Assembly: GCF_014695385.1 (NCBI RefSeq)
Contig: NZ_JACJOD010000028.1
Location: 1-64,000 of the forward strand
DNA: 64,000 nucleotides
Direction of reading: 5' to 3'
Source: Trichocoleus sp. FACHB-46
GTDB taxonomy: Bacteria > Cyanobacteriota > Cyanobacteriia > FACHB-46
Each line of letters starts with the position of its first letter. Within the stretch, counting starts at the first letter, position 1. The notes beneath the pieces are model-generated. The model worked only from the letters and a program-made list of their open reading frames with translations. It was not told where the DNA came from and did no database searches. Positions 1 to 64,000 of the stretch are shown here, piece after piece. A program made the translations under genes and the position numbers.

Positions 1-297
1 GGCGACCGCAGCAGCAAGACCTTCAAGTTGTTATGGGTGATTGTAAAGTGCTGGCACTGTTTCTTCTACGTCACCGATGGATGGAAGGTTTACTCTATGT
101 TCATTGAGGAAAGTGACCAAATTGTCAGTAAGACTTATATGACTCGGGTGGAGGGAGAGAATACCCGACTGAGGCATTATTTAGCACGATTGCACCGGAA
201 AACCTTGTGCTACTCCAAATCAGTTGAGATGTTGAAGTGTTCACTTCGGTTGCTGCTGCATTATTTGAAGTATCGGACAATTCCTCTCTCAGCTTAA
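1..297 (+). CDS. IS1-family transposase, C-terminal part (5' end outside window)
   Basis: The reading frame is open from the first base of the window, so the gene starts further left. The visible part matches the end of the InsB-type catalytic domain of IS1: the segment YVTDGW carries the second catalytic Asp and VEGENTRLRHYLARLHRKT carries the catalytic Glu of the DDE triad, followed by the typical SKSVEMLK and LLLHYLKYR tail. The enzyme cuts and joins the ends of its own element. No frameshift is seen in the visible part, so the element could be complete to the left. The right inverted repeat follows directly. Family assignment is firm; activity cannot be judged from a fragment. Confidence 0.9.
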   Translation, partial: GDRSSKTFKLLWVIVKCWHCFFYVTDGWKVYSMFIEESDQIVSKTYMTRVEGENTRLRHYLARLHRKTLCYSKSVEMLKCSLRLLLHYLKYRTIPLSA

Positions 298-320
298 ATC
301 ATTACCTATTCAGCAACGCC
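294..320. mobile_element. Right terminal inverted repeat of the IS1-family element
   Basis: Directly after the transposase stop the sequence reads, on the minus strand, GGCGTTGCTGAATAGGTAAT and onward. Cyanobacterial insertion sequences often begin with GGCGTTGCTGA, so I take base 320 as the outer end. The same 14 bases (TATTCAGCAACGCC) recur at 38807-38820. The left end and target duplication lie outside the window, so the boundary is inferred. Confidence 0.65.
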
Positions 321-579
321 TTCCGTCGTAATCCGAAGCAATTGCTAAATAACGCATCGCCTTAATTAGATAGGTCCATTTATCCTAAGGTGCGGGATTG
401 CCTGGCTCATCTAACAGAAGCACTAATCTTAAAAGCAATTCACTAAGCTAGACTTGCGAGAGTTGGCCTACTGCATCGTGATGCAATCTGTAACTTAACT
501 ATGCAACTCGTGACAAAAATCCTGACGAAAGATAATTAGCTAACTATTGCTTAACTCAATCCTGTGCTAGCCTGTGGAA
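321..579. other. Intergenic region between IS end and rpsU leader
   Basis: No coding frame is convincing here. A 14-base palindrome (TGCATC, GT, GATGCA) lies at 472-485, of unknown meaning. The segment GTGCTAG at 564-570 lies at the same distance before the leader as TTATAGT does before rbp and may be part of a -10 element. Confidence 0.4.
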
Positions 580-661
580 AAGGATTATTTTCGGCTGTGT
601 AATTCGTTTTGTTGCAAGCGTTTCTCCGAATCTAACTCTCTGCACCTTTGATTCTGGAGAT
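580..661 (+). promoter_or_regulatory. Conserved rbp-type 5' leader in front of the lone rpsU
   Basis: This stretch aligns with the leader of the RNA-binding protein gene at 43295-43385. Shared blocks in order are AAGGATTATTTTCGGCT, TTCGTTTT, CAAG-GTTTCTCCG, ATCTAACT, CTCT-CAC, TTTGATT-TGGAGAT. The last block contains the ribosome binding site GGAGA, 12 bases before the rpsU ATG. Work on Anabaena rbp genes has tied their 5' untranslated region to cold regulation, so this is probably a cis-acting RNA element. Its presence without an rbp gene is unusual. Confidence 0.7.
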
Positions 662-672
662 GCCCCAACCGA

Positions 673-861
673 ATGGCCCAAATAATTCTAAATGAAAATG
701 AGGGAATTGAGGCAGCAATCCATCGATTCAAGCGGAAAGTTTCTAAGGCGGGAATTTTTCCAGATATGAAGAAGCATCGCCACTTCGAAACGCCTGGGGA
801 AAAACGTAAACGTAAATTAGTTGCTAAGCATAGACAGCGGAAAAAATATTCTCGTCACTGA
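673..861 (+). CDS. rpsU: 30S ribosomal protein S21, copy 1
   Basis: The 62-residue product is a component of the small ribosomal subunit, where S21 contacts the 3' end of 16S rRNA near the anti-Shine-Dalgarno region. The sequence has the usual S21 pattern: an N-terminal [21 protein letters not shown] block, then [14 protein letters not shown] and a very basic tail. A second, non-identical copy lies at 43827-44018. In cyanobacteria rpsU usually follows an rbp gene; here rbp is missing but its leader is present, so expression is probably cold-responsive. The start at ATG 673 follows GGAGA at 656-660. Identification is secure. Confidence 0.95.
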
Positions 862-996
862 TCCTTAAAACTTATCTGGCTGACGCAGCCTAATCAACCT
901 AAAACTCTCGGACCTGAGTTCCGGAAGTTAAGCTTGATCGCTGAAATGAGACACTCCTTCTCTTCGTAAATCTTCTAACAACTCCTAAAGGCTCCT

Positions 997-1374
997 ATGA
1001 ATACCAAAGAACTTCTAAGCCGCTACTCAGCTGGACAAAGGGACTTTAGAAACCTTAATCTAATGGCTGCTAATCTGAGAAATCTTAACTTCAGTGGGGC
1101 TAATTTCAGTGGAGCCAATTTCAGAGGGGCAAACCTGACTAGCACCAATTTGAGCCAAGCGAACCTGAGCGATGTCAATTTGACGGGCGCAAACTTAACC
1201 AGAGCCAACTTGACACGGGCTAATTTGAAGAATGCCGACTTGACTCATGTCAATCTGAGCGACACAAATCTAAGTCATGCGTATCTGTCAGACGCTATCC
1301 TGCCCGATGGAGCAGGAGCCAAACTCGCCTCTAATAGTCCTGCGGTAGCGCTGTCTCAAGATGTAGTAGGCTAA
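997..1374 (+). CDS. Pentapeptide-repeat protein
   Basis: The 125-residue protein is built from about fifteen tandem A(N/D)LxX pentapeptides between residues 20 and 105, for example GANFSGANFRGANLTSTNL. Such repeats fold into a right-handed square beta helix. There is no signal peptide or membrane segment, so it is probably cytosolic. Residues 1-19 (LLSRYSAGQRDF) are the usual short helical cap of cyanobacterial members, and the last 20 residues are a non-repeat tail. The family is greatly expanded in cyanobacteria and mostly of unknown function; a few members mimic DNA and inhibit gyrase, but nothing here shows that. It is a stand-alone gene. Confidence 0.88.
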   Translation: MNTKELLSRYSAGQRDFRNLNLMAANLRNLNFSGANFSGANFRGANLTSTNLSQANLSDVNLTGANLTRANLTRANLKNADLTHVNLSDTNLSHAYLSDAILPDGAGAKLASNSPAVALSQDVVG

Positions 1375-1422
1375 CTTGTTCTGAACTATCTCTGAACTCG
1401 CTAACCTACTGGTGCCTAGTCT

Positions 1423-2262
1423 TTACTCTAAGCAAGGTTCCTCTTTGAGGGGAGCGAGTAAGGGAAATTCTTCGCCGCGCAGGTAAGCATCAAATTCTTC
1501 TTCAAATCGGCTCCAGCTTGTTGCAATCGAACGTTGCAAACGACAGGCTGGAGCTTCTCGGTATAAAGGAAGGCGTTGCTCGATCTGCGTTTTTAGCGCT
1601 GGATGCAATTCTTCAAAGACATTCGTTTTTGTGCCTGTGTAGTTCAACACTAAAAAGCCTGGTTTGCCTTTCATCTTCATCCAAGGCTCCCAAGGTCCCA
1701 TGCGGTAATAGGACAAAGTGACAGCGCGATCGCAACTGGCATCTACGATCTCATCTTCAAGCATGCGAGTTGGAAAAATAAATTTGTAGGAATCAGAAGA
1801 TTGCACGAATGGCTCAGGAGAATATTCAGCAAACTTAGGATTACTCGCCAAATTATTAGGTAGCTTCAGGTTGAGGTCTAGTGAGACAAAAGATACTTCA
1901 GGCCCAATAAAAGCCCCAACCTGTGGCGGAATCTGAAACTCCTGATAGTCGTAGGAGCGGTGGATGACGTGTAGCGTTTCACCTGTCCACGGGTTTTGCC
2001 ATTGCCGCAATATTTCTTGCGATCGCGGCTCCAGATAGAGCGTAAATTTGCGGCTGAGTAAAGTCCAGCGCGAAGTTGTAGGGTCTTGAATACAGCGCGA
2101 AATATCGACCCCCAAAAAGTCGAACAGGTGAATGGGTTGATCTGAGTCGAGCGGCTGCGCGTACATAGAGCCTGTGGCTTCAAAGTAGTGAGTTCCGCCA
2201 TCGGTACTACAGCGCATTTTGACAAACTGCTGGTCGGTAATTGTGGACTTGCGTAAAGTCAT
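1423..2262 (-). CDS. DUF1838 family protein
   Basis: The 279-residue protein has the pattern of the DUF1838 family: an N-terminal block with FEATGSMYA, a central NPWTGE motif near residue 90, a PWEPWMKMKGKPGFLVLNY block near residue 190, and a C-terminal TSWSRFEEEFDAYL. The family is found in cyanobacteria, proteobacteria and fungi and has no established biochemical role. No signal peptide or membrane helix is seen. The ATG at 2262 follows AGAGGTGAAAT on the minus strand, a fair ribosome binding site. It is transcribed towards the pentapeptide gene and is separated from the next gene by 470 bases, so it is probably monocistronic. Confidence 0.75.
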   Translation of the reverse strand: MTLRKSTITDQQFVKMRCSTDGGTHYFEATGSMYAQPLDSDQPIHLFDFLGVDISRCIQDPTTSRWTLLSRKFTLYLEPRSQEILRQWQNPWTGETLHVIHRSYDYQEFQIPPQVGAFIGPEVSFVSLDLNLKLPNNLASNPKFAEYSPEPFVQSSDSYKFIFPTRMLEDEIVDASCDRAVTLSYYRMGPWEPWMKMKGKPGFLVLNYTGTKTNVFEELHPALKTQIEQRLPLYREAPACRLQRSIATSWSRFEEEFDAYLRGEEFPLLAPLKEEPCLE

Positions 2263-2734
2263 ATTTCACCTCTAGCGAGATCGATTAATCGTAGCTTGAA
2301 GATCAGGTGAAGGGGAAACCTCTGTAATGTTACGGGTAATCAAACGCTGTATGTAGGTACTCTGGATCGATAAGTCCTAAAATCAATGAAAATTACTGCA
2401 TTCTTCATGAATAAAGTAGCAATTTGATTAATTTATTTTAGTGAAAACTCGTAACCATGAAATTACACCTAGAGCTTTGTAGGAAGACAAAAACTACAAA
2501 GTGGGTTTAGATTGGGTTAGCTTAATCAAGATTTTAACTACAATACCAAGCGCTGAATTCCAGCTAGCAAAAGGCTTTTAGGGTTGCGATCGCAGTTTTT
2601 TCTCTTTGATGGCTTCAGTAGTACTGAACTAATTAATAATTTTCTACACGGGCACTTTCGCGCTGATTAGAACGTCTTTATAAAAGCTTTGTTAAATCAG
2701 CTCCATTCTTGTCAGGCAGTGGTGAAGGTTGCAA
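2263..2734. other. Divergent intergenic region
   Basis: This 470-base stretch holds the promoters of the DUF1838 gene (leftward) and the response regulator (rightward). It is AT-rich with one HIP1-like GCGATCGC near 2588. I see no clear promoter consensus, repeat or small gene. Confidence 0.4.
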
Positions 2735-3457
2735 ATGAGTGAAATTCGTGTGGCCCTAATTGAATCTCAGGACCTCAGTCGGTATGGGATGCAAGCGGCT
2801 TTAGGACAAAGTGATCTAATCACTGTTGTCGGGGAAGCGGCCAAGGGGCGAGAAGGTTTAGACCTGTTGCAACAAACTCAGCCCGATTTGGTCATTATCG
2901 AACTGGATTTGCCTGATATCAGTGGCATTGAGGTCATTCAGCAGATTAAAAACCCAGAGTCGGAAGCAGAATCTGCCGACCTGAAAGTTTTGATTTTTAG
3001 CACTGAAGCTAATGAAGAATTGGTCATGCAAGCCTTTGCCGCAGGCGCAGATTCTTACTGCTTAAAAGACAAAACTAATCACCAAGATTTGTTAGAAGCG
3101 ATTGAGGCAACTTACCAGGGAAATTCCTGGCTCGATCCCGCGATCGCTCGGATTGTGCTGTCCCACTATCAGCAAACGATTGAGCAAGACACCAACGACT
3201 CGAGCCCCGGATCTGTGAGCATTGAACCGATTGACCCAGCCGTAGGCCCCATTCTAGGCGCTGACCCTTTAACTAAACGGGAGCTAGAAATTCTGGAGTT
3301 AATTGTGGGGGGGCACAAAAATGAGGAAATTAGTCAAAAGCTCTATATCACGCTGGACACGGTAAAAACCCATGTCCGTAATATCCTCAACAAGATGGGA
3401 GCCAGCGATCGCACTCATGCAGCGGTTTTAGGCTTGCGTTCAGGCTTAGTGAATTAG
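2735..3457 (+). CDS. NarL/FixJ-type response regulator with degenerate receiver
   Basis: The 240-residue protein has an N-terminal receiver (about 4-130) and a LuxR-type helix-turn-helix (about 178-238; LTKRELEILELIVGG and TVKTHVRNILNKM), so it should bind DNA. Against the paralogue at 11973-12626 the receiver has lost its key acidic residues: the two Mg-binding Asp are Ser11 and Gln12, and the phospho-acceptor Asp is Glu56 (VIIELDLP in place of IIMDIGLP). The switch Lys in CLKDK is kept. A Glu there can mimic phosphorylation, so it may act without a kinase. I chose ATG 2735; a TTG two codons upstream is also in frame. glgA2 follows 153 bases downstream. Confidence 0.87.
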   Translation: MSEIRVALIESQDLSRYGMQAALGQSDLITVVGEAAKGREGLDLLQQTQPDLVIIELDLPDISGIEVIQQIKNPESEAESADLKVLIFSTEANEELVMQAFAAGADSYCLKDKTNHQDLLEAIEATYQGNSWLDPAIARIVLSHYQQTIEQDTNDSSPGSVSIEPIDPAVGPILGADPLTKRELEILELIVGGHKNEEISQKLYITLDTVKTHVRNILNKMGASDRTHAAVLGLRSGLVN

Positions 3458-3610
3458 AGCGATCGCTAGGTGATTCTCCCCGAGTTTACCTGTCAACATC
3501 ACCTGATGTGCTGATTTCAGGTTATGCCGAATGATGGGGTTGCTCCTTCGCGAGAAATAAATATACTTTTGTGAAGATAACAAAACCCTTTTGATCAACG
3601 AGGAGTAAAG

Positions 3611-5101
3611 ATGTACATCGTACAAATTGCCTCTGAGTGCGCTCCAGTCATCAAAGCCGGAGGCTTGGGCGATGTGGTTTATGGACTCAGCCGTGAATTA
3701 GAAACGCGAGGACACTGTGTTGAGCTGATTCTGCCCAAATATGATTGCATGCGCTACGACCATATTTGGGGCTTGCACGATGCCTACCGTGACCTGTGGG
3801 TGCCTTGGTATGGCGGCACAATTCACTGCTCGGTTTACTGCGGCTGGGTACATGGGCAACTCTGCTTCTTTATTGAGCCTCACTCTCGCGATGATTTCTT
3901 CAATCGCGGTTGTTACTATGGTTGCCACGATGACACCATGCGCTTTGCCTTCTTTAGCAAGGCCGCTCTAGAATTTTTGCAGCAGAGCAACAAGCGTCCC
4001 GATGTCATCCACTGCCACGACTGGCAGACTGGCTTAGTTCCCGTCATGCTGTTTGAGAATTACAAGTATGAAATGGGGCTTCAGCGAGTTTGTTACACGA
4101 TTCATAACTTCAAACACCAAGGCTTTGCGGGCAACGAGATTCTTTGGGCCACCGGACTCAACAACGAACCTTACTATTTCCAACCCGATCGCCTGCAAGA
4201 CAACTTCAACCCCTTTGCTTTGAACTTGATGAAAGGGGGCATTGTTTACGCCAATGCAGTAACCACAGTTTCACCGCACCACGCTTGGGAAGCGCGTCAT
4301 ACAGAGGTGGGGTCTGGTCTGGGCCACACGCTGCATATGCATCAAGACAAATTTACCGGAATTCTCAACGGCATTGATCTAGACTTCTGGAGCCCCGAAG
4401 TCGATCGCTATATTCCACACCACTACACCCAGGACAACTTAGAAGGCAAAGCCCAGAACAAGAAAGCGCTGCGCGATCGCCTGTTGTTGCAAGATGTAGA
4501 CAAACCAATCATTGCTTATATTGGCCGTCTGGATGCTCAGAAAGGCGTTCACCTGGTGCATCACGCCATTTATCACGCCATCGATAACGGTGCCCAGTTT
4601 GTCTTGTTAGGTTCCGCCACCGAAGCGGGAATTAATGCTCACTTCCAGCACGAAAAGCGCTTTTTGAATGACCATCCTGACGTGCATCTGGAGCTGGGTT
4701 TTAACGAAGAACTGTCGCACCTGATCTACGCTGGGGCCGATATGATTTTGGTGCCGAGCAACTACGAACCCTGTGGCCTGACTCAGATGATTGGCTTAAA
4801 GTACGGCACAGTACCCATTGTTCGGAGTGTGGGGGGTCTGGTGAATACAGTGTTCGATCGCGACTACGACTCCAATCATTTGCCCGAAACCCGCAATGGC
4901 TATGTCTTCTATGATTCTGACTATCAAGCGTTAGAATCAACCATGAATCGAGCTTTGAGCCTGTGGCGGGATTACCCCAAAGAGTTTCAACAACTAGTGA
5001 AGCAGGGCATGGAATACGACTACTCTTGGAACCATCCGGGTAAGGATTACATCGAGATTTACGATCGCATCCGCCACAAACCAGCTGCTGTAGCGCTGTA
5101 A
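3611..5101 (+). CDS. glgA2: Glycogen synthase, GlgA2 type
   Basis: This 496-residue enzyme transfers glucose from ADP-glucose to the non-reducing end of glycogen. It has the GT5 signature: the substrate-binding loop KAGGLGDV at residues 15-22, HCHDWQTG in the N-terminal GT-B domain, and in the C-terminal domain YIGRLDAQKGV, NYEPCGLTQ and SVGGLVNT. The opening MYIVQIASECAPVIKAGG and the AYRDLWVPWYGG block match the cyanobacterial GlgA2 branch (Synechocystis sll1393 type), which has a longer insertion than GlgA1. ATG 3611 follows CGAGGAGTAAAG, a strong ribosome binding site. The upstream pseudo-receiver regulator could control it, which is only an inference from position. Confidence 0.93.
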   Translation: MYIVQIASECAPVIKAGGLGDVVYGLSRELETRGHCVELILPKYDCMRYDHIWGLHDAYRDLWVPWYGGTIHCSVYCGWVHGQLCFFIEPHSRDDFFNRGCYYGCHDDTMRFAFFSKAALEFLQQSNKRPDVIHCHDWQTGLVPVMLFENYKYEMGLQRVCYTIHNFKHQGFAGNEILWATGLNNEPYYFQPDRLQDNFNPFALNLMKGGIVYANAVTTVSPHHAWEARHTEVGSGLGHTLHMHQDKFTGILNGIDLDFWSPEVDRYIPHHYTQDNLEGKAQNKKALRDRLLLQDVDKPIIAYIGRLDAQKGVHLVHHAIYHAIDNGAQFVLLGSATEAGINAHFQHEKRFLNDHPDVHLELGFNEELSHLIYAGADMILVPSNYEPCGLTQMIGLKYGTVPIVRSVGGLVNTVFDRDYDSNHLPETRNGYVFYDSDYQALESTMNRALSLWRDYPKEFQQLVKQGMEYDYSWNHPGKDYIEIYDRIRHKPAAVAL

Positions 5102-5143
5102 TAGTCTGATTGGGAGGAATGGGATTTGTCCCACCCAAAACTA

Positions 5144-5179
5144 ACATTTTAGGGCGCACTCCGGTGTGCCCTAAAATGT
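5144..5179 (+). terminator. Hairpin after glgA2
   Basis: Arms 5144-5159 and 5164-5179 form a 16-pair stem (one G-T pair) around the loop TCCG. A short T run (GTTT) follows, so it is a weak intrinsic terminator or a transcript-stabilising stem between glgA2 and trhO. Confidence 0.65.
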
Positions 5180-5207
5180 GTTTAGACGCTTGATTCGTAC
5201 GGGAAGC

Positions 5208-6116
5208 ATGACCGAAATTGTTGTTGCCGCACTCTACAAATTTGTCAGCTTGCCAGACTTCGCTGAGAAAAAAGATATGCTCTTGGCCTATTGTTTAGAC
5301 CAAGACATTAAGGGCACCCTTCTTTTCGCTTCAGAAGGCATCAATGGCACGATCGCCGGATCTCGATTGGCGATCGATGCGGTTCTCTCTTTTTTGCGGG
5401 CTGATCCGCGCCTCGCTGATTTAGAGCACAAAGAGTCATATACAGATACTCCCCCGTTCGATCGCCTGAAAGTTCGCTTAAAAAAAGAGATCGTGCCTTT
5501 AGGCGTGCCTGAGGTTGACCCCAACCAGAAAGTAGGAACCTACGTCAGCCCAGAAGAGTGGAACGAGCTGATTACCGATCCAGACGTGGTGGTGATTGAT
5601 ACGCGCAATGATTACGAGGTGCAAATCGGTACTTTTCAAGGCGCTTGCAATCCCCAGACGGCTTCCTTTCGGGAATTTCCTGACTATGTTCGCCAGCACT
5701 TAGACCCCCAAAAACATAAGAAAGTTGCAATGTTTTGTACGGGTGGAATTCGCTGCGAAAAAGCTTCCTCTTTTATGTTGGAGCAAGGGTTTGAGGAAGT
5801 GTATCACCTGAAAGGCGGCATCTTGAAGTACCTCGAAGCAGTCCCAGCCGAAGCAAGTCTTTGGGAAGGCGAGTGCTTCGTATTTGACCAGCGGGTAGCG
5901 GTGCGTCACGGGCTAGAACCTGGTTCTTATGATGCTTGTATGGCTTGTGGTAGACCTATTTCAGACGAAGACAAAGCTTCAGAACATTACCAGGAAGGGA
6001 TTTCTTGTCCTCATTGCTTTGATAGCCTTACGGAAGAAAAAAGAGCCCGCCAAGTAGCCCGTCAAAGACAAGTTGAGCTAGCGAAGCAACGTCATCAGGC
6101 TAGCGTCGAGCCTTAA
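5208..6116 (+). CDS. trhO: tRNA uridine(34) hydroxylase, rhodanese family
   Basis: The 302-residue protein matches the TrhO/YceA family, which makes 5-hydroxyuridine at tRNA position 34. It has the N-terminal ferredoxin-like domain ([13 protein letters not shown]), a rhodanese domain (about 115-215) with the active loop [10 protein letters not shown], giving catalytic Cys177, and a C-terminal zinc-binding-like region with C-x2-C pairs (CMACGRP, CPHC). An in-frame GTG at 5178 lies inside the preceding hairpin, so I place the start at ATG 5208 ([12 protein letters not shown]), which matches family N-termini; the site before it (GGGAAGC) is weak. The glgA2 gene lies upstream behind a hairpin, so it is likely transcribed on its own. 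Confidence 0.9.
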
Positions 6117-6180
6117 GCGGTTTTGCCAGTTTCCGCATTGCTGCCTTCAATCATAAATTAGAGATCAAAAGGATACGCTG

Positions 6181-6849
6181 ATGAAAGCGAAACATATTAT
6201 TAACTTGCAAAAGGGGCTGACTGGATTTGTAGTCCTAGGACTGATGTGGGCTTATCACAACTTCACCATCGGTCCGTGGATTTATCTGGCGCTTCACGGC
6301 ACCTACGGCCTGCTTTGGTTGCTTAAAGATCAGCTCTTTCCCGACAAGCAGTGGGAGCAGAAGATTTCACCAGGGCAAGGTATTTTTGTTGGCATTATCC
6401 TAGTTTTGTATTGGGTTGCTCCCTTCTTGCTGATTAGTCGTGGTGTTGTGCCGTCGGCTCCTCTGATTGCGGCGGCTGTGGCCTTGAACATCCTTGGTGT
6501 ATTCCTCCACTACAGCAGCGATGCTCAGAAATACTTCACGCTGAAATATCATCCTGGTTTAATTACGGAAGGCTTTTTTGCCCGATGTCGCAACACCAAC
6601 TACTTGGGGGAAGTACTGATCTACAGCTCATTTGCACTTTTAGCTCAGCACTGGTTGCCGTTTGTGATTCTGGCTCTGTTTGCTGCAGGTTTGTTTATCC
6701 CGAATATGCGGAAGAAGGACCAATCTCTGGCGCGTTACCCAGAGTTTGCTGAGTATAAAGCGCGTTCTGGTTTGTTGTTGCCTCAACTCCTGCCATCAAG
6801 AAACTCGGGTTTAGACAGTCAAGCTCCTGATTCACCTCAAAACGGCTAA
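6181..6849 (+). CDS. Membrane protein, DUF1295 / isoprenylcysteine methyltransferase-like
   Basis: The 222-residue protein has about five to six hydrophobic helices and ends in a soluble tail. The C-terminal half resembles the steroid 5-alpha-reductase C-terminal / DUF1295 / isoprenylcysteine carboxyl methyltransferase group: HPGLITEGFFARCRNTNYLGE, followed by a double hydrophobic helix and the RYPEFAEYKARSG motif. These enzymes act on lipophilic substrates in the membrane; the substrate here is unknown. ATG 6181 follows AAAGGAT. Lack of a conserved soluble partner makes function open. A full DUF1295 protein is usually longer, about 260 residues. Confidence 0.7.
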   Translation: MKAKHIINLQKGLTGFVVLGLMWAYHNFTIGPWIYLALHGTYGLLWLLKDQLFPDKQWEQKISPGQGIFVGIILVLYWVAPFLLISRGVVPSAPLIAAAVALNILGVFLHYSSDAQKYFTLKYHPGLITEGFFARCRNTNYLGEVLIYSSFALLAQHWLPFVILALFAAGLFIPNMRKKDQSLARYPEFAEYKARSGLLLPQLLPSRNSGLDSQAPDSPQNG

Positions 6850-6972
6850 ACTGGCGATCGCCTGAGTGAACCATTTCCTGTTTGGGGAGTAGTTATAACG
6901 GCACTTTGGCTCCAGGATTTGGGTCTCTACAAGATGTATCCCTTTATCTGAGACCCAAGTAGGTAATTGTTT

Positions 6973-8415
6973 ATGAGGCCGAAGCAAAATAACATCGCGA
7001 TCGCTTTGATCTCTGCTCTAGCCCTGGTTGGGGTAGGCAGTTACAGCTTATTACTTGCTGGTAAAACAGCTTCGTCTGCGTCGGACCTCGCTCAGGGAGC
7101 GCCACCTAGCCCGAAACCTACTCCCCAAATCATCGTGGAGCCGCAACCGGTGCGAGCTTTGCCAGGGCAGCTAGATCAGGTGCCGATGTTTAACAGCAAT
7201 AGCCCGGAGTGGGTTAAGACTGAGGGTATTCTGCTTTCGACTCTGCCGCCTACGAGCAAGAAAACACCAACTGCCCATCTAAATTTTCCGTTTCAGGGCC
7301 GCTTCGATTTATTCATTCACCACCAAACACACACCCCGAAGGATCTACAAACTTTCTACTTGGGTGTGATGCTGCATAACTCCAGTTCGCAACCCGTGAC
7401 TGTTGATGTGTTGCAAGGCGCGACTTATCTGACCCAAAGCGCTCCCTACATCAAGCTGCCAACCTATGTAGACAATCCCAATAATACAGTTTATGCAGGG
7501 CCAGGCGATCGCGTGGTGACAGATATTCTTCAGGGCAAGCGCCAAGCTGATTTTCCGGCTCAACTGGTGATTCCGCCAGGTCAAAGCCGGATGCTCCTAA
7601 ACCACCCGATGCCAGTGCGGGGTTTAGAGAAACCAATCAATGGGCGATCGGGTTATCTGCGGCTGCGTAGTAGTGGCAAGGTCTACGCGGCCAGCTTGAT
7701 GATGTTTGCCAAGAAAAATGCCAATGGTAGCGATCGCGCCCCCACCTTAGCGGAGTGGCAAGCTTTACTAGACACTGGGACTCTCTCTGGACCTCGCGAC
7801 AAAGTACCAACGCCACCCGAACAGGCAGGCGGACAGTTGATTTATGGTCGAGTTGCAGGAGTTGCTCAAGGATCGCGCTGGCAAGCTCAACTCAGCGATC
7901 GCCCTGGAGCCAAAAACTTAACCATTCCTGCTCCAGGGCAGGCGGTATCTTATGCCATCAGCACAGTGCGAGCAGGTCGCTTGGGCACGGAGCAAAATCA
8001 AGCGGCTAAAATGCTGGTACGTTACCCCGATACCGCTTATGAATCCCATGCTAACTATGGCGTGGAATACAACTTGACCTTGCCGCTTTTCAACCCGACT
8101 CAACAGCCTCAAAAAGTGGCTTTAACCTTAGCAACTCCTTTAAAGGAGGATCGCCTCAGTCAAGGTGGACTGCGTTTCCGCCAACCCCCTTTTGATGTGC
8201 CCTTCTTTCGAGGCACTGTACGTCTGCGCTACCCAGATGATCGAGGCCAGCTTAAGACTCGGTATGTCCATTTGTGGCACCGCAAGGGACAAGTACTGGA
8301 GCCGTTAGAGATGATTGCTCTGCCTCCCAACAGTAGCCGTTCTGTGCAGCTAGATTTGATTTATCCGCCTGATTCCACCCCACCTCAAGTCCTCACCCTC
8401 AAAACTCAAGGTTAA
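6973..8415 (+). CDS. DUF3370 family exported protein
   Basis: The 480-residue protein opens with a charged start and a hydrophobic stretch (IAIALISALALVGVGSYSLLLAG, residues 8-30), a signal peptide or signal anchor. The mature part matches the cyanobacterial DUF3370 family: VRALPGQLDQVPMFNSNSP, then HLNFPFQGRFDLFIHH, LHNSSSQPVTVDVLQGATY and YAGPGDRVVTDILQG, with all-beta character to the end. The family is confined largely to cyanobacteria and its role is not known; the position suggests a periplasmic or envelope protein. ATG 6973 is preferred over the TTG two codons earlier. No operon partner is obvious. Confidence 0.82.
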   Translation: MRPKQNNIAIALISALALVGVGSYSLLLAGKTASSASDLAQGAPPSPKPTPQIIVEPQPVRALPGQLDQVPMFNSNSPEWVKTEGILLSTLPPTSKKTPTAHLNFPFQGRFDLFIHHQTHTPKDLQTFYLGVMLHNSSSQPVTVDVLQGATYLTQSAPYIKLPTYVDNPNNTVYAGPGDRVVTDILQGKRQADFPAQLVIPPGQSRMLLNHPMPVRGLEKPINGRSGYLRLRSSGKVYAASLMMFAKKNANGSDRAPTLAEWQALLDTGTLSGPRDKVPTPPEQAGGQLIYGRVAGVAQGSRWQAQLSDRPGAKNLTIPAPGQAVSYAISTVRAGRLGTEQNQAAKMLVRYPDTAYESHANYGVEYNLTLPLFNPTQQPQKVALTLATPLKEDRLSQGGLRFRQPPFDVPFFRGTVRLRYPDDRGQLKTRYVHLWHRKGQVLEPLEMIALPPNSSRSVQLDLIYPPDSTPPQVLTLKTQG

Positions 8416-8512
8416 TTTCTATGTAAGTAAGCTGGACTGCCAGAATTGACGCTAAAAGGTATATATTGATCCAAAGCGTTGCGAGATTCTGCGGATTGGC
8501 AAGGACGCCTGC

Positions 8513-10636
8513 ATGAAACACCCTGCCACTCTTATCACCAAGCGATTGCAGAAAGTGCCACTGCAAACGGTTCTGGTCGCTCCTTTTGTCTTGCAAATTG
8601 CGATCGCAGTGGGGCTGACGGGTTGGCTGTCGCTACGTAATGGTCAGAACGCGGTCAACGATGTGGCTAGCCAGCTACGGACTGAGGTAACCGCTCGAAT
8701 TCAGCAGCATGTCACGACCTACCTAGAAACTCCTCATCTCGTCAACCGCATTAACGCTGATGCCATTCGCTTGGGATTACTGAACGTTGAAAACATCCCT
8801 GGTTTAGAACGCTATTTCTGGCAACAGATGCAGCAATTTAAGACGGTGAGTTACATCTCGCTGGGGACAGAGCAGGCAGAATACATCGGAGTAGAGCGCT
8901 TAGATAATGGTGCCTTACAAATTGAAGTCTCCGATCGCGCCACAGGCCGAAATTTCCAAACCTACGCCACGGATAGCCGAGGAAACCGCACGCGACTGGT
9001 GCAAAGTAAACCCAATTATGACCCGCGCCAGCGGGATTGGTACAAAACCAGTGTGAAAGCGGGTAAACCGATTTGGACCGAGATTTACACTTACTTCTCT
9101 ACGCAAAAACTCACGATCACGGCTGACCAGCCACTGTACGATGCCCAAGGCAAATTGATTGGGGTGACGGCGGCTGATTTGGTGTTGTCTCAAATCGGCG
9201 ACTTTCTCCGCAGCCTCAAGATTGGCAAAACGGGGCAAACCTTTATCATGGAGCGATCGGGGCTTCTAGTTGCAACTTCGCTGCCCGAGAAACCTTTCAT
9301 CCTCAGCGCTGATGGCAAAACCCAGGAACGACTGGCCGCGACTGCTAGCCGCAATGAGTTGATTCGAGCCACGGCGCAGCACCTACAGCAACGCTTTGGT
9401 GATTTGCGGCAAATCCGAGGTAGCCAACAGCTCGACTTTCAATTGGAGGGTAAGCGTCAATTTCTGCAAGTGCTACCAATACCAGATCAGCGAGGTTTGG
9501 ATTGGCTGATCGTGGTGGTAGTGCCAGAAACAGACTTTATGGAGCAGATCGAAGCCAACACGCGATCGACAATTTTGCTGTGTTTGACCGCCTTGATTGC
9601 TGCGATTGTGCTGGGAATTCTCACCTCGCGCTGGATTGCACAGCCGATTTTGCATTTGAGCCGAGCAGCTAAAGCTTTGTCCCAAGGTGAGTGGGAGCAA
9701 ACAGTGCCCGTGGAGCGAGAAGATGAAGTGGGGGTCTTGGCTCGGGCGTTTCAGAATATGGCGGAGCAGTTACGTGCTTCCTTTGGCGTTCTAGAACAAC
9801 GCAATGAAGAGTTAGAAGTCCGAGTTCAGGAGCGAACTGCGGATATTCGAGCGGCCAATGAGCAACTGCTAGTGGAAATTGCTGAACGCCAGCGGGTGGA
9901 AGATGCATTGCGGGTTTTCTTGCACGCCGTTTCTCATGACCTCCGCAACCCAGTGACTGGGATGTTGATGGTGTTGGGGAATTTGCTCAAAAGTGAATCG
10001 TTGCCTATTGATGACTCCAACGGTTCTGGCAAGGCGGTGATCCCGGTGGCCCGTAGCATTTTGGAGCGGATGGCTCAAAGTAGCGATCGCCAACTGTATT
10101 TAATTAACTCGCTTTTAGAAGTCCATGCCAGCGAAGTGGGGGGGATTGTCCTTCAGACTGAACCGCTTGAACTTGAGCACCTGATCATAGATGTGCTGAC
10201 GGATTTTGAGCCTCTGCTCTCTAAAAACCAAGTTAGCGCCACAGCTCTGATTCCGAACAATCTACCTGCCGTTCCAGCAGATCCCTTGCAACTGCGTCGA
10301 GTGCTAGAAAACTTACTAGCAAACGCTCTGAAGCACAACCCGCCAGGAGTGAGCTTGAGTGTCAGCGTGGAACAAAAAGACAACTCGTTGCTTTGCCGAG
10401 TGCAAGACAACGGAGCAGGCATCAACCCAGAGGTGCGCGAGCATTTGTTTGACCTGTATTCTCGCGGGCCTCAAACCCGTCGCTCTACAGGGCTGGGGCT
10501 AGGTTTATATCTTTGCCGTCAAATTATTGTGGCTCATGGGGGAGAGATGGGCGTGACTAGCAGTCCTGAGGCTGGCTCGACTTTCTGGTTTACCTTACCC
10601 TTGGCACCTGTAGCAACAACCACAAAATCACCTTGA
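8513..10636 (+). CDS. Cache-HAMP sensor histidine kinase
   Basis: The 707-residue membrane kinase has TM1 at about 18-40, a periplasmic double-Cache sensor (about 45-345; PRQRDWYKTSVKAGKPIWTE is the typical Cache motif), TM2 at 353-371, a HAMP domain, a coiled coil (425-470), HisKA with phospho-accepting His475 (AVSHDLRNPV), and a complete ATP-binding domain (ENLLANALKH, QDNGAGI, GLGLGLYLC). It should phosphorylate a response regulator after binding an extracellular ligand. ATG 8513 follows CAAGGACG. The next gene is a degenerate paralogue of its kinase half, and a NarL regulator follows in opposite orientation, the likely partner. The sensor half is repeated in the kinase at 32178-34367. Confidence 0.93.
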   Translation: MKHPATLITKRLQKVPLQTVLVAPFVLQIAIAVGLTGWLSLRNGQNAVNDVASQLRTEVTARIQQHVTTYLETPHLVNRINADAIRLGLLNVENIPGLERYFWQQMQQFKTVSYISLGTEQAEYIGVERLDNGALQIEVSDRATGRNFQTYATDSRGNRTRLVQSKPNYDPRQRDWYKTSVKAGKPIWTEIYTYFSTQKLTITADQPLYDAQGKLIGVTAADLVLSQIGDFLRSLKIGKTGQTFIMERSGLLVATSLPEKPFILSADGKTQERLAATASRNELIRATAQHLQQRFGDLRQIRGSQQLDFQLEGKRQFLQVLPIPDQRGLDWLIVVVVPETDFMEQIEANTRSTILLCLTALIAAIVLGILTSRWIAQPILHLSRAAKALSQGEWEQTVPVEREDEVGVLARAFQNMAEQLRASFGVLEQRNEELEVRVQERTADIRAANEQLLVEIAERQRVEDALRVFLHAVSHDLRNPVTGMLMVLGNLLKSESLPIDDSNGSGKAVIPVARSILERMAQSSDRQLYLINSLLEVHASEVGGIVLQTEPLELEHLIIDVLTDFEPLLSKNQVSATALIPNNLPAVPADPLQLRRVLENLLANALKHNPPGVSLSVSVEQKDNSLLCRVQDNGAGINPEVREHLFDLYSRGPQTRRSTGLGLGLYLCRQIIVAHGGEMGVTSSPEAGSTFWFTLPLAPVATTTKSP

Positions 10637-10982
10637 TGGGTGAATCATGTGAGCGAGGTGCGATCGCCTTACCCCCACCTAAGATAAAACTAAGGTGATT
10701 AAACAAACTGAGTTTGAAATCAGCTACACCTGCTCTCAAGCTGATTCCGCAAAAAAGAAGTCAGTCTTTCTAACTAGCGCGAACTGGTTATTTTCACAGC
10801 AATTTAACGGTGTGTTTAACCAAACTAATAAAGTTTGAGCCACTACCAAGCTGACTATATTGGCACAGCCTGGTTGAGATTACGCATATCAGGTGGTTGC
10901 CGATTAGGGCGGCAAAATCGCTGTCTAAAGATTCGCTTGTCTTCGCTTTATCGCCAAAATTAAATCCTATAAGAACTAAATT
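10637..10982. other. Intergenic region between two kinase genes
   Basis: This 346-base stretch separates the kinase genes. A weak stem (CACCT with AGGTG, 10678-10699) may aid termination of the first gene. I see no further gene or clear promoter. Confidence 0.4.
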
Positions 10983-11981
10983 ATGATTGCTGATGTGAAC
11001 TACCTCCAGGCTTTACGAAATTGCTGTCGCGATGAAGCAGCCTTTACCCAACTACAACAACTCCTCGCAGACCCTCGCGCCAGTCAGCATTTATCAAAGT
11101 TATCAGGGTTTGTAGGCAGTCAACCTCAGGCAGAAGCTAGCACCGTTAATCTAAGCGCAATAAGCGCAACCAACACCACCCTAGAGCCGCTAGATCGGGT
11201 AGAAGCGTTGTTGCAAGAGGCCTCTACTGAACTTCAGGAAGTACGTCAACGGCAAGCTGTACTGTTTCATGTCATGGAGCATGATCTGCGCCCTTTCCTC
11301 ATGGGTACCTTGATGGTTTTGCGGAACTTACTCAAGCAAGGAGATGAGACGGTTACAATCACTCGCTCTAGAGTAGAACGGATGATTCAAGCTAGCGATC
11401 GCCAACTGCATGCTATGAGCGCCTTGCTCGAAACCTACGCTACAACAGAGCAAACCGTACCACTGCAACCGGAACCTGTAGAGTTTCCAGCGCTCAGCCA
11501 AACTATCTTGCAGGACTTGGCACCCCTTTTAAGCGCCAACCAAGCGAGAATTACGCCGCAGATTCCTGCCAATATGCCACCCATTTTGGCAGATTCGGAC
11601 CAAATTCGCCGGGTGGTTTCCCACCTAGTGACAGCAACCTTGCAACACAATCCACCGGGCCTGCATTTAAGTCTTGCTGCCGAAGTGGAAGCTGGGATGC
11701 TGCGCTGTACTCTACTCGATGACGGGCTCGGCTGGGACTCTCGAGAATGCGATCGCTTTTTTGAATTGCAAGTGCGATCGCCCCATGCTTGCTGTTCTAC
11801 GAGTTTGGGGGTGCAACTGCACCTGTGTCAGCAAATCATTCAAGCGCATGGAGGTGAAATTGGCGTTATCAACACCGAACCAGGTTCGATCATCTGGTTT
11901 ACGCTGCCCCTCCTAGCAACAGCGGTTGCTTCTAGCAGTTACGCATCGGCTCGGCTCGCGATCGTGCCAGGCTTAAACTAA
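10983..11981 (+). CDS. Soluble histidine-kinase-like protein with decayed ATP site
   Basis: The 332-residue protein has no membrane segment. Residues 1-75 are unique; residues 85-315 are a paralogue of the transmitter of the upstream kinase (RVERMIQASDRQLHAMSALLE against ILERMAQSSDRQLYLINSLLE). The phospho-acceptor is kept (His100 in MEHDLRPFL), but the N box reads VSHLVTATLQH where the intact copy has LENLLANALKH, losing both Asn (His212 and Ala216), and the G2 box GLGLG reads SLGVQ. It may therefore be a phosphotransfer or scaffold protein, not an active kinase. Its last 9 bases overlap the 3' end of the convergent NarL regulator at 11973-12626. Confidence 0.85.
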   Translation: MIADVNYLQALRNCCRDEAAFTQLQQLLADPRASQHLSKLSGFVGSQPQAEASTVNLSAISATNTTLEPLDRVEALLQEASTELQEVRQRQAVLFHVMEHDLRPFLMGTLMVLRNLLKQGDETVTITRSRVERMIQASDRQLHAMSALLETYATTEQTVPLQPEPVEFPALSQTILQDLAPLLSANQARITPQIPANMPPILADSDQIRRVVSHLVTATLQHNPPGLHLSLAAEVEAGMLRCTLLDDGLGWDSRECDRFFELQVRSPHACCSTSLGVQLHLCQQIIQAHGGEIGVINTEPGSIIWFTLPLLATAVASSSYASARLAIVPGLN

Positions 11982-12626
11982 ACCAGAGCGCAAAGCGACC
12001 ACTGCGGCTTGCACACGATCGTCTACTGATAACTTATTCATGATGCCCCGGACGTGAGTTTTGACGGTATTGGGGCTTAGGTAGAGTTTGGCAGCGATTT
12101 CGGGGTTACTGAGTCCTTCAACCATCAGCTTCAGCACTTCCAGTTCACGTTCCGACAGTTGACCAATGCCACTGTTGGGCGTAGGAGGCTTGAGGTGATC
12201 AATCACACGCCGGGCAATTTGAGGATCGAGGTAGGTAGCACCTTCCTGAGCGGCGGCGATCGCTGCTTGGAGTCGATCTAAACTGGCACCCTTAATACAG
12301 TAAGCATCGGCTCCACTAGAGAGAGCTGCAATAATTTCTGTTTCTGCCGTGTGTGAGGTCAGCATCACGACCCGCACCTCAGGGAGCGCAGCCTTAATTT
12401 TTTGAGTGGCCGCGATTCCGTCTAGTCGGGGCAGACCGATATCCATGATAATCAGGTCTGGCTTGAGTCTTAGAGCTGCCTCTACACCTAAATACCCATC
12501 TTCTGCCTGTCCCACAACGATGCACGCTGAATCAGCTTGTAATGACTGTTCTAGACCCAACTGCATCATTGGGTCATCTTCAATAATCAAAACCCGTAAA
12601 GTTGGCGATGAGATAGTGGCATTCAT
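11973..12626 (-). CDS. NarL/FixJ-type response regulator
   Basis: The 217-residue protein has a canonical receiver: acidic pair Asp17-Asp18 (IIEDDP), phospho-acceptor Asp62 (IIMDIGLP), a Thr/Ser switch (MLTSHTA) and Lys in YCIKG. A LuxR-type helix-turn-helix follows (LSERELEVLKLMVEG, NTVKTHVRGIMNKL). It should activate or repress genes once phosphorylated, probably by one of the neighbouring kinases that are encoded tail to tail with it. I place the start at ATG 12626 (MNATISSPTLRVLIIEDD); an in-frame GTG at 12686 would add 20 residues unlike the family. It is paralogous to the degenerate regulator at 2735-3457. Confidence 0.9.
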   Translation of the reverse strand: MNATISSPTLRVLIIEDDPMMQLGLEQSLQADSACIVVGQAEDGYLGVEAALRLKPDLIIMDIGLPRLDGIAATQKIKAALPEVRVVMLTSHTAETEIIAALSSGADAYCIKGASLDRLQAAIAAAQEGATYLDPQIARRVIDHLKPPTPNSGIGQLSERELEVLKLMVEGLSNPEIAAKLYLSPNTVKTHVRGIMNKLSVDDRVQAAVVALRSGLV

Positions 12627-12788
12627 AAATAGATCTTGTGGCAATACAGCCTTAGTGTAGGCATCTACTTCAACTTTGCACTTCACCCAGGTGACTCACC
12701 TGAATGAGTGATGCTGGACAAAGCCAAATTAGTCCTATAGCGACTCTATTATTCTCAGCTTGATTCAGGTAGAACTTCCTAGGGTGTA

Positions 12789-12817
12789 TTGACAGGCATA
12801 CTCATAATGAGTACGCT
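12789..12817 (+). promoter_or_regulatory. Promoter with operator-like palindrome before the peroxiredoxin gene
   Basis: A perfect -35 box TTGACA (12789-12794) is followed by a perfect 15-base palindrome TACTCAT-A-ATGAGTA (12799-12813), extended to 21 bases (12796-12816) with one mismatched pair. A -10 at 17-base spacing would fall at 12812-12817 (TACGCT), which is a poor match to consensus and overlaps the palindrome. A protein bound there would cover the promoter core. The regulator is unknown. Confidence 0.6.
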
Positions 12818-12873
12818 TTAAGCAGTCATAGGATGCAAAACTTTACATCCAAACCCAGCGAGGAGCGAAACTT

Positions 12874-13608
12874 ATGTTGCCTAACCACGAAGGACAAAGA
12901 GTTCCTGACGTCACCTTCCGAGTTCGACAGAACAATCAGTGGATTGACATCACAACTAATGATCTGTTTGCCGGAAAGACTGTAATTGTTTTCTCCTTAC
13001 CTGGTGCTTTCACCCCAACTTGTTCCTCGACTCATTTGCCTGGCTACAACGAGTTGGCTCCAGCCTTTAAGGAAAATGGTGTAGACAGTATTCTTTGTCT
13101 TTCGGTCAATGATACGTTCGTGATGAACGAATGGGCTAAGGACCAAGACGTTGGTAATATTACACTCATTCCAGATGGTAACGGTGAGTTCACCGAAGGC
13201 ATGGGGATGTTGGTTGATAAGACTGACCTGGGCTTTGGTAAGCGGTCTTGGCGCTATTCCATGCTAGTCAAGGATGGTGTGATTGAGAAGATGTTTATTG
13301 AGCCAGAAGAACCAGGAGATCCTTTCAAAGTATCGGATGCCGATACAATGCTCAAGTACATCAATCCTCATGCTGTGAAGCCTGAATGCGTCTCCTTATT
13401 TACAAAGGAAGGCTGCCCGTTCTGTGTTCGGGCTAAAGAGATGTTGAAGGAGCGCGGCCTCGCTTACGAAGAAATTGTGATTGGTAAAAATGCGACGACA
13501 CGCTCGTTGCGAGCTATGGCAGGAGGAACAACAGTCCCTCAAGTATTTATTGACGGCAAATTGATTGGTGGGTCTGAAGCCCTGGCAGATTATTTGGGTG
13601 TAGCCTAG
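12874..13608 (+). CDS. Peroxiredoxin-5/glutaredoxin fusion
   Basis: The 244-residue protein joins a Prx5-type peroxiredoxin (residues 1-165) with the peroxidatic Cys50 in [10 protein letters not shown] to a C-terminal glutaredoxin (about 168-244) with active site CPFC at 181-184 and the TVPQVFIDG and GGSEAL glutathione-binding motifs. It reduces peroxides, with electrons passed from glutathione through the attached glutaredoxin. Such hybrids are known from Haemophilus and are common in cyanobacteria. ATG 12874 follows GCGAGGAGCG, a strong site. The palindromic promoter upstream suggests repressor control. It is a single gene closed by a hairpin. Confidence 0.93.
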
Positions 13609-13644
13609 TTGCTCTAAGTAGTTTGACTAGAGTGGTTTAAGCGT

Positions 13645-13703
13645 AACGCGATCGCTGACTTTCGTCTCTAGAATGAGATTTGAAAGCTGCGATCGCGTTT
13701 TGT
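13645..13703 (+). terminator. Terminator-like hairpin after the peroxiredoxin gene
   Basis: Perfect 11-base arms at 13645-13655 and 13689-13699 (AACGCGATCGC and its complement) with an inner CTTTC/GAAAG stem, followed by TTGTGTTT. HIP1 is itself a palindrome, but the match goes beyond the octamer and is followed by Ts. Confidence 0.6.
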
Positions 13704-13785
13704 GTTTAAAGACACTCGCTAAAACTCACTTAACTGCGATCGCAGCTCTGTTTTTCGGTAAAGATATCTTTGAAAATCAATTTTT

Positions 13786-14367
13786 ATGGCTAACTCACCC
13801 AGAATTTTGGCTTTTGCGGGCAGTACCCGAACAAATTCCTACAACAAAACCCTGGTTAAAATTGCCGGTACAGGGGCTCGGGCTGCGGGCGCTGAAGTTA
13901 CTTTCTTAGATCTGCGCGATTTGCCAATGCCGCTTTATGATGAAGATCTAGAGGCGGCTGAAGGCATTCCTGCCAATGCCTTGAAGTTTAAGGAGATCAT
14001 GGTAGCTCATCAGGGACTCCTAATTGCTTCTCCTGAGTACAACAGCTCTATCTCTGGGGTACTCAAAAATGCGATCGACTGGGCTTCTCGTTCTACCCCT
14101 GGTGAACCCTTCTTAGCTGCTTTTACAGATAAAGTAGCCGCAATTATGAGTACGTCTCCGGGCGGTTTAGGAGGGTTAAGAGGCTTGGTTCATGTTCGTA
14201 GTATTCTGTCTAGTATCCAAGTTTTAGTCATTCCCGACCAAATTGCGATCGCAAAAGCTCATGAAGCATTTAATCCAGATGGCAGCTTGAAAGATAGCGC
14301 TCAACAAACTACCGTTGAGAACCTTGGCGCTAAAGTCGCTCAAATACTGACAAAGTTACAGAATTAA
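13786..14367 (+). CDS. NADPH-dependent FMN reductase
   Basis: The 193-residue flavodoxin-like protein has the FMN phosphate loop AGSTRTNSYN at residues 11-20 and the family signature SPEYNSSISGVLKNAIDW near residues 85-102. Members of this NAD(P)H-dependent FMN reductase group (YieF/ChrR, azoreductase and ArsH relatives) transfer electrons from NAD(P)H to quinones, chromate or azo dyes; the substrate here cannot be told. No membrane segment or signal is present. The ATG at 13786 lacks a clear ribosome binding site (AATTTTT precedes it). The gene is next to the peroxiredoxin gene, which would suit an oxidative-stress role, and ends at a strong terminator shared with psaK. Confidence 0.88.
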   Translation: MANSPRILAFAGSTRTNSYNKTLVKIAGTGARAAGAEVTFLDLRDLPMPLYDEDLEAAEGIPANALKFKEIMVAHQGLLIASPEYNSSISGVLKNAIDWASRSTPGEPFLAAFTDKVAAIMSTSPGGLGGLRGLVHVRSILSSIQVLVIPDQIAIAKAHEAFNPDGSLKDSAQQTTVENLGAKVAQILTKLQN

Positions 14368-14388
14368 AGGCATAACAGCTAAAAAAAT

Positions 14389-14433
14389 AATTGAGAGAGA
14401 GATACGACAAGACCATATCCCTCTCTCAATTTT
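14389..14433. terminator. Bidirectional terminator between FMN reductase gene and psaK
   Basis: Arms 14389-14404 and 14416-14431 form a 16-base stem with one mismatch around an 11-base loop. The plus strand continues with TTTT, and the minus strand continues with TTATTTTTTT, so it can serve both convergent genes. Confidence 0.85.
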
Positions 14434-14531
14434 ATAGATCACTTGTCATAGTAGATTAAAAGCTATCGCAGCAAATTTTCTAGCTTGCGCGAGCAGTTAA
14501 ATCTATCAACGAATTTGTAGAGTTGCTATTT

Positions 14532-14816
14532 TTATTTGAGCCAACTGGAACTAAGTAAAATTCCTAAAACTCCTAAGATATGACCAAAACTCATTGCGCC
14601 TAAGAAGGTGGCAACACTCATGTTGTTCAGTAGGCCAGAGAATGGTCCAAGAGGCATCTTAGGGCCAACTTTGGGAAAGCGAACGGTGCGGCTGGCAATG
14701 AACAAAGCCAGTAGGCAGGAACCAATCATAATGGGAGTGCCTTGCCAGTTCCACAAAGCGGTGGGGTCTTGGGACGTAGCAGCGGGGACTGCTGCTAGTA
14801 ACATAGAGTGAATCAA
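14532..14816 (-). CDS. psaK: Photosystem I subunit PsaK
   Basis: PsaK is a two-helix subunit at the edge of photosystem I, involved in light-harvesting contacts. Evidence is the N-terminal stretch [14 protein letters not shown], two hydrophobic helices (about 25-45 and 65-90), and the conserved FGHILGV near the C-terminus. The frame is open to an ATG at 14858, but that start has no ribosome binding site. A TTG at 14816 lies 8 bases after GGAG and gives [12 protein letters not shown], which lines up with cyanobacterial PsaK N-termini, so I prefer a 94-residue product. The inter-helix loop ([20 protein letters not shown]) differs from common PsaK forms. The identity rests mainly on the second helix. 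Confidence 0.85.
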
Positions 14817-15090
14817 GATGCTTTCTCCTACTTGTTGAGACACTATATTGATCAACATTAACCGGACGCAATAACCATCTGCCTAATGTAGTTGAAGTAG
14901 GAAGTTGGCTAATTCTGCGGCCAGAACATCGCTAGGATTCATCGTCCCGTTGTATTGGCGATCGCACCTCAGCCTGACGAAGGATTTATTAGTGTTAGTA
15001 ACAAAACTTATCTTCCGTCTTTATATAGGCGTTACCTGGGCCACAGGTGTTTAGCATGCGGGTGTGAGATTACTGTTTTGGACATCTGTT

Positions 15091-15597
15091 ATGACATCTG
15101 CAAATACCAATACCGCTCAAACTCTGCGATCTTTTCAGCACCTAGATGTGGATCAGCAAATTGCTGCTTTGGCTTATCTTTATACCGAGCTAGGTCAATC
15201 GATCTCTTTTCCCAGTTCTGGAGTGACTTCCTCTAACGAAATTAGTCAACTCGTCAAGCACGTCAAAGATCTGCGTTCAGAAGACCAGCTGCAATTTATC
15301 CGCGACGTATTTTCTAGCCAACAGGGTGGTCGCGAGGAAGTAGCGCTTGACCCCCATCCCAGTAAAGCGTTACTAGAATTGATTCCTGGTGGCACCAAAG
15401 ATCCTCTCAGCCATTACCAATCTTTAGATCCTAATGCTCGCTTAGCGTTCTGGTATCGCTTAGCTCAAGAGTTGGATAGAGATGCTATCTCGACAGCAGC
15501 GACGACCCAACTGTCTTCTGGCGCTCAAGAAATCATCAATCATCTGAAGTCTTTAGAAGTCAGTCAACAAGTTGACTTTTTACGTCAGATTGTTTAG
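15091..15597 (+). CDS. Stand-alone OCP N-terminal-domain-like (HCP-type) carotenoid protein
   Basis: The 168-residue all-helical protein resembles the N-terminal domain of the orange carotenoid protein, which holds a keto-carotenoid and quenches excitation in phycobilisomes. Matching blocks are FQHLDVDQQIAALAYLYTELG at the start, LDPNARLAFWYRLAQELD in the middle, and LSSGAQEIINHLKSLEVSQQ at the end. The Tyr equivalent to OCP Tyr44 and the Trp equivalent to Trp110 (FWYRL) are present, but Trp41 is replaced by Ala. An insertion of about 25 residues (GGREEVALD to GGTKDP) is not in OCP, and there is no C-terminal domain. ATG 15091 is preferred to an upstream GTG. Carotenoid binding is not proven. 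Confidence 0.75.
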   Translation: MTSANTNTAQTLRSFQHLDVDQQIAALAYLYTELGQSISFPSSGVTSSNEISQLVKHVKDLRSEDQLQFIRDVFSSQQGGREEVALDPHPSKALLELIPGGTKDPLSHYQSLDPNARLAFWYRLAQELDRDAISTAATTQLSSGAQEIINHLKSLEVSQQVDFLRQIV

Positions 15598-15639
15598 TAA
15601 GTTTGATTCGCCCGAACTGATTCGCCTAAATTGAACATG

Positions 15640-15684
15640 AGCGATCGCCTTGCCTTTGAGCTGTCTTGAGGGAAGGCGATCGCT
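15640..15684 (+). terminator. HIP1-containing hairpin after the OCP-like gene
   Basis: Arms 15640-15655 and 15669-15684 pair over 16 bases with one mismatch around a 13-base loop. Each arm contains a HIP1 octamer plus flanking matches (CCTTGCCT with AGGGAAGG). There is no T run, so its role as terminator is uncertain. Confidence 0.5.
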
Positions 15685-15813
15685 TCGTCATACTTCTCTT
15701 GCTAAATACGCTGATGCTTGCAGGTGCAGATCACAAAAATACTCCCCTCAACCAAAAGTTGAAGGGAGAAAAGTGAAATTAGAGTGAAGCGAAACTACGG
15801 GTAGTAGAAATTC

Positions 15814-16176
15814 TTAGGCAACTGATTGCTGCACCATTAAGTTGACCTTGGCATTTTGTAAACCGGGCTGCTTGACTTCTGCCAATGTTTTGTTAATCGC
15901 GTATTTCTGATTAATGCTATTCATTAGGTTAGCTAAGTTATGGCTCTTAGCAACACCCCAAAGATCAGCAATTAAGTCAAATGATCCTTGGGGATTGCGA
16001 ACCCAACCTAAGTCGTAATCGCCTTTAAGCGCTACTACAATGTCAGCCCGAACTTTTTGACCACAAGCGCCGCGCACATCGGCGTTTGTACTAGCAACTA
16101 GGCCCAGATCTGCAAGAGAAGCTTTAAGCAGTTCAGCGTCTGTAATCTTGCTGCGAAGAGTACTAAAGTGAGACAT
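15814..16176 (-). CDS. DUF1257 (Ycf35-like) protein
   Basis: The 120-residue protein starts MSHFSTLRSKITDAELLKASL and has the VRADIVVALKGDYDLGWVRN and LIADLWGV blocks of the DUF1257 family, whose plastid-encoded member is Ycf35. The function of the family is not established. The C-terminus (VNLMVQQSV) also fits. No signal peptide or membrane helix is seen, so it is probably soluble. The ATG at 16176 follows AAGGACTACTT on the minus strand, a reasonable ribosome binding site. It is transcribed alone, after a 520-base upstream region with a small hairpin. It is convergent with the OCP-like gene. Confidence 0.85.
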   Translation of the reverse strand: MSHFSTLRSKITDAELLKASLADLGLVASTNADVRGACGQKVRADIVVALKGDYDLGWVRNPQGSFDLIADLWGVAKSHNLANLMNSINQKYAINKTLAEVKQPGLQNAKVNLMVQQSVA

Positions 16177-16698
16177 AAGTAGTCCTTAAATGGGTGAAAT
16201 GGGTGAATCTGTGAGTTGATCGAAGAGTTGATCGAAACATGCAATGTTAATCAGCGATACCCGGTGTGCAGTAGAGCTAGCTTCATTCGCACCACACTGA
16301 AGGCATTAATAATTTCAGAGCTCTCTATTGCTATTGGTACTAGCAATAGATCACATAACTAATCTATGTAATAGTCTGTTAAGTTTCATTGTTCTAAAGG
16401 TTTACTTCTGCCAATCTTGCAAACTCCTAAAGGTAGAGCTGTATCCCTCAACCAGTAGTAGCTTCAGTTACATCAAACAAAATGGCATGGATCAACTTTT
16501 TTGATTTCAAGAAAAAAGAAACCTAGAAGTTTTCTAAAACTGGTGGCCCAGCTGGCCTAAACTCCTAGGTTTGATAATGACACTGAATCGCTTCGTATAC
16601 AGTACTGTGACTAAATCAGCTACACTTCCGACTCAAGCCAGAAATTTCCGTAACGTTGATGGGTAAACCAATATAGAAACGGTTTTGCTGAGAATTTT
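16177..16698. other. Intergenic region with small hairpin
   Basis: The stretch is AT-rich and holds the promoter of the DUF1257 gene. Perfect 9-base arms CTATTGCTA (16325-16333) and TAGCAATAG (16341-16349) with a 7-base loop could be an operator or leader stem. I see no gene; the minus-strand SDR gene ends at its right border. Confidence 0.45.
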
Positions 16699-17559
16699 TT
16701 ATCCTCCAACAACTTCGCCACCATTGGGGTGCAGAATTTGCCCGGACATATAGGAGGAATCATCAGAAGCCAAGAAGACATAGCTCGGTGCAACTTCTTC
16801 TGGCTGCCCAGCTCGTTGCATCGGCACCTGTGACCCAAAGCTCTTAACCTTGTCCTCTGGGAAGGTCGCAGGAATTAGAGGAGTCCAGATTGGTCCAGGA
16901 GCGACGCCATTTACCCGAATACCCTTCTCGACCAAAGATTGTGACAAAGAGCGGGTAAAGGCAACGATCGCGCCTTTAGTGGAAGAGTAGTCTAGCAGTT
17001 GCTGATTGCCCTTATAAGCTGTGACTGAAGTGGTATTGATGATGGCACTGCCTTCCTTGAGGTGGGGCAGAGCGGCTTTCGTCAGAAAGAACATGCTAAA
17101 GATATTAGTGCGGAAAGTACGCTCCAGTTGTTCCGCTGTGATGTCCTCAATGCTTTGCTGCGGATGTTGCTCAGCCGCATTGTTCACCAAAATGTCGAGG
17201 TAGCCTAGTTGCTGTACCGTTTGCTGTACAGCTTCTTTGCAGAATTGCTCGTCGCCAATATCACCTGCAATGGTGATACAGCGTCTGCCTTCCGCTTCAA
17301 CTCGGCGCTTGGTATCTTCTGCATCTTGATGCTCATTCAGGTAAAGGAGTGCGACATCGGCTCCTTCTTTGGCGTAGAAAACTGCTACAGCGCGTCCAAT
17401 GCCACTATCTCCTCCAGTAATCAGAGCGACTTTTCCTTGTAGTTTGCCGCTTCCCCGATATTTAGAATCATCAAACTGAGGTCTGGGAGTCATTTCAGAC
17501 TCAATGCCAGGCTGTTGATTCTGATGTTGGGGTGGTTGTAATTCTTTGGATTGACTCAT
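16699..17559 (-). CDS. Short-chain dehydrogenase, general-stress type
   Basis: The 286-residue protein is a classical SDR with an extra N-terminal 40 residues (PGIESEMTPRPQ, typical of the YhdF/YdaD/GSP39 group). It has the NAD(P)-binding TGGDSGIGRAVA, the NNAA motif, the catalytic YSSTK, and the PGPIWTPL motif. Members of this group are induced by salt, heat and drying in several bacteria; the substrate is usually unknown though glucose-dehydrogenase-like activity has been proposed. The ATG at 17559 follows CCGGGAGAAG, a good ribosome binding site. The gene stands alone between large intergenic regions. Confidence 0.92.
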   Translation of the reverse strand: MSQSKELQPPQHQNQQPGIESEMTPRPQFDDSKYRGSGKLQGKVALITGGDSGIGRAVAVFYAKEGADVALLYLNEHQDAEDTKRRVEAEGRRCITIAGDIGDEQFCKEAVQQTVQQLGYLDILVNNAAEQHPQQSIEDITAEQLERTFRTNIFSMFFLTKAALPHLKEGSAIINTTSVTAYKGNQQLLDYSSTKGAIVAFTRSLSQSLVEKGIRVNGVAPGPIWTPLIPATFPEDKVKSFGSQVPMQRAGQPEEVAPSYVFLASDDSSYMSGQILHPNGGEVVGG

Positions 17560-18121
17560 CGTTGCTTCTCCCGGAGTTTTGCTGTATTTCTATCTGTTAA
17601 AAGACTTTTAGAAGTCAGCCATAAGCTAAGTTGAAAATCTGCTCTTTATCTGCCGAATCTCAACTATTTAAATTCTTTTGGCTGTTCCCTAATCTGCCGC
17701 CTTATTAGCTTCGGCGAGCATGTTCACTTTAGAACGCACTTTTAGTTCAGTTCTGCTTCATTGGAGATAAATTCAGGTCGTTCTATAGGTGAGTTTCTCG
17801 TAAGCTAAGCTGTGATGCCTGATACTTTAAGTGACTTGACGATCGACATGATTAATTAGTTGTAGCAATAAGCCACTATTCAGCACGGGCAGTATTTATC
17901 GGTACAGTCACACTTCATTCAGACACAGCGTTTTTACAACTTTGGATAGAGTAGTCTCTCTGTCCTCAGTGGAAGAAGCTGTGAGCGATCGCCACTAAGC
18001 TGCTTAATAGCAAATACTTTGAAAATGCCAGCACCTTGAATTCATCAATAGAAGTCGATTGGGACAAGCCGATTGAGCTGATTAATTCGAGGCATTTTAC
18101 ATAATTTGAGCAGGTGAAATA
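17560..18121. other. Divergent intergenic region
   Basis: This 562-base stretch carries the promoters of the SDR gene (leftward) and the ferritin-like gene (rightward). One HIP1 lies near 17984. No convincing promoter consensus, RNA gene or small coding frame is seen. Confidence 0.4.
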
Positions 18122-19327
18122 ATGAGCTTTAATCCGCTAGCTGAAAAAGGAATTCCGCTTGATCAACAGCTACGAAATTGGTCCGAGCTAAACGTTCAGC
18201 CCTATATCAAAGATCAAGTCGACCCCTATACTCGTACCCGTGTCATTACGATGAACGGAATTGAAACGGAAGGGATATTTTTCTCTCATCAATTTGCGCG
18301 CCACACCGCTGACCCAGACTTGCGGAGACAACTCGCCATGCTGCGTCGAGTCGAGCAGCAACAGCAGAAAGTGGTTAACTGGCTCACGCCTGGTAATGAA
18401 TCAACTTTGGAAGTCACGATTGGTTATGAGCAGGTTGCAGTTGACCTCACTGCCTTTTTAGCTCGTCATGAACCTGATCCTTATATCAAGCAAGCGTTTG
18501 AATTTGGTCTTTTAGAAGACTTCGACCATCTCTATCGCTATGCCAACTTGCTAGAAATGACCGAAGGCAAGAAAGCAGAAGAAGTCACAGGTCGGTTGAC
18601 TGAGATTATGCCAGGACGGCCAACAGTCGCCGAACACCGCCATCCCTATGATGATGTGCGTAGACCTAGCGATCGCACCAAAGCTGATCCGGTCTCCCTG
18701 CTGCACGTGCTGACCTTGGTTGCTTCCGAGCAACAGACCATGAACTTCTACATGAACGTGGGCAATCGTCCTATGAACCCGCTGGCACGGGGACTCTACC
18801 TGGAAATCGCTCAAATTGAGGAACAGCACGTCACCCATTATGAATCTCTGCTTGACCCCAATGCTTCTTGGCTAGAGCAGGAAGTTCTGCACCAGTACAA
18901 CGAGTGCTATCTGTACTATTCCTTCATGCAGCAAGAGTCCGATCGCCGGATCAAGCAAATATGGGAACTCCACTTGAACATGGAGATTGAGCATCTGCGG
19001 ATTGCTTGTGACCTGCTCCGTCAGTATGAAAATCGCGATCCGGAAGAATTCTTGCCCCAAAGCTTACCGGAGACCATGCGCTTTGAAGAAAACAAAGACT
19101 ATATCCGTCAAGTTTTAGCAGATCAGGTGAATTTGACTACTCAAGATACGGAATTTGTGCCAGTTGAGCAACTACCTGAGGATGCTCGCTACTTCCAATA
19201 CCAAAAGACGGTCAACGCGGGCGGCGTACCCAGCGAACAGGTGATTGAAGAACACCGCAGTCAAATGGGTGGCGACTATCGCATGACCACAGAGGGAGCG
19301 CATCCATTGGCGGGTGCTAATCGCTAA
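18122..19327 (+). CDS. Ferritin-like (putative diiron) protein
   Basis: The 401-residue protein is mostly helical and has repeated metal-ligand patterns of the ferritin-like fold. In the first half there are YEQVAVDL and EDFDHLYRY; in the second half SEQQTMNFYMN, EIAQIEEQHVTHYESL and NMEIEHLRIACDLL. The spacing suggests one or two four-helix bundles that could bind a diiron centre. No signal or membrane segment is visible, and the tail (about 345-401) is polar and probably flexible. The function is not known; oxidase, peroxide-scavenging or storage roles are all possible. ATG 18122 follows CAGGTGAAATA. The gene stands alone and ends at a strong terminator. Confidence 0.7.
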   Translation: MSFNPLAEKGIPLDQQLRNWSELNVQPYIKDQVDPYTRTRVITMNGIETEGIFFSHQFARHTADPDLRRQLAMLRRVEQQQQKVVNWLTPGNESTLEVTIGYEQVAVDLTAFLARHEPDPYIKQAFEFGLLEDFDHLYRYANLLEMTEGKKAEEVTGRLTEIMPGRPTVAEHRHPYDDVRRPSDRTKADPVSLLHVLTLVASEQQTMNFYMNVGNRPMNPLARGLYLEIAQIEEQHVTHYESLLDPNASWLEQEVLHQYNECYLYYSFMQQESDRRIKQIWELHLNMEIEHLRIACDLLRQYENRDPEEFLPQSLPETMRFEENKDYIRQVLADQVNLTTQDTEFVPVEQLPEDARYFQYQKTVNAGGVPSEQVIEEHRSQMGGDYRMTTEGAHPLAGANR

Positions 19328-19333
19328 AGACCG

Positions 19334-19378
19334 AACCCCCCAGCCCCTCCATAATAAAGAAGCGGCTGGGGGGTCTTA
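19334..19378 (+). terminator. Intrinsic terminator after the ferritin-like gene
   Basis: GC-rich arms ACCCCCCAGCC (19334-19344) and GGCTGGGGGGT (19363-19373) pair perfectly around an 18-base loop and are followed by CTTA. On the minus strand it would also serve the convergent S4 gene. Confidence 0.75.
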
Positions 19379-19411
19379 CAGTTGAAAGAAGATGAGGAAG
19401 AGAGAGGCGAA

Positions 19412-19621
19412 TTAGAGGTTATCCAAATCCACTTCAAAAGTTTGGTCATCCACGGTGACGCGATCGCCGGACACTAGTTTGCGACCCCGACGAGTTTCCA
19501 AAACACCGTTGACACTCACTACTTCATTTTGAATGATCATCTTGGCTTGACCACCGGTGTCTACAAGCCCAATCACCTTCAAAAATTGATCTAGTTTAAT
19601 CGTATCGCTCGTCTTAGTCAT
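19412..19621 (-). CDS. S4-domain RNA-binding protein
   Basis: The 69-residue protein is a single S4 domain: IKLDQFLKVIGLVDTGGQAK, then NEVVSVNGVLETRRGRKL and a short C-terminal strand. It resembles the YbcJ/YaaA-type small S4 proteins, which bind structured RNA, possibly on the ribosome. The Arg-rich stretch ETRRGRKL is the usual RNA contact surface. The gene begins 110 bases from the glycosidase gene, which is on the same strand and upstream of it, so the two may be cotranscribed. A precise role cannot be told from the sequence. Confidence 0.88.
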   Translation of the reverse strand: MTKTSDTIKLDQFLKVIGLVDTGGQAKMIIQNEVVSVNGVLETRRGRKLVSGDRVTVDDQTFEVDLDNL

Positions 19622-19730
19622 ACCAGGTCAGAGAGAGGAGTCTCAGTAGAAGTCATTATTGCTATTCTCTATTGTCTTTGAATGTTCCTGCTTTGGAGAT
19701 GGGCGATCGCGAAATTAGCTCTAACTTGTC

Positions 19731-22157
19731 TTATTCCTCAGTCACCACCAACTGCCAGCTAGCTGCTTGAGGAACTTGAGGCAGCGTTACTTCTAAGCGA
19801 TCGCCTACCCAGCACAAATCCCTGATTTCTGCCCCTTGAACTGTGACTCGGCTGTGAGGAGTTAAACCAATCCAATGCACTTGGAAATTTCGGGCAGCAG
19901 GCATATCTGTATAGGTGCCTCGGATTGCTTCACAAGTTAGGATGTGCTGGCTAGATGCTTGCTGTTGGGTAAATCGCCGCCGACTGCCTGCTTCAGTCAA
20001 ATATGCCTGACTCATACCATCATCCTCATAAAAATCCAGGTCACCAGCATCTCCTGCATAAACTTCGAGCAGTAGTGTGGCGGCTGGTTGGTTTCCTGCT
20101 CGTAAAGCCATAGGCTGTAGCGGCAAAATGGCCCCTGCTTTTACAAACACGGGTACTTGGTACAGTGGCACATACAAATTCAACTGTTGCGCTCCTTGAT
20201 AGAATTTACAGGTTTCTCGATGCCACCAACCTCCCACAGGCAAATAGATAGAGCGATATCCGCCTGCTTCTACTACAGGCGCTACTAAGACGCGATCGCC
20301 TAGGAGATACTGGGTTGGTTGTTCATAGGCAACAGGATCTTCGGGATAATGCAGATACAGAGGCCGACAGAGGGGCAATCCTGTTTCAAAGGCAATTCGA
20401 CTGAGGTGATAGAAGTAGGGAAGAAACTGAATCCGCGTCTGGAAGGCTTGGCGAACTGCGTCTAACACCCACTGGCCATAGGCCCAAGGCTCTCGTTTGC
20501 CGTGATCTGAGTGCAAGCGCACCACCGGACTCCAACAACCAAACTGCACCCAACGCACATACAATTCAGGGTCAATATAGGGGACACCAGGCACATGGTT
20601 GTAGAAACCTCCTAAATCGTGTGACCAATAGGCGACCCCAACGTTACCAGCCCGTGCCGTAAAATCTACGAGTAACTGCAACACTTCCCACTGCGAGTAG
20701 GTATCCGCTGAAAACTGAGCGGGATAGCGATGGGAACCCATGCCCCCGGTACGAGACAAAATCATCGGTCGCTGGGAACGATTGGCTAGATGCGTGAAAT
20801 AAACATGATTTGTCCAGAGCTGAGAGTTGACGCCGGGATGAATCGCGCTAGAGCCATCAATCCACCAAAAATCGATGCCATCTGCTTCTCGCGGACCGTG
20901 CAGCACCTGCATAAATAATCGAGCTTCTTCTGGCTCGGCCAAGTTAAACAACAGCCAACCCGTTTCTAGCTCTGCTTGGGTGGGCTTATATTCTGCCATT
21001 CCGCTCGGATGCCAGGATTCAAAAATCCAACTGGACATCGGGTTTCTGATTGCAAATACCTTTCCCGCTTTGACATCATCTGGGTCTAGCCCTCGCGCTT
21101 CGCACAAAGCTTGGAACTGGCTATCGCCCGGAGCTAAGCCCTCTGGGTGAACATTCGCTCCGACATGCAGTCCTTGCTCATGAATCTGCTTTAGAAAGGT
21201 CGGTGCATCTGGGAAAAATTCTGGGTTCCAATCCCAACCACACCAACCCGACAAATGCCAATCCACATCCAAAATCAAGACATCGAGTGGTAGGTCAAGT
21301 GCCTCAAATTGCTTCACTAGGTTGTGGTAGTCAGTGTCGTAGAGTTGCCCAAACAACGAAAACCAAACCCCAAAAGCCCAGCGCGGCAACATTGGAACTG
21401 GGCCACAAAGTTGGACAAAGTTTTGTAGGGCTTGAGCATAGTCAGAGCCGTAAGCAAAGAAATACCAATCTTGGCCTTCTGGATCGAATCGTTGAGCTAG
21501 CCAGTTGTTTTCTAGGGGGGCACTAGCTGAGTCATTCAAGACGCTATAACCACTCCGGCTGAGAATTCCTGGTGGGAAGCGGTGCCACTCTTGCAAGACT
21601 TGCCGCACTTCCTCTGGTAACTCTTCCTGACGGTAGCGATCGAGATACCAGAGTGGTGGCTCCTCAAAGCGGGTAGTTTCTCCGCGATCGCGCAAGCTCA
21701 GGTGAGCCTTTTTCATCGGGTTGTAAAGCCATTCTTGGGTGTAAGGGTAGGCGCGTTCTACTGTTGCCGGATGTACTTCAGTGGGTCGGAGATTGCGGTG
21801 GATCAGGTCAAGGCTACAGAATGTACCGCCCAAGTTGGCAGAGTCAACAGTTGTAGGAGTCCAACTTCCTTTTTGTGTCCCACAGCGCCACTCTATTTGC
21901 AGGTTGTTGTCGTTGAATGGCTGAGTATCCGGTCGATAGTGAATTTGAATCAGTTCAGTTTGTAGTTGGAGTACACCAGCCTCGGTCCAGGCGATCGCCT
22001 GAAAGGGTAATGCTTGAGGTCGCGTCATTGCTTGGACGGTGGGTCGATCCTCAAATTGCCCCGTTGCTGACCACTCCAAACGAACTAAGCCTTGGCTCAA
22101 GGCACTAAAGCGAGCAGAACCACAAACAACGCGATCGCCTACAACCTGATATTGCAC
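19731..22157 (-). CDS. Glycoside hydrolase family 31 alpha-glucosidase
   Basis: The 808-residue enzyme hydrolyses alpha-linked glucose or related sugars. GH31 features are the N-terminal beta-sandwich (1-250), a TIM barrel starting PRWAFGVWFSLFG near 258, the DVDWHLSGWCGWDWN loop, the catalytic nucleophile Asp434 in DFWWIDG, the acid/base Asp485 in FSADTYSQW, then YWSHDLGGF and RLHSDHGKREPW, and C-terminal beta domains. No signal peptide is seen, so it acts in the cytosol. The start is GTG 22157 behind GGGAGA. In this organism it could work on glycogen breakdown products or on an osmolyte glucoside; the substrate is not decided by sequence. Confidence 0.92.
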   Translation of the reverse strand: MQYQVVGDRVVCGSARFSALSQGLVRLEWSATGQFEDRPTVQAMTRPQALPFQAIAWTEAGVLQLQTELIQIHYRPDTQPFNDNNLQIEWRCGTQKGSWTPTTVDSANLGGTFCSLDLIHRNLRPTEVHPATVERAYPYTQEWLYNPMKKAHLSLRDRGETTRFEEPPLWYLDRYRQEELPEEVRQVLQEWHRFPPGILSRSGYSVLNDSASAPLENNWLAQRFDPEGQDWYFFAYGSDYAQALQNFVQLCGPVPMLPRWAFGVWFSLFGQLYDTDYHNLVKQFEALDLPLDVLILDVDWHLSGWCGWDWNPEFFPDAPTFLKQIHEQGLHVGANVHPEGLAPGDSQFQALCEARGLDPDDVKAGKVFAIRNPMSSWIFESWHPSGMAEYKPTQAELETGWLLFNLAEPEEARLFMQVLHGPREADGIDFWWIDGSSAIHPGVNSQLWTNHVYFTHLANRSQRPMILSRTGGMGSHRYPAQFSADTYSQWEVLQLLVDFTARAGNVGVAYWSHDLGGFYNHVPGVPYIDPELYVRWVQFGCWSPVVRLHSDHGKREPWAYGQWVLDAVRQAFQTRIQFLPYFYHLSRIAFETGLPLCRPLYLHYPEDPVAYEQPTQYLLGDRVLVAPVVEAGGYRSIYLPVGGWWHRETCKFYQGAQQLNLYVPLYQVPVFVKAGAILPLQPMALRAGNQPAATLLLEVYAGDAGDLDFYEDDGMSQAYLTEAGSRRRFTQQQASSQHILTCEAIRGTYTDMPAARNFQVHWIGLTPHSRVTVQGAEIRDLCWVGDRLEVTLPQVPQAASWQLVVTEE

Positions 22158-22323
22158 AGCATTTCTCCCTAGAGACCCTCAGTTTCCCAAGGTAGCAAGG
22201 ACTTTTCGGGCTAGTTGACTTTGCAGTGGCTAGGTCAGAAAAAACTGCCCAAGGAAAGTTATTCCCGATTCACGAGAGGGATTGCGCTTTTCTGGAAGGG
22301 TGTGATACATTTATAAATCGCTA

Positions 22324-22397
<74 letters not shown>

Positions 22398-22407
22398 TCA
22401 CTTACAC

Positions 22408-25400
22408 TCACAGGCGATCGCCCTTTCCTAGCAATGTGACGATCGTCTTGACTAGCTCGTCGGGTTCTACAGGTTTTGCCACATGCTGTTGAAACCCAGC
22501 GGCAAGAGCTTGTTTTTGGTCTATCTCTCCAGCATAGGCAGTAAGGGCGATCGCTTTGGGTACGGCTTTGCTGAATGCTGAATGCTGATTGAGTTCTAGT
22601 GAGTTGGCTGAAGCAGAGGCGTCTGCAAAACGGGCTTTGATCTGCCGCATCAGCATATAACCATCCATGATGGGCATACCAATATCACTAATCAAGAGAT
22701 CTGGTTGGAACTGCTCTAAAAGAGCTAAAGCCTCTGACGCAGATGCTACTGAACTGACCTCGGCTCCATATTGCGTCAGAATAAACTCGACTAAATCCCG
22801 CATATCGGCTTCGTCGTCTACCACCAACACGCGTACTCCGCTCAGGTCGATGGTAGTGGTATCTGAGTTCTGAGGGTGTAAGGGTTCTGAAGCTAGTCTC
22901 TGGAGCGGGATTCTAACTGTAAAGGTAGATCCTAACCCTTCCCCAGGGCTCTCTACATCGACAGTACCACCATGTAACTCGCTCAAGTGGCGAACGATCG
23001 CCAACCCTAATCCTAAGCCGCCAAATTTACGGGTAGTTGTTCCATCCTCCTGCCGAAAATACTCAAACACATGCGGCAGAAATGCTGAATTGATGCCTTT
23101 TCCAGTATCTTTAACTTGAATTTGGGCCTGAGTGCCTGCTGGCTCTAATCGAACTTCTACCTGTCCACCTGCGGGGGTGAACTTGATGGCATTGGAGAGC
23201 AAGTTCCAGACAATTTGTTGAATTCGAGCCGCATCTCCGGAGATCTGGGCGACATCAGCCGCAAACAGAGTTTGAATTTCAATTTGTTTGGCCTCCGACG
23301 CCAAACGTACGGTTTCGATCGCCGCTTGGATGACTGTGACTAGGTTAACTGGACTCACATTCAAAGTCATCTTGCCTTGTAGGATGCGGGAGACATCTAG
23401 CAGATCTTCGATCAATTGGGTTTGTAGTTTGGCATTGCGTTCAATCGTTTCTAGCGCCCGCTGGGTTGTTTGCTCATCTAACTTGCCTTGTTGTAGTAGC
23501 TTTGACCAACCCAAAATAGGGTTGAGAGGCGATCGCAACTCATGGGATAAGACTGCTAGAAACTCATCTTTAATCCGGTTAGCACGTTCAGCCTCCGCTC
23601 TGGCCGCTTGCTCAAGTTGCAGGAGATGGTAGCTTTGCGCCGCATATCGTTCCCGTTCCGCTTCTACTTGTTTGCGATCCGAAATGTCTATAACTGAACC
23701 AATATATCCTTTGAATTCACCTTCCGCCCCATGCCAAGGAGCCGCCGCATCCAACATCCAGTAATACTCACCATCGTGACGCCGCAACCGATACTCTACG
23801 CGAAACGGTTCACCACGCTGACTAGATTTTATGAAATTATCCTTAGCGCCGCTGCGGTCATCTGGATGGACAGCATCCAACCAGCCCAAACCCAAACCAC
23901 TTATCTCACTCTGACCAGAGAATTCGTACCAGCTTTGGCTCAGGTAAGTACATTGGCCTGCTGAATTAGTTACCCAGATCATGACGGGGGCGTTGTCTGC
24001 CATGTGGCGAAATCGCTCCTCGCTTTCCAATAGCGCTGTTTCTACTTGCTTGCGATCGCTAATGTCGGTCACAAAAATAGTGACACCTTCGGCAAAAGGA
24101 TAAATCCGGTTCTCGAACCAACGCTGATAGGGTGGATAAAAAACCTCAAATCGAACCACTGTTTGTTCAGCAACTGCCCGACACACCTCAGTTCCGAATA
24201 GACTGTTAACCATGTCGGGAAACACATCCCAAACACGCTGACCTAGCAATTCTTCCTTACGCTTACCCGTCACTCGCAGGACTTGTTCATTGATGAAGCT
24301 GTAGCGCCACTCCCGGTCCAGCACAATAAACTGATCGTTAATGCCTGCCAGAACGCTCTCTAAACGAACTCTAACTGCCTCTGCTTCAGCCCGTAGACCT
24401 TGCTCTCGCTGGGTGGCTTCTTGCCGCAATCGCGCCAGCTTTAAGGTTGCTTCTACCCGTGCCAGCAGCTCCCGAGCTGAGAATGGTTTAATCAAGTAGT
24501 CATCAGCTCCAGCTTCCAATCCCTCGACACGAGACTCTTCGCCCGCGCGAGCTGATAGCAGGATAATGGGGATATCTTGAGTTTGCGGATCGGAACGAAG
24601 CGATCGCAATAGGGCAAAGCCATCGAGCCCTGGCATCATGACATCTGTTAACACTAAGTCAGGCGGGTGGTGACGAATCGCAGCGAGGGCACCAAGACCA
24701 TCTGTAACGGTTTCTACTGCATATCGTTGACTCAGGAGCCGTTTCACATAGTCGCGCATGTCGGCGTTGTCATCAGCCAAGAGGATACGAGCCGCAGGTT
24801 GAGGAAGTAAAGATGAAGAGTTTAAGGAAACATCTGCTCCCACGTTGCTCCTTTCGTTGATCTCCTGAGGTGTTGTTTCACTAACATAAACATCCTTTTC
24901 AGGTAACCAACGCAAGGCTTCTGCCACAAAGGAGACCGAGCCTACCGCTGTTATAGGTGATATGCGAGTATCACTAATGCGCTCTGGCGGGAGATGAGCC
25001 GTTCCGGTGGGAATCGAGACGGTGAAGCAGGTGCCTTGCCCCTCTAAACTCTCTACAGCGATCGCGCCTCCATGCAGCTTGACTAATTCTTGAACCAAGG
25101 AGAGACCAATCCCTGATCCCTCAAAACTACGTCCTTGGGCTCCCTTGACTCGATGAAACCGCTCGAACAAATGGGGGATTTCAGCGGCAGGGATACCAAT
25201 GCCAGTGTCTCGGATTGCTAGCTCAACATGATCTTGCATCCACTGCAAGCGAGCTGAAATTTCGCCGTTAAAGGTGAACTTAAAGGCATTGGAGAGTAGG
25301 TTAAGCACTATCTTTTCCCACATCTCTCGGTCTACATAAATAGCCTCAGGTAAGCGTTGGCAATCCACAACCAGGTGTAAATCAGCCCGCTCGATTGCAG

Positions 25401-26727
25401 AGCGAAAAACACTGGCTAGTTCTGTCGTCAAAGCTGCCAAATCAGTAGGTTCATATAAGGCTTGAACTCGCCCTGCTTCAATTCGGGAAAAGTCTAACAG
25501 CGTATTGACCAACTTCAGCAACCGCAGTCCATTGCGCTGTACCGTCTCAATCCGCTCTCTCTGAGTAGGCGGTAGGGGCTCGGTCTGGTCAGCCAGGGCA
25601 TCGTCAGTAGGACCCAACATTAAAGTTAAAGGGGTACGGAATTCGTGGCTGACATTGCTGAAAAAGACAGTTTTAGCGCGATCGAGTTCTGCCAAAGCTT
25701 CTGCTCGTTTCCGCTCTTCCTCGTAAGCTTGGGCATTAGCAATACTAGCGGCGATCTGCGCTGCTACCAGATCCAGAAATCCCTTATAGTTATCGTCCAA
25801 CAGCCGGAACGGATTAAGACCCGCTACTAAGATACCTGCCTTACCAGTCTGTCCAGATGGGGAGATCGGCAGTGCGACTGCTTGATGGGGTAAGCGATCC
25901 CAAGACCCTGTGGGCAGGTCGTCAAAACGTTTCTCTAGGTCAGTGACTAAACAAAATTGACGGGTTTCGAGCACTTCTGCAAAGCACCAAGCGCCATCAT
26001 CCAGAGAGATTATTTCAGGAGCGATCGCGTGACCCCGCTCAATGCCACTAGTTCCCGCCAGAAACAGGTGCCGCTGATCTGGATCAACCAGATAAATCAT
26101 GGCGAAAGGGAGATCGTAAAGATAGGTTTCTAGACAGGCCGCACTTAGGGTGCAAGCTTCATCAAACGTTCGGGCATCGGCGGTTCTAGCGGCTAGTTCT
26201 CGTAGTAGAGACAACTGCCGTTCACCAATGATGCGCTGCGTATCGTCTGTGTTGGCACAAAGGATGCCGCCTGTCCCACCCTCGTCATCCGGTACGGGGC
26301 TATAGGAGAATGTGTAGTAAGTTTCCTCCGGGTAGCCGTTGCGTTCCATGATCAGCAGCAGTGCTTCGTCATAGGTGCCTTCATTTTTACGCATTACCGA
26401 GGCCGCCCGGGGACCGACTTGGTCCCAAATCTCTCGCCAGACTACTGAAGCGGGCTGGCCTAGAACTCCTGGATGTTTACCGCCAAGAATAGCTTTGTAG
26501 GCGTCGTTATAAAGGTTAATTAGCTCCTCGCCCCACCAGACAAACATCGGCTGTTGCGAGGTTAGCATGATGCGTACAGCAGTTTTGAGGCTCTGCGACC
26601 ACTGCTCTACGGGGCCTAGCGATGTTTGCGACCAGTCTCGCGATCGCATCAGCGCCCCCATTTCACCCCCACCCGCGAGAATGGCTTCTCGGATAGCTGC
26701 CTCTCGTTCTGCATTCACAGTTGTCAC
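22408..26727 (-). CDS. Hybrid histidine kinase with two kinase cores and two receivers
   Basis: The 1439-residue soluble protein has, in order: a PAS-like domain (about 35-165), a GAF domain (about 180-340), HisKA plus ATPase core 1 (FFSNVSHEFRTPLTL; GIGIP; GSGIGLSL), receiver 1 (about 640-760, acceptor Asp in LVLTDVMMPGLDG), two PAS domains (about 790-1030, with PAC motifs), HisKA plus ATPase core 2 (AVLSHELRSPLNP; GLGLGLAIV), and receiver 2 (acceptor Asp in LLISDIGMPIMDG) with an insertion near residues 1370-1395. All catalytic boxes look intact. It would sense an intracellular or redox/light signal. The start is GTG 26727 after AGAGGTAGA. No output domain is present, so a separate regulator must be the target. 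Confidence 0.92.
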   Translation of the reverse strand: MTTVNAEREAAIREAILAGGGEMGALMRSRDWSQTSLGPVEQWSQSLKTAVRIMLTSQQPMFVWWGEELINLYNDAYKAILGGKHPGVLGQPASVVWREIWDQVGPRAASVMRKNEGTYDEALLLIMERNGYPEETYYTFSYSPVPDDEGGTGGILCANTDDTQRIIGERQLSLLRELAARTADARTFDEACTLSAACLETYLYDLPFAMIYLVDPDQRHLFLAGTSGIERGHAIAPEIISLDDGAWCFAEVLETRQFCLVTDLEKRFDDLPTGSWDRLPHQAVALPISPSGQTGKAGILVAGLNPFRLLDDNYKGFLDLVAAQIAASIANAQAYEEERKRAEALAELDRAKTVFFSNVSHEFRTPLTLMLGPTDDALADQTEPLPPTQRERIETVQRNGLRLLKLVNTLLDFSRIEAGRVQALYEPTDLAALTTELASVFRSAIERADLHLVVDCQRLPEAIYVDREMWEKIVLNLLSNAFKFTFNGEISARLQWMQDHVELAIRDTGIGIPAAEIPHLFERFHRVKGAQGRSFEGSGIGLSLVQELVKLHGGAIAVESLEGQGTCFTVSIPTGTAHLPPERISDTRISPITAVGSVSFVAEALRWLPEKDVYVSETTPQEINERSNVGADVSLNSSSLLPQPAARILLADDNADMRDYVKRLLSQRYAVETVTDGLGALAAIRHHPPDLVLTDVMMPGLDGFALLRSLRSDPQTQDIPIILLSARAGEESRVEGLEAGADDYLIKPFSARELLARVEATLKLARLRQEATQREQGLRAEAEAVRVRLESVLAGINDQFIVLDREWRYSFINEQVLRVTGKRKEELLGQRVWDVFPDMVNSLFGTEVCRAVAEQTVVRFEVFYPPYQRWFENRIYPFAEGVTIFVTDISDRKQVETALLESEERFRHMADNAPVMIWVTNSAGQCTYLSQSWYEFSGQSEISGLGLGWLDAVHPDDRSGAKDNFIKSSQRGEPFRVEYRLRRHDGEYYWMLDAAAPWHGAEGEFKGYIGSVIDISDRKQVEAERERYAAQSYHLLQLEQAARAEAERANRIKDEFLAVLSHELRSPLNPILGWSKLLQQGKLDEQTTQRALETIERNAKLQTQLIEDLLDVSRILQGKMTLNVSPVNLVTVIQAAIETVRLASEAKQIEIQTLFAADVAQISGDAARIQQIVWNLLSNAIKFTPAGGQVEVRLEPAGTQAQIQVKDTGKGINSAFLPHVFEYFRQEDGTTTRKFGGLGLGLAIVRHLSELHGGTVDVESPGEGLGSTFTVRIPLQRLASEPLHPQNSDTTTIDLSGVRVLVVDDEADMRDLVEFILTQYGAEVSSVASASEALALLEQFQPDLLISDIGMPIMDGYMLMRQIKARFADASASANSLELNQHSAFSKAVPKAIALTAYAGEIDQKQALAAGFQQHVAKPVEPDELVKTIVTLLGKGDRL

Positions 26728-27098
26728 TCTACCTCTGAAACATATCCGGACGAAGGTGGCGCACTAGGGTGCCGATAGTTAGTTGTTCGATCCCAACCAT
26801 TGCTGACCGATGGACAGAGTCATCACTATTGATAAAGTCCTTATCTCTGACTCTTAGGGATCAGACAGAAAATCTTCATCCTCCAAGAGGTAGACTTAGA
26901 TTAACCTGAGTTCACATTTCTATAAAGAGTTGGTAATTTGACTCGATATAAACTGCAATCCCGATTCTGAAAAGCATAAACTTAGCAAATCAAATTAGCG
27001 TGAAAGCTACTTTTTGTCGGCAATTTGTTACTTCAAGGTCAGCGATCGCACCGAGAATGTTTCAGAAATTTAAGTGTAGCTCGTTGAAGTCTAACTGA
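26728..27098. other. Divergent intergenic region
   Basis: This 371-base stretch separates the hybrid kinase gene (leftward) from the TPR gene (rightward). It is AT-rich with one partial HIP1 near 27042 and shows no clear gene, repeat or promoter consensus. Confidence 0.4.
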
Positions 27099-28040
27099 AT
27101 GGCTAATTGGGGCGCTGAGAGCTTGGAGTTGAGCAAAGACATGGCGAGACAAACGTTTACTGGGCTGGAGAGCCAAGATTTAAGGGATTGGGAAGCTACG
27201 CCGACCTTAGCCAATTCCGACTGGAGCGTCATTGTATTCATCCTCGGTCTCAGCCTAGGTTGGCACCTGGCTGGCTACCGTCGTGCTGCGGCTGCCAATC
27301 CAGCCGCAACTGGGGACACAGCTAATCCAGAGGCTGAACCAGATTTGGGACCACAAGATTTAACCCAACTGCCTTTTACTCAAGCGATCCAGTGGTTAGC
27401 TTATGGTAAAGACTTGGAACAAGCAGATCAATATGAGACAGCGATCGCTGTCTATGCGGAAGGATTGAAGCGTTTTCCTCGCAACTTCCGCCTCTGGCAC
27501 GAACAAGGATTAGCGTTAGCCAAGCTACAACGATTTGAGGAAGCGATCGCCAGCTACGACCGAGCTTATGAGCTGCGACCCCGTGATCCAAGTTTGGCTC
27601 ATGAACGTGGAGACACATTATTGCAGCTAGAGCGCTACGAGGAAGCGATTACTGCCTTTGATATCTATTTGAAATACACACCTGATAGTGAGCACATTCG
27701 CTCGGATCGAGGTTATGCACTCTATCAACTTGGCTGCTACAAAGAAGCGCTGCAATGGCTTAACCCGATTGTGCAGAGCCAGTCAAGCGATCGCTATTCG
27801 GTGCGGCACGCTCATTTCTATCAAATTAACTGTTTATGGCAGTTGGGTGAGCTGGAAACGGCTCTAAAGTCGTGCCGAGAAGCCATGAGACAATATCCTG
27901 ATTCATGCTTTAAAAAACAGCAAGAAGCTCTGAGACAACGGATTGCTGACCTGACCAGTGACGCTGAGCCATCTGAGCCGACCCCAGAACCAACATTAGA
28001 ATCAGCGGCAGCGGTATCAACTAGTTCTGAAAACACCTGA
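27099..28040 (+). CDS. TPR protein with N-terminal membrane anchor
   Basis: The 313-residue protein has one hydrophobic segment (VIVFILGLSLGWHLAG, about 44-60) and then a run of tetratricopeptide repeats (about 100-275): AIQWLAYGKDLEQADQYETA, LWHEQGLALAKLQRFEEA, LAHERGDTLLQLERYEEA, IRSDRGYALYQLGCYKEA and HAHFYQINCLWQLGELETA. TPR arrays serve protein-protein contacts, so it is probably a membrane-tethered scaffold. The C-terminal 35 residues are acidic and Pro/Ser-rich, without predicted fold. The partner is unknown. The following ABC transporter gene begins 143 bases downstream and may be in the same transcript. Confidence 0.85.
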   Translation: MANWGAESLELSKDMARQTFTGLESQDLRDWEATPTLANSDWSVIVFILGLSLGWHLAGYRRAAAANPAATGDTANPEAEPDLGPQDLTQLPFTQAIQWLAYGKDLEQADQYETAIAVYAEGLKRFPRNFRLWHEQGLALAKLQRFEEAIASYDRAYELRPRDPSLAHERGDTLLQLERYEEAITAFDIYLKYTPDSEHIRSDRGYALYQLGCYKEALQWLNPIVQSQSSDRYSVRHAHFYQINCLWQLGELETALKSCREAMRQYPDSCFKKQQEALRQRIADLTSDAEPSEPTPEPTLESAAAVSTSSENT

Positions 28041-28183
28041 AGTTGCATCTGATCGGCCTCTGCGCTGATCAAGTTGGGATTGCTATAGGATCGACTATTG
28101 GGCAGATTTCAACCTGCTTGAGACCGGTTTAGCCTTTGAAGGGTTTGCCCCGTTCGCAAAGCAATTCCAAGGAAAATAAGCAG

Positions 28184-29929
28184 ATGGATCGATTGAACTT
28201 CAAAGTGTTTCAGCAGTTTTGGGCGATCGCCAAATCCTACTGGTTCGGAGATGAGAAATGGCAAGCTAGAGGCTTATTGTTAGGAGTGGTGCTGTTTTTG
28301 CTGGCCTATACGGGGCTGAGCGTAGTCCTCAACAACAAGCGAGGCGTGCTGATCTCCGCGCTCTCGGCTCGGGATGAACCTCGGTTTTGGCAAACAGTCA
28401 CTATCTTTATTGCGGTGTTGGTCCTGTATGCCCCTCTGCTGGCAGGTTACCGATATTTGCGCGATCGCCTGAGTTTGCAATGGCGGCGTTGGCTGACCAA
28501 TCGCTTTCTCGAAAATTACTTTAGCAATCGGGCCTACTACCATCTCAATACCTCCAACACAGAGATTGACAACCCAGACCAGCGGATTGCTGAAGATGTT
28601 CGCAGCTTTACCCAAGAATCTCTCACCTTTTTGTTGGTGTTAGTGGAGTCGGTGTTGTCGGTGATTGCCTTTAGTGGCGTGCTTTGGGGAATTTCTCAAC
28701 CTTTGGTTTTTTTCCTGGTGCTTTATGCTCTAGTTGGCACGATCGTCACAACGGTTGTGTTTGGTAAACCATTGGTACGACTCAACTTTGAGCAACTCAA
28801 AAAAGAAGCTGACTTTCGCTTTAGTTTGGTGCGAATTCGGGAGAATGCTGAAGCGATCGCCTTTTATCGAGGGGAGGAGCGCGAGTCGCAGCAGATTCAA
28901 CACCGATTTCTTGAAGTATTCGACAACGTCAAGCGACTGCTGCTTTGGGAATTGAATCTGAACGTGTTAACCAATGCCTATGAATTTATCCCTTTCGTAC
29001 TGCCAGCTTTAGTTGTAGCGCCAGCGATCTTTGCGGGGGAGATGGAGGTAGGCAAAGTCACTGAAGCCCAGGGAGCCTTTGTGCGGGTCTTTTTCTCGCT
29101 GAATGTGGTAGTAGCTCGTTTCCAAGCTCTGACTACCTTTGGGGCTGGCATCAATCGCTTGTATACCTTTGCTGAGTTTCTAGAAAAGCCGCAGGACAAC
29201 CAAACTGTTGATGCTCCCGACTCGCTGACTGAAGCAACCATTCAAACCGTGGCTGCCGATCGCGTCGCGGTAGAACATCTCACTTTAGAAACGCCCAACC
29301 ACCAACGCACGCTGATCGAAAACTTATCTGTCGAATTACAGGCTGGGCAAGGGCTTTTGGTAATGGGGCCGAGTGGTTGTGGCAAAAGTTCCCTACTACG
29401 GGCGATCGCTGGGTTATGGAATACGGGTCGTGGTACCATCTTGCGCCCCGGGCCAGATCAGATTCTGTTTTTACCCCAACGTCCCTATATGGTAATGGGG
29501 ACTCTACGGGACCAACTGCTCTATCCCAACACGCATATTCAGGTGGATGACCAACGCTTAAAGCAAGTGCTGCAACAGGTAAATTTAGCAGATCTGGATG
29601 AACGCTTTGGTGGTTTTGAGACTGAACGAGACTGGGCAGAAGTCTTATCGTTAGGAGAACAACAGCGTCTCACTTTTGCCCGCTTACTGGTCAACCAACC
29701 GAAGTACGCCATCTTGGATGAGGCGACGAGCGCTTTGGATCTCGACAATGAGGAAAAACTCTATCAACATCTACAAGCGATCGGTACTACCTTCTTGAGC
29801 GTCGGTCATCGCCCGAACCTAGCGAATCATCATCAGCAAGTGTTGCAGCTCTCCCAAGATAAAACCTGGCAGATCCGGCAACCTTTGATCTTCCGTCAAG
29901 AACAACTGGAGTTGATCGAGCTACCTTGA
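28184..29929 (+). CDS. ABC transporter, SbmA/BacA (ABCD-like) family with ATPase domain
   Basis: The 581-residue protein has a six-helix membrane domain (about 30-330) followed by an ATPase domain (about 370-565) with Walker A GPSGCGKSS, signature LSLGEQQRLTFAR, and Walker [13 protein letters not shown]. The membrane part (YWFGDEKWQARGLL, DNPDQRIAEDVRSFT, FYRGEERE) matches the YddA / SbmA-BacA-like group, related to peroxisomal ABCD and cobalamin or antimicrobial-peptide carriers. The exported or imported substrate is unknown. ATG 28184 follows AAGGAAAATAAG; an in-frame TTG at 28136 is less likely. The gene is followed closely by the methyltransferase gene (34 bases), suggesting one transcript. 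Confidence 0.9.
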   Translation: MDRLNFKVFQQFWAIAKSYWFGDEKWQARGLLLGVVLFLLAYTGLSVVLNNKRGVLISALSARDEPRFWQTVTIFIAVLVLYAPLLAGYRYLRDRLSLQWRRWLTNRFLENYFSNRAYYHLNTSNTEIDNPDQRIAEDVRSFTQESLTFLLVLVESVLSVIAFSGVLWGISQPLVFFLVLYALVGTIVTTVVFGKPLVRLNFEQLKKEADFRFSLVRIRENAEAIAFYRGEERESQQIQHRFLEVFDNVKRLLLWELNLNVLTNAYEFIPFVLPALVVAPAIFAGEMEVGKVTEAQGAFVRVFFSLNVVVARFQALTTFGAGINRLYTFAEFLEKPQDNQTVDAPDSLTEATIQTVAADRVAVEHLTLETPNHQRTLIENLSVELQAGQGLLVMGPSGCGKSSLLRAIAGLWNTGRGTILRPGPDQILFLPQRPYMVMGTLRDQLLYPNTHIQVDDQRLKQVLQQVNLADLDERFGGFETERDWAEVLSLGEQQRLTFARLLVNQPKYAILDEATSALDLDNEEKLYQHLQAIGTTFLSVGHRPNLANHHQQVLQLSQDKTWQIRQPLIFRQEQLELIELP

Positions 29930-29963
29930 GCCGCGCTAGAATGACCTCTTTGGGAAAGTAAGT

Positions 29964-30941
29964 ATGTCGTGGATCGAATTGAGCCTGGATACCACACCAG
30001 AGGCGGTGGACTGGGTTCAGACGCTGCTAGCAGGAACTGACTATCAAGGAGAAATTCGAGTCACGGCTTACAGTGAATTAGATTCTCGCTGCCCCAGGGA
30101 GCCAGAAACTCCCCCTCATGACTGGGCATTCACGATTTGCTTATATCTCCCTTACGATATCCGGGTGCGCACTCAGATCGCTGAAATTGATTCTGTGCTT
30201 TCTCCCCTACATCGCACCGGGCTAACTACTGAGCTACAAGCTTCGATCGTAGAAGAGAAACCTGCTCTACCAGAGACGGTGAGTTCCCTAGTTCACCGCA
30301 TCGGGCAGCGTTTTGTGGTTTTGCCCGGGGATATACCCTACCAACCTGAAACAGCTAATGAACTTACCTTAAGGATACAGACAAGTCTGGCCTTCGGCAG
30401 CGGTTTTCATCCAGCCACTCGGCTGAGCCTTCGGTTATTAGAGCGTCATGTTAGGCCTGAAATGCGGGCGCTCGATTTAGGATCAGGCTCAGGGATTTTG
30501 AGTGTAGCGATCGCGAAGCTGGGGGCACAAGTCCTGGCTCTAGATAACGACAGGGTGGCTGTAGAGTCTACGCAAGATGCTGTGGAGCGTAATGGTGTGG
30601 CGCAACAAGTCAGAGTGATGGAAGGCAGCTTGGGGGGTGGCAGCGAGCTAGGGCATTGGATGGGCGGAGATATTAGTGATCAAGTGCCTACCGTGAAAGC
30701 GATCGCAGAGTTTGACCTAATCATGGCGAATATTTTAGCGCGGGTACATGTTGCCCTCGCAGATGACTACCGCCAAGCCCTGCGACAGAATCAGGCTCAG
30801 GACGCACGGTTGATTACGGCTGGCTTCACTACAGATCACGAAGCGGAAGTAACAGCGGCCCTCGCAGCAGCAGGCTTTACCATCATTGACTCAGAATGCT
30901 GTAATGAATGGGTGGCCTTGGCTTATCAACTGCAAGCCTGA
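29964..30941 (+). CDS. PrmA-like ribosomal protein L11 methyltransferase
   Basis: The 325-residue protein has a C-terminal SAM-dependent methyltransferase fold with PrmA motifs: AFGSGFHPATRLSLRLLE, DLGSGSGILSVAIAKLGA (SAM loop), an acidic LALDND, and IMANILARVH. PrmA trimethylates L11 of the large ribosomal subunit. The N-terminal 130 residues (MSWIELSLDTTPEAVDWVQ) differ from the standard cyanobacterial PrmA N-domain, so this may be a second, shorter paralogue with another protein substrate. ATG 29964 follows GGGAAAG. It lies 34 bases after the ABC transporter gene, likely the same transcript, although no functional link is evident. Confidence 0.78.
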   Translation: MSWIELSLDTTPEAVDWVQTLLAGTDYQGEIRVTAYSELDSRCPREPETPPHDWAFTICLYLPYDIRVRTQIAEIDSVLSPLHRTGLTTELQASIVEEKPALPETVSSLVHRIGQRFVVLPGDIPYQPETANELTLRIQTSLAFGSGFHPATRLSLRLLERHVRPEMRALDLGSGSGILSVAIAKLGAQVLALDNDRVAVESTQDAVERNGVAQQVRVMEGSLGGGSELGHWMGGDISDQVPTVKAIAEFDLIMANILARVHVALADDYRQALRQNQAQDARLITAGFTTDHEAEVTAALAAAGFTIIDSECCNEWVALAYQLQA

Positions 30942-31009
30942 GCGATCGCCCCACCTCGATCAGCTAAGCGTAGGTGATAATAAACGCTGTTGGTTAGAAG
31001 ACAGAGGAC

Positions 31010-32185
31010 ATGACGATGGAGCACGATTTTAAGCAACTAGCTGAACTGTATAAAAACGCGCTCCTCAACGATGTCATTCCTTTTTGGGAAGAGCACTCGA
31101 TCGATTGGGAGCAAGGCGGCTATTTCACCTGTCTCGATCGCACGGGTCAAGTCTATGACACCGACAAGTTTATCTGGCTGCAAAACCGTCAAGTCTGGAT
31201 CTTCTCGATGCTGTATAACCAACTGGAACAGCGAGAGAACTGGCTGAAGATTGCCGCGCATGGAGCCAATTTTCTCGCGCAGCATGGTCGCGATGATGAG
31301 GGGAATTGGTACTTCGCGATCGATCGCGCTGGCAACCCTTTAGTGCAGCCCTACAACATCTTCTCGGACTGCTTTGCAGCGATGGCCTTTAGCAAATATG
31401 CGTTGGCTTCTGGGGAAGCAAGTGCTAAGGAGATCGCACTACAGGCTTACAACAATGTGTTGCGCCGCAAGGAAAACCCCAAAGGTAAGTACAACAAAAC
31501 CTATCCGGGTACTCGTCCGCTGAAGTCGTTGGCAGTGCCGATGATTTTAGCTAACCTCTCTTTAGAGATGGAATGGCTGTTGCCTCAGGAGAAATTGGAG
31601 CAAGTTCTGGAAGCTACAGTGCAGGAAGTAATGACCGACTTCCTAGACTGCGATCGCGGCTTAATGTATGAGAATGTGGCTCCCAATGGCTCCCATGTGG
31701 ATTCTTTTGAGGGGCGGCTGATTAACCCAGGTCATGGGATTGAGGCCATGTGGTTCATCATGGATATTGTCAATCGTCGCCAAGATACTGCCACAATTCA
31801 CCAGGCAGTAGATGTGGTGCTGAATATCCTCAACTTTGCTTGGGATACAGAATATGGCGGGCTGTATTACTTCATGGATGCCGAGGGCCACCCCCCGCAA
31901 CAGCTAGAGTGGGACCAAAAACTTTGGTGGGTGCATGTGGAATCCTTGGTGGCGTTGGCAATGGGTTATCGCTTAACCGGGCGCGAGGATTGTTGGCAAT
32001 GGTACCAAAAGCTGCACGATTACACCTGGTCTCATTTTGCTGACCCGGAATATGGCGAGTGGTTTGGCTATCTCAATCGTCGTGGAGAAGTCCTATTGAA
32101 TCTCAAAGGCGGCAAATGGAAAGGTTGCTTCCATGTTCCTAGAGCGCTCTACCTCTGCTGGCAACAGTTCCAAGCGCTCAGCTGA
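31010..32185 (+). CDS. N-acylglucosamine 2-epimerase (AGE family)
   Basis: The 391-residue alpha/alpha-barrel enzyme interconverts N-acetylglucosamine and N-acetylmannosamine, or acts on related sugars in the cellobiose/mannose epimerase branch. Motifs of the AGE family are [11 protein letters not shown] near 58, the [15 protein letters not shown] block near 232, the [14 protein letters not shown] block near 305, and the catalytic-His motif [12 protein letters not shown] near 370. Length and motifs match the well-studied Anabaena enzyme of 388 residues. ATG 31010 follows AGAGGAC. Its last 8 bases overlap the 3' end of the convergent kinase gene. No sialic-acid pathway genes are nearby. Confidence 0.92.
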
Positions 32186-34367
32186 GTTGACTCGGAATGT
32201 GGATCACAAACTGGGTTCCTTCACCAGGATAAGAGAGGCACTCTAGTTTGCCTCTATGTCTTTCTGTAATGATTTGGTAGCTGATTGACATCCCCATCCC
32301 TGTTCCTTTACCCACAGGTTTAGTGGTAAAAAAGGGATTAAAGATGCGGGCTTGAACATCCTTATGGATGCCTGGGCCATTATCTGCGATCGCGATCTGT
32401 ATCCACTTTTCATCCACCACCACAGTTGAAATTTCGATTTGGCTGGGGTTATTGATCTCAGGCAGTTCTTCTAAAGCATCGATCGCATTCACCAAAATAT
32501 TCATGAATACTTGGTTGAGCTGTCCAGCGTAACACTCGACTAGCGGCAAATCTCCATAGTTTTTGATGACTTCAATCTCTGGGCGATGCGAGTGAGCCTT
32601 GAGGCGGTGCTGCAAAATGAGCAAGGTACTGTCAATTCCCTCATGGATGTTCACTCGTTTAATCTCCGCTTCGTCCATGCGCGAGAAGTTGCGGAGAGAG
32701 AGCACAATTTGACGAATGCGATCGGTGCCGACCTGCATCGAAGACAATATTTTGGGCAGGTCTGCCTGCAAAAACTCTAAATCAATTGCTTCAGCAGCAG
32801 TTTTGACTTCGGGGACAGGATGAGGATCGTGCTGTTGATAAAGCTGCAAGAATCCTAATAAATCTCGGATATATTTCTGGGCATAACCCAAGTTGCCATA
32901 AATGAAGTTAACTGGGTTATTAATTTCGTGGGCGATGCCAGCGACTAGTTGACCTAGACTAGACATTTTCTCACTCTGAAGCATCTGAGCTTGGGTCCGC
33001 TGCAACTCAGTCAGAGCATTTTTGAGTTCGGTCGTGCGATCTTCCACGCGGTCTTCAAGTTCTTCATTGCTACTGGCTAGCGCCGTAAAGGATTCGCGTA
33101 GCTGTCCACTCATGTAATTGAAAGAATTCGCTAATGCGTTGATCTCCTGAATGCCACTTTCTTCTACAGTTTGATCTAAGTTGCCAGATGCCATTGCTTG
33201 ACTAGCTCGGTTGAGTCTGGAGATCGGACGCGTAATCCACTGGGAGGTAAAGATGCCCAGGAGTGAAGCAACTCCCAGGGCTGCTAAACACAACCAGACT
33301 GTGGTGCGAGTGTTGGCATCAATTTGAGCCATAAATTCGCGTTCTGGCAGGCTCACCACAACCAGCCAATCTAGCCCGTAGGGATCGCGCCAAGGCGTAA
33401 CTCGCACATAGTAGCGCTCTCCTTGTAAGTCAAGTTGTAGTTCTTGAGCTGTGGTAATGCTGCCAAAATTATTCAGGCGCTGTTGAAGCTGGATGGAAAC
33501 GCCTTGAACAATAGAATTCGGACTGTTGATCGCTTTTAATCGCTGTGGCTTCTGGTTAACCAGTCTGGAGAGTGGCTCTGTCCCGGAGCTAGCAACTAGT
33601 AGACCATTGCGTTCTAGAATAAAGACTTGTCCAGAATCACTGATGTCTAAATCGCGGAGAAAGCTGCTGATTTGGCCTAGACGCTGCTCAACGGCGATCG
33701 CTCCAATGATCTTTTTATTCTTGTCATAAACTGGACTGCTAATCGAGATCGCGAGAGGATTGGCGGCTTCGCTTTGCCAGGTATAGACTGAAGACCACAA
33801 GGGTTTCCCTGTCTGCATTACCTCAGTGTACCAACTCTCCTTTTGAAAGGGGTAGCCTGAATCTTTGTCGAGCAGTCTACCTCGATTTCCCTGTGCATCT
33901 GGCTCATAGATATGGAGATTTTGATTGCCAAATTCGCTGGGGTCGATCCGCTCGGTAATTAGCTCGACTGGATAAGTCAGCGGGCGGCCCACATCCACAT
34001 ATTTGCCATTGGTGGAGCCAAAAAGGATATAACCCACGTTGTAGAGCTTGGCTTGCTTCCAGAAAAAACGTCCTAACCCATCTAGATCGTTGGGGTTGAT
34101 TAAGCCAGAGCTAATAGCGGTTGCGTTCAGTTCATTGAGCTTGCGAGTACTAGACAGATAGTTTTCTAGGTGTTGATCAATCTGTTTGCCAACTTGACTC
34201 TCCAAGTTCAGCACCAATTCGTTGACTGCTCGTTGTCCATTCTTAAACGATAGATAGCCAACGATCGCGACTGCTCCAAAAACTTGTAAAACAAACGGCA
34301 CAACCAGAACAAGTTGCAGTTTTTGTGCTGGAAATTTCCAAGTCTTACAGGAGCCTCGCTTTTTCAT
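32178..34367 (-). CDS. Cache-HAMP sensor histidine kinase, second copy of the sensor
   Basis: The 729-residue membrane kinase has TM1 (about 20-40), a periplasmic double-Cache sensor (about 45-350), TM2 (about 358-378), HAMP, a coiled coil, and a kinase core of the HisKA-4-like type with [16 protein letters not shown] and ATP-binding motifs [15 protein letters not shown] and GTGMGMSIS. The sensor half is clearly paralogous to the kinase at 8513-10636 ([30 protein letters not shown]), but the transmitter is of a different class. It has no adjacent response regulator, so the partner is unknown. It is an orphan gene, convergent with the epimerase gene. Confidence 0.92.
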
Positions 34368-34775
34368 ATAGTAGGCAATTAGGATTGATGGTCGTGCCTT
34401 TCACCCTAAGGTTTAAGCGATCGTAATTGATTGTGCAGTGGGAGAGCGAGTAGTGGTTTAGGAAAGCGCAGGAATAGTAGCAAGGATAATAGCTTTAATT
34501 CCTGGAAAACGCACACCCATTCTCCACCACAATAGTATTCCCGTAAGGCCAGTGTATTTATCTAACACATCCTGCCTATAGTGAAAGAGCGATCGCAACT
34601 AACAAAACGTTGATAGAAGGAGCTATGGGTAAGTCTATGATAGCGACATGCTCATTAATACTTGTAGAAAATGCGATCGCAGGATATTAGCTAAGGCGAT
34701 CGCTCATCGTAGACCAGTTTGATACGATTAGTTGGGAGCAGCACAAGCACGGTATAAAGTTCCCATCCACAACCC
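34368..34775. other. Intergenic region before the Septu-like pair
   Basis: This 408-base stretch lies between divergent genes. It holds several HIP1 octamers (34590, 34672 and 34696 region) and a CATCC-rich stretch just before the ATPase gene, with no ribosome binding site of note. No reverse transcriptase or structured RNA gene, as in retrons, was seen. Confidence 0.4.
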
Positions 34776-36146
34776 ATGACAAACGAGTCTAGGAAAACTA
34801 GTGGCAGACGTAAGCATAAGGCATCAGCTACTAATAATGTGCCACCCATCTATTTTCTTGCATTGGGTGTGGAGAATGTACTCTGTTTTAAGGATCTTCA
34901 AATTCTGTATCTCTCTGATGAGAACAGTCATCCAGCACAATGGACAGTTATCTTGGGTGATAATGGGGTTGGTAAGACTACCCTGCTACGCTGTTTGGCA
35001 GGTTTAGAAGTGAAGACGGATCAGCACACTGAAGAATTTGGATATTTTCCTCTTCTCCTCACTCCATATTCTTTTGAAGGCCCGGCGATGTGGCAGGAGG
35101 TAAAGATATTAGAACGTAATCGTGCACGAGTTTATCCTCGTTTTGTCAGCAATATTACCCTGACTTCCCTTAAGGAATCAAAAAAAGCAGATTTTCAAGA
35201 GCACGAAGCCGATGTAGGTATAGCTTCCGATTGTTCTTTTATGGGTCAAGAGTTTCAAGCGTTAATATGCTATGGCTACGGTGCAACACGTAGAATGGGG
35301 GAGACTTCTCTGGGTGAAAGTTTGACTATAGAGAATTCAGTAAGTTTATTTTCGGAAAGAGCTTCTCTTATTAATGCGGAAGAGTGGCTCTTACAAACTG
35401 ATTATGCTGCCCGCTCTGCTTCAGGTGAGATTCGCGCTCGCTTAGAAAAGCAACTACATCAAATCATAGAAGTTTTAAAACGAATTCTGCCTGATATAGA
35501 AGACATTCGTATTGCACCAGCGGATGAAGAAATTCCCCGTCCAAGAGCAGAATTCTTGACACCTTATGGTTGGGTTCACCTCTCAAGTCTGGGGTTAGGC
35601 TATCGAACGGCGGTCGCCTGGATGGTTGATCTAGCAGTGCGGCTGTTTCGGCGCTATCCCGACAGTGAAGACCCGTTGGCTGAACCTGCAATCGTGCTAG
35701 TGGATGAAATTGACTTGCATCTGCATCCCAAGTGGCAGCGCAATATCATGAACTTCTTGACTGAACGATTCCCAAACACTCAATTCATTGTGACTGCTCA
35801 CAGCCCGTTGGTGGTGCAAGCAGCAAAAGATGCAAATATCGTATTACTGAGACGGGAAGGCGATCGCGTAGTCATTGATAATAATCCTGAAATTGTTGAA
35901 AACTGGCGAGTTGATCAAGTACTGACTAGCGTTTTTGAGCTGCCAACTGCTAGACCCGCCGATTTAGAGCCTTTGTTGGCTCGCAGACAAGAATTACTCT
36001 CTAAAGCCCGTCTTTCCAAAGCAGACAAAGCAGAACTTCAAGAGTTGGAAGCTCAAATTGGTGCTCTCCCTACGGCAGAAACTCCTGAGGATATAAAAGC
36101 AATGGATATCATTCGTCGTGCGGCTAAATTGCTAGAGAATTCCTGA
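34776..36146 (+). CDS. AAA/ABC-type ATPase, PtuA-like (Septu)
   Basis: The 456-residue protein is an ABC-type ATPase of the OLD/RecF kind: Walker A GDNGVGKTT at 61-69, a signature-like LSSLGLGYRT in the second half, Walker B IVLVDEIDLHLHP and the switch His in TAHSPL. The ATPase lobes are split by a helical region (about 150-280). The C-terminus is helical (LLARRQELLSKARLSKADKAEL). A linked HNH nuclease gene starts 14 bases downstream, the arrangement of the Septu anti-phage system, where PtuA ATPase and PtuB nuclease form a complex. Sampled lines are 38-40% GC against about 53% nearby, which suggests transfer. Confidence 0.82.
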   Translation: MTNESRKTSGRRKHKASATNNVPPIYFLALGVENVLCFKDLQILYLSDENSHPAQWTVILGDNGVGKTTLLRCLAGLEVKTDQHTEEFGYFPLLLTPYSFEGPAMWQEVKILERNRARVYPRFVSNITLTSLKESKKADFQEHEADVGIASDCSFMGQEFQALICYGYGATRRMGETSLGESLTIENSVSLFSERASLINAEEWLLQTDYAARSASGEIRARLEKQLHQIIEVLKRILPDIEDIRIAPADEEIPRPRAEFLTPYGWVHLSSLGLGYRTAVAWMVDLAVRLFRRYPDSEDPLAEPAIVLVDEIDLHLHPKWQRNIMNFLTERFPNTQFIVTAHSPLVVQAAKDANIVLLRREGDRVVIDNNPEIVENWRVDQVLTSVFELPTARPADLEPLLARRQELLSKARLSKADKAELQELEAQIGALPTAETPEDIKAMDIIRRAAKLLENS

Positions 36147-36160
36147 ACGGAGAGATTTGC

Positions 36161-36946
36161 TTGATTCGGATTTATAAGCCAGCAGTGGTGCCAGAGAAAC
36201 TTGCTCAAGATGGTAAAAAGAAACGGCGATCGCATTGCAGCACTTACTCTCGCAACCCAGATGCCTATCAATGTGGAGATAAAACCTTCTCTTTTGACCG
36301 CTCGATCTATAGCCATGAGAGTGTCAAAGAAGCATTGATTAAAGCTCAACATGGGAAATGTTGTTTTTGTGAACGTTTGATCGGAACTGATGGAGATGTT
36401 GAGCATTTTCGTCCTAAACAAGCCTACAAACAAGCTAATGGCGAATCCTTACAACGACCAGGCTATTACTGGCTAGCTTACGAATGGGACAACCTCTACC
36501 TTGCTTGCCCTGCTTGTAATCAGCGCCATAAGCAAAATCTGTTTCCTCTGAAGAATCCTGCAAAACGAGCCATTGATCACAAGCAGGATGTTGCCCAGGA
36601 ACAACCACTATTTATTGATCCAGGCAAAGAGAATCCCGAAGAATTCATTGGCTTTCGAAGTGAAATTGCATTTGCCATTAAAGGCAATCAAAAGGGCAAG
36701 GTTACGATCGACGCTTTGAAACTAAATCAGCGATCGCTTCCTGAAGCGAGGCTTCAACGACTGCAACTCTTGAGACAACTGCACCAAGTCGTACAGCTAG
36801 CCGCTGAGCAACCAGAAAACGCTGAACTTCAGGAATTAGCCAGGGAAGCCAAAGATTCAATAGAAAAATTTTTGCAAGATAATGCTGAGTTTGCTGCTGC
36901 TGTACGTTGTGCGCTTCATACACAATTTCAGTTTGTGATTGGATAG
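36161..36946 (+). CDS. HNH endonuclease, PtuB-like (Septu)
   Basis: The 261-residue protein has an HNH treble-clef nuclease core at about 65-130: CCFCERLI (first C-x2-C), DVEHFRPK (HNH His), WDNLYLACPACNQRHKQ (second C-x2-C and the Asn/His positions) and NLFPLKNP. This is the pattern of the TIGR02646/PtuB nucleases, which cut phage or host DNA or tRNA in Septu and retron-linked systems. The C-terminal 130 residues are helical. Start is TTG 36161, chosen because CGGAGAG lies 6 bases upstream. It forms an operon with the ATPase gene, and the pair stands alone between unrelated housekeeping genes. Confidence 0.85.
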   Translation: MIRIYKPAVVPEKLAQDGKKKRRSHCSTYSRNPDAYQCGDKTFSFDRSIYSHESVKEALIKAQHGKCCFCERLIGTDGDVEHFRPKQAYKQANGESLQRPGYYWLAYEWDNLYLACPACNQRHKQNLFPLKNPAKRAIDHKQDVAQEQPLFIDPGKENPEEFIGFRSEIAFAIKGNQKGKVTIDALKLNQRSLPEARLQRLQLLRQLHQVVQLAAEQPENAELQELAREAKDSIEKFLQDNAEFAAAVRCALHTQFQFVIG

Positions 36947-37053
36947 CTATCCTGAATGCAATAGTACTGATGGCTTGAAACAGCAGCAGTAACGTTAATT
37001 AGAACCAGCAACGCCGTACACTGTGTCATGGCGAGTAGTCAGCGGAGTTTCCC

Positions 37054-38193
37054 ATGTCAACCAGGGCAGATATGACCAGCGATCGCACCCCCAGTAGTAC
37101 CCTAGATCCCCTTGTGGCTATTGCTGACCAATTTGCCCACCAAGGCAACATCACCAGCGTCCAAGCCTTTGGTAACGGCAATATCAACGACACCTTCCTC
37201 GTCGCCCTGGATGATCTTGACCAAACTCGCTTTGTCCTGCAACGCATCAACACTCAAATTTTTCGCCATCCCGAACTCGTGATGCAAAACATGCGAATCC
37301 TCACCGAGCATGTTTGCGATCGCCTACAACGCACCCCCCTCGACCGTCGTTGGGAAACTCCGCGTGTTCTCCTCACCCAAGACGGACAAGACCATTGCAG
37401 TGATGATCATGGTTCCTTCTGGCGAGCCATCAGCTTCATCGAAGGCTCTGAATCTTTCGATACTATGCAAGAGGTGGCTCAGGCCCAAGAAGTTGGATAT
37501 GCCTTGGGGATGTTCCATAGCCTGATTAGCGATCTCCCTGCCACCAAACTAGCTGATACCCTAGAAGGCTTCCACATCACTCCCCGCTACTGGCAGCATT
37601 ACGAGCAAGTTCTGGCTCAAACCAACGTTAGCGCTACTCCAGAAGTCTCCTACTGTTTAAAGTTTGTCAGCGATCGCCAAGCTTTAGTTCACGTCTTAGA
37701 AGATGCCAAAGCACAAGGCAAACTGCCCCTCCGCTTGATGCACGGAGATCCCAAAATCAATAATGTGATGTTTGACATCACGACCGGAAAAGCAGTCAGC
37801 GTGGTTGACCTAGATACCGTTAAGCCTGGTTTAGTGCATTACGACATTGGGGATTGCTTGCGATCGGGTTGCAATCCGGCGGGGGAAGAAACCCAACAGT
37901 GGGAAGCGGTGCAGTTTGACACCGATCTGTGCCAAGGCATCCTCAAAGGATATTTAGCGATCGCCAAAGACTTCTTGACTGAACCAGACTATACCTACCT
38001 GTACGGCTCCATCCGTCTAATTGCTTTTGAGTTAGGGCTGCGATTCTTGACAGATCATTTAGCAGGCAATGTCTACTTCAAGGTCAAGTACCCAGAACAT
38101 AATCTAGCCAGAGCCTTGGTGCAGTTTAAGCTAACTGAAAGTATCGAATCTCAAGCCACGACTCTCCAAAATCTAATCTCTGATTTGCGATGA
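37054..38193 (+). CDS. NahK-like sugar kinase (phosphotransferase family)
   Basis: The 379-residue protein has the APH/choline-kinase fold: FGNGNINDTFLV (nucleotide loop) at about 40-51, the catalytic loop LMHGDPKINNVMFD (about 228-242) with the Asp base, and VVDLDTVKPGLVHYDIGD for metal binding. This fits the N-acetylhexosamine 1-kinase group, which phosphorylates GlcNAc or GalNAc at C1. The nearby epimerase at 31-32 kb also handles amino sugars, so a shared pathway is possible but not shown. ATG 37054 follows CGGAGTTTCCC. The stop overlaps the start of the DOMON-like gene by 4 bases, so the two are translationally coupled. Confidence 0.85.
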   Translation: MSTRADMTSDRTPSSTLDPLVAIADQFAHQGNITSVQAFGNGNINDTFLVALDDLDQTRFVLQRINTQIFRHPELVMQNMRILTEHVCDRLQRTPLDRRWETPRVLLTQDGQDHCSDDHGSFWRAISFIEGSESFDTMQEVAQAQEVGYALGMFHSLISDLPATKLADTLEGFHITPRYWQHYEQVLAQTNVSATPEVSYCLKFVSDRQALVHVLEDAKAQGKLPLRLMHGDPKINNVMFDITTGKAVSVVDLDTVKPGLVHYDIGDCLRSGCNPAGEETQQWEAVQFDTDLCQGILKGYLAIAKDFLTEPDYTYLYGSIRLIAFELGLRFLTDHLAGNVYFKVKYPEHNLARALVQFKLTESIESQATTLQNLISDLR

Positions 38194-38729
38194 ACAGCCA
38201 AGCTTTCTCTTTGCAACCCTTTCCTCATACCAATTTACCTGCAAACCTTCAGCTCACAGGTGATATTGCTCGACGAGCACAGACACTCCATATTCGTTAT
38301 GTGCTCTCCGGCGATTTGTCTAAAATTGCGATTGCCCCTCCAGCAAAGATTCCAACTCGTCAACACGAGCTGTGGCAGGAAACCTGTTTCGAGTTCTTTG
38401 TAGGGTCGCAAGACAGCGATCGCTACTGGGAATTCAACCTGTCCCCATCTGGTGATTGGAACGTCTATCGCTTTAATGGCTACCGACAGGGGATGCAAGA
38501 GGAAACAGCTTTTACTGTGCTGCCCTTTGCAGTAGAGGCGCAACTGGAAGCACATACACTCTCACTTGAGCTAAATTTGGCGGCGATCGCACTAGACGAG
38601 CAACCTCTAGACGTGGCGATTACCGCAGTGGTCGAAAGCCAAGATAGTGAGGTGACCTACTGGGCTTTAGCTCACACGGGATCAGAAGCAGACTTTCACC
38701 GCCGGGATAGCTTTGTCCTAAACATTTGA
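38190..38729 (+). CDS. DOMON-like domain protein
   Basis: The 179-residue protein is mainly beta and resembles the DOMON-like domain found in cyanobacteria: IPTRQHELWQETCFEFFVGSQ, YWEFNLSPSGDWNVYRFNGYR, and a C-terminal SFVLNI. DOMON domains bind sugars or haem. There is no signal peptide, so it is likely cytosolic. The start ATG overlaps the stop of the NahK-like gene (ATGA), which implies one transcript and coupled translation, and suggests a sugar-binding partner for the kinase. The function is not known. Confidence 0.75.
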   Translation: MNSQAFSLQPFPHTNLPANLQLTGDIARRAQTLHIRYVLSGDLSKIAIAPPAKIPTRQHELWQETCFEFFVGSQDSDRYWEFNLSPSGDWNVYRFNGYRQGMQEETAFTVLPFAVEAQLEAHTLSLELNLAAIALDEQPLDVAITAVVESQDSEVTYWALAHTGSEADFHRRDSFVLNI

Positions 38730-38800
38730 TTTTTCTACCTGCTTAGGTTTAACGGCCTCATCGGAAAGAGTAGCTTTGGCACTTAATAGATCCACACAAA

Positions 38801-38820
38801 CCTTTATATTCAGCAACGCC
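38801..38820. repeat. Solitary insertion-sequence end
   Basis: The minus strand reads GGCGTTGCTGAATATAAAGG, which begins like many cyanobacterial IS ends. The 14 bases TATTCAGCAACGCC (38807-38820) are identical to the IS1 right end at 307-320. No left end or transposase lies within 1 kb, so it is probably a scar or a remnant. Confidence 0.55.
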
Positions 38821-38996
38821 TTGAATACTAAGCTTTTTGATTTTTGATTTTTGTCTAAAAAGCTCATTAGAACTTAATTTCAGCGATCGCGATTGGCCAA
38901 CTTTTTGCCGATCAGCTCCCCAGTTACCCAATTAAAAAATAGGCATCGCGGGTTCTTGGTATGAGATCCTAGAAAAGGTCAACAACGGTCAACTGA

Positions 38997-39977
<981 letters not shown>

Positions 39978-40030
39978 CGGCACAGCAACGTGAGGCATTG
40001 CCTACCCAAACACCCTACCTGAACCTAAAA

Positions 40031-40061
40031 CGTAGGGGCACCTATAAAAGATGCCCCTACG
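40031..40061. terminator. Terminator between por and infC
   Basis: Perfect 10-base arms CGTAGGGGCA (40031-40040) and TGCCCCTACG (40052-40061) with an 11-base loop. On the minus strand TTTTAGG follows, so it mainly serves infC; on the plus strand the run is A-rich. Confidence 0.75.
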
Positions 40062-40092
40062 ATCAAAAATTATTCCTAAATATCTAGAATAT

Positions 40093-40584
40093 TTAGGCAG
40101 GAACGACCTGAACAATCAGCGACCGTTTATCAAGCGACTGTACTTTACCAACTTGACTTAGGTCTGCTGCAATGCGGTCTAGCAAGTCCCCAGCGCGATC
40201 GCGAAATTGATTTTCTCGACCCCGTAGACGAATCATAAACTTGACTGAATCGCCTTTACCTAACCACTCGATCGCATTATCGATTCGGAGCTTGTAATCA
40301 GACAAGCCAACATTCGGGCGCAGCCTAACTTCTTTGACAGTTGGCCGTGAACCCTGACTCTGGCGCTTCTTCTGCTGATATTGCAGCTTGCCGTAATTTA
40401 GAATTTTTGCGACTGGAGCGTCCTTACCCTGCGAGACCACTACGAGGTCAAGCTCCACACTCTCAGCTATTCTTAAGGCTTCATTGGTATCGATCAAGCC
40501 ACGATTATTGTTTTCATGGTCAATTAGAAAGACCTGAGGGGACGTGATTTGACGGTTAATGAGCTGTTTCTGGGCTACGATAAT
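40093..40584 (-). CDS. infC: Translation initiation factor IF-3 with non-canonical start
   Basis: The 163-residue factor keeps 30S subunits free and checks start codons. It has the N-domain INRQITSPQVFLIDHENNN, the linker with YQQKKRQ, and the C-domain (KEVRLRPNVGLSDYKLRID, FMIRLRGREN, LIVQVVPA). The N-domain lies upstream of the first ordinary start (TTG 40497). Back from there the frame is open to a stop at 40600-40602 and contains no ATG, GTG or TTG, only ATT (40582-40584) and ATC (40579-40581) after AAAGGAG. An AUU start is the known autoregulatory feature of E. coli infC, so I start at ATT. The sequence belongs to a cyanobacterial IF-3 form that differs from the common one. Confidence 0.85.
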   Translation of the reverse strand: MIVAQKQLINRQITSPQVFLIDHENNNRGLIDTNEALRIAESVELDLVVVSQGKDAPVAKILNYGKLQYQQKKRQSQGSRPTVKEVRLRPNVGLSDYKLRIDNAIEWLGKGDSVKFMIRLRGRENQFRDRAGDLLDRIAADLSQVGKVQSLDKRSLIVQVVPA

Positions 40585-40699
40585 AAGCTCCTTTAAATTT
40601 TAAAGTAGGTCAATACTTGCTTAAACAAGTATCTTAAAGTTAACACAACACTCCCTCAGGCTGCATGCGATCGCTGATTCTTTTAAGCTTGATGCGGTT

Positions 40700-41257
40700 T
40701 TATCTAGAAACTTCGCTGAGTGGCTTGGGGGACAACGCATACTTCATGGCGCCGTAGAAGAGAACTAAGACCAAAAGCCCTGTAGCAATTCCTAATGGCG
40801 CAATTTTTAGCATCCACAAACTGACCAAAACTAAACCGATCGCGTCAGCGCCTAAAACCGGGAGCCGTTGAGGAATACCCCAAGCTTGAATCGCTATTTT
40901 TTCAGCCGTGTGGAGTTGAATTCCTGCCCATAGGTTGAACCAAACTTGGCTCAATAAAATCACAAGCGAACCCCACCCGAGCCACAGGGTGGCAGCATAA
41001 AAGCCCAACAGTTCCAGGGCAATGGTACTGACTGTAGCTTGGTAGAAACGCTTGAGGCGAGCATCTTGAATTTGTTGTCGTGCCTGAGCTACCTGTTCTA
41101 GATCCACCACTGCCATGCGAGCTTGATCTACACAAAGCAACAAAATACCAAGCGCCAGCAGTTGAGTAGATAATTCATCTCCCCCTATCACCTGCCACAA
41201 TAGTCCTAGACAAGCAGGAAAGAAAAGCAAAAACATTATCCAAGCGATCGATAGCAT
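40700..41257 (-). CDS. Hypothetical membrane protein
   Basis: The 185-residue protein has about five hydrophobic helices: two near the N-terminus (LSIAWIMFLLFFPACLGLLW and LLALGILLLCVDQ), two in the middle after a charged coiled-coil-like stretch (RQQIQDARLKRFYQATVS), and one near the C-terminus (GLVLVSLWMLKIAPLGIATG). No known motif is recognised. I place the start at ATG 41257 because AAGGA lies 8 bases before it; an in-frame GTG at 41287 would add 10 residues. It is divergent from glpD and probably stands alone. A conserved cyanobacterial hypothetical membrane protein is the best description. Confidence 0.7.
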   Translation of the reverse strand: MLSIAWIMFLLFFPACLGLLWQVIGGDELSTQLLALGILLLCVDQARMAVVDLEQVAQARQQIQDARLKRFYQATVSTIALELLGFYAATLWLGWGSLVILLSQVWFNLWAGIQLHTAEKIAIQAWGIPQRLPVLGADAIGLVLVSLWMLKIAPLGIATGLLVLVLFYGAMKYALSPKPLSEVSR

Positions 41258-41365
41258 GCAGCAATTCCTTGAGGCTGACGACGACACAAACAGTTAGCAC
41301 AAGCAGCCAGTCAGCCTGACCTAATCAGTAGTCTATTCAGACCAAACTCACATTTTAAGCCCCGA

Positions 41366-43018
41366 ATGAACCGAGAAGAGCATGTGGCCCGCTTACAGTC
41401 TGAAGCTTTTGATTTGCTAGTTATTGGGGGTGGCGCAACCGGAACCGGAATTGCCCTAGATGCTGCCACGCGAAACTTGAAAGTGGCTCTTGTAGAGCGA
41501 GACGATTTTGCGGCTGGAACCAGTAGCCGTAGCACCAAGTTAATTCATGGCGGTGTGCGTTATCTAGAGCAGGCAGTGTTGCGGCGCGATCGCAGTCAGT
41601 TTGATTTAGTCCGCGATGCGTTGAAGGAACGGGCAGTCTTATTAAAGATTGCGCCTCACCTCAGTCAACCCTTACCGATTGTCATGCCCCTGTACAACCC
41701 GCTGCAAATCCCCTACTTTTTCACAGGGCTGAAGTTGTATGACGCTCTCGCCGGAAAAGCAAATCTGGCTCCGAGTCAGTTTCTCAGTGCTAAGGAGATC
41801 CGCGATCGCCTACCCATGCTGAGATCAGCGGGATTGTGGGGTGGGGTTCTCTATTATGATGGGCAATTCAACGACGCTCGGATGAATGTGGCTTTAGCAC
41901 TGACCGCTGCTGAAGCAGGAGCAGTAGTTGCGAATCACGTGGAAGTAGTGGCACTGAATAAAGCCAACGGTAAACTGTGCGGGGCCACTGTGCGCGATCG
42001 GCTCAGCGGAGACCGTTGGGAGATCGTTGCCAAAGTTGTGATCAACGCTACTGGCCCGTTTAGTGATACGATTCGCCAGTTGGATGAGCCGAGTGCTACG
42101 CCCATGCTGCGGTTGAGTTCTGGCGCGCATCTCGTTCTCGCTCAGCAGTTCTCGCTACCTACAACGGGGATACTGATTCCCAAGACAGAGGATGGTCGAG
42201 TCCTATTCATTTTGCCTTGGTTAGGACATACATTAGTGGGCACTACTGACAACTCCACTACCCTGTCTGCTGATCCCCAAGCTTCTCAGGAAGACATAGA
42301 GTATATTCTGCGTCACTTGCAGAAGTACTTCTCTATTCCTGTTACACAGCAAGATGTTCGAGCAGCTTGGGCAGGACTACGCCCCCTAGTCTCTGATCCC
42401 AAAGCTGCCGATACCGCCAAACTGTCGCGAGACCATGTGATCAATGTCAGCGATTCAGGGTTGCTCACGATCACAGGTGGTAAGTGGACTACGTATCGCA
42501 AGATGGCCTCAGACACCGTTAATGCCGCTTTGACATTGGGCAACCTGAACTGCGATCGCCCCTCCCAAACCGAAAGCCTTAAGCTAGTGGGTGCAGAGAA
42601 CTACTCCCCTCAAGGAGGCATACAGTTACAAACCACCTATGGCTTAGCCCCTGATGTCGCAACCCACCTCAATCAAGCTTATGGCGATCGCGCAATTCAG
42701 GTGGCAGAGTTAGCCCGAGAAGGATACGGTCAGCGTTTAGCAAAAAACTATCCTTACTTAGAAGCGGAGGTTGTTTACGGAGTCAAGCAAGAAGCAGCTC
42801 GGAGCGGCAGCGACATCCTGGCCCGTCGGACCCGCCTCAGTTTTTTGGATCACCAAGCCACTCAAAGCGCTTTACCTCGCGTGGTCGAGCTATTAGGAAA
42901 CACATTAGGTTGGAGTCAAGCCCAACAACAAGCTGATTTACAACGATCAGCTACTGCTCTGAAAGTTTCTGCCACCGCAACTTCAAATTCACCTACAGCA
43001 GTCTTAAATGATTTCTAA
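41366..43018 (+). CDS. glpD: Aerobic glycerol-3-phosphate dehydrogenase
   Basis: The 550-residue flavoprotein oxidises glycerol-3-phosphate to dihydroxyacetone phosphate and feeds electrons to the quinone pool. It has the FAD-binding DLLVIGGGATGTGIALDAAT near residues 16-35, the DFAAGTSSRSTKLIHGGVRYL signature near 48-68, LLTITGGKWTTYRKMA near 365, and a C-terminal helical cap (SDILARRTRLSFLD). ATG 41366 has no clear ribosome binding site (TAAGCCCCGA). The gene is divergent from a hypothetical membrane protein gene and closed by an open intergenic region. No glycerol kinase or uptake gene is next to it. Confidence 0.93.
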   Translation: MNREEHVARLQSEAFDLLVIGGGATGTGIALDAATRNLKVALVERDDFAAGTSSRSTKLIHGGVRYLEQAVLRRDRSQFDLVRDALKERAVLLKIAPHLSQPLPIVMPLYNPLQIPYFFTGLKLYDALAGKANLAPSQFLSAKEIRDRLPMLRSAGLWGGVLYYDGQFNDARMNVALALTAAEAGAVVANHVEVVALNKANGKLCGATVRDRLSGDRWEIVAKVVINATGPFSDTIRQLDEPSATPMLRLSSGAHLVLAQQFSLPTTGILIPKTEDGRVLFILPWLGHTLVGTTDNSTTLSADPQASQEDIEYILRHLQKYFSIPVTQQDVRAAWAGLRPLVSDPKAADTAKLSRDHVINVSDSGLLTITGGKWTTYRKMASDTVNAALTLGNLNCDRPSQTESLKLVGAENYSPQGGIQLQTTYGLAPDVATHLNQAYGDRAIQVAELAREGYGQRLAKNYPYLEAEVVYGVKQEAARSGSDILARRTRLSFLDHQATQSALPRVVELLGNTLGWSQAQQQADLQRSATALKVSATATSNSPTAVLNDF

Positions 43019-43294
43019 AATTGGCTCTAGATGTAAACATCTTGTGTACTAAAAGCAAGGTGCCTACACTACGAATAGAGGCAATTTTATGAGTGATTGA
43101 AAGTTAGTATATCGTCCGTCAAAATTGATACAATTTGCTCGTTTGGTCGTACAACTGCTCAAAAGCTATCATTCTGCTTTTGCTAAAGTTGGCGATCGCC
43201 TAGCTCCAATTGAAACAGAACTTAATTAACTTCTAATTATTTCCAGAAGATTTACAACTCAACCTTCTACATGACTGTGTTATAGTCACAGCGT
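43019..43294. other. Intergenic region upstream of the rbp leader
   Basis: The region follows glpD and holds one HIP1 near 43192. The dyad CTGTG-TTATAGT-CACAG at 43276-43292 encloses the -10-like TATAGT and may be the rbp promoter or an operator. No gene is seen. Confidence 0.45.
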
Positions 43295-43385
43295 AAGGAT
43301 TATTTTCGGCTTTGAAACCCCATTTCGTTTTACCGACAAGTGTTTCTCCGGATCTAACTTCTCTACACTCTTTGATTTTGGAGAT
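43295..43385 (+). promoter_or_regulatory. Structured 5' leader of rbp
   Basis: This leader is nearly the same as the one before rpsU at 580-661 (blocks AAGGATTATTTTCGGCT, TTCGTTTT, GTTTCTCCG-ATCTAACT, TTTGATTTTGGAGAT). It ends in the ribosome binding site GGAGA, 6 bases before the ATG. A conserved leader preserved in two loci argues for a functional RNA element; cold-regulated rbp genes in Anabaena are known to depend on their 5' untranslated region. Confidence 0.75.
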
Positions 43386-43390
43386 AATTC

Positions 43391-43708
43391 ATGTCGATTT
43401 ACGTTGGTAATCTGTCCTACCAGGTTACCCAAGAAGACCTCAAGCACGCGTTTGCAGAATACGGAACCGTCAATCGGGTTCAGCTACCCACTGACCGAGA
43501 AACAGGTCGGGTGCGGGGATTTGCTTTTGTGGAAATGGGAACAGAAGCAGAAGAAGCAGCTGCAATTGAAGCGCTTGACGGTGCAGAGTGGATGGGACGT
43601 GACCTCAAAGTGAATAAAGCCAAACCCCGTGAAGACCGAGGTTCGTCCGGCGGTGGCGGCGGTGGCGGTGGTTGGAGTAATAATCGCCGTAGCGATCGCC
43701 GCTATTAA
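43391..43708 (+). CDS. rbp: RRM RNA-binding protein, Rbp family
   Basis: The 105-residue protein has one RNA recognition motif (residues 1-80) with RNP2 IYVGNL at 3-8 and RNP1 RGFAFVEM at 42-49, followed by a glycine-rich tail (GGGGGGGGW) and an Arg/Asn-rich end. Cyanobacterial Rbp proteins bind single-stranded RNA and are induced by cold or affect mRNA stability and localisation. ATG 43391 follows GGAGATAATTC. The gene precedes rpsU, as in most cyanobacteria, but an intrinsic terminator stands between the two. Its leader is duplicated before another rpsU at 0.6 kb. Confidence 0.94.
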
Positions 43709-43735
43709 GCCTTTTGTTTCAGGTTTAAAATTTAG

Positions 43736-43784
43736 AGTCTCTGGCAGACAAAGGCAAGTGCTCTATTCTGCTAGAGACTTTTTT
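43736..43784 (+). terminator. Intrinsic terminator between rbp and rpsU
   Basis: Arms AGTCTCTGGCAG (43736-43747) and CTGCTAGAGACT (43768-43779) pair over 12 bases with one wobble pair and are followed by TTTTTT. This splits the usual rbp-rpsU unit, so rpsU depends on readthrough or its own promoter. Confidence 0.85.
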
Positions 43785-43826
43785 GCTTACTTTCCAGGCA
43801 GTACGGTTCATATGGGAGAAAACAGG

Positions 43827-44018
43827 ATGACTCAAGTGGTTTTAGGTGAGAACGAAGGCATTGAATCTGCTTTGCGTCGGTTTAAGCGACAGGTTTCTAA
43901 AGCTGGCATCTTTCAGGATATGAAGAAGAAGCGGCACTTTGAGACCCCCTTGGAAAAAGAAAAGCGGAAAGCTTTAGCCAAACACAAACAGCGTAAACAA
44001 CGTTCTCACCAAAGATAA
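43827..44018 (+). CDS. rpsU: 30S ribosomal protein S21, copy 2
   Basis: The 63-residue S21 has the expected pattern ([45 protein letters not shown]) and differs from copy 1 at about a third of positions. The frame is open further upstream to 43629, overlapping the rbp end, but ATG 43827 lies 7 bases after GGGAGA and the upstream residues ([11 protein letters not shown]) are not ribosomal. It lies 118 bases after rbp behind a terminator hairpin. It may be the constitutive copy, with copy 1 regulated by the leader, or the reverse. Confidence 0.94.
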
Positions 44019-44075
44019 CCAGTTGACGATGTCGTAAATAGCCAAAAGCAACTAGTCAATAGAGGTAAATCAACT

Positions 44076-44588
44076 GTGACGCCAGAAACAATACGAATCA
44101 TTTCTAACTTAAGGCAGGAATTCTACTCTCTATTTGTTGCTGAAATGGCTGTCCCTGTCAAAATCAGCGGCAGTTCTTACAACAGTAGTTCTTTAGTGGC
44201 CTCTTGGACGGATGCAAGCCAATACTTGAACTACGTCAACATTTACGCCTATTCGGCCCCAGATGCTTTTCAGTCTGAACGGCCTTTTATTCTGCGGCTA
44301 GCTATTAATAAAGGCGCAGGGGACATCGCAGTGGCTCGTAAAGGCCCTTTATGTAGGGGGTTGAACCGGAAGTGGTGCTTTGAGTTAACTATCTTGCCAG
44401 AAGAAATTTTAGAGTTTCTACCTTGGGTAGTCAGCTTAGTAGAAGCAAAAGCTAAAGGTTCGCTTTCCTCAGTTGAGGAACCCCCTTATCCTGTAACTTT
44501 CAGCGATACCAATAGCGCATTTACCACTGAAGCTTGGACTCAAAGAGCGAGACAAAGGATAGATCAAGAATTGTGTGTCAACCATTAA
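44076..44588 (+). CDS. Hypothetical protein
   Basis: The 170-residue protein is soluble and has no motif that I recognise. It is a mixture of helix (ETIRIISNLRQEFYSLFVAEM) and beta-like stretches (PVKISGSSYNSS, RPFILRLAINK). Start is GTG 44076, 10 bases after AGAGG. It follows rpsU by 57 bases and may be cotranscribed. The Trp and Tyr content and lack of a signal peptide suggest a cytosolic protein. No function can be assigned. Confidence 0.7.
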   Translation: MTPETIRIISNLRQEFYSLFVAEMAVPVKISGSSYNSSSLVASWTDASQYLNYVNIYAYSAPDAFQSERPFILRLAINKGAGDIAVARKGPLCRGLNRKWCFELTILPEEILEFLPWVVSLVEAKAKGSLSSVEEPPYPVTFSDTNSAFTTEAWTQRARQRIDQELCVNH

Positions 44589-44627
44589 AGCTAGATTTAG
44601 ACATTTTCTAGCAGGGAATCAGCCGCT

Positions 44628-44969
44628 CTATTCTGCTTCAACACTATCAGGCTTGAAGTAGAGCGATGACTGATACAGCACAGATTCCTGATGAGTCTGC
44701 AAGGTGCAATCAGCCATAGGGTAAGTAACACAAGTAACTACATACCCTGATTGCACCTCTTCAGGCCGTAAAAATTTTTGTTCGCTTTGATCCACTTCAC
44801 CACTCACCAGCTTGGCGACACAAGCAGAGCATTCTCCTTGCTTGCACCCAGATGGTAAGTGAATTCCAGCCTCTTCCGCGATATCTAAAATGTACTGATC
44901 ATCAGGCACGGCGATCGCACAATCGAGGTTAAGCTTCGGATTAATAAGTCGTACTTGATACACAGCCAT
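44628..44969 (-). CDS. [2Fe-2S] ferredoxin, plant type
   Basis: The 113-residue protein has the cluster ligands Cys42, Cys47 and Cys50 (SGCKQGECSACVAKLV) and Cys80 (VVTCVTYP) of the plant-type [2Fe-2S] ferredoxin fold, with an N-terminal beta sheet (YQVRLINPKLNLDCAIAV). It carries single electrons in the cytosol. Its Cys spacing is standard, but the loop after Cys42 has KQGE where photosynthetic PetF has RAGA, and the C-terminal 20 residues are extended, so it is probably not the main PetF. Proximity to desB, which needs reduced ferredoxin, suggests it could donate electrons to desaturation. Confidence 0.92.
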   Translation of the reverse strand: MAVYQVRLINPKLNLDCAIAVPDDQYILDIAEEAGIHLPSGCKQGECSACVAKLVSGEVDQSEQKFLRPEEVQSGYVVTCVTYPMADCTLQTHQESVLYQSSLYFKPDSVEAE

Positions 44970-45084
44970 AGTTTTTAATCTGGCTCCAAAAGTTTTTATA
45001 TCTCGCTACTCCTTAAGTTAACCCTTAAAGAACCTAGGATTTCAGGGGTTTCCCCTACTCATTACATAAGGTTAAGCCCTACAA

Positions 45085-45146
45085 TAGGGCAGCTATGGGC
45101 AGATGCTGAATGCGACTCAAGTCAAATCATTCATGCAGCTGCCCTA
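45085..45146 (+). promoter_or_regulatory. Long-loop hairpin overlapping the desB start region
   Basis: Perfect 10-base arms TAGGGCAGCT (45085-45094) and AGCTGCCCTA (45137-45146) enclose 42 bases. The right arm ends at an in-frame ATG (45146), and the other ATG (45110) lies in the loop. If formed in RNA it could hide one start; this would suit temperature control, but it is inference. Confidence 0.45.
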
Positions 45147-46228
45147 TGTTTTGCTATCTCATTCAAAACTACGAAAACGTGACCTCCAACTTAACTACTC
45201 GTCCTCCTACGCGTGAGTTTCTACCCTTCACGCTTCAAGATGTCCGATCGGCTATCCCAGGCCACTGTTTTCAATCAAACCTTTGGCGATCGCTCTCTTA
45301 CTTTTTCCTAGACCTTGGCATTGTCGCAGGCCTCTATTGGCTCGCCGCTCGCATTGATAGCGCCTGGTTTTTCCCGCTTTTCTGGTTGATGCAAGGCACC
45401 ATGTTTTGGGCGCTGTTTGTAATTGGGCACGACTGCGGCCACGGTTCGTTCTCGCGCTACCGCTGGCTCAACAATTTGGTGGGTCACCTCAGTCACACCC
45501 CCATTTTGGTGCCCTATCACGGTTGGCGCATCAGCCACCGCACCCACCATGCCAACACTGGCAACATCGAGACCGATGAGAGCTGGTATCCCGTCACCGA
45601 GGGCTACTACGACAACATGCCTTGGTACGAGAGGTTGGCTCGATTTCACTTGATTTTGTTTGTCTACCCGTTGTATCTGTTTCGGCGATCGCCCGGAAAG
45701 CAGGGGTCGCACTTTCTGCCGGACAGCCCCTTGTTTCGGCCTCATGAGAGACGTGCAGTCCTCACCAGCACCGTGTGTTTGTCACTGATGCTCACCTTTT
45801 TGGTGGGTTTGGGTGTGCATTATGGCTTTGGGTTTCTGTTTAAGTACTACCTCATGCCCTACGTGGTCTTTGTGGTCTGGTTAGATTTAGTCACCTTTCT
45901 CCACCACACCGATGCTGATATTCCTTGGTATCGCGGCAAAGATTGGTACTTCCTCAAAGGCGCTCTCTCCACCATCGATCGCGACTACGGCATTTTCAAT
46001 CCCATTCATCACAACATTGGCACTCACGTTGCCCATCATATCTTTATCACAATTCCCCACTACCATCTAAAGGAGGCTACAGAAGCGATTAAACCTGTTT
46101 TAGGAGAACATTATCGATCTTCCCAAGAACCCATTTGGAAATCGTTATGGCGCTCCTACCAAACCTGCTACTTTGTTCCAGATCAAGGCAGTAAGGTCTA
46201 CTACCAAACCCCTTCTAAGAAGATCTAA
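45110..46228 (+). CDS. desB: Omega-3 (delta-15) acyl-lipid desaturase
   Basis: The 372-residue membrane enzyme introduces a double bond at the omega-3 position of membrane-lipid fatty acids and is cold-induced in cyanobacteria. The three His boxes are HDCGH at 107-111, HRTHH at 143-147 and HVAHH at 306-310, with the expected four membrane helices between them. The VPYHGWRISHRTHH and WLDLVTFLHHT blocks match DesB rather than DesA (delta-12). The start is uncertain: ATG 45110, ATG 45146 or GTG 45179 are all in frame, and none has a clear ribosome binding site. It uses ferredoxin as electron donor, and a ferredoxin gene is next to it. Confidence 0.92.
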   Translation: MRLKSNHSCSCPMFCYLIQNYENVTSNLTTRPPTREFLPFTLQDVRSAIPGHCFQSNLWRSLSYFFLDLGIVAGLYWLAARIDSAWFFPLFWLMQGTMFWALFVIGHDCGHGSFSRYRWLNNLVGHLSHTPILVPYHGWRISHRTHHANTGNIETDESWYPVTEGYYDNMPWYERLARFHLILFVYPLYLFRRSPGKQGSHFLPDSPLFRPHERRAVLTSTVCLSLMLTFLVGLGVHYGFGFLFKYYLMPYVVFVVWLDLVTFLHHTDADIPWYRGKDWYFLKGALSTIDRDYGIFNPIHHNIGTHVAHHIFITIPHYHLKEATEAIKPVLGEHYRSSQEPIWKSLWRSYQTCYFVPDQGSKVYYQTPSKKI

Positions 46229-46252
46229 AATCGAATCACCGAAAAATTTTTG

Positions 46253-46298
46253 TCACCAGTCAAGCGGTTGTTTTGCACAACGCTAGCTGGTGATTTTT
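46253..46298 (+). terminator. Intrinsic terminator after desB
   Basis: Outer arms TCACCAG (46253-46259) and CTGGTGA (46287-46293) with an inner GTTGT/ACAAC stem, followed by TTTTT. A sound rho-independent terminator. Confidence 0.8.
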
Positions 46299-46391
46299 AT
46301 TGTTTGTCAAAATGTATTCCACGCAACTTATTTTTGATGATTTAAGCCAGTACCTTAACAACAAAACTCCATTGGTAGGAGATTTGGTTTT

Positions 46392-47423
46392 ATGCAGTAC
46401 ACAACTTTGGGAAAAACAGGTCTAGTTGTCTCGCGGCTGGCTTTTGGAGCGATGACCTTTGGCACCGGGCAACTGGTTCCGGGGGTGACTAATAGCATTG
46501 ACCAAACGCTTGCCGATCAGATGGTGGGTCGAGTCCTAGATGCAGGCATTAATTTATTTGATACTGCTGATGCCTACACCAATGGGGAATCAGAAATTAT
46601 GTTAGGCAAAGCGCTGGGCGACCGCCGCGACCAAGTAGTGATTGCGACTAAAGTGGGGTTTCGCTTGGGCGATGCCATTACAGATACGGGGTTATCGTAC
46701 CGCCACATTATCCGATCCACAGAAGGGAGCCTGAAGCGGCTAAACACAGATTACATTGATCTCTACCAAATTCATATCCCTGACCCGCTCACGCCCTTGG
46801 AAGAAACTCTGCAAGCGCTGGATAACTTAGTTCGCCGGGGATTAGTGCGTTATGTGGGTTTTTCCAATTTTCCTGCCTGGAAAGCGGCTCGGATGGTAGG
46901 AATTCAGGAGCGGTATGGCTATGCGCGGTTCATTGCCGCTCAGATGTATTACTCCTTAGCGGGGCGAGATTTGGAGCATGAGTTTGTCCCTTTTGCCGAA
47001 GATGCTGGGATGGGGATTCTAGTCTGGAGCCCACTAGCAGGCGGCTTTCTCAGCGGTAAATACACTCGCGATAATCCTGCGCCTGAAGATGCCCGTCGCA
47101 CTAAATTCCAACTTCCACCTGTCGATGTAGAGTCAGGATATGAGGTAGTCGATCGCCTGAAGCAAATCGCCCAAAACCACAGTGCCTCTCCTGCCCAAGT
47201 CGCGATCGCCTGGATTTTGACCAAGCCCTTTATCTCTTCGGTGATTATTGGAGCCAATAAACTATCTCAACTAGAAGACAACTTGGCATCTGTTGATCTA
47301 CAGCTTTCTCCTGAGGAAATTGCTCAACTCGATACCCTAACAGCTCCGCCATCTCTCTATCCGGGATGGATGCAGCCTCTCGGATGGGATGCTAAAGTCA
47401 AAGCGGCATTGGGAATCACTTGA
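46392..47423 (+). CDS. Aldo/keto reductase
   Basis: The 343-residue TIM-barrel enzyme reduces aldehydes or ketones with NADPH. It has the AKR tetrad: Asp and Tyr in FDTADAYTNGESE, Lys in VIATKVGF, and His in YQIHIPD. The C-terminal motif SPAQVAIAWILTKPFISSVIIGANK is the cofactor-binding part of the AKR11-12-like group. Length is a little above the usual 310-330. ATG 46392 follows GTAGGAG with slightly long spacing. The gene is convergent with devA and shows no functional link to it. Substrate unknown. Confidence 0.93.
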   Translation: MQYTTLGKTGLVVSRLAFGAMTFGTGQLVPGVTNSIDQTLADQMVGRVLDAGINLFDTADAYTNGESEIMLGKALGDRRDQVVIATKVGFRLGDAITDTGLSYRHIIRSTEGSLKRLNTDYIDLYQIHIPDPLTPLEETLQALDNLVRRGLVRYVGFSNFPAWKAARMVGIQERYGYARFIAAQMYYSLAGRDLEHEFVPFAEDAGMGILVWSPLAGGFLSGKYTRDNPAPEDARRTKFQLPPVDVESGYEVVDRLKQIAQNHSASPAQVAIAWILTKPFISSVIIGANKLSQLEDNLASVDLQLSPEEIAQLDTLTAPPSLYPGWMQPLGWDAKVKAALGIT

Positions 47424-47446
47424 GCCACTGAGCCCAGAAACCTGTG

Positions 47447-48148
47447 TTATGCAACGGCACTCAAAACGGTGTTATTGGTGAGTCGGCCATCTTCCATGTG
47501 TACAATGCGATCGGCAACATCCAAAATGCGATTGTCGTGGGTGACGAGGAGAATCGTGCAACCTTGTTCTTTAGCTAAGGTTTGCATCAAGGTGACGACA
47601 TCTCTGCCTGATTTACTGTCTAGAGCAGCAGTGGGTTCATCCGCCAGAACAATTTTAGGATGGCTAACTAGGGCACGGGCGATCGCCACTCGTTGTTTTT
47701 GGCCCCCTGAAAGATCATTGGGGTAATAGTGGAGCCGCTCACCTAAGCCAACTTGCTCTAGCATTTGGGCAGCTCGTACTTCCATCTCTGCTAAGGATAA
47801 ATGGGAATGTAATTCTAAGCCCATTTTGACGTTTTGTAGTACCGTCAAACTGCCGTGTAAATTGTGAGCCTGAAAGATATAGCCGTGTTGTCGTCGCGCG
47901 ATCGTTAGGTCTTTGTCTTTGGCTCCACAGAGTTCTCGGCCCAATACTTGCAAACCACCAAATTGAGCCGATCGTAGACCACCGACTAAAGTTAGCAGCG
48001 TGGTTTTTCCCGATCCCGATGGCCCCGTCATGATCACGATCTCGCCTGCATTAATCTGCAAGTTGATGTCAAACAGAACTTGCTTGCGGAGTTGACCGTG
48101 ACCGAAGTGATGACTCAAATTCTGGATGGAGATGACAGGTTGAAACAT
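47447..48148 (-). CDS. devA: DevA-type ABC exporter ATPase
   Basis: The 233-residue ATPase belongs to the MacB/LolD-like group of DevA proteins. It has Walker A GPSGSGKTT, the Q-loop IFQAHNLHGSLT, signature LSGGQKQRVAIARAL, and Walker B IVLADEPTAALD. It drives the membrane complex DevBCA, which together with a TolC-type outer protein exports glycolipids in heterocyst formers and other substrates elsewhere. Gene order devB-devC-devA is standard; devC lies 9 bases upstream. The TetR gene next door and the two operators suggest repression of the whole unit. Confidence 0.9.
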   Translation of the reverse strand: MFQPVISIQNLSHHFGHGQLRKQVLFDINLQINAGEIVIMTGPSGSGKTTLLTLVGGLRSAQFGGLQVLGRELCGAKDKDLTIARRQHGYIFQAHNLHGSLTVLQNVKMGLELHSHLSLAEMEVRAAQMLEQVGLGERLHYYPNDLSGGQKQRVAIARALVSHPKIVLADEPTAALDSKSGRDVVTLMQTLAKEQGCTILLVTHDNRILDVADRIVHMEDGRLTNNTVLSAVA

Positions 48149-48157
48149 GACAAACCC

Positions 48158-49363
48158 CTAAAACATATCGGCAGGATCAGCGGATTGCAGCTTACGAGTG
48201 GCGATCGCACCGGAGATACTGCACATGGCCACTGTGAGGAACAACACGGTTAAGGCGCGTGACAGTTTCATCACGATCGGCAAAGCGGTGGCATTAGCCG
48301 CCAATTGGTAAAGCCCCAGCGGCAAAACCATCCCAGGGATAAAGCCCAAAAAGGCCAGAATCAAAGCTTCTTCAAACACCACGGCTAGGAGATATTGATT
48401 GCGATATCCCATCGCTTTGAAGGTGGCGTACTCCTTCATATGCGCGTTGACATCGGTGGAGAGCACTTGATAGACAATCACCACGCCCACCACAAAGGCC
48501 ATGCCTGTGCCTAAACCAAAGATGAAGCCAATCGGGCTTTCCTTTTTCCAGTAGCTTTCCTCAAACTCGATGTATTCTGCGTGGGTCAGGACTCGGACAT
48601 CGTCAGGGAGATGGGTTTTGAGAGCCGTTGCCACTTGGTCAGGACTGGCATTGGGTTCTACACGAATCAAGCCTAAATTGACACTTCCTGCATCTCGGCG
48701 CGGAAACAGACGCAGAAAGGTTTGGTCACTGGCAATCAAGATGCCATCGGCTCCAAAAGAAGCTCCCAGGGAGAAGAGACCTGCGATCGCGATCGTGCGT
48801 CGCTCTACTTCGGTGGTAATGGTTTGGAGCTGTTCAGTCTGACTCTTCTCAGTTTGGTTTTGTTCAATTTGAGCGATCGCCTGTTGGTAATCTCCTCTAG
48901 AGTTGCGATCGAACAGCACTTGATCGGGTAGCTGAATCTTGTCTAGCTGTTGGTTGACTTCTGGCAAATTGAGAATCGGTTCGTCAGGATTCAGCCCTAG
49001 CACTTGAATCGAGGCTTCCTTGCGGGTGTCGGGATGTTTCCAAGTAATAATGTTGGAGTAAAAAGCTTCCGCTGACTCCACCCCAACCACATCTCTGGCC
49101 TGGAAGAGGCGGCGGCGAGAAAAGGTAGACAAGTTTTGGGTGTTCCGAGCTTGGGGACTCACCAAGACAATATCTGCATTTAAGCTGCGGCTGAGCTTGG
49201 TATTGCTGTCGTACAGAGCGCTTTGGAAACCCAGTTGCATGAACATCAAGACATCCGCAAAGGCAATGCCCGACAGTGCTACCAGCAATCGACTTTTTTC
49301 GTGACTGAGTTGCAACCAGCCGAGAGGCGTGCGCCGCTGCAATTGTTTAATCAAGCCGATCAT
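48158..49363 (-). CDS. devC: DevC-type ABC exporter permease
   Basis: The 401-residue protein has an N-terminal helix (LLVALSGIAFADVLMFMQLGFQSAL), a large periplasmic domain (about 45-260) and three C-terminal helices (MAFVVGVVIVYQVLS, LAFLGFIPGMVLPLGLY, LTVLFLTVAMCSISGAIATRK), as in MacB/FtsX permeases. The start YDSNTKLSRSLNADIVLVSPQ motif after TM1 is typical for DevC. ATG 49363 overlaps the devB stop by 4 bases, so the two are coupled. It is part of the devBCA exporter; the substrate is not shown. Confidence 0.9.
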   Translation of the reverse strand: MIGLIKQLQRRTPLGWLQLSHEKSRLLVALSGIAFADVLMFMQLGFQSALYDSNTKLSRSLNADIVLVSPQARNTQNLSTFSRRRLFQARDVVGVESAEAFYSNIITWKHPDTRKEASIQVLGLNPDEPILNLPEVNQQLDKIQLPDQVLFDRNSRGDYQQAIAQIEQNQTEKSQTEQLQTITTEVERRTIAIAGLFSLGASFGADGILIASDQTFLRLFPRRDAGSVNLGLIRVEPNASPDQVATALKTHLPDDVRVLTHAEYIEFEESYWKKESPIGFIFGLGTGMAFVVGVVIVYQVLSTDVNAHMKEYATFKAMGYRNQYLLAVVFEEALILAFLGFIPGMVLPLGLYQLAANATALPIVMKLSRALTVLFLTVAMCSISGAIATRKLQSADPADMF

Positions 49364-50574
49364 TGTTCAATTACCGCTGTCACTTGCAAATTGGTCAGCT
49401 TGGCTGCTTTTTGGCTCGATGCTGCATCCAAAGCCACATGCACTTCAATCACCCTGCCGTCGATGTTGGCGCTAGGGTCTGTATTGACAATGGTTTGGCG
49501 CTGAATTTGCGAGTCAATCCGCTCCACGGTTCCCAATAATTCCCCAGGGATAGAATCGCTGCTGATTTTGACTCGCTGCCCCGCTCGCACTTTGCTGATG
49601 TCGCTTTGATAAATTTCAGCGATCGCCTTCATCCGTTGGGTTTGACCAATGTCAGCAATGCCCTCATTCGAGACCACCTCACCGGGATAGGCATGAATCC
49701 CTAAAATCTCAAAAGCTTGTGGCCCTCCGGCAGTTCCTCGTGTAGGCACTCGCACATAAGCTTGATCTAAATTGGCTTTAGCCTGTTTCATCGCCGCGAT
49801 CGCCCGATTCACTTCTACCTGCTTCGCCTGAATATCCACCGGACGCACCTCTGCAATCCGCTCTAAGTTGGCTCTAGCTTGGTTTACTTCGGCAGGGCTG
49901 GTCGATTGAATTCTAGTTAATACCGCTTGGGCTTCTTGCCAGCTTCTTTGCGCCGTTTCTAGGGTTAAGCGTTTGCTATCGAGAGCCGAAGCCGCGACCG
50001 CCCCTTCTTGGTAGAGAGATTGATAGCGATTAAATTCCGTTTGGGCGTTCTGCACTTCTGACTGTAAACGCGCGATCGTGGCGTTCTGCGCTTGAATATC
50101 TCCCTGCCGTTTTGCTTCCAATCGCACGATTTCCGCTTGCTGTGCTGAGATTTCTCCCTGTTTGGCTCCCGCTTGGGTAATGGCTAGCTGCGCTTGTGCC
50201 ACTTCCACCTCGGCTTGGGCTTGCTCAAAAGCGGCTTGTAAGCGATCGCGACTGTCTAGGACTGCAATCACTTGGCCTGCCTGTACGCGATCGCCCACGT
50301 TTACCAGGAGTTGCTCAACACGATTGCCGTTATTGGAGGTAGGCGCGGACAGTTTGATCACTTCTCCCTGCGGTTCCAGTCGCCCCAAGGCGGTGATTGT
50401 TTTGATGCGCGGCGCAGCCATCGTGGCGATGTCAGCTTTTGACGTAGCTGGAGCTTGGAGCCGCCAAACCTGATAGGCAGACACGCCACCCAAGGCAAAT
50501 AGAGCCGCAATCGCTAATGGAGTCCAGCGTTGAGTTTTAGGGGTGGGAAGGCCAGCAGGCGCATTTGGCAACAT
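49360..50574 (-). CDS. devB: DevB-type membrane fusion protein
   Basis: The 404-residue protein has one N-terminal helix (LAIAALFALGGVSAYQVW, about 20-37) and a periplasmic HlyD/membrane-fusion structure: a lipoyl-like half motif (KLSAPTSNNGNRVEQLLVNVGDRV), a long coiled coil of Ala/Gln-rich heptads (about 115-260), and a second lipoyl half plus beta barrel (LDQAYVRVPTRGTAGGPQAF). It links the inner membrane DevC to an outer membrane channel. ATG 50574 follows CTGGAGCC. It is the first gene of the devBCA unit and lies after two TetR-type palindromes. Confidence 0.92.
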   Translation of the reverse strand: MLPNAPAGLPTPKTQRWTPLAIAALFALGGVSAYQVWRLQAPATSKADIATMAAPRIKTITALGRLEPQGEVIKLSAPTSNNGNRVEQLLVNVGDRVQAGQVIAVLDSRDRLQAAFEQAQAEVEVAQAQLAITQAGAKQGEISAQQAEIVRLEAKRQGDIQAQNATIARLQSEVQNAQTEFNRYQSLYQEGAVAASALDSKRLTLETAQRSWQEAQAVLTRIQSTSPAEVNQARANLERIAEVRPVDIQAKQVEVNRAIAAMKQAKANLDQAYVRVPTRGTAGGPQAFEILGIHAYPGEVVSNEGIADIGQTQRMKAIAEIYQSDISKVRAGQRVKISSDSIPGELLGTVERIDSQIQRQTIVNTDPSANIDGRVIEVHVALDAASSQKAAKLTNLQVTAVIEQ

Positions 50575-50605
50575 GATCAGGCTCCAGAAAAATTAGTTGC
50601 ACCTG

Positions 50606-50622
50606 AACTAAACAGTTTAGTT
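50606..50622. promoter_or_regulatory. TetR-type operator 1
   Basis: Perfect 17-base palindrome AACTAAAC-A-GTTTAGTT in the region between divergent devB and the TetR gene. Its centre is 32 bases from operator 2, about three helical turns, so both sites face the same side of the DNA. Proposed target of the adjacent TetR protein. Confidence 0.75.
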
Positions 50623-50637
50623 CTATAAACCACGCTA

Positions 50638-50654
50638 AACTAAACAGTTTAGTA
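50638..50654. promoter_or_regulatory. TetR-type operator 2
   Basis: AACTAAAC-A-GTTTAGTA, identical to operator 1 except the last base. Together the two cover the devB/TetR intergenic region and probably repress both directions. Confidence 0.75.
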
Positions 50655-50739
50655 TCGTCAAGAGGTATGCTTAAAACAAGCAGTCGCCTTAAATCGGTGA
50701 TGATTGAGGGTGCTATGTCTGTTTCTAGCTTGAATATCT

Positions 50740-51354
50740 ATGAGAAAAACTAAAAGCGTAGACCGCGACCTATCCCCTGAGAAAACCGCAGCCATTCTAG
50801 ATGGAGCGATCCAAGAGTTTTTGGTCAAAGGTTATGCTGCGACCAGCATGGATCGCGTGGCAGCCGCCGCTGGCGTTTCTAAAGCGACGGTTTATAGCCA
50901 CTTTCAAGATAAAGAGGCTTTATTCACAGCTTTAATTCAACGCTTAGCTTGCCAAAAAGAACTGTTTAACTCAGAAAAGCTGCAAGCTATTCAAGATGAT
51001 CCAGCGTTGGTACTTAGGGCTTTTGCTCTGGAAATGCTCGATAAGATTCAAGCCGATCCGCACCTGTTAACCTTTGTCCGCTTAATCATTGGCGAGTCAT
51101 CCCGCTTTCCGGCGCTAGCCAGGGCCTTTGTGCAAAACGTCGAAAAGCCCAGCATCGAACTTTTGACTCAATATCTCGCCTCTCGACCCGAACTCCGGTT
51201 GCCTGACCCAGAAGTGGCAGCGCGGGCTTTTATCGGCACGATTGTGCATTATGTGATTCTGAAGGACCTGCTGCATAGTGGGGATCTGGTGCCGATGGAG
51301 CGCGATCGCCTGCTCGACAATTTGCTGCATCTGATTATCCGTCCAGCAAGCTAG
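50740..51354 (+). CDS. TetR/AcrR family regulator
   Basis: The 204-residue repressor has an N-terminal helix-turn-helix (about 15-62; SMDRVAAAAGVSKATVYSHF) and a C-terminal ligand-binding domain of the TetR_C type (about 85-200). Such proteins release DNA when they bind a small ligand, often an exported compound. It is divergent from devBCA and the two palindromes in the gap are its likely binding sites, so it probably represses devBCA and itself. ATG 50740 has no clear ribosome binding site (GAATATCT). The ligand is unknown. Confidence 0.93.
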   Translation: MRKTKSVDRDLSPEKTAAILDGAIQEFLVKGYAATSMDRVAAAAGVSKATVYSHFQDKEALFTALIQRLACQKELFNSEKLQAIQDDPALVLRAFALEMLDKIQADPHLLTFVRLIIGESSRFPALARAFVQNVEKPSIELLTQYLASRPELRLPDPEVAARAFIGTIVHYVILKDLLHSGDLVPMERDRLLDNLLHLIIRPAS

Positions 51355-51427
51355 GCCAAGCTAGGCGAGGGCTGTACCATAGAGCTATCACTTGCCTTGC
51401 GTTTTCTACCGTCTCAAAGTTTTGTCT

Positions 51428-53320
51428 ATGTCACCCCTAGACCTCGTCCAGCAACAAGCTCAGCAAGCTCTGACTGAAGCCAAATTAGCCGATTTGCGGG
51501 CTTGGATGGCAGCCTATCAACTGGATGGCTACCTAATTCCTTCGGCAGATGAGCATTTGAACGAGTATTTGCCAGAAGCCAAACAGCGTCGGACTTGGAT
51601 CAGCGATTTTACAGGGTCGGCAGGAGACTTCTTGGTTGGGACCGAGCAGAGCTGGTTGTTTGTGGACTCTCGCTACTACGAACAAGCTGATTTACAGGTA
51701 GATCCCGCAGCCATTCACGTGTCTAAATTGGGCTTAGAAGGTCATAAAACTCTAGTCGAAACTCTGGAAGCTCTCGGACAAGCCGCGATCGCCGTCCAAC
51801 AACCCTTTCGTTTAGGGGTTGACCCCTTCACGGTGACGGTGGATCAGTGCCGTGACCTACAAAAACGGCTGGCTCCAGCGGGCGTGGTGCTGGTGAGCCT
51901 TCCCGAAAATCTAGTCGATCGCGTGCGGGAATCAGCAGCTTGGGCAGATGGTCAAACTCCTGCCAGTTATGCCGCCTCTCGGTTGTTTGCGGTGCCAGAA
52001 GCCCTAACCGGAGAAACCGTCGCGCAAAAGCTAGAGCGGTTACGGCAAGCCATGCAGAAGGCCCAAGCCGATATCCTGCCGCTCACCAAGCTCGATCAAA
52101 TTGCTTGGCTGTTGAACCTACGGGGTTGGGATGTTCCCTACAATCCGGTGTTTATTGCCTACACCATTGTCACGGCTGAGCAAGCGTTCCTGTTTACCAA
52201 TCTAGAGCGCATTGACACCGAGATCCAGCAATCACTACAACCCCATATCGCCTTGCTGCCCTACGAGCAGTACGCTAACACGTTGCAGTCTTTGCTCAAT
52301 CAGCCACAACCCCTGCGGGTTTGGATCGATGCCAAACATACCACAATGGGTACCTACGAGCTGGTTCAGGAAAGCTCTAAGACTGGCAAAGTCCAGATTG
52401 TGGAAGCCCCGAATCCTGTGGAGGGGATGAAAGCTCGTAAAAATGCAATCGAAATCGAGCAGATGCAACAAGCCAACCTCAAAGCCAGTCGGGCAAAGGT
52501 ACGAGCCTGGAAGTGGTTTTCCGATCGCTGGGCCGCAGGCGATCGCGTGACTGAATTTGATGTGGCAGAGGCGATCGCTCGGTTCTATCAAGCTGAACCA
52601 GGATTCCAAGGACTGAGCTTCAACACCATCTCCGGTGCGGGAGCCAACAGCTCCATTGTTCATTACGGCACTCCCAACCCCAATGTAGACTTGCAAGCGG
52701 GTCAGTTGTTACTCCTCGATTCGGGAGCACAGTTTCTCTCTGGCACCACCGATGACACCCGCACTTTTGTGGTCGGAGAAGCCACGCGAGAACAGATTGC
52801 ACGCTATACCGAAGTCCTGAAAGCCCATATCAACTGTGCCATGCAGCGCTTCCCCAAAGGGACGCCCGGATGCCAACTGGATGGCATTGCGCGATCGGCC
52901 ATGTGGCAATCGGGACTCGATTATGGACATGGCACAGGCCACGGCGTAGGTGCTTTCTTGAATGTGCATGAAGGGCCGAATGGCATTAATAAGCGATCGC
53001 AAGAACCTTTGGAACCAGGCATGGTAACGAGTGTCGAACCTGGCTACTATGAACCCGGTTGGGGCGGTATCCGCATCGAAAATCTTTATGTGATCAAAGA
53101 GGTCGTGACAGAAAATAACGGTGCAGTCCCCAAAGGCACCTGGTATGAGTTTGAATCGCTGACCTACATTCCGTTTGACAAGCACCTGATCGACTGCGAT
53201 CGCCTCAGCCCGCAGCAACGAGAGTGGCTAGAGCATTATCACGTCCAAGTTGTGGAGAAACTCGCCCCCACTCTTACTCCAGATGAAGCTGAGTGGCTCA
53301 AGGCAGCTTGCCAACTTTAA
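51428..53320 (+). CDS. Xaa-Pro aminopeptidase (M24 family)
   Basis: The 630-residue enzyme removes N-terminal residues ahead of proline. It has the three-domain form also found in eukaryotic APP1: two creatinase-like N-terminal domains (about 1-310) and the pita-bread catalytic domain (about 315-600). Metal ligands are the two Asp in LLDSGAQFLSGTTDDTRTF, His in GHGTGHGVG and the Glu in MVTSVEPGYYEPG and in IRIENL. No signal is present, so it is cytosolic. ATG 51428 (MSPLDLVQQQAQQAL) is preferred; an upstream ATG at 51392 adds 12 unlike residues. The gene is convergent with topoisomerase IB. Confidence 0.92.
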   Translation: MSPLDLVQQQAQQALTEAKLADLRAWMAAYQLDGYLIPSADEHLNEYLPEAKQRRTWISDFTGSAGDFLVGTEQSWLFVDSRYYEQADLQVDPAAIHVSKLGLEGHKTLVETLEALGQAAIAVQQPFRLGVDPFTVTVDQCRDLQKRLAPAGVVLVSLPENLVDRVRESAAWADGQTPASYAASRLFAVPEALTGETVAQKLERLRQAMQKAQADILPLTKLDQIAWLLNLRGWDVPYNPVFIAYTIVTAEQAFLFTNLERIDTEIQQSLQPHIALLPYEQYANTLQSLLNQPQPLRVWIDAKHTTMGTYELVQESSKTGKVQIVEAPNPVEGMKARKNAIEIEQMQQANLKASRAKVRAWKWFSDRWAAGDRVTEFDVAEAIARFYQAEPGFQGLSFNTISGAGANSSIVHYGTPNPNVDLQAGQLLLLDSGAQFLSGTTDDTRTFVVGEATREQIARYTEVLKAHINCAMQRFPKGTPGCQLDGIARSAMWQSGLDYGHGTGHGVGAFLNVHEGPNGINKRSQEPLEPGMVTSVEPGYYEPGWGGIRIENLYVIKEVVTENNGAVPKGTWYEFESLTYIPFDKHLIDCDRLSPQQREWLEHYHVQVVEKLAPTLTPDEAEWLKAACQL

Positions 53321-53337
53321 GCTATTTGCTTTAACTC

Positions 53338-54462
53338 CTAACTAGCTACAGGTTGCCGAGCTTCCAGTTGTTGTTCCAAAATCGCTACCACCGCCATTTC
53401 TTCGGGATTTAAAGCGTAAGCAGAATCTGAGGCGGGTTGCTGCATCGCTTTTTCCAAAGTGGACATGAGCGACCCGTCTAAATAAGCATCTAGAATGGCG
53501 GGATGCACATAATACTTGCGGCAAGTAGCAGGTCGATTACCAAGATGGGCTGCTACGTTTTTAATCGCCTGATTGATATTTTTCTTGGCCTGAGTTTGCG
53601 ACTGAAACGGACCCATTGCATCTAACTCTAAAGCCGCCATAACTGTACCCGACCAAGTTCGAAAATCCTTAGCAGTGAAGTCTTGCTTGGTTATTTCTTG
53701 CAAATAAGTATTGACTGCACCAGAATCAATGCACTGGCTTTGACCTGCGTCATCGAGATATTGAAACAACTCGTAGCCCGGAATTTCTTGGCAACGTTTG
53801 ATGATGCGAGCCAAACGGCGATCGCTAATTTGAATATCATGATCAACGCCACTCTTGCCTCGAAACTTAAATCGCAACGTAGTGCCGGAAATATCTACAT
53901 GCTGGCAACGCATGGTTGTGAGGCCAAAGGAGCGATTAGTCCGGGCATAAGTTTCATTGCCCACCCGGATGCAAGTTGTTTCTAAAAGCCGCACCACTGT
54001 AGCTAGCACCTTTTCCCGAGATAACCCGCGCAACCCCAGGTCATGATCTACCCGCTCTCGAAGGGTAGGTAAGGCATCGCTAAAGGCAATCAATCGGGTA
54101 AATTTGGTTTGATCTCTTACCTGCCGCCACAACGAATGGTAGCGATACTGTTTGCGTCCTTTAGCATCTCGACCTGTGGCCTGAATATGACCGTTGGCAA
54201 ACGGACAGATCCAGACATCTTTGTAAGCAGGCGGAACGGCTAATGACTCAATCCGTTGAATCTCCTGGCGATCGCGGATGATTTTACCGTCTATGTTCAG
54301 ATAAACAAACCCTTTTCCTCTAGGTTGGCGTTGAATACCTGGGCTGTCATCATTGACATAGCGTAACCCAGCTACCTGAGCCGATTGGACAGGATCGGTA
54401 ATGAGCGAAGCTAAAAATTTTCGCCGCTGCGATCGCTTGGAACGCTGACGTTGCAGTTGCAT
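53338..54462 (-). CDS. DNA topoisomerase IB (poxvirus/eukaryotic-like)
   Basis: The 374-residue enzyme relaxes DNA supercoils through a 3'-phosphotyrosyl intermediate. Domains: N-terminal DNA-binding part (GLRYVNDDSPGIQRQPRGKGFVY onwards), then the catalytic domain with RLLETTCIRVGNE, FKFRGKSG, FRTWSGTVMA, and catalytic Tyr318 in CRKYYVHP. Type IB enzymes are patchily distributed in bacteria, also in Deinococcus, and are probably spread by transfer. The length is normal for the family. The gene is convergent with the aminopeptidase gene, with only 17 bases between them, and its role next to the genome's own gyrase and Topo IA is not defined. Confidence 0.93.
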   Translation of the reverse strand: MQLQRQRSKRSQRRKFLASLITDPVQSAQVAGLRYVNDDSPGIQRQPRGKGFVYLNIDGKIIRDRQEIQRIESLAVPPAYKDVWICPFANGHIQATGRDAKGRKQYRYHSLWRQVRDQTKFTRLIAFSDALPTLRERVDHDLGLRGLSREKVLATVVRLLETTCIRVGNETYARTNRSFGLTTMRCQHVDISGTTLRFKFRGKSGVDHDIQISDRRLARIIKRCQEIPGYELFQYLDDAGQSQCIDSGAVNTYLQEITKQDFTAKDFRTWSGTVMAALELDAMGPFQSQTQAKKNINQAIKNVAAHLGNRPATCRKYYVHPAILDAYLDGSLMSTLEKAMQQPASDSAYALNPEEMAVVAILEQQLEARQPVAS

Positions 54463-54676
54463 GAGTGGTTTAACTGATTTTGCTAGAAGGAAAAGAGTTT
54501 TACGTATTGGTCACTCTAGCGAATTGGTTAAGCTCCTCACTCTGTAAAAAAGTATAGGCATATAGTTCACCCAACGAGCGAATCGTCGCCAGAGAAATAA
54601 GCCCTCAGGGGAGTAGTAAAGGGGCAAAGCAAAATCAGAAAATATCAATTGTGTAATTAATAACCCGTGAAAAAAC

Positions 54677-54871
54677 ATGGTCCTCAAACTTAATGTCCCA
54701 ACCATCTCTGGCCCTGATTCGGTAGAAGATATCAAGAGAACCATCAAAACTACTGAGCCCGATGCCAAAGTTGAAGTAGATGTAGAAGCCAAAACGGTCA
54801 CGGTAGAATCTGGCGCATCGGAAGAAACGATCAAGCAGTTAATTTCTGCAACTGGTCATCAAATTGCCTAA
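54677..54871 (+). CDS. HMA-fold small protein lacking the metal-binding cysteines
   Basis: The 64-residue protein fits the heavy-metal-associated domain (beta-alpha-beta-beta-alpha-beta): VLKLNVPTISG, then VEDIKRTIKT, AKVEVDVEAKTVTVE and SEETIKQLISATGHQIA. Typical copper chaperones have MACSACV in the first loop; here the aligned segment is ISGPDSV, with Gly12 and Ser15 in place of the two Cys. It therefore should not bind copper by the usual means and may be a regulator, a partner-binding domain or a decaying gene. ATG 54677 has a poor ribosome binding site. No copper ATPase gene is near. Confidence 0.75.
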   Translation: MVLKLNVPTISGPDSVEDIKRTIKTTEPDAKVEVDVEAKTVTVESGASEETIKQLISATGHQIA

Positions 54872-54975
54872 TTAGACCTGCGATGGCTCACTGCTAATCG
54901 AATCTTGTATTAGTAGGGTATGGCATGATGATCAAGGCTGTTCCATCTTGTAAACGCTGACACCTGATTAAAGCG

Positions 54976-55206
54976 ATGAGCCATCACAAAAATTCTTTAT
55001 CTCAAACTTCGATTGAAGAGTTGCAGCTTTCAATGCAAGCTTACGGTTTTTTGAAGCGCACCCAAATCCATTCGATCGCCGATCTGATTAACTACACCGA
55101 AGAAGACTTGAGAATTTTAGATGCTACTGCTGCTGAAGAGGTCATTGCAGCCCTTCAAAGCTGCTTGGGCATTACCCTGCAAAATGTGGATGCTCAAATA
55201 ATTTAA
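54976..55206 (+). CDS. Stand-alone RNA polymerase alpha-CTD-like protein
   Basis: The 76-residue protein resembles the C-terminal domain of cyanobacterial RpoA: SIEELQLSMQAYGFLKR, then THSIADLINYTEEDL-like text (IHSIADLINYTEEDL) and AAEEVIAALQSCLGITL. The residues that contact UP-element DNA in RpoA are not conserved: the Arg265 position is Gln21, Asn268 is Gly24, and the NFGKKS turn is shortened to ILDATA. It may be a non-DNA-binding competitor or partner of transcription factors, or have another role. ATG 54976 has only AAAGCG upstream. The real rpoA is not in the window. Confidence 0.72.
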   Translation: MSHHKNSLSQTSIEELQLSMQAYGFLKRTQIHSIADLINYTEEDLRILDATAAEEVIAALQSCLGITLQNVDAQII

Positions 55207-55733
55207 GCCATTTCTAATTAGGCCATCGCCTAGCATTTAGTTAAGAGCGTTGATTGCTCATGTGCTTGCTAGCTAAAGGCTAAACTTTTGCTGAGTTGTA
55301 TGGTGCTATACCGCCTTACGTGAAGCGATCGCTAAGGATGAAGCTCCAACACCATCTAAAACCTAGACTCCTGGAGAACTTCAAGCAGGTTACTAAACCG
55401 AAATTCTCTAAAAGCTGAGTCTGCTTAAATTAAAAAGTGTCCACTTACTTGGATAGAAAGTAGTAGAAAAATAGTCTCAACTTGAGGTAGAGGGTACCTC
55501 AAGTTGAGAGGTGTTAGCTTAAGAATTAAGCGCACAACTTAATTTCTAGATGAATAATTTTCGCAGGTTTGCTGCCATTAAAAATAACAATTAGTATCTT
55601 ATCTTACGGTTTTAATTGTTGTTCAAATTGTATCATTCAACCTCTGACTTTATTTCATCTAGCTGATAAAGCTTTACAAGCAAGTTTGCGTGCTCTGCGA
55701 CATCAAAACTCTCTCTTGCTTGAAGTTATTGCT
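55207..55733. other. Intergenic region with strong hairpin
   Basis: An AT-rich region. A HIP1-like GCGATCGC lies near 55325. The 14-base perfect hairpin at 55476-55508 is the only striking structure. No convincing small gene is seen before ATG 55734. Confidence 0.45.
55476..55508. terminator. Perfect 14-base hairpin upstream of a hypothetical gene
   Basis: Arms CTCAACTTGAGGTA (55476-55489) and TACCTCAAGTTGAG (55495-55508) are exact complements around the loop GAGGG. No T run follows, so this may be a factor-dependent terminator, a protein binding site or a leader stem. Confidence 0.5.
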
Positions 55734-56690
55734 ATGTCTGAATCTCTCTCTCTTAAAGACCCAATCAGTATCCTGACAAACAGTAAAACGACAGAATTCT
55801 CATTGGTTTTAGCCAACGTCAGGCATGGTATTTGGCTTTTTGGTATCCCTGCTTGGTTATTTGCAATTATTGATAGAAGCTTTTCTGCCTTAGCGGATAG
55901 CTGCTTTTCAGCGGTTGAAATTCTCCATTTGAGCATGGCCTCTTTGTTTTTTGTCAGCTGGTTATGTCTCAAGCCAGAAGAGTCCTCACAGAGGGATACT
56001 GTCGGGGCTGTCTGGGAACCTGCACCCGGTTCTGAGTTATCTGAGCATGAACTTTTTCTTCAAATGGCTCAAGCGAGAATGACAGAGCTAGAAGATCGGC
56101 ATATGATTCGGCAGGAATATGACCTACCGTTTCCTCAACTGTGTCAGATTTACCACTTGCTAAACCTGAAGCATTTAGAAAATGTGCACAGTTTTAGCTT
56201 AAATAACTTGAGAATCGTTAAGGTTAGTCAAGTAAACGCTACTTCTATCGGTGGCCACATCAAGTTTCAAACCATTTTAGAATCTCCATTTAACGTTTTA
56301 AGAGTTTGGCGGCAGCCAATTGTGGAAGTTGATTTGATCTTGCACAGTCCTTACACTGTTGAGTTGAGCATTCCGGTTTATAACGAAAAACGAATTACGG
56401 TTTTGTTCAATGCCATTCCGCTGAGCGAGACAGAACATAAATTTCTCATCGACATCTACAGCGATCTGCCTTGGCCGAAACCACTCTTGCAAGCTGTGTT
56501 GCATGTTTCTGCTTGTTTGACTTTGTTTGAAGACTTACCTTATTTGCACAAACTGGCTCAGAGAAACCTCGATCGCTTGGTTAACTCTAGCCGCCTTCCC
56601 AGTCATGAGACGATGTGGCTATTTGGACGGTTTGTGTCCCTCTATGGCTCAAGCGCTCAACCTCTACCCGCTGCTAGAGCGATCGCCTAA
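55734..56690 (+). CDS. Hypothetical protein with N-terminal membrane helices
   Basis: The 318-residue protein has two hydrophobic segments (HGIWLFGIPAWLFAI and LHLSMASLFFVSWLCL, about 30-80) and then a soluble domain with an HELFLQMAQARM-type helix and a beta-rich end (SIPVYNEKRITVLFNAIP). No motif that I recognise is present. I chose ATG 55734; the frame is open to 55569 but that stretch is unlike a signal peptide and lacks a site. The last residues AARAIA overlap a HIP1. It is probably an inner-membrane protein of unknown role. Confidence 0.65.
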   Translation: MSESLSLKDPISILTNSKTTEFSLVLANVRHGIWLFGIPAWLFAIIDRSFSALADSCFSAVEILHLSMASLFFVSWLCLKPEESSQRDTVGAVWEPAPGSELSEHELFLQMAQARMTELEDRHMIRQEYDLPFPQLCQIYHLLNLKHLENVHSFSLNNLRIVKVSQVNATSIGGHIKFQTILESPFNVLRVWRQPIVEVDLILHSPYTVELSIPVYNEKRITVLFNAIPLSETEHKFLIDIYSDLPWPKPLLQAVLHVSACLTLFEDLPYLHKLAQRNLDRLVNSSRLPSHETMWLFGRFVSLYGSSAQPLPAARAIA

Positions 56691-56970
56691 ACGCCTAAAC
56701 GTAGAGCAATTATCCCCAGATTAAACAAAACTACAAATCACAAAACCAATGGCAAGATTAAACGCACAAGTCTTGCCATTGTATTTTTTTGCACAACATA
56801 TTTCGTAGCATCACCAGACCAAGTTGAAGCGTAGGATTTTGGTTGATTCAAAATTTGGTTTAGAGAGATCTGGCTTTTAGTTGAGCGATCGCCCTCAGTC
56901 TGTATCAAGCTCTACCAAACTGATTAGGCAGATCAGCTAAATCTCTACATGTAACTTAGGCTACATGATT

Positions 56971-57927
56971 ATGCGCCTGGAACAGTTGCAAGCTTTTTTG
57001 GCCGTTGCTGAGACCACCAGTTTTCAGCAGGCGGCCCGTCGATGTGGAGTCACCCAATCTACCATCAGCCGCCAAATTCAGGCGCTGGAGGGAGATTTGG
57101 GCTTGTTACTGTTTCACCGCACAGCCCAAGCTCGTCTGACTTTGGGGGGGGAGCGGCTGTTGCCACGGGCTCGCAAAATTTGCCAGGAGTGGGAATTAGC
57201 TGCGACCGAATTAGCTGATTTGATGGCAGGAAAGCAGCCAGAGTTGTGTATCGCCGCGATCCATTCGGTCTGTGCCCATTATCTACCACCTGTCCTTCAG
57301 CATTTTTGTCAGGATTACCCAGACATTCAATTGCGTGTGACTGCCTTGGGTAGCGATCGCGCCCTTAAAGTTTTGAAAGACGGCTTAGTTGACTTAGCCA
57401 TTGTGATGAACAATCGTTTGCTGACGACGGGGCCAGAAGTAGTCGTTGACCCGCTCTATAACGAATCCATCGAAATTTTGATGGGAGCAAACCACCCCTT
57501 GACCCAATACGACCGAGTGCCTTGGGCAGAATTGGTGCGGTATCCTCAAGTGGTGTTTAAGGATGGCTATGGTATGCAGCGCCTCGTCCAAGAGCAGTTT
57601 CAACGTCAAGGGGCAACCTTAAACGCCGCCTTAGAATTAAACACACTAGATGCATTTCGAGGCATTGTTCGTCAGGGTAAGCTAATTGCCTTACTGCCCA
57701 AAGCAGCAATTTTTGATGCTCATATTGACCCCACCTTGGCGATACGACCCACCGATGAACCTTTGTTGTTGCGTCAAGTGGTGTTAGTCACGACCCGCGA
57801 TCGCCTACAAATTCCTCCGATTCAGCGATTTCGCGAGTTAGTTTATCAATTGATTCGAGATCAAATTTCTGGACTTTCTGAGAGCACTTTGGCCCTAGAT
57901 GCCACAGGCTCACTGCAAGCTGTATGA
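56971..57927 (+). CDS. LysR family transcriptional regulator
   Basis: The 318-residue protein has the LysR helix-turn-helix (residues 1-60; LEQLQAFLAVAETTSFQQAA, GVTQSTISRQIQALE) and a substrate-binding domain of the PBP2 type (about 90-295). It should control genes in response to a small metabolite. ATG 56971 (MRLEQL) is more typical of the family than the ATG at 56965, two codons earlier. It ends 79 bases before the TrpD2-like gene in the same direction, so it may control that gene or share its transcript. The effector cannot be told. Confidence 0.93.
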   Translation: MRLEQLQAFLAVAETTSFQQAARRCGVTQSTISRQIQALEGDLGLLLFHRTAQARLTLGGERLLPRARKICQEWELAATELADLMAGKQPELCIAAIHSVCAHYLPPVLQHFCQDYPDIQLRVTALGSDRALKVLKDGLVDLAIVMNNRLLTTGPEVVVDPLYNESIEILMGANHPLTQYDRVPWAELVRYPQVVFKDGYGMQRLVQEQFQRQGATLNAALELNTLDAFRGIVRQGKLIALLPKAAIFDAHIDPTLAIRPTDEPLLLRQVVLVTTRDRLQIPPIQRFRELVYQLIRDQISGLSESTLALDATGSLQAV

Positions 57928-58006
57928 TCCTTTAGCGGTGTTTCTGCCCAATTTCGAGCCAAACACCTAAAAAACCATCTAAAGACCGTTTATTTGAGCT
58001 GCGACC

Positions 58007-59095
58007 ATGAGCGATGCATTTAGAGAACTACTGCGGAAAGTTGGCAGTGGCCCCCATACGGGGAAGAATTTGAATCGCTCAGAAGCAGCCGCAGCCACCC
58101 GCATGATGTTGCTGCAAGAGGCGACTCCAGCTCAGATTGGAGCCTTCATGATCGCTCACCGCATCAAGCGACCGACCGGAGAAGAGTTGGCAGGCATGCT
58201 TGATGCCTATGCGGAACTAGGCCCCCAGTTGCAGCCTATAGGCTCAGAGCAGGCTGTACTTGTACTTAGCTCCCCTTACGACGGGCGATCGCGCACCGCT
58301 CCCATTAGCCCCCTCACCGCGTTGATCGTGGCGGCAGCAGGCTACCCTGTGATTATGCATGGGGGCGATCGCATGCCCACCAAGCAAGGATTGCCACTGG
58401 TTGAGGTTTGGCAAGGGTTAGGAATTGATTGGACTCGGTTGACCCTAGAGCAAGTGCAGCAAGTGTTAGCTACTACTCAACTCGGTTTTGTTTACCTGCC
58501 CCAACATTTTCCTCAGGCGCATGGGCTGGTGCCTTACCGCGACCAGATTGGCAAACGCCCGCCCTTCGCTACGCTAGAGCTACTTTGGGGGCCTTATGCT
58601 GGAAGCGCTAATATTGTGTCTGGTTTTGTCCATCCGCCCACTGAAGTCATGCTCCAAGATGCCTTTCAGTTGCGAGGGTTTCCTGCTTATTTCACGACAG
58701 TCAAAGGATTAGAAGGCAGTTGTGACTTACCGCGCGATCGCACAGCGATCATCGGTTTGGGACAGGGTGGAGCTGATTTCTTCTTAGAGCGCTTGCTGCT
58801 GGCTCCCCGCGATTACGATTTTGCTGGCATAGATGTGCCTCTGGAAGAAACGACTCAGCTCATAGCTGAGATGCAGGCAGTTTTGCAAGGCGATGGCTCT
58901 GAACTAGGGCGATCGGCAATTTGGAATGGGGGATTTTATCTCTGGCGCTGTGGCGCTTGTGCAGACTTAGCCACAGGCTTAACCCAAGCCGAAGCACTAC
59001 TCACCCAAGGACAAGCAGCAGCCCAACTACAAAAAGTGCAACAGGCAATAGCAGGGCTAGCGTCAGATCTCCAGGATCATGCCTTCACGGGCTAA
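58007..59095 (+). CDS. Anthranilate phosphoribosyltransferase family protein (TrpD2-like)
   Basis: The 362-residue protein belongs to the glycosyltransferase family 3 fold but lacks the standard TrpD motif GTGGD. Instead it has HGGDRMPTKQGLPLVEVW near residue 118 and LGFVYLPQHFPQAH near residue 160, matching the TrpD2/YbiB branch, which binds DNA in E. coli and whose enzymatic role is uncertain. Annotation as plain trpD would be wrong. ATG 58007 has no clear site (GCTGCGACC). Its last 33 bases overlap the 3' end of the convergent MBL gene. The adjacent LysR gene could regulate it. Confidence 0.85.
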   Translation: MSDAFRELLRKVGSGPHTGKNLNRSEAAAATRMMLLQEATPAQIGAFMIAHRIKRPTGEELAGMLDAYAELGPQLQPIGSEQAVLVLSSPYDGRSRTAPISPLTALIVAAAGYPVIMHGGDRMPTKQGLPLVEVWQGLGIDWTRLTLEQVQQVLATTQLGFVYLPQHFPQAHGLVPYRDQIGKRPPFATLELLWGPYAGSANIVSGFVHPPTEVMLQDAFQLRGFPAYFTTVKGLEGSCDLPRDRTAIIGLGQGGADFFLERLLLAPRDYDFAGIDVPLEETTQLIAEMQAVLQGDGSELGRSAIWNGGFYLWRCGACADLATGLTQAEALLTQGQAAAQLQKVQQAIAGLASDLQDHAFTG

Positions 59096-59971
59096 TAATC
59101 CGCTGGGAAATACTGCTTTTAGTTGCTTACCCACTTGGTCTAAAAAGTTATCGTCATGAGTGGGGTCATGGTGAAACATCGCAACACGCTTTACACCCGC
59201 TGCTTGGGCCACCGCGACTCCAGCCTGCCAAGTAGAATGCCCCCACCCTACCTTAGGAGTTTTAACGTCGTGATACTCTTGGTCGGTGTAGCAAGCATCG
59301 TAAATTAATAAATCAGCATCTCGAGCCAAGTGGAGCAGACTTTCATCTAGGTGATCGGGGAAATGCTCCGTATCAGTGGCATAAACCACTGTTCGACCTT
59401 GCCAAGTCACTCGATAACCCATTGCGGTATTCGGGTGATTCAACGAACCTGTTTCGATCGTGATGTCATCTAGCGTAAACGCATCGCCAGGGGTTAAGTC
59501 ATAAAACTTGAGGTCTGACTGCATTACCTGAATTGGCACCGGGAAGTTAGGGTGCAGCATTTGATCGCTCAGACGCTGCTTCATCGTCGCCCCATTCGGC
59601 GCGATCGCCCCGTAGATGTGAAAGCAATTACCGGGAACGAAAGCGGGGGTAAAGAAAGGAAACCCTTGAATATGATCCCAGTGAGAGTGAGTAAACAGCA
59701 TGTAAGCTTCTACTGGCATCTCCTTGAGCAGTTCCCGACCTAAAACCCTTAGGCCAGTGCCACCATCAAAGATTAGCCGCTTACCGCCCACCCGCATTTC
59801 AACACAGGACGTGTTGCCGCCATAGCGAACCGTTTCAGCTCCAGGAGCTGGGATGCTGCCACGGACACCCCAGAATTGCACTAGAAACTCCTGAGAGCCA
59901 ACGCTTGGGGTCTGGGTGTCTGACTCGTAGGCAGACGGTGAGTTCTGAGGGACTGAATTAGACTCTGACAT
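59063..59971 (-). CDS. MBL-fold metallohydrolase
   Basis: The 302-residue protein has the beta-lactamase fold metal site [13 protein letters not shown] (HxHxDH), then [27 protein letters not shown] and FHHDP; the fold is of the RNase Z-like or PhnP-like group. It hydrolyses an unknown phosphodiester or thioester in the cytosol. The start ATG 59971 overlaps the panD end by 14 bases, so the two form one transcript. The first 28 residues ([17 protein letters not shown]) are disordered and may not all be translated. The 3' end overlaps the TrpD2-like gene by 33 bases. Confidence 0.9.
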
Positions 59972-60365
59972 CTTCGATCAAACCAGGCCTTGGTAGCATG
60001 TGATTGTATCGGAGCACTTCCGCTAGCCGATTGTGCTCGTCCACCAAAATCACCGTAGGACAGTGAGTTTGGACTTCGACAGCATCAAACTGTGCGTAAG
60101 TCATAATAATGACGCGATCGCCTTTCATGCCCAGACGCGCAGCGGCACCATTTAGTTCAACTGCTCCAGAATTAGCTGGGGCTGGAATTGCATAGGTAAT
60201 GAGTCGCTCGCCGTTAGCCACGTTGACCACTTGCACTTGCTCATAAGGAAAAATTCCCGCTGCATCCAATAAAACCTCATCAATACTGATGCTACCCACA
60301 TAATTGAGGTTGGCAGCAGTGAGTGTGCAACTGTGAATTTTGGCTAAGAGGAGCGTCCGATGCAT
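59958..60365 (-). CDS. panD: Aspartate 1-decarboxylase
   Basis: The 135-residue proenzyme makes beta-alanine for pantothenate and CoA. Self-cleavage between Gly24 and Ser25 in YVGSIS yields the pyruvoyl group on Ser25, as in E. coli; further motifs are [29 protein letters not shown] and TYAQFD. The start ATG is near AGAAGACTTTCC. It heads a short unit with the MBL gene. The C-terminal 20 residues ([18 protein letters not shown]) are a little longer than in E. coli. Confidence 0.96.
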
Positions 60366-60722
60366 AGTAGAGGAAAGTCTTCTAAAGGAAAAAGTTTAAA
60401 GCCTCAGGTCACCCAAACACCTTAATTAATTATGAACACTCTCGTTTCGTCTATACTGGCACAAGTTATTAAGGTCGGGAAGACTTTGGGATCAACTAGG
60501 TAAATACTAGTAGGCAAATATTAAGAGTTGGCACTTCGCTGGCTTTACTGGCTGAGCCAATATCCTTAGTAATTGTGTTCATAGTTAAAACCTCATTTAC
60601 CTGCGGCACCCCCCTCCTAGAGGAGAGGGGCGAGGAAGAGATTAGCTCAAGTTAATATCTCAGCCTTAGCTCCATGACTTTTAATAAGTACTAGAGCCTC
60701 AGTGAGTGCTAGAGCCAGAATT
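60366..60722. other. Intergenic region upstream of panD
   Basis: It holds the panD promoter and the ppa 3' end, both on the minus strand. A GC-rich stem (near 60608-60632, CCCCTCCT with AGGAGAGGGG) could end ppa transcription. No gene seen. Confidence 0.4.
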
Positions 60723-61241
60723 TTAGCCTTTTTCACTTCCAGCTTTGATGCACTCCTCAACTAGAGGCATCACTTGGTCTACGTCTTTCCAGCCCAAGAT
60801 TTCGGTAACTTTTTTCTCCAGATTCTTGTAGGTTCTGAAGAACTCCGCAATCTCGTCTAGGCGGTGTTGAGCAATGTCTTTGAGAGATTTCACATGAGCG
60901 TAACGTGGGTCTTTGTCAGGAACGCAAAGAATTTTTTCGTCGCGATCGCCCCCATCAATCATTTCTAGCATCCCGATCGGACGAGCAGTAATGACGCACC
61001 CTGGAAAAGTAGGCTGATCCATGATCACCATGCCATCGAGAGGGTCGCCATCATCTGCCAAGGTATTGGGCACAAAGCCGTAGTCGTATGGATACTGGAC
61101 AGAGGCGTAGAGGACGCGATCGAGCGCCATGGCTTGCAGGTCTTTATCGAACTCGTACTTGTTTTTGCTGCCCGCAGGAATTTCGATTAGGACGTTGATC
61201 AAACCTGCTTTAGGTTGTGCAGGAATGCGCGATAAGTCCAC
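60723..61241 (-). CDS. ppa: Inorganic pyrophosphatase
   Basis: The 172-residue family I enzyme splits pyrophosphate made in biosynthesis. Motifs: the substrate site YEFDKD near residue 30, [11 protein letters not shown] near residue 50 and the metal site [10 protein letters not shown] near residue 63, then [11 protein letters not shown] and [12 protein letters not shown] start at GTG 61241 ([11 protein letters not shown] follows), 7 bases after GGAGA; an in-frame TTG seven codons upstream has no site and adds unlike residues. Cytosolic, single gene, with a hairpin in the upstream region at 61344-61368. Confidence 0.96.
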
Positions 61242-61262
61242 AGTGTTTCTCCAAGTTAACAA

Positions 61263-61648
61263 GATGACGGTCTATTGAAATCAGATGTCAGCAGACATCT
61301 TGGCATTGACTGAATTAGCCAAACCAAACAAATGCAGGCAGAGCGAAAAGTTTTGCTAGAAAACTTTTCACTTTACTGCAACTCAACTAAGTACCCTAGG
61401 CTTGGCTCAGCCATCACAGCGTGGTGTCTAGCCAGTTCGTACTAGTTACTAGCATTTTAGGGGAATACGGTTAACGCCGAACTGACAATCCGGCACTCAC
61501 AACCATAATGGCTACAGCCAGGACAGAGAACCGTTGCTGAATCAGAGATTTAGGGCATGACTCTCGGCTCGATCTGGTTCAAGCTCACCATGATGTCTGC
61601 AACTTAAAACTGTCCCAATTTGGGCTTCTATTACTTACATTAGTTCTC
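61263..61648. other. Intergenic region with a hairpin upstream of ppa
   Basis: The perfect arms GAAAAGTTTT (61344-61353) and AAAACTTTTC (61359-61368) with loop GCTAG lie about 100 bases upstream of the ppa start. It could be a terminator for the 62-residue gene or a ppa leader stem. Nothing else is seen. Confidence 0.45.
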
Positions 61649-61837
61649 CTAATCCCTTGGCCCCGGTAATGAGTAGGTCTGCTGCGGCTGCAAGGGTTCT
61701 GTTCTATTAGGCGAATAATGAGCAATCACGTAAATTGGTAAAGTCAAGGTTAACAAGGCAATTGCAGTGCCAACAACATCTGCCAATCTATGACTAGATC
61801 GGCCAGGAGGGTTGGCGGATTGGCCACCTGATTCCAT
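61649..61837 (-). CDS. Small single-helix membrane protein
   Basis: The 62-residue protein has one hydrophobic helix (LADVVGTAIALLTLTLPIYVIAHY, about 18-41) flanked by Ser/Arg-rich and Pro-rich tails. The N-terminal SGGQSANPPGRSSHR is polar and the C-terminal end PQQTYSLPGPRD is proline rich. Short proteins with this layout are conserved in cyanobacteria but I know no function. ATG 61837 has only weak support upstream (AAGCCCTTT). It may be transcribed with the following 120-residue gene, which is upstream on the same strand. Confidence 0.65.
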   Translation of the reverse strand: MESGGQSANPPGRSSHRLADVVGTAIALLTLTLPIYVIAHYSPNRTEPLQPQQTYSLPGPRD

Positions 61838-61956
61838 AAAGGGCTTAGTTTTTAACTAACTCTGATAGGTTAACTTGCGTGAGGGCTTGATCGTCAGCCC
61901 CTCTAGATATAATTTTAGCTATTCCCACAGAGTGGACTGTCTTGCAGCCTACAGTC

Positions 61957-62301
61957 TCAAGAATTTACGTTAGAGCTTTGAGATTTCAACAACTGATGGA
62001 TACTCTTGAGTTCTGCTAAGATTGCCCGCAAGACTTCAAGACTAGCGTTTTGGGCTGACTCTTGCACCTCAATGGTGACCTGCCGAATTCCTAAAACATC
62101 TTTGGCAAACCGAGCCACTTCGTTGGGGTGAAACAAGAGGGGATCGTTAGGATTTAAGCGCAATTCTGGATTGAGACGCTTGGGATCGTAAGGAGAGTTC
62201 AATTCCTGTGGATCAGTATTGGCATATCGATACACAGAGGCTCGTGATCGATTCAACGCTTTCTGTACTGCTTCCACATCCATCAACTCAGGCTGAGCCA
62301 T
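61957..62301 (-). CDS. Small helix-turn-helix-like cyanobacterial protein
   Basis: The 114-residue protein has an N-terminal helix-turn-helix-like part (MDVEAVQKALNRSRASVYRYAN) and a second motif HPNEVARFAKDVLGIR, ending in a helical tail (VLRAILAELKSIHQLLKSQ). It may bind DNA, but target and signal are unknown. The in-frame ATG at 62319 would add six residues (MELEVG); I prefer ATG 62301 since the sequence from MAQPELMDVEAV is the likely core. It lies between the ABC exporter gene and a small membrane protein gene, all on the minus strand. Confidence 0.7.
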   Translation of the reverse strand: MAQPELMDVEAVQKALNRSRASVYRYANTDPQELNSPYDPKRLNPELRLNPNDPLLFHPNEVARFAKDVLGIRQVTIEVQESAQNASLEVLRAILAELKSIHQLLKSQSSNVNS

Positions 62302-62392
62302 TCCAACTTCGAGTTCCATGCGTCAATTTCTAATGGATGAACTACTGAATTAACTTAAGGTTTGTATTAACTTAAGATTGACAATCTCAATC

Positions 62393-64000
62393 TTACGCTC
62401 TTAAGCCCGTCTGGACGCGCCATAAGCTAGCGTAAATGCCTGAGCGGTCTAACAGTTGGTCGTGTCGCCCTTTTTCAACTAAGCGACCCTGCTCCATGAC
62501 GTAAATGCAGTCAGCATTCCGCACCGTGGAGAGACGATGGGCGATCGCGATGGTAGTGCGGTTTTGAGTAATTGTTTCTAGGGATTTCTGGATCGCGGCT
62601 TCGGTTTCGTTGTCCACCGCAGAGGTGGCTTCGTCCAGAATCAAAATCGGTGGGTCTTTGAGCACAGCACGAGCGATCGCGAGACGTTGCCGCTGCCCCC
62701 CAGATAGTTTTTGGCCGCGTTCTCCCACAATCGTGTCGTAACCCTGAGGTAATTGCATGATGAAGTCGTGAGCTTCGGCAACTCTGGTTGCTGCAATAAT
62801 TTCGTCCCAATTGGCTTCGGGGCTGCCATAGGCAATGTTTTCTCTAACCGTGCCGTGAAAGAGAAATACGTCTTGGCTCACTAAGCCGATCGCGCCTCGT
62901 AAGTCCTGGAGTTGCAAATCCTGTAAAGGAATGCCATCTAACGTGATCGTCCCCGATTGAATTTCGTACAGACGCAGCAGCAATTTAACCAGGGTACTTT
63001 TACCAGACCCTGTAGAACCGACAATGGCAATCGTTTTTCCGGCGGGGATGTGGAGCGATAGATCCTCAATTACAGGTTGGCGATCGCGATAAGCAAACGT
63101 GACGTGTTGCAAATCCACTTCACCGCGCACCGACTTCACGGGCAGAGATAAATGGCCTGAATGAATTTCAATTGGGGTATCGAGCAGATTCATCACGCGG
63201 TTGGTCGAAGCCATTGCCCGCTGATACTGGTCTAGAGTTTCACCCAAGCGAGTCAGGGGCCAGAGTAAGCGTTGCGTCAAAAACACCATAACGCTGTAAC
63301 TCCCCACCGAGAGTCTGCCAGCCACCGCCTCCATCCCACCCAACAAAAGAATGGCAATAAAGCCAAACAAGATGATGATGCGAATTAGCGGCACAAAGGC
63401 GGCACTGAGCCGAATGGCCCGGTAGTTGCTGCGACGATAGCCTTCACTTTCCGTTGCAATGCGCGATCGCTCATACTGCTCGGTCGTAAAGCTTTTAATT
63501 GTCGTAATACCGCTGAGGTTGTTAGAAAGCTGACCGTTGAGCAAGCCAACTTTCTCACGCACCTCGGCATAGCGGGGGGCCAAACGTTTTTGAAAGGCAA
63601 TCGATCCCCACAGAATAAACGGCATGGGCAACATGGCGAGCCAAGCCACACTAGGAGCCAGGATAAAAAAGGCTCCTCCAATAATCACAACTGTGGTGGC
63701 AACTTGGAGCACTTCGTTAGCGCCAAAATCTAAGAACCGTTCTAGTTGGTTAATATCATCGCTGAGAATCGACATTAAGCCGCCAGTGCTACGTTCCTCA
63801 AAAAAAGCTAGCTCTAGGTTCTGGAGGTGACCGTAAGCATCTAAGCGCAGGTCGTGTTGAATGTTTTGCGCCAAGTTGCGCCACAGCCGAGCATAGGCAT
63901 ACTCAAACGCTGATTCCAAACCCCAAATCACAGCGCTGAGAACCGATAAAATTACTAACTGCCCAAAGACATCTCGGACGCCAAATTGAGCCAGCCAAGA
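62393..64000 (-). CDS. ABC exporter with fused membrane and ATPase domains (5' end outside window)
   Basis: The frame stays open to the last base of the window, so the gene starts further right; 535 residues are visible. The membrane domain (to about residue 300) shows at least four helices and the [13 protein letters not shown] motif of the MsbA/LmrA class. The ATPase domain has Walker [10 protein letters not shown], signature [16 protein letters not shown], Walker [12 protein letters not shown], and the His switch IAHRLST. It works as a half-transporter dimer; the substrate (lipid, drug or peptide) is unknown. The C-terminus [15 protein letters not shown] is complete. Confidence 0.92.

Follow-up and report, generated by a model that had tools for sequence, protein, structure and literature searches.

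The 5′ untranslated region (5′UTR) of cspA is a cold thermoswitch, in which access to the Shine-Dalgarno (SD) sequence is at stake and segments of the RNA are able to pair in two ways. Autogenous leaders of ribosomal protein genes, such as those in Rfam, hide the SD ahead of a ribosomal protein gene. In cyanobacteria, cold induction of the rbp genes has been traced to the 5′UTR since the 1990s, and no structure is catalogued for it in Rfam. Conserved cold-response boxes are known in these 5′UTRs, as stated in the passages of PMC9333190 that cite Maruyama 1999, and the cold-box leader is also traced to Sato and Nakamura 1998 and to Ehira et al. 2005 in PMC9333190 and PMC6091082. Here we analysed two leaders of this kind, one of them ahead of a lone rpsU gene, in a stretch of 64,000 nucleotides (the window) from Trichocoleus sp. 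FACHB-46. The host genome (G000) comprises 6.56 Mb and carries five rpsU and six RRM genes; its contig 28 opens with the 64 kb of the window.

The lone rpsU (673..861, + strand, ATG at 673) encodes an S21 protein of 62 aa (Pfam PF01165, 70.8 bits). It is preceded by an rbp-type 5′ leader at 580..661 (+), which was recognised in alignments and by a covariance model match at 615-664 (E 7.5e-13). The initial annotation was correct in placing this leader directly ahead of rpsU, as there is no rbp between the two. An extended -10-like element TGTGCTAGCCT lies 6 nt 5′ of the leader (563..573, +). It is identical in two further species of the genus (G001 and G002), and the aligned position reads TGTGYTANNNT in many rbp leaders. 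The motif is weak, a loose TRTGNTA test being positive in 49 of 95 leaders, and a generic sigma-70 scan gave no match at the lone rpsU promoter. Transcription of the lone rpsU would start near position 580.

Within the lone leader, all on the + strand, the Box I core UUCGG (590..594, within TTTTCGG) is complementary to CCGAA of Box II, which makes an alternative pairing possible. Box II, UCUCCGAAUC (623..632), is the predicted 5′ arm of an SD-sequestering hairpin, as judged by covariation and swap tests, and is followed by the hairpin-loop motif CUCUGCA (638..644; consensus CUCURCA), which is conserved and unpaired in our alignment A3. The 3′ arm GAUUCUGGAGA (650..660), the partner of Box II, holds the SD sequence GGAG (656-659). 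An ATG abutting the SD, also present in G001 and G002, opens a short out-of-frame ORF of 11 aa that overlaps the lone rpsU (660..695, +). This ORF is probably not translated because it lacks SD spacing. The SD-to-ATG spacing of the lone rpsU itself is 13 nt vs ~7 nt in rbp. Given this spacing and the ATG abutting the SD, translation may be weak and the S21 output modest.

Of the surroundings of the lone gene, the nearby pentapeptide-repeat gene (997-1374) is retained in the window. Upstream, a fragment of an IS1-family transposase (PF03400, 58.9 bits) occupies positions 1-297, and only the first codons (~326-357) are left of the HAD-hydrolase gene that lies 5′ of the lone rpsU in G001. Together, the hydrolase remnant and the transposase fragment would fit an IS-associated rearrangement at this end of the contig.

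The second leader (43295..43385, +; covariance model match 43337-43388, E 1.6e-13) belongs to an rbp-rpsU operon. It stands directly 5′ of an rbp gene that encodes a single RRM with a Gly-rich tail (43391..43708, +; PF00076, RRM_1, 74.4 bits), and the operon rpsU (43827..44018, +; 63 aa, PF01165, 72.7 bits) lies 3′ of rbp. In the sequence of this leader, Box II is UCUCCGGAUC (43345..43354, +) and the SD arm is GAUUUUGGAGA (43374..43384, +). The two leaders had been described as sharing most of their bases in ordered blocks, and global alignment bore this out, with 72 of 81 aligned bases identical (88.9%). The alignment score of 50.5 compares with a shuffled mean of -3.0 (SD 4.0, maximum of 1000 shuffles 10.5), which corresponds to z ~13. 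The block AAGGATTATTTTCGGCT is common to both leaders (580-596 and 43295-43311), and so is GTTTCTCCG. The S21 coding sequences are indeed less alike than the leaders, with DNA identity of 132/186 (71%) and protein identity of 72%.

Ordered blocks recur in the upstream regions of rbp genes of the host and of other families. These are TTTTCGG (Box I), TCTCCGAATC (Box II), CTCTRCA, and GATTCTGGAG, which sits just 5′ of the start codon; the -10-like block is found in many of the aligned regions. In the lone leader, Box I, Box II, CUCURCA and the SD arm follow each other in the same order and spacing. By the description in the passages named above, we identify the element with the published leader that carries the "conserved boxes for cold response" in type I rbp genes of cyanobacteria. 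Even with the E limit relaxed to 5, Rfam gave no family match within this stretch. The copy at 43295-43385 is directly 5′ of a single-RRM rbp; at 580-661 the gene in this place is rpsU, and we class this copy as derived from the leader rather than as an rbp leader proper. In the lone rpsU, an established regulatory leader is joined to a gene that is new for it, and we propose a new mechanism for this leader.

To describe how exclusive the leader is to rbp, a covariance model was built from 48 leaders. It scored the lone leader at 58.1 bits and the 43 kb rbp leader at 60.4 bits, values that are to be read with the training rows in mind, among which are the lone leader and, for the 43 kb rbp leader, its G001 orthologue. 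The host genome holds exactly five copies, four of them ahead of rbp genes and the fifth ahead of the lone rpsU, and the next match has an E value of 0.14. Across 59 genomes sampled from the class, the model matched in 37. The gene downstream was rbp in 60 of the 64 matches inspected, a lone rpsU in three and neither in one weak match. The leader thus normally belongs to rbp, as the initial annotation had it. The three lone-rpsU matches are orthologous loci of three species in the host genus. The weak match (L210, G008:C50:96462-96519, E 0.007) has no rbp or rpsU downstream and is probably due to chance.

A strict pattern running from Box II to the rpsU start was found in 3 of 390 genomes, all from the host genus (one genus of 160). 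A relaxed leader-rpsU pattern gave nine matches in 116 genomes, six of them outside the host genus. Three of these six were inspected and are without boxes, and the other three have no boxes in the matched stretch, judged from the matched sequence only. The operon rpsU copies are without this leader immediately upstream. The leader-rpsU fusion is real, and apparently genus-specific within the reach of these searches, which leaders diverged beyond the patterns could escape. A fourth leader-bearing rbp of the host genome (L010, G000:C28:142925, outside the window; model match C28:142864-142916) is without an adjacent rpsU. The sister species have four model matches each, and the L010 counterpart may be missing or diverged there.

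We derived a pairing of Box II (UCUCCGAAUC) with GAUUCUGGAG, the SD region, and this predicted pairing was supported by several comparisons. In a partner-swap test of 62 non-redundant leaders, duplexes of Box II with the SD arm averaged -12.8 kcal/mol in the native combination vs -10.95 kcal/mol for swapped partners (native value reached in 0 of 10,000 permutations). In alignment A3 (48 leaders), 78.6% of the cells pair vs 74.0% after shuffling, and covariation is 0.149 vs 0.099 (0 of 500). Slid registers on the same alignment reached at most 57.7% paired cells and a covariation of 0.076. Covariation was strongest in the outer, sequence-variable pairs, at 0.313 vs 0.152 shuffled (0 of 500); because the leaders are phylogenetically related, all these shuffle counts are inflated and are not probabilities. 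When the outer helix was slid by -2, more cells paired (58% vs 48%) with less covariation. The inner pairs include replacements of C-G by U-A. RNAalifold without a given structure predicted only the four invariant core pairs, which are conserved by construction, as the presence of a CTCC/TTCC-like box close to the SD was a criterion in picking the leaders. The helix that includes the SD covaries in its flanking pairs, with the core SD pairs invariant. In the lone leader, the hairpin is present in the predicted minimum-energy fold at 10, 25 and 37°C.

Divergent leaders keep the hairpin with other sequence, as ACATCTCC with GGAGATGT (L089, L105, L119) or as GGCACTTC paired to GGAAGTGC (L125). 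In the Leptolyngbya/Phormidium-like rbp leaders L089, L105, L112, L119 and L126, Box I has been lost, and so has the CCGAA portion of Box II. This group keeps the SD hairpin in an altered sequence (TACATCTCC...GGAGATGTA). The persistence of the hairpin in the clade without Box I indicates that it does not require those boxes. Judged by these patterns of sequence change, the leader is most likely a cis-acting hairpin that sequesters the SD.

Our preferred reading combines these results: the lone rpsU carries an rbp promoter and leader, its SD is hidden by a cis hairpin, and it is co-regulated with rbp. We consider this combination probable. Pairing of Box II with GAUUCUGGAGA, as supported by covariation, would hide the SD. 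The closed hairpin would keep translation low, and probably mRNA stability as well. Judging from the published cold regulation of rbp 5′UTRs, the hairpin would open in the cold, or through a factor acting at the single-stranded Box I and CUCURCA. The lone S21 would thereby be co-regulated with the rbp genes.

A protein acting in trans, perhaps Rbp itself, could instead bind the leader at Box I, the loop or the SD arm and control rbp together with the lone rpsU, with the hairpin as its platform. The unpaired motifs of the leader are strongly conserved, and the presence of Box I goes with that of Box II (81 leaders with both, 7 with neither and 2-3 mixed), most of the losses falling in one clade. 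In plants, the glycine-rich RRM protein AtGRP7 exerts autoregulation on the transcript that encodes it (PMC5663106). However, the conservation of the motifs could equally serve an RNA-RNA contact, and the clade devoid of Box I (L105, L112, L119) retains the SD hairpin in other sequence. Such control in trans is possible, although we hold it to be doubtful. The initial annotation had suggested a regulator of this kind, perhaps Rbp, that would set S21 levels at low temperature; our comparison of leaders favours the cis hairpin in the first place, on which a trans factor may act. In the longer, Nostoc-type rbp leaders (L066, L071, L073, L078 and similar), a near-repeat, GTATTGACAGGCTTTT and GTATTTACAGACTTTT, lies between Box I and Box II, possibly a duplicated binding site.

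Next, we compared the lone locus among the three species. In G001, the lone rpsU is flanked by a divergent HAD-type hydrolase gene upstream and a pentapeptide-repeat gene downstream, and because these neighbours match, the loci are orthologous. Between G000 and G001, 3 of the 93 nt before the start codon differ vs 35 of 186 coding positions (Fisher p 1.6e-4). Between G001 and G002, promoter and leader are identical at 135 of 135 positions, and 7 coding sites differ. For the lone S21, dN/dS reaches about 0.32 (G000-G001) and 0.36 (G001-G002), whereas the operon S21 and the rbp genes stay at 0-0.05 (lone vs operon S21 copies, Fisher 4e-6 and 0.004). The Pfam S21 score of the lone copy is 70.8 bits in the window vs 34.8 bits in G001 and 38.2 bits in G002. 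Several conserved S21 residues are lost in these two species; almost all are present in the window copy. An uninterrupted lone frame is found in each of the three species, and the insertion in G002 is in frame. By these sequence comparisons, constraint acts on promoter and leader, whereas in two species it has relaxed or changed for the lone S21. Its decay argues that the protein matters little in G001 and G002, and weakens S21 dosage as the target that would have been preserved.

The same data bear on the view that the lone locus is mainly an RNA or a leftover, that is, a decoy for the factor of the rbp leaders or a pseudogene at an early stage, with a leader yet to decay. The loss of conserved residues and the halved Pfam score next to a fully identical promoter and leader in G001 and G002 would fit this view. 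An open frame in three species, an in-frame indel and a dN/dS of ~0.3, not 1, speak against it, as does the retention of nearly all S21 residues in the window copy, and we find it unlikely. Its more specific form, in which the locus would by now be a regulatory RNA whose leader titrates the factor controlling the rbp leaders while the S21 frame is being lost, appears distinctly improbable.

A two-state cold switch similar to that of cspA would have Box I (UUCGG) pair with CCGAA of Box II in the cold and free the SD. Complementarity between the two boxes is present in nearly all leaders, L101 carries a double change (TTTGG with CCAAA), and the predicted fold of the rbp leader on contig C13 of the host switches between 25 and 37°C. 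However, the alternative pairing is unfavourable by 9-11.5 kcal/mol in the lone leader and, averaged over 80 leaders, is the less stable of the two pairings and gains nothing in the cold (mean +4.0 kcal/mol at 5°C vs +3.1 kcal/mol at 37°C). We therefore regard the two-state switch as rather improbable. Its equilibrium form, through Box I and Box II, was not supported, as the folding of the 80 leaders showed no general cold shift. Possible candidates for opening the hairpin are a helicase, a protein such as Rbp, and kinetic effects while the RNA is being transcribed.

The 88.9% identity of the two leaders might suggest that one window locus was recently converted by the other, without selection. 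This is ruled out by the near-identical orthologous lone leaders of G001 and G002 (3/93 differences from the window copy) and is also at odds with the match of the lone leader to rbp leaders of other families (L052, L054, L067), which is at least as good as that to its partner in the same genome. Thus, of the initial proposal that the leader was kept by selection or by recent copying, the first part stands and the second falls, since the lone leader is nearly invariant across the genus while the coding sequence diverges. The lone S21 is closest to operon S21s from other families, at 77, 75 and 76% identity vs 72% to the operon copy of its own genome. Returning to the preferred reading of an rbp promoter and leader on rpsU, the lone locus would most simply be an old rbp-rpsU cassette minus rbp. 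In an ancestor of the genus, such a cassette would most likely have lost the rbp coding region, which would have brought the start of rpsU next to the SD region of rbp.

A covarying SD hairpin offers a concrete candidate mechanism for an old and poorly understood cold control. With rpsU in the place of rbp, nature has provided an experiment in which the leader can be viewed apart from rbp and from autoregulation by Rbp, and the fusion would link the supply of ribosomal protein S21 to the control exerted through rbp leaders. Like the autogenous leaders, the lone copy is an RNA leader ahead of a ribosomal protein gene, with the SD predicted to be hidden. Unlike them, the element belongs to rbp genes and has no Rfam match; across genomes, 60 of 64 matches precede rbp, and the tie to rpsU is confined to one genus. 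With cspA it shares the nature of a cold-type leader, an SD at stake and two possible pairings, but the fold with the free SD is not favoured at low temperature here, as far as equilibrium folding is concerned. The rbp cold-box leader is the same element as that in the window, but the lone copy directly precedes rpsU, and the pairing with the SD was derived here.
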